DNA of 22,648 nucleotides from a virus. The notes under the pieces were generated by a model that was given only the letters and a program-made list of their open reading frames with translations, had not been told where the DNA came from and did no database searches. The position numbers and the translations under genes were made by a program. The stretch is taken from IMG/VR virus record IMGVR_UViG_3300025141_000835, positions 1 through 22,648 of that record; one strand, 5' to 3'. Below, piece by piece: positions 1 to 22,648 of the stretch (the stretch's first letter is position 1; every line of letters begins with the position of its first letter).

Positions 1-3000
1 ATTAACTAAACTATAATCTCCGATCTTATTAATCTCAATTAAGTCCTCGGTAGTATCTTTCATTGTATCAATATGAGAAATTATTAATATAAAATCAAAG
101 TAATTTTTTAAATAGTTAAAAAGAGTGTTCATGGAATTAATATTCTCGGGATCTAAATTTCCAAACCCCTCATCAATAGCTATAAAATTGGGACATGGTA
201 AATTAGTAAGACTTATAAGTGAAACCCTAATAGCCAAAGAAGCTATAAATTTTTCCATCCCAGAAGTCAGATTTAATGACCAACTTCCAGCAGTACCATA
301 ATCTATTATGGTATTTATATTTTTTCCATCCGTTTCAAATTTAACATTGAATTCTACCATCTGAGATAATATGGAGTTAACTTCCTCTTCTAAGTATGGC
401 AAAGCATTCGAAATCAGTTCGTATGGAATTCCATTTCTTTTTATGCTTCTCAAATAATGCTCATAGGCTTTATATTTTTCTTCAAGATTTCCAGCTTCTT
501 CTATAGATGAATTAATAGAAGTTATTGTGGTTTCTGCTACTTTAATTTTTCCATAAAGATCGATGAGATTTGAATCTAATTCATTTATTCTCGTATTAAC
601 AGTATTTCGATCTACTTCTAAAGCTTCTATATTTTTTGAAATTTTAGAATTTCTTTCTATGTCCCTTTTATTTTTATGAATTTTATCAATAAGATTTAAA
701 ACTTCTTCAAATCTTTTTTCATTTAAAGCTAATTTTGTTTTTATACTATATATGGAATCTTTTGATTTATTTAAGGTAGATTCTTCGGTCCTTATCAAAA
801 TTTCTAAATCTAACTTTTCATTATATTTTTCTTTGACTCCATTTAATTTGGATATAGATTCTTTTAAGCTTTCAAGAACTTTTAGAATATTAGACACTTT
901 TATTTTATCATGATTCAATTCTTCTTTAGTTTTAATTGCATCTTTGACAAAAATATTATTTATACAATAATCACAATTTGGATCATATTTGTGTTCTTCT
1001 AATTTTTTAAGTTTATCTAGTTTATTCTTTACTATAATCTTGATTTGATCCAAATCTGAACCCTTACCTAATAATTGTTTTTCTATATTAAGATATTCGT
1101 CATATTTGCTCCTTAAGTTACCGGAATAAGATCTAAATTGCACCTTTAACTGTTTTATTTTTTCTTCTGTATCTTGATAGTCCGATTTAACATTTACTAA
1201 AAAACCCTCTCCAGATTTTATTGAATTACTTACATCTTTCTTTTCTAATTGAAGCTTTTCAAGGTCTAATTCTCCGCCATCTATAGTAATTAGTTTTTTA
1301 GTTTGATTTAATATTTTTTCATTTATTTTATTACGTTCTCGAATCTTTGAGGTTTTTTCTTTTTCTAAAATATTATAGTCAATTTTTTTATTCTTAGCTA
1401 AAACTTCACATTCTGCAAGCTTGTTAGTAAAATCATTATTCCTAAAATCATTAAGCAATACAGTGATATCCCTAATCTCATCATTAGCATTCTGATATAA
1501 TTCTTCAAAAACATTCAAATCCATAAACTGACCTAGCAAATCTTTTCTCTCAGTTTGGGTCTTATCAATAAATCCCGTATTATCATTTTGAACTGATAAT
1601 GACGTCAGAACAAAATCCTCGTAACTTCCAATATATCCACGAATATTCTTGTTTGTATCTCTTCTCTGTTCTCCATTCAAAGAAATAACATCTCCATCTT
1701 CTCCACTCATCCAAAAATCAACATCTACTCTTACATTACCCCGGCCACTTTTAATATATCTAGCTTTTCTTTCAATAAAATAATCAACCCCCTCTATTTC
1801 AAAATTTATTTTACAATCAAAGGATCTTTTCTTATTATTCATTATGTCTTCGGCCTTACTAGCTCGACTACATTTATCAAACAAACAAAAACATATAGAA
1901 TCTAATAAAGCGCTTTTTCCAATATGATTAGCTGCAAATAATCCAATCGTCCCATTCATTTTTGTGAAATCAACTTTATTTTTTTCTCCAAAGCTAAACA
2001 TATTGGAAAACTCAAAATTCTTTATCTTCCAATTTATGTTCCTACCAACATCAATATCAACCAATCGTTGATTCATTTCTCTATTAATAGATTTTATGAC
2101 ATTCAAAGTAGAGTCATCTAAAAAAGAATTACGATTCAAATAATCTTCAATTAATACATTTTGATATTCCACGTCTCTTAGGTTTCTAATCAAATCAAAA
2201 CCCTTTTTTGTTCCTCTGTTTATTTCCGATGAATTCTCTTTTCTTATAACAAAATAATCCTGCATTTTGGATCTCTTCCGGATTGAAATGAGAATCTTTT
2301 TTACTTCGGCATTAGAGGTATTTTCTGTTATCAAACGTACTCTTGGCATTTTAGGAATATCGGATATATCAGGACATTTACCATCTTTTATATTTATAGT
2401 ATAATAACCATAATCATTTAACATCTCTTTAAAAAGAGGTTTCCGATTTTTTACATCCCAAATGATATATCCGTGACCATCAAAAGTTTCTCCAAAGTTT
2501 TGTTGAATAAGGCTCGATGAATATGCTATCGTTTTTTCTTTATTCAGAAATTGTTTCTTGTGAATGTCGCCCAATAAAACCATATCAAATCCATCAAAGC
2601 GGTCTATGGTCATTTCGGGATTTCTGATTTTAAAACCCACATCTGTTATTGAAGAATTCATTGGTCCATGATAAAGAGCAATTTTTGTGTTGGCTTTTGA
2701 GCAATCACTTCTGGGATAATCTTCTGGCTTATCAAATACTGACATTACAATAAAGTCAACATCCGCAAATGAATAAACACCGGTGTCCCTTAAGTAATAA
2801 AGGTTTGGATTATTTAAATTTTTAATTATGGGGGAGAGAGAATCTAATCTGCTTTTATTATTAAGATTTGCGTCATGATTACCTGCTATCAATATAGTTT
2901 TTCTTATGTTTGCTAAGCTATTTAAAAACTCCGAAGTCATAGAAAGTAGCTCTGGTGAAATATCAGTCTTATTGTGAACAACATCTCCTCCGATATATAT

Positions 3001-3156
3001 TATACTGTTTTCTGGAAGTTCTCTGGCCTGCTTATATAACCTTTTAAATACGCTACGATATTCCTTGTGTCTTTTAAAATTCCTAATGTGAATATCACTA
3101 ACATGTAGGATTGTTGATATATTATTAAAATCAACTTTATATTTTTTTCTTATCAA
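1..3156 (-). CDS. Fused SbcD-SbcC (gp47-gp46, Mre11-Rad50-like) recombination nuclease/ATPase, C-terminus outside the window
   Basis: One frame stays open for 1052 codons from position 3156 to the window edge. Residues 1-350 are a calcineurin-like nuclease: SDIH (20-23), GGDVVHNK (56-63), GNHD (92-95), H163, LGDIHK (195-200) and GHGY (227-230). After a short linker comes an SbcC/Rad50 ATPase: a Walker A variant AANHIGKS (408-415, Ala for the first Gly), Q-loop Gln523, a long charged coiled-coil region (about 560-940) interrupted by a zinc hook CDYC (728-731), an ABC signature near SLNLTSGMEKF (960-970), Walker B FIAIDEGF (991-998) and an H-loop with His1028. T4 encodes these as two genes; no stop separates them here. 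The first in-frame ATG is codon 73, which would remove the first metal motifs, so the start is probably TTG at 3156, whose TTGA overlaps the primase stop (ATT at 3159/3162 is possible). The complex should resect DNA ends in recombination-dependent replication. Confidence 0.9.
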   Translation of the reverse strand, partial: MIRKKYKVDFNNISTILHVSDIHIRNFKRHKEYRSVFKRLYKQARELPENSIIYIGGDVVHNKTDISPELLSMTSEFLNSLANIRKTILIAGNHDANLNNKSRLDSLSPIIKNLNNPNLYYLRDTGVYSFADVDFIVMSVFDKPEDYPRSDCSKANTKIALYHGPMNSSITDVGFKIRNPEMTIDRFDGFDMVLLGDIHKKQFLNKEKTIAYSSSLIQQNFGETFDGHGYIIWDVKNRKPLFKEMLNDYGYYTINIKDGKCPDISDIPKMPRVRLITENTSNAEVKKILISIRKRSKMQDYFVIRKENSSEINRGTKKGFDLIRNLRDVEYQNVLIEDYLNRNSFLDDSTLNVIKSINREMNQRLVDIDVGRNINWKIKNFEFSNMFSFGEKNKVDFTKMNGTIGLFAANHIGKSALLDSICFCLFDKCSRASKAEDIMNNKKRSFDCKINFEIEGVDYFIERKARYIKSGRGNVRVDVDFWMSGEDGDVISLNGEQRRDTNKNIRGYIGSYEDFVLTSLSVQNDNTGFIDKTQTERKDLLGQFMDLNVFEELYQNANDEIRDITVLLNDFRNNDFTNKLAECEVLAKNKKIDYNILEKEKTSKIRERNKINEKILNQTKKLITIDGGELDLEKLQLEKKDVSNSIKSGEGFLVNVKSDYQDTEEKIKQLKVQFRSYSGNLRSKYDEYLNIEKQLLGKGSDLDQIKIIVKNKLDKLKKLEEHKYDPNCDYCINNIFVKDAIKTKEELNHDKIKVSNILKVLESLKESISKLNGVKEKYNEKLDLEILIRTEESTLNKSKDSIYSIKTKLALNEKRFEEVLNLIDKIHKNKRDIERNSKISKNIEALEVDRNTVNTRINELDSNLIDLYGKIKVAETTITSINSSIEEAGNLEEKYKAYEHYLRSIKRNGIPYELISNALPYLEEEVNSILSQMVEFNVKFETDGKNINTIIDYGTAGSWSLNLTSGMEKFIASLAIRVSLISLTNLPCPNFIAIDEGFGNLDPENINSMNTLFNYLKNYFDFILIISHIDTMKDTTEDLIEINKIGDYSLVN

Positions 3157-4067
3157 AATAATTTATACTCCATTATTTTTTGAAAATCTAATTCTTTTGC
3201 TTTACTCAATCTTTTGGTAAATTCAGGATATCCTAGATCTGAGGGATCTTTGTTATCAAGTTCAATTAGATTTACTTTAATTCCATTAGCCATTAAATAT
3301 TCACAATGCTTTAAAGCCTGATTAATGGCATCACTATCTAAGGCTAAATTAACAACCTTTACTTTATTTTCAACAATTTTTAATTTTAATCTATTTGACA
3401 TATTTTTACCAAATAGGGGGATTGCATTTCTATTTACAGCAATTGCATCAAATGCCCCTTCAACTATTGTTATGGGTTCGTTCCAATTTATGAATAATTC
3501 AAAACCAATTATATCTTTAGAGACTCTAGGATTTCGATGCTTAAACGAAGAATCTTTATAGTAGCTTCTTGCCGTATAAAAATTTATTAATCCGTTCTCG
3601 TCGTAACTAGGAATGACTATCATCCCAGAATATAAACCTTCTGTACAAAATCCAACATCATATTTCAATAGATCTAAAACGCTCAATCCTCTTGACAAAA
3701 GATATTTAATTGCATTTTTATATTCTGGATCATTTTTATTTGCTTCCCAAAATCTCGTGAAACTATTTGGCAAGGAAAGGATCTCATAATCTTGATTCTT
3801 ATTTTCTCTAAAGTCTCCTGACTTTATAATCTTTGATATGGATTTTTTTATCTCCTTACTAACATCTAATTTATTTATCAGAGTATATATTGTTCTTCCT
3901 TTTGCATCACAAACCCAACAATGCCATTTATGAGAAACCAAATTAATCTGAAGTTTTTTCTTAACATGATGACAGAATGGACAATTGAATGCTACATTAT
4001 CTCCGCTAAACAAATCTCCACTACCCAAAGCAGCTTCTAATATTCTTTGAAGTTTAAGATTATCCAT
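3153..4067 (-). CDS. DNA primase, gp61/DnaG-type (zinc ribbon plus Toprim)
   Basis: A 304-residue protein, close to T4 gp61 in size (342 aa). An N-terminal zinc ribbon has Cys29-x2-Cys32 and Cys50-x2-Cys53. A middle segment, including GMIVIPSYDENG (148-159), resembles the start of a DnaG-type catalytic core. A Toprim domain follows, with VEGAFDA (202-208, catalytic Glu203), LALDSDA (241-247, the acidic pair Asp244/Asp246) and KDPSDLG (273-279). It should lay RNA primers for lagging-strand synthesis with a replicative helicase, which is not in this window. ATG 4067 lies 41 nt after the nuclease gene, without a strong Shine-Dalgarno. The stop overlaps the TTG start of the fused SbcD-SbcC gene as TTGA, which suggests translational coupling. 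The family call is strong. Assignment to gp61 rather than another phage primase is less certain. Confidence 0.87.
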   Translation of the reverse strand: MDNLKLQRILEAALGSGDLFSGDNVAFNCPFCHHVKKKLQINLVSHKWHCWVCDAKGRTIYTLINKLDVSKEIKKSISKIIKSGDFRENKNQDYEILSLPNSFTRFWEANKNDPEYKNAIKYLLSRGLSVLDLLKYDVGFCTEGLYSGMIVIPSYDENGLINFYTARSYYKDSSFKHRNPRVSKDIIGFELFINWNEPITIVEGAFDAIAVNRNAIPLFGKNMSNRLKLKIVENKVKVVNLALDSDAINQALKHCEYLMANGIKVNLIELDNKDPSDLGYPEFTKRLSKAKELDFQKIMEYKLF

Positions 4068-4108
4068 AAGTCTTATGTAATATACGAAAAAAAATCGAGA
4101 AATAAAAA

Positions 4109-4564
4109 TTAAAGTACTTTTATTGATTTTATAAGGTTTTCATTGATCTTTATAGAAATAAATTTTCGATTTCCAATGCTATCATTATAAAACTCTTTTT
4201 CTCCTTCTGAATTATGAGATGTTAGAACATCAAACTTGTGTTGAAAATTTTCCTCCAAATAATTAACCTGGCCTTTGGTCTCTCCCAAAGATATTATGTG
4301 AAATGAAAAATTGTCTTTTCCATATTTTTCAATATCACTAATTAGACTTTTAGAACTACCAATATATTGTTTCCAATCGGATTCCTTCTTTGTAACCCTT
4401 CTTCGGGTACTACCCTTTTTCTTTACTCTTCTAATAGAATAAAAATACTTTCTTCCAATATATTTTTTATCGTTTATTTTATTAAATATAATATAAACAA
4501 AACCATGCATATTTTCGGGAGGTTCATTTAAAACCTTTCTCTTATAAAACCAATGACTTTCCAT
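4109..4564 (-). CDS. GIY-YIG nuclease domain protein
   Basis: From ATG 4564 the product is 151 residues. A TTG at 4576 would add four residues, but it lies inside the preceding gene, and ATG 4564 sits one base after that gene's TAA, a typical coupled arrangement. The GIY-YIG core shows as FVYII (22-26) and KYIG (34-37). A basic segment follows (RRVKKKGSTRRRV, 45-57), then W64-K-Q-YIGSSK (67-72), and a helix with NYLEENFQ (101-108) that supplies the expected glutamate. The architecture resembles small phage GIY-YIG proteins of the Seg or endonuclease II type. There is no obvious separate DNA-binding domain beyond the basic patch. It sits exactly between virion and replication genes, where homing endonucleases often lodge, but whether it homes, degrades host DNA or repairs DNA cannot be told from sequence. 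Confidence 0.78.
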   Translation of the reverse strand: MESHWFYKRKVLNEPPENMHGFVYIIFNKINDKKYIGRKYFYSIRRVKKKGSTRRRVTKKESDWKQYIGSSKSLISDIEKYGKDNFSFHIISLGETKGQVNYLEENFQHKFDVLTSHNSEGEKEFYNDSIGNRKFISIKINENLIKSIKVL

Positions 4565-4565
4565 T

Positions 4566-5522
4566 TTATGTGTCAAATCTTAATACAAATTCCAAATCAT
4601 GATATTGAGAGTTTTGAATTGGTTGGCTGGGTTTGCCAACTATTAATAATTCTCCATCTTCATTATATAATCCTATTGTTGTGATGTATGGTGCAAAATC
4701 TGATGAAGAGACAAAACCGGCTAATATTCCCGAACCAGTTGGATAGTTTAATGAATTTACATCCAAACCACTGCCGCTCATGGCTGTTGGATTTGTTGGT
4801 ACCATAAAATCTCGTTCCGTAATAATACATCGATATTCATTCTCTATTATCCTATGAGTTCCTTGAAAGGTAAGTTGAAAATCATTAAAGACTGTTTTAA
4901 ATGCAGATCCAGTATTAGTAACTACCATTAATCCATCCGAATAAAAAACGTCTCCAACATTTACTCCAGAACTACTAACAAGATATCCCGATCCATCGTC
5001 GGTTATTGTTCCACCTATTCCAGTAGACGTTATAGAAATACTCTTGGGATTTATACCATCACCACAAATCTGTTCTGGTATAGATAAGACCGAAGCAGTA
5101 GCATCTAATTTGGTAACAGTGTCCGGGACATAAGACCCAACTGGTCCTCCCATATTTGAAAAATTATATCTATTGGGTCTATAATATAAAACATCTAAAG
5201 ATCGGTGAGTTAAAGCATTATCAACCCCATGGCTTGATCCATCTAATTCATATCCCAATTTTCTGCCTGGAGTATTAGGAGCGACGAGATAATTGACAGT
5301 AGCTGCCTGGCTGCCAGTGGAAACGGGTGCAATATTTTTACCTTGAAGGGGTAACCATGACCATGCAATAGCTGTATTGCCTGTACGCGAAGAACTTATG
5401 GCCGTATATTCTCTTATACCATAACTACCAGTAGTCTCATCTGTAACATTCCAAGTTTTATGAGCAATATAAGGAGTTATGCTTATGTCTTCTTTAAATA
5501 TTTCTTTAAAAATTAATGACAT
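4566..5522 (-). CDS. Putative virion (tail fibre/baseplate-associated) protein, paralogue of the 331-aa neighbour by its C-terminus
   Basis: A 318-residue protein rich in Gly, Ser, Thr and Asn, the composition of a beta-structured phage virion protein. The last 40 residues (from about 279, YITTIGLYNEDGELLIVGK onward) match the last 40 of the protein encoded just upstream, which reads YITTIGLYNANNELLAVAK at the same place. The N-terminal parts are not obviously similar. The shared block could be an assembly or trimerisation unit, with the variable N-terminus as the functional part, but I do not recognise a named family. The start ATG 5522 has no clear Shine-Dalgarno; the gap to the previous gene is 18 nt. 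The stop is one base from the nuclease ATG. Function is inferred only from composition and from neighbours that look structural. Confidence 0.7.
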   Translation of the reverse strand: MSLIFKEIFKEDISITPYIAHKTWNVTDETTGSYGIREYTAISSSRTGNTAIAWSWLPLQGKNIAPVSTGSQAATVNYLVAPNTPGRKLGYELDGSSHGVDNALTHRSLDVLYYRPNRYNFSNMGGPVGSYVPDTVTKLDATASVLSIPEQICGDGINPKSISITSTGIGGTITDDGSGYLVSSSGVNVGDVFYSDGLMVVTNTGSAFKTVFNDFQLTFQGTHRIIENEYRCIITERDFMVPTNPTAMSGSGLDVNSLNYPTGSGILAGFVSSSDFAPYITTIGLYNEDGELLIVGKPSQPIQNSQYHDLEFVLRFDT

Positions 5523-5540
5523 AAGAATATTTTTGAGTCT

Positions 5541-6536
5541 TTAAAAATCTAATTTAACCCTTGCTGAAACTTCTCTACTAAAATTTTTCAAAAGAGGCTT
5601 ACTTAATTTTGCAACTGCTAGTAATTCATTATTAGCATTATATAATCCAATTGTAGTTATATAAACCTGGGGATCTCCAATCTGTGACTGAAACCTAAAT
5701 ATTCCATCAGTTGCTGATCCGGAAATAAATGTGGGATTGGCAGTAAAATTATATTCACCATTTTTTACATTAACAAAGTAAATAGTGCTTTTTAAATGTT
5801 CTTCGCTCTTTCCAGAAAAATATTTACTAGCACTAATATGCTCAAAAAGCCTTGAGCTATTGATAGCATCAGTTTCGCTAGTCCTTACAGTACCCAATGA
5901 AGCAGAAGCATCTAACCCAGATGGACCCAATATAACAACGCCCATATCTGGGTACATAACTCCATACTCAGGAGTTAATGATACATTGCCTCCGGCTATA
6001 GTCCCGCTAACTATTTTATATGTATCTAAACCATTTACCTGTACTGGAGTAGTAACAATATCTGCTTTTAATTTTAATGGATTCATCGCTCCGCTAATAT
6101 GAAGCTCAAAACCCTCAGGACTTAATTTTTGTTTATATCTATTTCTTGCAACATTTAGAACATATATATCAGGACTTTGTGCACTATTAATTGTGAACTT
6201 CTTTGAGGTCGATTCTAATAATAGATTTTTCCATTGAGAATAAACTGCATGAGTTGGAGTAATTCCAGCAGTAGCTCCAGGTGCTTTAGTCGAACCACTT
6301 CCAGCATAATGGCCATAAGCAATATCAAATTGAATCTGGGCATTTGCATTTGATGGATCATAATCATATACATGATAAAAAGATTCCGATGTACTACCCT
6401 GAGCCGAAGAGGTGAAGAATCCCAAACCAGAAGTTCCGTCCAATGTTGCTCCATTACTCCATAATGTACTAGTAACTTTTTGAGCTGTTAAATCAGATAC
6501 AATCTCAGTGCCTGCAAACTGTGTAAATGTTGCCAT
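5541..6536 (-). CDS. Putative virion (tail fibre/baseplate-associated) protein with the same C-terminal domain as the 318-aa neighbour
   Basis: A 331-residue, Ser/Thr/Gly/Ala-rich protein. Residues from about 292 (YITTIGLYNANNELLAVAK onward) form the C-terminal block shared with the next gene downstream. The middle contains VLNVARNRYKQKLSPEGFELHISG-like sequence around 125-150, which reads like an alternating beta-sheet virion protein; I recall similar phrases in phage structural proteins but cannot verify a family. ATG 6536 is supported by AAGGA eight bases upstream. There is no enzyme motif, signal peptide or membrane segment. It follows three paralogous fibre-like genes in the same direction, so a place in the distal tail or fibre is likely. 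The identity as a virion protein is moderately supported; the specific role is unknown. Confidence 0.7.
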   Translation of the reverse strand: MATFTQFAGTEIVSDLTAQKVTSTLWSNGATLDGTSGLGFFTSSAQGSTSESFYHVYDYDPSNANAQIQFDIAYGHYAGSGSTKAPGATAGITPTHAVYSQWKNLLLESTSKKFTINSAQSPDIYVLNVARNRYKQKLSPEGFELHISGAMNPLKLKADIVTTPVQVNGLDTYKIVSGTIAGGNVSLTPEYGVMYPDMGVVILGPSGLDASASLGTVRTSETDAINSSRLFEHISASKYFSGKSEEHLKSTIYFVNVKNGEYNFTANPTFISGSATDGIFRFQSQIGDPQVYITTIGLYNANNELLAVAKLSKPLLKNFSREVSARVKLDF

Positions 6537-6589
6537 TCTATATTTCCTTATTAATTAAATTTTTCATATTGTTTTTTCAATTTAAACAG

Positions 6590-7258
6590 TTATGTGACTA
6601 GGACATTTACTGACATCTGGTTTACTGTAATATCAACTACTATATGTCCGCCGGTCTCATTCCCTGATATCATAACTTGTGTTACCCTATTTTGATTATA
6701 TTGGGCGACAGGCAAAATCGAGAATTCCATCCCCGTTGCAGTAATAACCCTATTCTCCATATTTGTTTGTATACCTTGGTTAAGCCACCAGCTTGTTCCC
6801 CCACCAGCATTTACACCTTGACCTTCTATCTGTAAAATAGCCCCACTAAGAATAGTAGCCGTATATCCCAATGTACCATTTCCTCCTGCGGGATTAAAAG
6901 TCTGCATCTTTAATATTAAAGGAATTGTTGTACCGGAATCTATTGTATAAGAAGTAATTCCACCAACCATTCCAATGGTTGGAAGTCTCTGTGAATTCTT
7001 TGGCAATGTTATTAAATTACGCTTCATTGTAGAGGTTTCATTTGGATTAGCTTCTATGAGAGACATATTTTCAATTGCTTCGCCATAATAGGCACTTCCA
7101 TTCGAATTATTTATATCCCACAGGCTATAATCTACTTCGTCATCCGCCAAGGCAAATTTAACTATTTGAAGTCCTTGTCCCATTTGAGAAAGTTTTTCTC
7201 TTCCCAATTTTGTTAAAACTGCATCAACAGTAAGTGTGCCAGAATCTAGATATGCCAT
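6590..7258 (-). CDS. Minimal member of a three-paralogue virion protein family (bare module)
   Basis: A 222-residue protein whose whole length matches the first 230 or so residues of the 316-aa and 451-aa proteins. Shared landmarks are a start M-x-Y-[IL]-D followed by T-[VI]-DA-[VI]-[LV]-T, then ADDEVDY-x-LWD near residue 39, YYGEAIENMSL (57-67), EANPN, a LPT (92-94), GYTAT in the middle, and a closing block GNETGGHIVVDITV. Here the protein ends about ten residues after that block, with no appendage. AAGGA lies six bases before ATG 7258, a good ribosome binding site. The family is probably a virion component carrying the attachment fold common to the set; the conserved N-terminus would be the docking part. 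No named domain is recognised. Confidence 0.75.
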   Translation of the reverse strand: MAYLDSGTLTVDAVLTKLGREKLSQMGQGLQIVKFALADDEVDYSLWDINNSNGSAYYGEAIENMSLIEANPNETSTMKRNLITLPKNSQRLPTIGMVGGITSYTIDSGTTIPLILKMQTFNPAGGNGTLGYTATILSGAILQIEGQGVNAGGGTSWWLNQGIQTNMENRVITATGMEFSILPVAQYNQNRVTQVMISGNETGGHIVVDITVNQMSVNVLVT

Positions 7259-7282
7259 AATTTTTCCTTAAAATCGTTTCTT

Positions 7283-7304
7283 CTAATATAAATATATTTT
7301 TATT
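7283..7304 (-). promoter_or_regulatory. AT-rich motif shared with the leader of the 451-aa paralogue (possible promoter)
   Basis: These 22 bases match those at 9986-10007 with two differences, and both copies lie just upstream of a paralogue start (24 nt here, 3 nt there). Read on the minus strand, the copy at 9986-10007 contains TATAAT and this one TATATT, as in a -10 box. A 12-base part, TAATATAAATAT on the plus strand, also recurs at 20511-20522 before the gp25-like gene. In a genome this AT-rich, chance or paralogy could explain it, so the promoter reading is weak. Confidence 0.25.
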
Positions 7305-7361
7305 TAAATTTATTCCAATTAAATCATATTTTTTCAATACCCTCAAATTAAATATCTGCTT

Positions 7362-7409
7362 CTAATAAGTCTTAGTAGTCAGTGGACTGGGACCAGGTGG
7401 ACTTGGACC
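7362..7409 (-). pseudogene. In-frame continuation of the Gly/Pro repeat beyond the TAA of the 316-aa gene
   Basis: Directly after the TAA (7410-7412) the same frame reads GPSPPGPSPLTTKTY and then TAG at 7362-7364. The first twenty bases after the stop are identical to the repeat unit inside the gene. Aligned with the two complete units, the TAA falls exactly on the one codon that varies between them (CCG in one, ACG in the other). The extension is therefore either a fibre tail cut short by mutation, or residues reached by stop-codon readthrough, or a sequencing error in a repetitive, G/C-rich tract. Confidence 0.6.
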
Positions 7410-8360
7410 TTATGGACCATAGGGTCCTCCTGGGCCGCTTGGACCAGGTGGACTTGGACCCGTTGGGCCTGGGCCTGGACCAGGTGGACTTGGACCCGGT
7501 GGGCCTGGGCCTGGACCTCCACCTCCTCCTCCTGGCTTGCCGATTGGACCTAATGGTTGACCTGGACCGCCTGGATTTCCCGATGGGCCTCCCCCCCATG
7601 GGCCACTTGGACCAGGTATATTCGAGATCTGCCCTCTAATTACTTTAACATCAATTATGAGATTGTGTCCTATTTCATTATCATGAATAAAAACCTGAGT
7701 ATTTTGTTCGGTAATCGAAGTGTCTTTAATAAACTTTGGTTCTAAGAAAAAAGTATTTGCACTAACAGTAGCAATTGGATTTCCATTTGAAGTTCCCATT
7801 ATAGACTGAATGGGGTTAGTAGACCATCCCAGATCTGGAAGTTTAATTCCTGTTAATATACCACCACTAAGAGATAAAACCCTAGCATCCCTTACAACAG
7901 CTGTATATCCCATGGGTGCAAATATTCCATTTCCTGGAATAACCCATCCTTGATCCGGTATGTTTGGATTTACTTGCATCGGATTAAGAATTATACCACC
8001 ATCGTTTGTACTTATTTGATAACTCAAACTATTGATAAAATATCCACCGGCCGGAACAACACCCGACCAAATTTTCATTGTAGGAAGTTTATTTGTATTT
8101 TGTGGTAACTTCTTATATAATTTAGAATGTAAGTGTCTGTTTGCAATGGGATTTGGTTCCAAGATTGGCATATTCTCTATTGCATTGCCAAAATATCCAG
8201 TGGTCCACTGCATCTCATCCCATAACCTATAATCAACTCCATCATCAGCTAAAGCCCATTTACTTATTGCAAAAGTTCCTTCTCCAGAAGACATTAAATC
8301 TCTACCCCGTCTGGTTAAAACTGCATCTACCGTTAATTCATTTTCGTCAATATATCCCAT
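7410..8360 (-). CDS. Paralogous virion protein with Gly/Pro-rich (collagen-like or polyglycine-like) C-terminal tail
   Basis: A 316-residue protein. Residues 1-240 are the shared module of the family: TVDAVLTRRGR (10-20), ADDGVDYRLWD (38-48), GNAIENM (58-64), LPT (92-94), GYTAVV (151-156), DNEIGHNLIIDVKV (227-240). From residue 249 the chain becomes almost purely Gly, Pro and Ser, with a run of six Gly (277-282) and two 12-residue units of the form GPGPxGPSPPGP. The spacing of Gly is not a strict Gly-X-Y collagen triplet. Such tails in phage fibres can form rigid extended structures, and the polyglycine-II sheets of some T-even adhesins are a possible comparison (inference). The ATG follows the membrane-protein stop by one base. 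The TAA interrupts a repeat that continues in frame. Confidence 0.78.
   Translation of the reverse strand: MGYIDENELTVDAVLTRRGRDLMSSGEGTFAISKWALADDGVDYRLWDEMQWTTGYFGNAIENMPILEPNPIANRHLHSKLYKKLPQNTNKLPTMKIWSGVVPAGGYFINSLSYQISTNDGGIILNPMQVNPNIPDQGWVIPGNGIFAPMGYTAVVRDARVLSLSGGILTGIKLPDLGWSTNPIQSIMGTSNGNPIATVSANTFFLEPKFIKDTSITEQNTQVFIHDNEIGHNLIIDVKVIRGQISNIPGPSGPWGGGPSGNPGGPGQPLGPIGKPGGGGGGPGPGPPGPSPPGPGPGPTGPSPPGPSGPGGPYGP
7441..7512 (-). repeat. Two tandem 36-bp units encoding the Gly/Pro repeat
   Basis: Positions 7441-7476 and 7477-7512 are identical except for one base (7463 T against 7499 G), which changes one codon between ACG (Thr) and CCG (Pro) on the minus strand. A partial third copy of twenty bases (7390-7409) lies beyond the stop codon. 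Near-perfect DNA identity, not just protein similarity, points to recent duplication and a likely site of length variation by slippage or recombination. Confidence 0.85.
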
Positions 8361-8361
8361 A

Positions 8362-8640
8362 TTATTTAATACCCTTTATTTTTTCTAATAAAGATAATGT
8401 AAATGTCTGTATTTCGGGTTTTCCTATCTTCTTACGAAATCCATTTTCAATCCTAGTTAAAGGACAATCCCTCCAATATCTAGCAAAAACATGATGTGCC
8501 ACCCAAGCATTTAGAGGAACCCATACCCAAAAGGGTTCGTATATGACTAAAAGTGGAATTGATGCAGCTAATAAAATAAGATATATAAAATGTATTACTT
8601 GGGTTAAAACTATTGCAATATTATAACTATTTTTTTTCAT
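8362..8640 (-). CDS. Small DUF2784-like membrane protein
   Basis: A 92-residue protein with two predicted membrane segments (about residues 9-33 and 36-53) and a cytoplasmic-looking basic C-terminus. The block WRDCPLTRIENGFRKKIG (56-73) matches the hallmark I recall for DUF2784 inner-membrane proteins, a CPLTxLEN motif followed by basic residues; the match is from memory. The protein is shorter than typical bacterial members (about 120 aa) and has Trp/His/Arg-rich sequence before the motif. An AGAGGA site lies about nine bases upstream of ATG 8640. The start overlaps the end of the Hint-domain gene by 14 nt, so translation is probably coupled. A membrane protein inside a virion-protein cluster is unexpected. 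A role in lysis, superinfection exclusion or processing of the Hint protein is possible, but none is shown. Confidence 0.72.
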   Translation of the reverse strand: MKKNSYNIAIVLTQVIHFIYLILLAASIPLLVIYEPFWVWVPLNAWVAHHVFARYWRDCPLTRIENGFRKKIGKPEIQTFTLSLLEKIKGIK

Positions 8641-9982
8641 TTCTTAATTCCTCTAAAGTTAATCTCTCCTCTATTTTAGCTTTGTCAGTCACTCCAGTTA
8701 ACCTTCCAAAAATATACATCCACTTATGCATACCTTGTAATAATTGTTTAGAATCTTTATTAACTGGTTTCATATTAAAATATTTATATCTTTCTTTTGG
8801 GAAAAGTAAAAATATGATTCTAGCAATCTTATTTAATGGATAAGTTAAGAAGTGAGGTACATCTGTATAAATCGAACAATCAATATCATTTACATTTATT
8901 CTTCCATTTATTGTCATAGGAGAATATATTCCTTTGGATCTTTTGTTAGATACTTCAGATACTTTTACATATTTTCCTTTATATTTTATTTTATCACCAA
9001 CTTTGACATCTTTTGCAAATACCGGCTTATTATTTACATAAATATAATGCAATGTCGATAGCTTTATCTGATCTTCTGCATGCTTTATTACCATAAAATC
9101 CATTTCTGAATTGTGAGTATAAGTTTGATATCCCCAAATTTTAGACCAGCCTCTTTCCGTTTGAACTTTTTCGCCTATTTTTAAATCTTCAATATTAACA
9201 ATACCACGGTTTTTAGTTACAACTTTAGCTCCAGCAGCAAAGCATCCGCCGCCGCCACCTCCGGAGGGAATGGGGCTTGAACCTGGGTTCCACACGGTGA
9301 AATTAACTATAAATTTTCCTGCCGTATCATTTGCAATAATGGTTACAGATGCAGTTTCAGTCTCTCCAGGTTTAACATACTGAGCTAGATTAATTTCAAA
9401 AAACTGGCCGGTTGCCCTGACTGTATATTTTCCAGTACTTGGATCTATAACAAATCCACCGTTATTGGAAGCCCAAGTAGTGCCTCCAGTAGCAGGAGAG
9501 AATTTATTTCCATAACCTTCTATTCTTAAAATATTCCTATCAGAAACTATTGCCGTATATCCAGATGTAATATTAGCATCCGATGGATTATATGTCACTG
9601 GCCGGAGGGCCTCTGCATTAGCATATGGGTATGTTGGATTCCCAAAATGGGGGATTTTGCAAAGCATAAATTGAGAATACTTTCCCCCTGATAATGCTAT
9701 CGTCGGAACCACTTCTATATTTTTAGGTAAAGAAAGCATTTTAAAATTCATAGTTGTATCTTGGTTTGGATTGGCCTCTGTAAGTGACATGTTTTCAATT
9801 GCTTGGCCATAATATACTGAACCATTTGTATTATCAGTGTCCCATAATCTATAATCTACTTCGTCATCAGCCACAGCAAATTTAGAAACTTTAAATTTAG
9901 CACGACCTTTAGAAAGTAGTTCTCTACCCCTTGCAGTTACTATTGCATCTATTGTTACTAAAGTATTATCTATATATCCCAT
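8627..9982 (-). CDS. Paralogous virion protein fused to a Hedgehog-type Hint autoprocessing domain
   Basis: A 451-residue protein in three parts. Residues 1-230 are the module shared with the 316-aa and 222-aa proteins (ADDEVDYRLWD 38-48, YYGQAIENMSL 57-67, GYTAIV 141-146, and a final block NDTAGKFIVNFTV 218-230). A linker ends in six glycines (241-246). Residues 247-391 read as a Hint domain: CF at 247-248, VNIEDLKIGEKV (262-273), MVIKHAEDQ (297-305), LSTLHYIYV (308-316, giving Ser309 and His312 for the TxxH motif), AKDVKVGDK (323-331), then the Hedgehog-like GIYSPMTINGRINVN (351-365), Cys369 and a final hydrophobic helix. The Gly-Cys-Phe junction is where Hedgehog proteins undergo N-to-S acyl shift. 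There is no C-terminal intein His-Asn and no downstream extein, only a 60-residue basic tail. ATG 9982 has no clear Shine-Dalgarno. Confidence 0.82.
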   Translation of the reverse strand: MGYIDNTLVTIDAIVTARGRELLSKGRAKFKVSKFAVADDEVDYRLWDTDNTNGSVYYGQAIENMSLTEANPNQDTTMNFKMLSLPKNIEVVPTIALSGGKYSQFMLCKIPHFGNPTYPYANAEALRPVTYNPSDANITSGYTAIVSDRNILRIEGYGNKFSPATGGTTWASNNGGFVIDPSTGKYTVRATGQFFEINLAQYVKPGETETASVTIIANDTAGKFIVNFTVWNPGSSPIPSGGGGGGCFAAGAKVVTKNRGIVNIEDLKIGEKVQTERGWSKIWGYQTYTHNSEMDFMVIKHAEDQIKLSTLHYIYVNNKPVFAKDVKVGDKIKYKGKYVKVSEVSNKRSKGIYSPMTINGRINVNDIDCSIYTDVPHFLTYPLNKIARIIFLLFPKERYKYFNMKPVNKDSKQLLQGMHKWMYIFGRLTGVTDKAKIEERLTLEELRNEKK

Positions 9983-9985
9983 AAT

Positions 9986-10007
9986 CTATTATAAGTATAT
10001 TTTTATT
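9986..10007 (-). promoter_or_regulatory. AT-rich motif with TATAAT, shared with the leader of the 222-aa paralogue
   Basis: This is the second copy of the 22-base element described at 7283-7304. On the minus strand it contains TTATAATAG only a few bases before ATG 9982, so if it were a -10 box the message would start at or after the ATG. That makes a promoter for this gene doubtful; it may be shared ancestry of the paralogues' leaders. Confidence 0.2.
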
Positions 10008-10008
10008 A

Positions 10009-13000
10009 TTATTTATTACCACGAGCCTTCCCTTTTGCAAGTATAGGCAATAACATGGATGCTGGACCATCTGGACCATCATTCCCAGCATAATTAAAAG
10101 GAACCCTTACATCGGGAGAAACTGCCTCTGTTTTATTAAGACCAGGAGCTCTTACATAATAAACATTGTTTGTTGTTGTAAACACTTCTATAACTGGTTT
10201 ATTATCGGGTACTGCTGAAGTACTCTGATAGCTTAAAGACGAATCATTACCGCTAGATCCAATGGCATATATTCCCGACATAGATCCCGGAGTGGTAACT
10301 AATTCACTAAACAATGAAGATCCCTCATAAAACAAATTATTTATGGTTGTTGGCAAATAGTCCTGAACTCTAGCATAAGCAAATGATGTAGATTCATATA
10401 AGCCCAAAGAAGCACTAATATCCGCCATTTTTGGAGTTACATTACTGCTAGTAAAAAATCCATTCTTAATTTGTTTAATTTTTGATAAAGTTGATCCCGA
10501 TACATTTGGTTGAATTGCTTCTCTAAACGAGTATGGATTATCATCTACAGAAAATATTCCTCCCCCTACAATAAAAGTGTCTCCTATTATTGCATCACCT
10601 ATTGCAGGAGATAGTTTTCCTAAATTCTTCCAACTATACATAGAACCCTCATATTGAGGATATCGGCCCGTTATTTTACTTGAAAATATACTAGCACTTA
10701 TTCCAGATTGCAAAGAATAATATGGAATGTCAGATTTAGATAGAGATTCTTGAACGTTAGAAGCATTAGGATTACTAATATTAAGATTTATCTCTGGAGG
10801 AGCTGAAACAGGAGATAGCGAAGTAAAACTTCCCGATAAATTCGTCCCTCTGATCTTAGGTCTTTCCAATAGATTTGGTTCAATAGTTACTCCAACAAAT
10901 GATCTAGCTCTAGCAGGTAACATTCTTTCAAGTTGCAAAAATAAGGCTTTATCAAAATATTTCATCAATCTTAAAAATGCATATATGTTATATCGACTAT
11001 TTAATTTCTTTTTATAAGTGTACTGCAATCCTGTCAATTCAGAATATTGAGTTTTAAACTGATCTCTTGGATCACCAACAAAATCGTCAAAAGATAAACC
11101 TCCAAATTGATAGGATATATCTAAATCAATATTATTTGTCGGAGATAATGATACTGAAACCTTGTTGGAATCTATGGGTGAAAGTTCCCAGGAACTAGTT
11201 TGAAAGCTTTCATTTAAACTCAAACTTTGAGTAAATAATTCATTATCTTCTATTCTAATCTTTTTATTTATCGGCCTGGAACCCACCAAATCTGGTATTA
11301 TTGTACAATAAGTTTCTTCAAAATCAAAATACCCCGTTCCAGCTGTAAAGCCAACTGCAGAAGCACTTGTTGATCCTCCCAAAGAACCAGTAGAATATTG
11401 ATCTATGTGCTGATTTATATGGCTTGATGATATAGCTGTATAAGTAGCTCGGTCTAACGTACGAAGATCGCTGCCAAGAGTATATCTTCTGACCATCAGA
11501 TCAAAAGAAGAACTATAGTGATTTCCAATAACAGACAATGGAGATAGAGTATGAGCATCCAATATATTATCATTTAATTGTTCCATATATTGTCTATACT
11601 CTTGTATTGATCCAGAAAACATACTACTTGGAAAAGAAGAATCAACTTCATTCATTGGAGCTCCGCCAATTCTCAATCTAGTACTACCCGATGCTGCCCA
11701 AGCCATATTATAACTTGAGGTTGCATTTCCCATTACTGTATTTGTTGAAGAATCTAAAATTACACTTCCACTATGAGTTATTCGACAATCGTCTGTAAAG
11801 CATTCTAGAGAATTATCGGCAGACTTCTTAACCTTCAGAATCCAAGTTTGATCGGGAGAAGGAGTATGATCTCCTGTAGCAGGTTCACTAGTCGCAAGAT
11901 TTACATTCCACCAATCTCCATCATATAATGGTAAATAGGCTGTTGATGCTGAAGCATAACCATTGCTTCCACTTAAAACAAAAGTTAATCTACCCTGTGT
12001 TGGAAGATTAATAGTATTTGAAGAACTGTATTCTGAAAAGACTCCCCATTGGATATCTTTTGATTTTGCTGAACCACTACTTACTAATAATGAATAATCC
12101 GAAGTTCCAGAAAGTTTGACTCTAAATTCCTGCAATCTAGGCATGCCTTGTAAAGTAGAAGGTATTGTTGTTTGATTAACAGGATTCCAATCACAATTTA
12201 TATATCCAGATCCATCAAAATTTAATGCATAATTAAATCTATCATATTGAAAAGTACTATTAGCACTTTGAGTAACCTCTGGTCCACCGTATTCTCGAAT
12301 TTCTAAAATAGTTGAAGGTATTCCATAACAATTCATTAATGCTCGGATCCCTCTTTTAGTTCCCTTTGTTTTATAAAGATATGGTAAATTTGTCAATATC
12401 CTATTCCAGACCTCTTTTGTAATATCTTCTCTTGGAACAGAAGAGCCGTAGCCCATAGATGCTAAAGTTGCTGGATTTGATGCCGAAGTCACATATTGGC
12501 CAACACCATTGGGATCCAAAGAAGAACTAACATAACTACCACTTGGATTAGTTCCCAAAGCATAAGTCCATAATTCTTCAACATTAAACCCACTCACTGC
12601 ATCCCAACCAAATGATTTAAGTGAATCAAATATCAAATCTTTTGAAAGTCCCCTATATAATCTCTCATCGCGATTATACAACTTTCCTATATGATCAACG
12701 TAATTATACAATATATCATAGTGTTGACCCATCATATCTACATAGCGAACATAATCTTCGTTCTCTGGTTTTTCTCTGATATGAGCAGGTATTGTATTCC
12801 TCAAAACATGAGGATTATTTAAATCATATAATGAAGCCGAATATACCTGACCGGTATGATCCGAAACATTTCCAAACCATTCTATTGCCTCAGAAGAACC
12901 AACTGCAGATAAAGTAAATGGTTTTACAGAATTCGTTTTAGGCCAAGTAGCAAGGGTAAATTCTCCATAAGAACTAGTAACATATGAACCACTTTCATAG

Positions 13001-14175
13001 TACAAATAATATTCATATGGATCAAAGCTTCCAATCAATTGATCTTTTCTTCCCTGCCACTTATTTCTATTAGTTATAAATTCCGAAGAAGCCGTGACAC
13101 TTGCAGATGGTTGATACGCAGTTGAGGAACTATATAGTGTTGTTAAATCAGATATTTGAGTATCGTATTGTTCTACTAATTTCAACTTATATCTAAAATT
13201 TCTCAACCTCTCTTCGGCTGAACTAAAATGAATGAATTCATTATAATTTTTAAAATCAATCCCCAAATTAACGCCTTGCAGACTACCACTAAAATATTTA
13301 TTTATAAGATCCCGTTTTGTATTTCCGTCGGCTGCTAAGAGAGTATTGTAAGATTCAAAATCTGTTGTATTTGAGAAATAGTTTAAATCCATATTGACAA
13401 AAAAGTTTGGACCCAATAATTGATTACCAGTTTCTACTTCTGGAATAAATGGCGAGGTTACGGATATTGGAAAAGAAACAGATTGAATTATTGGCTGGGA
13501 TATCCAACAATCTGTTCCCACTTTAATATCTCTGCTAAGAGGTTCGGAAAATTTTAATATTATTGAATGGGGCTTTTTTGGAACTGTCCATCGATCTTGG
13601 AGATAATTAACAATCGGAATTAAATTATTATCTCCAAAATTTAAAACATATAATTCCTTATATGCAGGAATATAATCAGAATTATCCTTTTTCCACTCCT
13701 CATCAACAAAATTGAAAAAATTATTATTTAAGACAATTCCATCGCTATCATCTTTAGTTGGCGTTTCTATTCTGACTTCTAATCTAGATGGTGAAATTTT
13801 TGTTATAATTGGCTTTGGTTTTTCAAAACTCCCAACAAAATTTCTAAAAAAGTTTAATTTAACATTTAAATTTCCAAAAAACCCGGATAATCCTCTTAAA
13901 TTATTAACAAGATTAAATTCAAGATTTTCGGAGTTGGGAATGGAATAATCGGCATTATAATTACTACTTAAAAGATTGTCATCTCCATCATATAAGTGAA
14001 TTTCCAAATAATCACGAAAGGGAGGTTCAGCTGGCTGCCCAGTATTATCTAACCAATAATTTAGTTTGGTTTGGCCAAAATTGGTTTTGGATTCAACGCC
14101 CCTTTGTAATATACCCAATTGATCTGCTTTGAGTATATCAATTCTATCTGATGATATGTCTTTGTATATAGTCAT
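10009..14175 (-). CDS. Very large virion protein, candidate baseplate wedge (gp7 / tail protein I-like) with LamG-like middle
   Basis: A 1388-residue protein. Around residues 589-620 the sequence VWNRILTNLPYLYKTKGTKRG leads into ALMNCYGIP, which reads like the conserved core of phage tail protein I (P2 gpI), the counterpart of the T4 wedge protein gp7. The preceding stretch 465-540, with many Tyr, Asp and Leu, contains paired helices (YVRYVDMMGQHYDILYNYVD) consistent with that family. Residues about 645-880 have the look of a LamG/concanavalin-like beta-sandwich (FDGSGYINCDW near 653-663, LRIGGAP near 850), often a sugar-binding fold. The C-terminal third is Ser/Asn-rich and unassigned. It follows gp25 and gp6 in the same direction, as a wedge gene would. 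The wedge reading is inference; that it is a virion protein is secure. ATG 14175 is 21 nt from the previous stop. Confidence 0.72.
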   Translation of the reverse strand: MTIYKDISSDRIDILKADQLGILQRGVESKTNFGQTKLNYWLDNTGQPAEPPFRDYLEIHLYDGDDNLLSSNYNADYSIPNSENLEFNLVNNLRGLSGFFGNLNVKLNFFRNFVGSFEKPKPIITKISPSRLEVRIETPTKDDSDGIVLNNNFFNFVDEEWKKDNSDYIPAYKELYVLNFGDNNLIPIVNYLQDRWTVPKKPHSIILKFSEPLSRDIKVGTDCWISQPIIQSVSFPISVTSPFIPEVETGNQLLGPNFFVNMDLNYFSNTTDFESYNTLLAADGNTKRDLINKYFSGSLQGVNLGIDFKNYNEFIHFSSAEERLRNFRYKLKLVEQYDTQISDLTTLYSSSTAYQPSASVTASSEFITNRNKWQGRKDQLIGSFDPYEYYLYYESGSYVTSSYGEFTLATWPKTNSVKPFTLSAVGSSEAIEWFGNVSDHTGQVYSASLYDLNNPHVLRNTIPAHIREKPENEDYVRYVDMMGQHYDILYNYVDHIGKLYNRDERLYRGLSKDLIFDSLKSFGWDAVSGFNVEELWTYALGTNPSGSYVSSSLDPNGVGQYVTSASNPATLASMGYGSSVPREDITKEVWNRILTNLPYLYKTKGTKRGIRALMNCYGIPSTILEIREYGGPEVTQSANSTFQYDRFNYALNFDGSGYINCDWNPVNQTTIPSTLQGMPRLQEFRVKLSGTSDYSLLVSSGSAKSKDIQWGVFSEYSSSNTINLPTQGRLTFVLSGSNGYASASTAYLPLYDGDWWNVNLATSEPATGDHTPSPDQTWILKVKKSADNSLECFTDDCRITHSGSVILDSSTNTVMGNATSSYNMAWAASGSTRLRIGGAPMNEVDSSFPSSMFSGSIQEYRQYMEQLNDNILDAHTLSPLSVIGNHYSSSFDLMVRRYTLGSDLRTLDRATYTAISSSHINQHIDQYSTGSLGGSTSASAVGFTAGTGYFDFEETYCTIIPDLVGSRPINKKIRIEDNELFTQSLSLNESFQTSSWELSPIDSNKVSVSLSPTNNIDLDISYQFGGLSFDDFVGDPRDQFKTQYSELTGLQYTYKKKLNSRYNIYAFLRLMKYFDKALFLQLERMLPARARSFVGVTIEPNLLERPKIRGTNLSGSFTSLSPVSAPPEINLNISNPNASNVQESLSKSDIPYYSLQSGISASIFSSKITGRYPQYEGSMYSWKNLGKLSPAIGDAIIGDTFIVGGGIFSVDDNPYSFREAIQPNVSGSTLSKIKQIKNGFFTSSNVTPKMADISASLGLYESTSFAYARVQDYLPTTINNLFYEGSSLFSELVTTPGSMSGIYAIGSSGNDSSLSYQSTSAVPDNKPVIEVFTTTNNVYYVRAPGLNKTEAVSPDVRVPFNYAGNDGPDGPASMLLPILAKGKARGNK

Positions 14176-14189
14176 TATATCCCATGGTT

Positions 14190-14211
14190 TTAGTTTTTAA
14201 ACCAAAACTAA
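14190..14211. repeat. Short inverted repeat at the gene junction
   Basis: Eight bases TTAGTTTT (14190-14197) and AAAACTAA (14204-14211) pair perfectly across a six-base loop. The stem spans the TAA of the 883-aa gene and lies about 15 nt before the ATG of the 1388-aa gene. It is AT-rich and lacks a following T-run on the minus strand, so it is not a convincing terminator; a weak effect on translation of the downstream gene is possible. Confidence 0.35.
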
Positions 14212-16848
14212 TTTTGTCTGATCACTTTGATAATTTGTATAATCCGAGTAATACCGCGGTTTGGAGGTTCCGCCATAATGGTCATCGGTCATCCCCAGCC
14301 AAAACCAACTCCACCATCGTTTATAGCCCTCACCTGTACCATAACGATCCGGATCAATTACAGGCAACCATGGCACATAATTGTATGTATAGCTTGGGTG
14401 ACCCATACCAGTTGTTTTTTCGCCAAAATCAAATAGAACATAGCCTTGATCGTTAGTACTCGTAGCTGTATATCTGTTCTCCCATTTGGCTGTGGTGGTA
14501 ATCGGTGTCCTTCCGTAGTCGTCAGTTGTATCTCTAGCCCAGGTGCCGTTACTGGTTATCGGTAATGTCCCCAAGGGTGGAACTATTAATACTAACCATT
14601 GGGCCCATGGATTCCTCTCAGGAGGGCCATATTGATAGTCTGTACCGTATTCGCTTATTTTGTAGCTAGGATCATAAGCGCGCCATTGGATTTTCAGCAT
14701 AAATCTAGTAGCCAGACCTCCATTGGATGGGGTTTGAGAGTAGCTCGTGAAAGACCCAAAACCCGGGTTCTGAGGGGCCTGGCCAGATTGTTTAATAAGA
14801 TCCTTATCTTGTTGCACCTCTTTTGCATTTGGTCCTCTTAGCCAAATACTTTTATAGAGACCATTACCCGGTACTGCGTATCCTGTTAAAGCTGGATCAA
14901 CCCTATCTAGATTGGCTCCATCTTTACTAGTTGGCGCGCCCGTAAAGGGTGGTTGGGGTGGAAAGCCCCCAGAGGACCAAACTCTATCTTTCCAAAAATT
15001 CAAATATCCATTCCCAGTAGACGAACGCGAACCCAGTCCCGTGCCATATCCTTCTTGGGAAAAAGGTCCCATCATTAGAGCTTCATCGATTCTTATTGAT
15101 TGATCAATGTAAGTGGTATTGCCGGCATATGATGGAATTGGAGCTCCAAAGTCGAAATTCTGTTCATCTAGTACCTCGGCTTGTCTAAAAACATGATCGG
15201 AGGAATTCCAATCGATTGGGCCCTCGCCGGTTACTCCAATCGGAGGAGCATAGATCGTATCATCGTCCCATGTGCCATTTCTGCCCTCCATAAAAATAGT
15301 CCACGGATATACTGGAGAATGCTCTGGGCCAGATATTTCCTCATCGATCACCATGACCTCATCTGCATCACCATCCCATGTATAATAAGAACCCCAGGGA
15401 GCTCCCATGGGTACATGTATGTGGGGCTGTGATAGGTCAGTCCGGCCGGATATAGACTCGGTCTTCCAAAACGGAGTCCCCCAATGTAAAGTCTGTGGAC
15501 CATCTACCGATGTTTGTGGAGTATTATTAGTATCTGACCACAATCCATAATCAAGAGGAAACCCAAGATCAGATGAACCCTCGGGGACTGGTTCAGAGGA
15601 TAATCCACCCCAAACCATATATTGAATAGTTGTTGAAACAGAGCCAACTTTATTCTTTACTATTAAAGTTACAGTAATAGCCGAAGTATCAAAAGAATTA
15701 TTTTCATTTTCGTTTCTCCTGCCTATATTATCATGATTTCTAGCTTGATTCCACACCTGATAATATCTATCTGTTGATACCGTCTTACCATCCACGATCC
15801 ATTCATATTCTAAGCCCGTTTCGACTTCCGTATTTTTTCCATAAGCTATTATTTCTTCTGGCATTTCTGATTCATCAGTGGTTTTAAAATTATATACATC
15901 TGCAACAAAAAGAGGATGATCCTCGTATAGGACAACATATTTTCCGACTCCCGCAGGGCCAGTTGCTTTTTGGTTTAGTTTGGTACCCCAGCTCCAAGCG
16001 CCGGAGGGCGTATGTCTATCTCCTCCTTCAATATAATCAGCAATATTATAACACAATATTCCCGGGGGCATGGGATATTTCCAATTAGAAGTAATAGACC
16101 CCCAAGCATCTATTACACTATCATCAGGCATGGGATAATTACCAGGATTATTACCTCCCATCTTCTGAAACATATGACGATAATAGTCCGCTCTAGACCA
16201 CGAGTGGCCTTTATTTTTCTTAAACGGTTGACCGTTATGGCCCTGTCCTGTAGTGGTATCAATCCCCCATAATTGTTCCGGGCCAGATGGCCATCCACCA
16301 GGGCCAGCCTTCCAATGCCAAACCTGACGAAATTTGGGTGGTTCTTTCGGCCAACGAGCCGGCATTTTAGGCAATAATTCGTGTATTCTTACATCCATAA
16401 GATTGTCAAAATACTTTTGATCAAATAATCTTATTTGCGTTGGAATTTTAATCTTTCCAAAATTAATACTGATGTTGTTCAGATTGGCTGGATTCAATCC
16501 ACCATCAGACGAAACATCCAAAGTTCCATCGTTTAATATTTCATACTCTGACTCTTGAATTGATTCATATTGACCGGTTCCTAATCCATAATCTATGGTA
16601 CTAAAGAAAGGGTGAACTAGATTCCATGGACTGACGAATTGCGCATTGAAACCCGGACAATTCCCACTAAAAGTATTGTTGATAGTACCTCCTACACTCA
16701 ATACGTAATTTAACGCCAGCCAGCAGGTAGGAAATGAACTATCAAGATTGACCCACAAACTAGACATGAAAGGACCAAGATTTTTTTCCCCGACCTGTGT
16801 TGCAACATTATCACCAGGTAATGTATATTTCCATTTTACAAACCCCAT
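14197..16848 (-). CDS. Orphan Trp-rich virion-like protein with a PKD/Ig-like segment, higher GC than its neighbours
   Basis: An 883-residue protein I do not recognise. It carries about 38 tryptophans (over 4%), with many Pro, Gly, Tyr and Asp, suggesting a large extracellular beta protein or carbohydrate-facing fibre. Residues about 318-413 have the alternating pattern of a PKD/Ig-like domain (YEWIVDGKTVS near 348-358, ITVTLIVKNKVGSVSTTIQY 391-410). The remaining blocks show no named domain. Sampled 60-nt rows in this gene have about 48-50% G+C, against about 33% in a row sampled from the gp6-like gene, so it may have been acquired separately. GAGG lies eight bases before ATG 16848, and the gap to the previous gene is four bases. 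A long intact frame in a dense operon argues that it is functional, probably a tail or fibre component that meets the host surface. Confidence 0.7.
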   Translation of the reverse strand: MGFVKWKYTLPGDNVATQVGEKNLGPFMSSLWVNLDSSFPTCWLALNYVLSVGGTINNTFSGNCPGFNAQFVSPWNLVHPFFSTIDYGLGTGQYESIQESEYEILNDGTLDVSSDGGLNPANLNNISINFGKIKIPTQIRLFDQKYFDNLMDVRIHELLPKMPARWPKEPPKFRQVWHWKAGPGGWPSGPEQLWGIDTTTGQGHNGQPFKKNKGHSWSRADYYRHMFQKMGGNNPGNYPMPDDSVIDAWGSITSNWKYPMPPGILCYNIADYIEGGDRHTPSGAWSWGTKLNQKATGPAGVGKYVVLYEDHPLFVADVYNFKTTDESEMPEEIIAYGKNTEVETGLEYEWIVDGKTVSTDRYYQVWNQARNHDNIGRRNENENNSFDTSAITVTLIVKNKVGSVSTTIQYMVWGGLSSEPVPEGSSDLGFPLDYGLWSDTNNTPQTSVDGPQTLHWGTPFWKTESISGRTDLSQPHIHVPMGAPWGSYYTWDGDADEVMVIDEEISGPEHSPVYPWTIFMEGRNGTWDDDTIYAPPIGVTGEGPIDWNSSDHVFRQAEVLDEQNFDFGAPIPSYAGNTTYIDQSIRIDEALMMGPFSQEGYGTGLGSRSSTGNGYLNFWKDRVWSSGGFPPQPPFTGAPTSKDGANLDRVDPALTGYAVPGNGLYKSIWLRGPNAKEVQQDKDLIKQSGQAPQNPGFGSFTSYSQTPSNGGLATRFMLKIQWRAYDPSYKISEYGTDYQYGPPERNPWAQWLVLIVPPLGTLPITSNGTWARDTTDDYGRTPITTTAKWENRYTATSTNDQGYVLFDFGEKTTGMGHPSYTYNYVPWLPVIDPDRYGTGEGYKRWWSWFWLGMTDDHYGGTSKPRYYSDYTNYQSDQTKLVLV

Positions 16849-16852
16849 CTAT

Positions 16853-17965
16853 TTACCTCGTAACCTTAAAAATATAATCATCATCAAAAAACCTCTTAAC
16901 TGTGTTGCCTTCAGTATCAACCCTAAAGACAAATTTATAATATCTCTCTGGCTGTAATCCGTCCATCCATAATTTAAAATAATTTCCAGTACCATCACAA
17001 CTGAGTTTAGTATAATCTGGATCAAATGGAATAATAGTTTCCTCAGTCGAAGCATCCTTTACGCAATAATAAGACGAAGTCGGAAGATATTTTATCGTCA
17101 ATGCTGAAGATTGTGTTGCAAAAGTCTTGGCCGGGTATCTCTCCCTTCCCACAACTCTAAATTTAGATCTAGACCCAGAAGGATATGAATTTACATTATT
17201 TTTCATGTATAATATAATATCTTCATCCGTCAATGCTGATAAGGATCCTGTTGCAAAGGAACTATCGTCCCACGCAACTTGAAGTTTGGGAAGATATATT
17301 GTATTCGTATCTCGCGAGAAAAATTTAAGACTTCCATATGCTGTAGAATTATTTTCTTCAGACATGGGACGTTTAACTATAAAACCCTCATTGGGAACAC
17401 TACTACTAATCCAACTCATAACAATATCTGTTACATCCATTCTAACATCAGCAGTCTGAGAACTAAAAGCTTGACTTGCCACAGATGAAGTATACCAAGT
17501 TCCGCCTCCCGGTTCAGAGATAAAAGACCCAGTTGAGACTGCAGCAAATGAAGCAGTCGTCCATTGTGTTCCAATCAATTTACTATCTCTATATTTCCAG
17601 CTAGCCCCCACATCTGATTTTGGATTATTGAATAATCTTCCCTGGCCAGGGTTCCAAGATTGAGAGACGGGAAATGCTTTCAAATTATAGGATATATTTA
17701 GATCTTTAACTTCAGTGGCGTATAATTTTAAATAGAATTTTGGACTAGTTATGGTTCCATCAGCTACAGAAGCCGATATACTAGTAATATTAAATTTAAT
17801 TAGAGCACGAGTATTAAAAATGCTGCCACTAGATACCAATGAACCAGCGGAGCCAGATGGATCTCCCAATTTAGTTATTTCTAAAATAGCATCCAAACCA
17901 GTATTTAAACTGCTTGAAGCTTCATATAAAGTAGTATCGTCATTTGGAAAAATACTATAAATCAT
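16853..17965 (-). CDS. Putative virion protein with a DNRLRE/CBM-like N-terminal domain
   Basis: A 370-residue protein. The N-terminal part (about 1-240) follows the pattern of DNRLRE-type beta-sandwich domains: SIFPNDDTTLYEASSSLNTG (4-23), a conserved RALIKFNIT (53-61), a block of paired beta strands (SPKFYLKLYATE near 74-85), Trp-containing strands near 107-145 and MDVTDIVMSWI (about 175-185). Such domains occur in surface and carbohydrate-binding proteins. The C-terminal 130 residues are beta-rich and unassigned. AAGGA sits seven bases upstream of ATG 17965, and the gene follows the gp6-like gene by ten bases. Location suggests a baseplate or fibre-attachment component. The domain call is by pattern and moderately secure; the function is inference. 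Confidence 0.68.
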   Translation of the reverse strand: MIYSIFPNDDTTLYEASSSLNTGLDAILEITKLGDPSGSAGSLVSSGSIFNTRALIKFNITSISASVADGTITSPKFYLKLYATEVKDLNISYNLKAFPVSQSWNPGQGRLFNNPKSDVGASWKYRDSKLIGTQWTTASFAAVSTGSFISEPGGGTWYTSSVASQAFSSQTADVRMDVTDIVMSWISSSVPNEGFIVKRPMSEENNSTAYGSLKFFSRDTNTIYLPKLQVAWDDSSFATGSLSALTDEDIILYMKNNVNSYPSGSRSKFRVVGRERYPAKTFATQSSALTIKYLPTSSYYCVKDASTEETIIPFDPDYTKLSCDGTGNYFKLWMDGLQPERYYKFVFRVDTEGNTVKRFFDDDYIFKVTR

Positions 17966-17975
17966 TTTTAAATCC

Positions 17976-20051
17976 TTAACTCGTTATTGGTACAACCCTA
18001 CCCTGTATGTCATTATTCGGATATTTTATTTCAAAAATTGCAGGATCTAAAGACGGATAAACAACTCCATTTTTAGTAGCAGTTAGAATATTATAAATAT
18101 TTCCTGAATATCCATCCGATGTTTTCCACTTATTAACTACAACCGGATCTCCCAGTACCGATTGAACTCCAGCTGTAGTTGCTAATAGTGTTGTCAGATC
18201 TTTTTTTATTATTGGTTGATTTATTTGCCATTTGTCTATCTTAAAGTGATCCCTAAGTCTCTCAACACAAGATAAAAGAACCTCTCTCGCATTAAAATTT
18301 GGAAGAGGAACTATATCGAAATATACTGCAATATTTATTATGAAAGCATTCTTGATGCTTATAGCATCCGTTAATAATCTATATTGAGAAAGATAGGTTT
18401 GGAGATTCAATTTTGTTGCACTATTGACTTTTGTCAATTGTTTAGAAGCATTATATCCCAAAACATATAGATCCAAAGAAAAACAATTATCAACCTGATT
18501 TAAAACAGAAGGTATATCAACACTTAAACCACCCAACTGGCCGGGGGGATTGTCGTGGCCAGCTGGTGATTCTCCTATAGGATTTCCCTCTTCATCAAAT
18601 TCATAATCACCTGGAGGTGAATCACCTCCGCCGAGGCTACCTCCCGCAGGGGAAGCTGTTTCAACACAAGGAGCGACTGGTGCACTACCAACCATTTGAA
18701 CATCTCTTGCAATCCAGGCTTTTGCAATGCTTCCCAATCTTGGCGGCATTGAATATGTTCTTATTAAATAATCCTGTTTTGTTACTGCCCTATTTTGAGT
18801 TCTAAAATGTGCTAGAGAATTATTTTTAACCTCTTCAATTGTATCTGAAGATTTTCCTCCTTGAGCTGGAGCTGGATTTGATGCTGCTAAAGAATTTTTT
18901 ACTGTATTAGTTGTGGTATTAATCAGATCTGTAGTATCTAAATTTACTACTGAAGTAAAGATGTTAGAAATGGCTCCACTTCCTACGTTATCCTCTATGC
19001 CCCTACCAACCAAATATTTTATCGTAAAAGTTGTTTCCTTGGGGGCTTGGCCATATGTTTTTGTAAAAATAAAATTAGAGGGATCAAAAGCTCTATCTAA
19101 CTCATTTACACTGCCGGGCAAACCAGATCCAACATTATCTGGATTTGGTATAATTTCTTCGTCTGGATTGCTACTAATCCCAGAACCAAATTGTAGTTCT
19201 AATTTATTTTCGGAATTTACTCTTGTAATAAATCTCTTTGGAACTTTTTTTAAACACAAAAGAAATGGGGTTTCTGCAGATTGGCCAGACATAGAAGGAT
19301 CGTTTGTATTTGAATTAACCGTTTCATTAAAAACAGTTTCTTGAGCCAAATAATCTACCTCCCTCCATTCTTTACCATCTGAATCAGTAACACTCAATAT
19401 ACCAATAACGTTTTCATCTGATAATAAAATCTTAAAGTTTTTCTGTATTCCCGTAACAGGAAAATCATGTGTCCTTATCTCACCAGATCTCGCTCGAACC
19501 CTTTTCTTTAATAAATAATATTCTGGAGTTCCATTGGCATCTACACTATAAATTGACACCTCTCTGGGATCAAATGCTGAATCTACCTGAAAATCTACGG
19601 GCTCAATGGTCCTAAATTCCGATCCATTATCAGCTCTGACTCCCATATCTTCATTAATTCTCAGTGCATAATTATAATCTGGAGTAACATTAGCACCAGT
19701 TCCTGTAGGTGGAACTATCTGATATACATCCAAAAAAACATTAGCAGAAACAGATATCTTGGGCTTGTATCCCAAAGCTTGTGAAATTGAATAAACATTA
19801 GATTTTTCCGTAGCATATTGTATCAAGTTTTCCTTGAATAAATAATCAGAATAAAAAGATAACACGTCTCCAACATATGAAGACATCTCGATAAACATTG
19901 TTCCCGGATCTGCCTCATTAAAATCATTATAAGCATCCGGAAAATATTGTTTAGCAAAATCTATCAGATTTGCTTTAAAGTCGCCAAAGGTTTTATTTAG
20001 ATAAGATATCTCCTTGGAATCTTTTTGTACATTTAAATTTTTATAAGCCAT
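17976..20051 (-). CDS. Baseplate wedge protein, gp6-like (baseplate J family)
   Basis: A 691-residue protein, close to T4 gp6 (660 aa). The N-terminus has the family signature: NEADPGTMFIEMSSYVGDVL (45-64), a Tyr-rich helix (FYSDYLFKENLIQYATEK) and SISQALGYKPK (88-98). LAHFRTQNRAVTKQDYLIRT (413-432) matches the conserved middle of gp6/J proteins, where an R-AVT-x-x-DY motif is typical. gp6 dimers form the ring that joins the baseplate wedges around the hub. An insertion of about 65 residues (455-520) is rich in Gly, Pro, Asp and Glu and looks like a disordered loop. An AGGA site lies about ten bases before ATG 20051. The gp25-like gene precedes it with a 12-base gap, the usual wedge gene order. 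Confidence 0.9.
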   Translation of the reverse strand: MAYKNLNVQKDSKEISYLNKTFGDFKANLIDFAKQYFPDAYNDFNEADPGTMFIEMSSYVGDVLSFYSDYLFKENLIQYATEKSNVYSISQALGYKPKISVSANVFLDVYQIVPPTGTGANVTPDYNYALRINEDMGVRADNGSEFRTIEPVDFQVDSAFDPREVSIYSVDANGTPEYYLLKKRVRARSGEIRTHDFPVTGIQKNFKILLSDENVIGILSVTDSDGKEWREVDYLAQETVFNETVNSNTNDPSMSGQSAETPFLLCLKKVPKRFITRVNSENKLELQFGSGISSNPDEEIIPNPDNVGSGLPGSVNELDRAFDPSNFIFTKTYGQAPKETTFTIKYLVGRGIEDNVGSGAISNIFTSVVNLDTTDLINTTTNTVKNSLAASNPAPAQGGKSSDTIEEVKNNSLAHFRTQNRAVTKQDYLIRTYSMPPRLGSIAKAWIARDVQMVGSAPVAPCVETASPAGGSLGGGDSPPGDYEFDEEGNPIGESPAGHDNPPGQLGGLSVDIPSVLNQVDNCFSLDLYVLGYNASKQLTKVNSATKLNLQTYLSQYRLLTDAISIKNAFIINIAVYFDIVPLPNFNAREVLLSCVERLRDHFKIDKWQINQPIIKKDLTTLLATTAGVQSVLGDPVVVNKWKTSDGYSGNIYNILTATKNGVVYPSLDPAIFEIKYPNNDIQGRVVPITS

Positions 20052-20063
20052 TTTAAATTATTC

Positions 20064-20501
20064 CTATCCCACTATCTCAGACGATATACCTGTAGACAGA
20101 TCAAATTCTAAAGTAATGGATGAACCAAAATTTGATGGTGAAACACTATAATCAATCTTGACTCTAACAGTATTATCCTGTCCAGACACTTGTATGGATT
20201 TTAAATTTATATATGGAGTCCACTTTGAAACAGAACTCTTAATTTCTTCTCTTATATTATCTCTCAAAAATTCAGTATTCGGTTCAAACAAGACCTTATA
20301 TAAATTAGTACCAAAATCTGGTTGAAAAACTCTTTCTCCCTTTATTGTTAATAGAAGATTCTTTAAATTTGTTCTAGCTTGATCCGTTGTTGTATATGTC
20401 GATTTAAATTTCCCCCTCATTATATTAATGGGCAAAGCCAAACCGACCGCAACGTCTGGTTCAGAATCTATGGGTTCATATTTAAATACTTCTCTAGCCA
20501 T
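20064..20501 (-). CDS. Baseplate wedge protein, gp25-like
   Basis: A 145-residue protein, close to T4 gp25 (132 aa). Family features are a central LLLTIKGERVFQPDFGTNLY (49-68), then FEPNTE (72-77) in the place where gp25 proteins carry their conserved EPR-type motif, followed by an amphipathic helix (LRDNIREEIKSSVSKW) and the strand VRVKIDYSV. gp25 joins the wedge core to the tube and sheath initiation site. The pairing with the gp6-like gene immediately downstream strengthens the call. The start ATG 20501 has no clear Shine-Dalgarno; an AT-rich palindrome-like element (20511-20524) lies ten bases upstream. Confidence 0.9.
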   Translation of the reverse strand: MAREVFKYEPIDSEPDVAVGLALPINIMRGKFKSTYTTTDQARTNLKNLLLTIKGERVFQPDFGTNLYKVLFEPNTEFLRDNIREEIKSSVSKWTPYINLKSIQVSGQDNTVRVKIDYSVSPSNFGSSITLEFDLSTGISSEIVG

Positions 20502-20510
20502 AATTAATCA

Positions 20511-20524
20511 TAATATAAATATTA
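20511..20524. promoter_or_regulatory. AT-rich imperfect palindrome upstream of the gp25-like gene
   Basis: TAATATAAATATTA is an inverted repeat (TAATAT and ATATTA around AA). It contains the octamer TATAAATA of the T4 late promoter, but on the plus strand, opposite to all genes here. The first twelve bases recur at 7284-7295 in the longest intergenic gap. A role as promoter or operator is unproven. Confidence 0.2.
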
Positions 20525-20536
20525 ATTTCTAAAATT

Positions 20537-21019
20537 TTAAATCCACTTAACTACAGGAAATGGGGGAACTGTACTTACAGCAAATCCAGTTTGAAAAAAT
20601 AAAGCAATCGCAGTATAATGAGCTAACATAACTTGATATCCAGGAACAAAAGGACTAGACATCCCCATTGCAATTGCAGGTTCGGGAAATACTGGAATTA
20701 GCGGAGGTATACCAACAAAAGCAGGTAACATACCAAGAGCTAAAAATCCTGCATATGTATAAAGACCTATTCTTAATGCACTAGTGAATCCACCCGGAGT
20801 TAAAAGTCCCGAATATAAAATTCCATATAAAGCTGTTCTTCCAGCCCATTCAACCGGGGGTAGTACAGGAGGAGTTACTGTTCTAGCAAAACTACTAATG
20901 AAGTCAGTCCATTCTGCAGCTGCCCATGCATAAGAAGTTCCTGCTGCTACGGCGGCTGGTGATGAGCTTATAATTTTATTTTCTCCTAAAGATTTAGGGA
21001 TTGCTGCATAATTAAACAT
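20537..21019 (-). CDS. Hydrophobic protein of unknown function between the spike and gp25 genes
   Basis: A 160-residue protein rich in Ala, Pro, Phe, Gly and Leu, with few charged residues. Hydrophobic stretches cover about 81-113 and 130-150, with several Pro-Pro pairs (PVLPP, IPPLIPVF). It has no signal peptide motif and no recognisable domain. AAAGGA seven bases before ATG 21019 overlaps the end of the spike gene, whose stop is only three bases away, so the two are coupled. Such a hydrophobic protein in the baseplate operon could be a tail-hub or membrane-contacting component delivered with the spike, or a chaperone-like assembly factor. Nothing in the sequence decides between these. Confidence 0.65.
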   Translation of the reverse strand: MFNYAAIPKSLGENKIISSSPAAVAAGTSYAWAAAEWTDFISSFARTVTPPVLPPVEWAGRTALYGILYSGLLTPGGFTSALRIGLYTYAGFLALGMLPAFVGIPPLIPVFPEPAIAMGMSSPFVPGYQVMLAHYTAIALFFQTGFAVSTVPPFPVVKWI

Positions 21020-21022
21020 GAT

Positions 21023-22060
21023 TTATCCTTTCAAAAGAGCAAGATCGGTTTTTAATTTCATGACTTGACTCATATTTGTAGCAGGTCCCGTTGGGCCAAC
21101 TCCAGTGGCAAATTTTGCTTGGCCTGAAGTAAGATCCTTTAATTGATCTATAAGTCCTTCAATTATATCCATCAATGCAGTAAAATCCACATTTGACCAT
21201 TCATTAGTTGCAAGATGAATATTGGTTCCCATCAAATAAGCAGTACCCAAACTAGATATTATAATATCTCCAACTCCATTTTTCGTATAAAAAACCAATT
21301 TATCCGAAGAAATTACTACTTGACTAGTTCCAGAATATTGTTCTGGTGGTTGGAGAGTCGGCGGTGCAGGAGATTGTAAATAAATGGGCAAAGATTGATC
21401 ATCAGTTAAATATATGGAAGAAGGATCATCATCTAAGTTTTCTAAATCTCCACCACCATTAGATATTATTGTTATGGGATGTCCAGAAGTTCCTCCCACT
21501 GACCAATCATTGTCCACACTAGTACTACTAAGTCTTACCGTATTCCCAAATCTACCTTGAACTAACGTATCACCTTCAAATAGTTTCATATTTGGAACTA
21601 CTTGAGAAACAAAAGTTTCACCATTATAATCTCCCCTTCTATCGTAAGTAACCCCACCAACTAAATTATTGTTAATATTGTCAAAAGAATTAATGCTAGA
21701 AAAATAATACCATTGCTCCGAATCTCCCGGGCCCAAAGTTATTGGTAATCTAATACATAAAACCGTCTCATTTATAAGGGGAATTTTAGTTAAATCTTTA
21801 GATAGTGGAAAAGCAACAATGGGATCTGAAACTGTAGATGCTGGATTATTATTTCTTTTTGTTAAAAGAACTTTTATTCCAGATGGAATACCAGAGGTGT
21901 CTTCAGTTATTCCCGTCACAACACCGTATCCAAGATCCATGGGTAGATTTAAACTTCTATCTTGTAATTTGGCTTCAGTATTTACTTTAGTGTTAAAAAC
22001 TCTAGTTGAATCCCGAGTTGTTGAATTATTTCCGCCAGTATAAAGCCAGGATTCTACCAT
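21023..22060 (-). CDS. Baseplate hub/central spike protein, gp5-like (OB-fold plus beta-helical spike)
   Basis: A 345-residue protein. An N-terminal beta-barrel-like part (about 40-125) resembles the OB-fold of phage spike proteins. The motif KLFEGDTLVQGRFGNTVRLS (159-178) is the run I associate with gp5-type proteins of T4-like phages. Residues 246-286 contain short alternating strands (VVISSDKLVFYTK, DIIISSLGTAYLMG, NIHLATN), as in the beta-helical part of the membrane-piercing spike. There is no lysozyme domain like that in T4 gp5, so it is a spike without its own muramidase. A helical C-terminus (about 293-345) follows. AAGG lies about ten bases before ATG 22060. The spike caps the tail tube under the baseplate. 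Confidence 0.8.
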   Translation of the reverse strand: MVESWLYTGGNNSTTRDSTRVFNTKVNTEAKLQDRSLNLPMDLGYGVVTGITEDTSGIPSGIKVLLTKRNNNPASTVSDPIVAFPLSKDLTKIPLINETVLCIRLPITLGPGDSEQWYYFSSINSFDNINNNLVGGVTYDRRGDYNGETFVSQVVPNMKLFEGDTLVQGRFGNTVRLSSTSVDNDWSVGGTSGHPITIISNGGGDLENLDDDPSSIYLTDDQSLPIYLQSPAPPTLQPPEQYSGTSQVVISSDKLVFYTKNGVGDIIISSLGTAYLMGTNIHLATNEWSNVDFTALMDIIEGLIDQLKDLTSGQAKFATGVGPTGPATNMSQVMKLKTDLALLKG

Positions 22061-22064
22061 TCAG

Positions 22065-22532
22065 TTAAACCTTCTTTTTATCCATAGCTTTAACCAATTG
22101 GCTATAATCTCTAGTTAATGCCTTCTGAACAGCATCTGGAATTTGAATGTGTTTCTTGTCATCTGGTATCATGGATTCAGCAGTTACTTTTTGATCTCCA
22201 AACATCTCATCAGGATTCATTCCCATCATCTGAGCCATGTTTCCAGTAAAGGGTTTTCCTCCTAGTGTCTTATACTCTTCCGGATCTGACATATCCATGG
22301 CAGTTTCATTTAAGATATCATTCAAACCGGGATCCTTCGAAAACTTTTTTCTTTTAATTGGTTTTTTAATCCTATTTGAATCAGCTAATTCCGACATTCT
22401 TATACCGTGATCTATGACCTTGGAATGATCGACTTTCTTTTCCTTTAACATTCCTAGTTCTTCCCTGACTACCTTACGTACTTCGGGGATTATAGCTTCT
22501 TTTATTAAATTAATAAATTCTAATTTTTTCAT
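22065..22532 (-). CDS. Conserved-looking charged protein of unknown function in the baseplate operon
   Basis: A 155-residue, highly charged protein. The first 35 residues (FINLIKEAIIPEVRKVVREE and on) predict an amphipathic helix or coiled coil; a basic cluster (RIKKPIKRKKFSK, 54-66) follows, then a Met/Asp/Pro-rich segment (NMAQMMGMNPDEMFGD) and a basic C-terminal helix. No enzyme motif, signal or membrane segment is present. It ends four bases before the spike gene and starts eight bases after the partial gene upstream, so it is part of the same transcript. The composition suits an assembly chaperone or a small tail/head component. I cannot name the family. Confidence 0.65.
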   Translation of the reverse strand: MKKLEFINLIKEAIIPEVRKVVREELGMLKEKKVDHSKVIDHGIRMSELADSNRIKKPIKRKKFSKDPGLNDILNETAMDMSDPEEYKTLGGKPFTGNMAQMMGMNPDEMFGDQKVTAESMIPDDKKHIQIPDAVQKALTRDYSQLVKAMDKKKV

Positions 22533-22539
22533 ATCTCAT

Positions 22540-22648
22540 TTAACTTTCATTATAGGAAATATCATCCTCAATTTTTTCCATCTGATCCAATAGTTGTTTC
22601 TTTTCTTCCTCGGTTAATAATAATTCCGAAGATCCATCCATAGATCTT
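22540..22648 (-). CDS. C-terminal end of an upstream gene, cut by the window edge
   Basis: About 35 codons are open from the edge to TAA at 22540-22542. They encode an acidic, helical tail with TEEEKKQLLDQMEKIEDD. An ATG at 22641 lies inside but has no ribosome binding site, so this is more likely the end of a longer gene than a 33-residue gene. Direction and spacing (seven bases to the next ATG) fit the same operon. Nothing identifies the product. Confidence 0.55.
   Translation of the reverse strand, partial: RSMDGSSELLLTEEEKKQLLDQMEKIEDDISYNES

Follow-up and report, generated by a model that had tools for sequence, protein, structure and literature searches.

A Hedgehog-type (Hog-type) Hint domain, recognised from sequence, forms the C-terminal part of a tail-region protein in a marine T4-like phage. 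In animals, domains of this type cut Hedgehog signals and couple cholesterol to them. The Hint type itself is known, and what appears to be new is its Hog-type form on a phage tail-region protein. The DNA that we analysed, here called the window, is IMGVR_UViG_3300025141_000835, positions 1 to 22,648. We consider it likely, with a probability of roughly 0.7, that a Hog-type Hint, together with a small membrane-protein open reading frame (ORF), was joined to the C-terminus of one protein in a tandem group of three from the tail region. The protein is encoded by a 451-aa ORF on the minus strand (8627-9982), and the plus strand of this interval is closed by many stops. The gene and its surroundings are laid out as follows.

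8627..9982, minus strand: whole gene, encoding an N-terminal tail-region module, a poly-Gly linker, a Hog-type Hint and a helical tail (ORF, Pfam)
9293..9982, minus strand: N-terminal module, aa 1-230, with a conserved head of ~90 aa and a predicted beta-sandwich
9245..9292, minus strand: linker, aa 231-246, with six glycines at its end and a predicted scissile bond between Gly246 and Cys247 (sequence)
8867..9244, minus strand: Hint core, aa 247-372, from the nucleophile Cys247 to Tyr372 (PF01079, AlphaFold2, Foldseek)
9122..9124, minus strand: Thr287, at the position of the Hedgehog general base Asp303/D46, not conserved (hhalign register)
9047..9058, minus strand: Ser309-Thr-Leu-His312, equivalent of the block-B TxxH motif with Ser for Thr
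8867..8926, minus strand: motif J, aa 353-372, YSPMTINGRINVNDIDCSIY, the Hog hallmark, containing Cys369 and Ile371
8630..8866, minus strand: C-terminal tail, aa 373-451, helical by low-confidence prediction and a candidate region for adduct recognition
8837-8854, minus strand: H377-x4-P382 in the C-terminal tail
8720-8734, minus strand: GMHKW, aa 417-421, in the C-terminal tail
8362..8640, minus strand: small membrane-protein ORF, 92 aa, DUF2784-like, overlapping the end of the Hint gene by 14 bp
7410..8360, minus strand: second member of the tandem family of N-terminal modules, ending in a collagen-like Gly-Pro tail in place of the Hint
6590..7258, minus strand: third member of this tandem family, without extension

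Several lines of evidence identify the domain. A preliminary description of the sequence had proposed a Hedgehog-type Hint at the end of this tail-region protein and a profile search against Hint families; PF01079, the Pfam Hint profile, covers aa 245-376 at a score of 61.1 bits against a cut-off of 29.7 (E=1.4e-16), which together with the modelled fold bears the proposal out. The Vint (PF14623), Hint_2 and PT-HINT profiles all stay under their own Pfam cut-offs on the 451-aa protein. In local alignment to Drosophila Hedgehog, whose C-terminal sequence we compared residue by residue with PDB 6td6, the protein scores 81 against 29.7 +/- 4.7 for shuffled sequences, and none of 2000 shuffles scored as high. 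AlphaFold2, given aa 234-451 together with 19 further viral Hints, predicts an all-beta Hint core at ~90 pLDDT followed by helices at low confidence. A Foldseek search of this model against the PDB gave 42 matches with E<=1e-3, to Hint domains and inteins, the best of which include the gp41-1 intein (1.7e-7) and the BIL (bacterial intein-like) domain 2lwy (3.7e-7), with Hedgehog 1at0 (E=4.9e-7, target TM 0.73) and Hedgehog D46H (6.1e-7) close by. The predicted fold is thus that of a Hint, and the fold unlike Hint that the preliminary description had named as speaking against it did not appear; Foldseek by itself gives no decision between Hedgehog and inteins or BIL domains. With a Hint fold and a Hint profile score over its cut-off, the domain falls within the Hint superfamily.

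Within this superfamily the sequence places the domain with the Hog type, as in Hedgehog, and not with the intein type, because it carries motif J, lacks a His-Asn end and a C-extein, and continues into a 79-aa predicted-helical tail. Motif J is a distinctive Hog block, and several Hogs of lower eukaryotes have another residue in place of its cysteine (PMC2362128). Here the final strand pair, RSKGIYSPMTINGRINVNDIDCSIY, aligns to Hedgehog as motif J (Hh RSKG..PLT..G.I.VN....S.Y) and stands where an intein would have its His-Asn block. The catalytic Cys1 after Gly and the block-B TxxH motif of Hog domains are present as Gly246-Cys247 and Ser309-Thr-Leu-His312, the Ser being conservative. Gly241-246, Cys247, Phe248, His312 and Cys369 are all found at the positions given for them in the preliminary description; of the Hedgehog-like order that it read from them, Gly-Cys-Phe, His312 and motif J hold, whereas Cys369 is not the equivalent of Hedgehog Cys400, a position taken in the alignment by Ile371, with Cys369 two residues earlier. 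An ordinary intein or a BIL domain would account for the gp41-1 intein and 2lwy among the top Foldseek matches. BIL and C-terminal intein-like phage Hints share the poly-Gly junction and blocks A and B with this protein. Those domains, however, end in His-Asn, and several others carry C-exteins, whereas the ORF ends without either, Pfam Intein_splicing finds no match on the 451-aa protein, and PF01079 lies far above its cut-off. This identity is accordingly very improbable, and intein splicing, which had already been judged unlikely from the same missing ends, is contradicted by the ORF sequence.

The tail that follows motif J bears on what the domain might recognise. After its Hint, a Hog domain would be expected to have a sterol- or adduct-recognition region (SRR/ARR) with motifs K and L. 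The sterol region of Hedgehog (SRR) folds as a helix-loop-helix and carries an HWY hinge as well as a conserved H-x4-P-x-R (HPR) motif (PMC7906309). The phage tail carries H377-x4-P382-L-N384, with Asn384 in place of the HPR-motif Arg, and GMHKW at 417-421; tail shuffling yields both H-x4-P and HxW in Hedgehog order at a frequency of 4e-4, a figure that holds for loose patterns loosened after the sequence had been seen. Aligned alone to the Drosophila SRR, the whole tail scores 22 against 21.9 +/- 4.1, which is not significant, so that SRR homology across the whole tail was rejected and kept as a motif-level hint. The sequence suggests a recognition region with possible remnants of sterol-region motifs, and we put it no more strongly because the patterns were loosened post hoc and the whole-tail alignment is not significant.

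The first 230 aa of the protein form a tandem family with the products of two genes downstream, to which they are homologous at 46% and 34% identity. Relatives in IMG/VR encode the module by itself as a complete stand-alone protein, mostly of 213-264 aa; cultured relatives occur in Flavobacterium phage immuto and Microcystis phage Mel-JY01. A structure search with the module returned generic Ig-like beta-sandwiches at low TM. The GPW_gp25 baseplate protein is encoded at 20064-20501, the operon also encodes a gp6-like protein, and the order of the tail-operon genes is the same in immuto and partly the same in Mel-JY01; at gene level the module thus counts as part of the T4-like baseplate and tail, since its gene lies in a gp25-gp6 tail operon and its homologues are conserved. 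A SegE-type GIY-YIG endonuclease gene lies at 4109-4576 on the minus strand (121.8 bits, GC 0.267) and occupies the same place in two related contigs, L005 and L006.

These two contigs also show the locus without the addition. Their neighbouring large tail gene is 84% (L005) and 69% (L006) identical to that of the window, and the two downstream tail genes are 77-78% and 63-72% identical. At the syntenic locus both have three adjacent module genes and lack the Hint as well as the DUF2784-like ORF, and their module proteins, of 260 and 240 aa respectively, have Gly/Pro-rich ends and are close in length to the 246 aa expected from cleavage at Gly246. The module has a GC content of 0.373, and the values for the Hint and the membrane ORF are lower, at 0.281 and 0.294 respectively. 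The Hint and the 92-aa ORF look like one lineage-specific insert of ~0.9 kb, because L005 and L006 lack both, the GC content falls and the two reading frames overlap by 14 bp. The 92-aa product has a strongly hydrophobic N-terminal half and reaches 28.6 bits against the DUF2784 profile, slightly under its cut-off of 29.7; we found no phage, viral or sampled Bacteroidota relative of it except in the sister contig. As separate observations, the collagen-like tail of the second paralogue (7410-8360, minus strand) is Gly-Pro-rich and about 60 aa long, and the three module paralogues (6590-9982) are 47-64% identical to L005 where neighbouring genes are 77-84% identical. They have therefore diverged faster and are possibly exposed or host-related.

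The residues of the active site allow a prediction about chemistry. Cys247 is the equivalent of Hedgehog Cys258. The Thr of TxxH is Ser, that of CFxAGT is Ala (AGA), and the general base Asp303, expected of a cholesterol transferase, aligns with Thr287, with His290 nearby. In Hedgehog, H329A is inactive in thiol- and cholesterol-mediated cleavage and T326A is greatly reduced in both, whereas D303A still forms a thiol-cleavable thioester and cleaves with DTT and cannot cholesteroylate fully (PMC9163320). Since D303A keeps its thiol-cleavable thioester, Thr287 is compatible with cleavage. From the set of Cys247, Ser309/His312 and Thr287 we would thus expect a thioester to form and the protein to be cleaved; the same set speaks against a transfer of the cholesterol type, which is not supported by the sequence. 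We infer every chemical step in what follows, as well as the role of the membrane protein. The Hint would fold after translation, and Ser309 and His312 would assist the attack of Cys247 on the carbonyl of Gly246 in an N-S acyl shift. Water or a small nucleophile would then resolve the thioester, releasing a ~246-aa tail-region module with a Gly-rich tail and freeing the Hint, and the product would come close to the module protein that sister phages encode without a Hint. The helical tail (aa 373-451) may serve in membrane binding or hold a dedicated nucleophile in place, and the membrane ORF may, more speculatively, act as a partner of the Hint. Cleavage between Gly246 and Cys247, with N-S acyl shift and release of the module, is the probable outcome on these residues. 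Resolution of the thioester by hydrolysis or thiolysis has close to an even chance and is at least as likely as release through an adduct; a specific adduct is possible and distinctly less favoured than an even chance, and the absence of any processing is rather unlikely.

The adduct deserves closer consideration. Much as Hedgehog is joined to cholesterol, the tail module might be transferred by the Hint to one particular acceptor, such as a lipid, a hopanoid-like alcohol, a sugar or a protein amine, and both helical tail and membrane ORF would then aid presentation of the acceptor. The predicted helices after the Hint, the two short motifs in Hedgehog order and the co-insertion of a membrane-protein ORF would all suit such a transfer, which we regard as a tentative alternative. 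Against it stand Thr287 in place of Asp303, the lack of significant similarity between tail and Drosophila SRR, and Asn384 in place of the HPR-motif Arg; moreover, bacteria are mostly without sterols. The specific lipid or sugar adduct raised in the preliminary description is not supported, on the same grounds, the general base being replaced and the tail resembling a sterol-recognition region at two short motifs only. A further-reaching version holds that the phage acquired a bona fide Hog and a membrane protein that ligate the tail protein to a membrane lipid or another non-sterol acceptor, and that non-splicing marine Hints generally mature or tag virion proteins; we think this a long shot, and if it were true, non-splicing Hint ends would be a general, unrecognised way of maturing or tagging virion proteins.

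It is also conceivable, and on balance unlikely, that the Hint is not a processing domain at all and is kept intact on the tail as a structural or binding domain. C-terminal domains are tolerated by virion proteins, and catalytic constraint is not visible in any independent close homologue. However, Cys1, the block-B Ser and His and the Gly-rich junction are all kept in this protein, and Cys1 and the block-B His are also present in most of the related viral poly-Gly Hints among the matches listed. Hint is likewise a known toxin-releasing domain, and processing as in polymorphic toxins would set free an effector made of the ~80 C-terminal residues. The PT-HINT match that would point this way is weak (15 bits, below the cut-off of 27.7), Pfam finds no toxin family in the tail, the terminal Asn for C-terminal cleavage is absent and the tail resembles a recognition region, so that this outcome is hardly to be expected. 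Compared with all of these, cleavage of the tail module by an added Hog-type Hint remains the reading that we prefer.

Among known systems, the Hog domain of Hedgehog (Drosophila Hh 1at0/6td6) is closest to the phage domain in its Gly-Cys-Phe junction, Hint fold, block-B His and motif J, and also in its C-terminal position, predicted-helical tail and the possible H-x4-P and HxW remnants. It differs in that the phage Hint sits on a tail-region protein with no signal peptide seen, in the replacements Asp303->Thr287, Thr326->Ser309 and Cys400->Ile371, and in an SRR similarity that is not significant overall. Nor is this a Hedgehog proper, as the Hedge signalling domain and secretion signal are absent and the N-terminus is the phage module. 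Hog proteins of lower eukaryotes share with it a replaced motif-J cysteine, unrelated N-terminal domains and a possible partial K motif, but were reported from eukaryotes (PMC2362128), whereas this Hog-type domain is in a phage. Vint (PF14623; PDB 8r2c) has the Hint fold and blocks A and B in common with the window protein, which however scores 18 bits against the Vint cut-off of 27, and Vint is without motif J (PMC2362128).

The domain is rare in the samples that we covered; these figures rest on pattern scans and on samples of viral and bacterial sequences, which do not amount to exhaustive searches. PF01079 was found in none of 28 other related phage contigs, and in 938 sampled bacterial genomes of three phyla (395, 294 and 249) its best scores were 35.5, 28.1 and 38.4 bits. 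A pattern scan of viral contigs for the Hog motif-J signature gave one match, the near-identical sister of the window. A relaxed signature gave seven further matches, rejected as one unrelated family of spurious frames, and four matches in genome contigs were all due to chance. The only Hint-bearing homologue is thus on a near-identical contig (99.8% DNA identity over 7.9 kb), which represents a single phage lineage, and the next relatives lack the whole Hint domain; L004 and the window differ at too few positions for a selection test on the Hint. In the open-access literature on Hint or Hog domains and phages that we searched, we found no description of a Hog-type domain on a phage tail protein; the matches were intein reviews and a jumbo-phage paper that mentions an intein-type Hint in terminase.

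Poly-Gly Hints without a splice end, on the other hand, are common on tail proteins of metagenomic marine phages. Scanning for Gly-Gly-Gly-Cys-Phe-x-Ala-Gly-Thr found at least 80 loci, nearly all of the 80 read being Hints, and a poly-Gly run before Cys is common to many viral Hints. Among the 80 matches listed, at least 22 continue into a C-extein, at least 25 stop soon after His-Asn and at least 26, which we call class B, stop without His-Asn, counts that are not frequencies, as the pattern is biased. Class B Hints (loci include L090, L099, L101, L105, L113, L131 and L153) sit on Gly-rich tail-fibre-like or large structural-like proteins from marine phage metagenomes, and among the matches listed they keep Cys1, with the block-B His kept in 25/26. 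They resemble the window Hint in the Gly-rich linker with Cys-Phe-x-Ala-Gly, the C-terminal position, the lack of a splice end and a terminal strand in the equivalent place, their last strand RRIIINGIEFTDYFE falling on motif J in a three-way alignment. Unlike the window Hint, their tail is short and mostly ends in Phe-Thr-Asp-Tyr-Phe, and none of the members tested passes PF01079; profile comparison between the two is weak (hhalign, 28% probability). Queries with the Hint and with class B found no match in 50,697 phage records, in which a control query of the His-Asn type matched 42. The N-terminal half of the window Hint fits the profile of other phage Hints with 54.7 bits, and the Hog-like half may therefore have arisen inside the phage Hint pool.

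Hog domains have been described as a eukaryotic family of open origin (PMC2362128). A Hog-type domain in a phage points to a source or a recipient in the prokaryotic world and makes the question of Hog origin testable. Self-cleavage or self-ligation may, in addition, be a common, unstudied maturation step of marine phage tail proteins, because many metagenomic tail proteins end in non-splicing Hints for which the searched records of cultured phages gave no match. As a ligation enzyme, a Hint whose Asp303 is naturally replaced would also be worth studying.

Some further Hints came to light in these scans. The pattern GGGCFxAGA gave 16 further loci, of which 5/16 are Hints, all intein-like, and was set aside. 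The 1546-aa ORF of L153 holds two Hints, an internal one that ends in His-Asn and a C-terminal one with its block-B His replaced by Gln. In L098, L110, L125, L135, L141 and others, C-extein Hints lie near the start of long tail-tip-like (lambda J-like) proteins, and Hints of this type have poly-Gly on both flanks.
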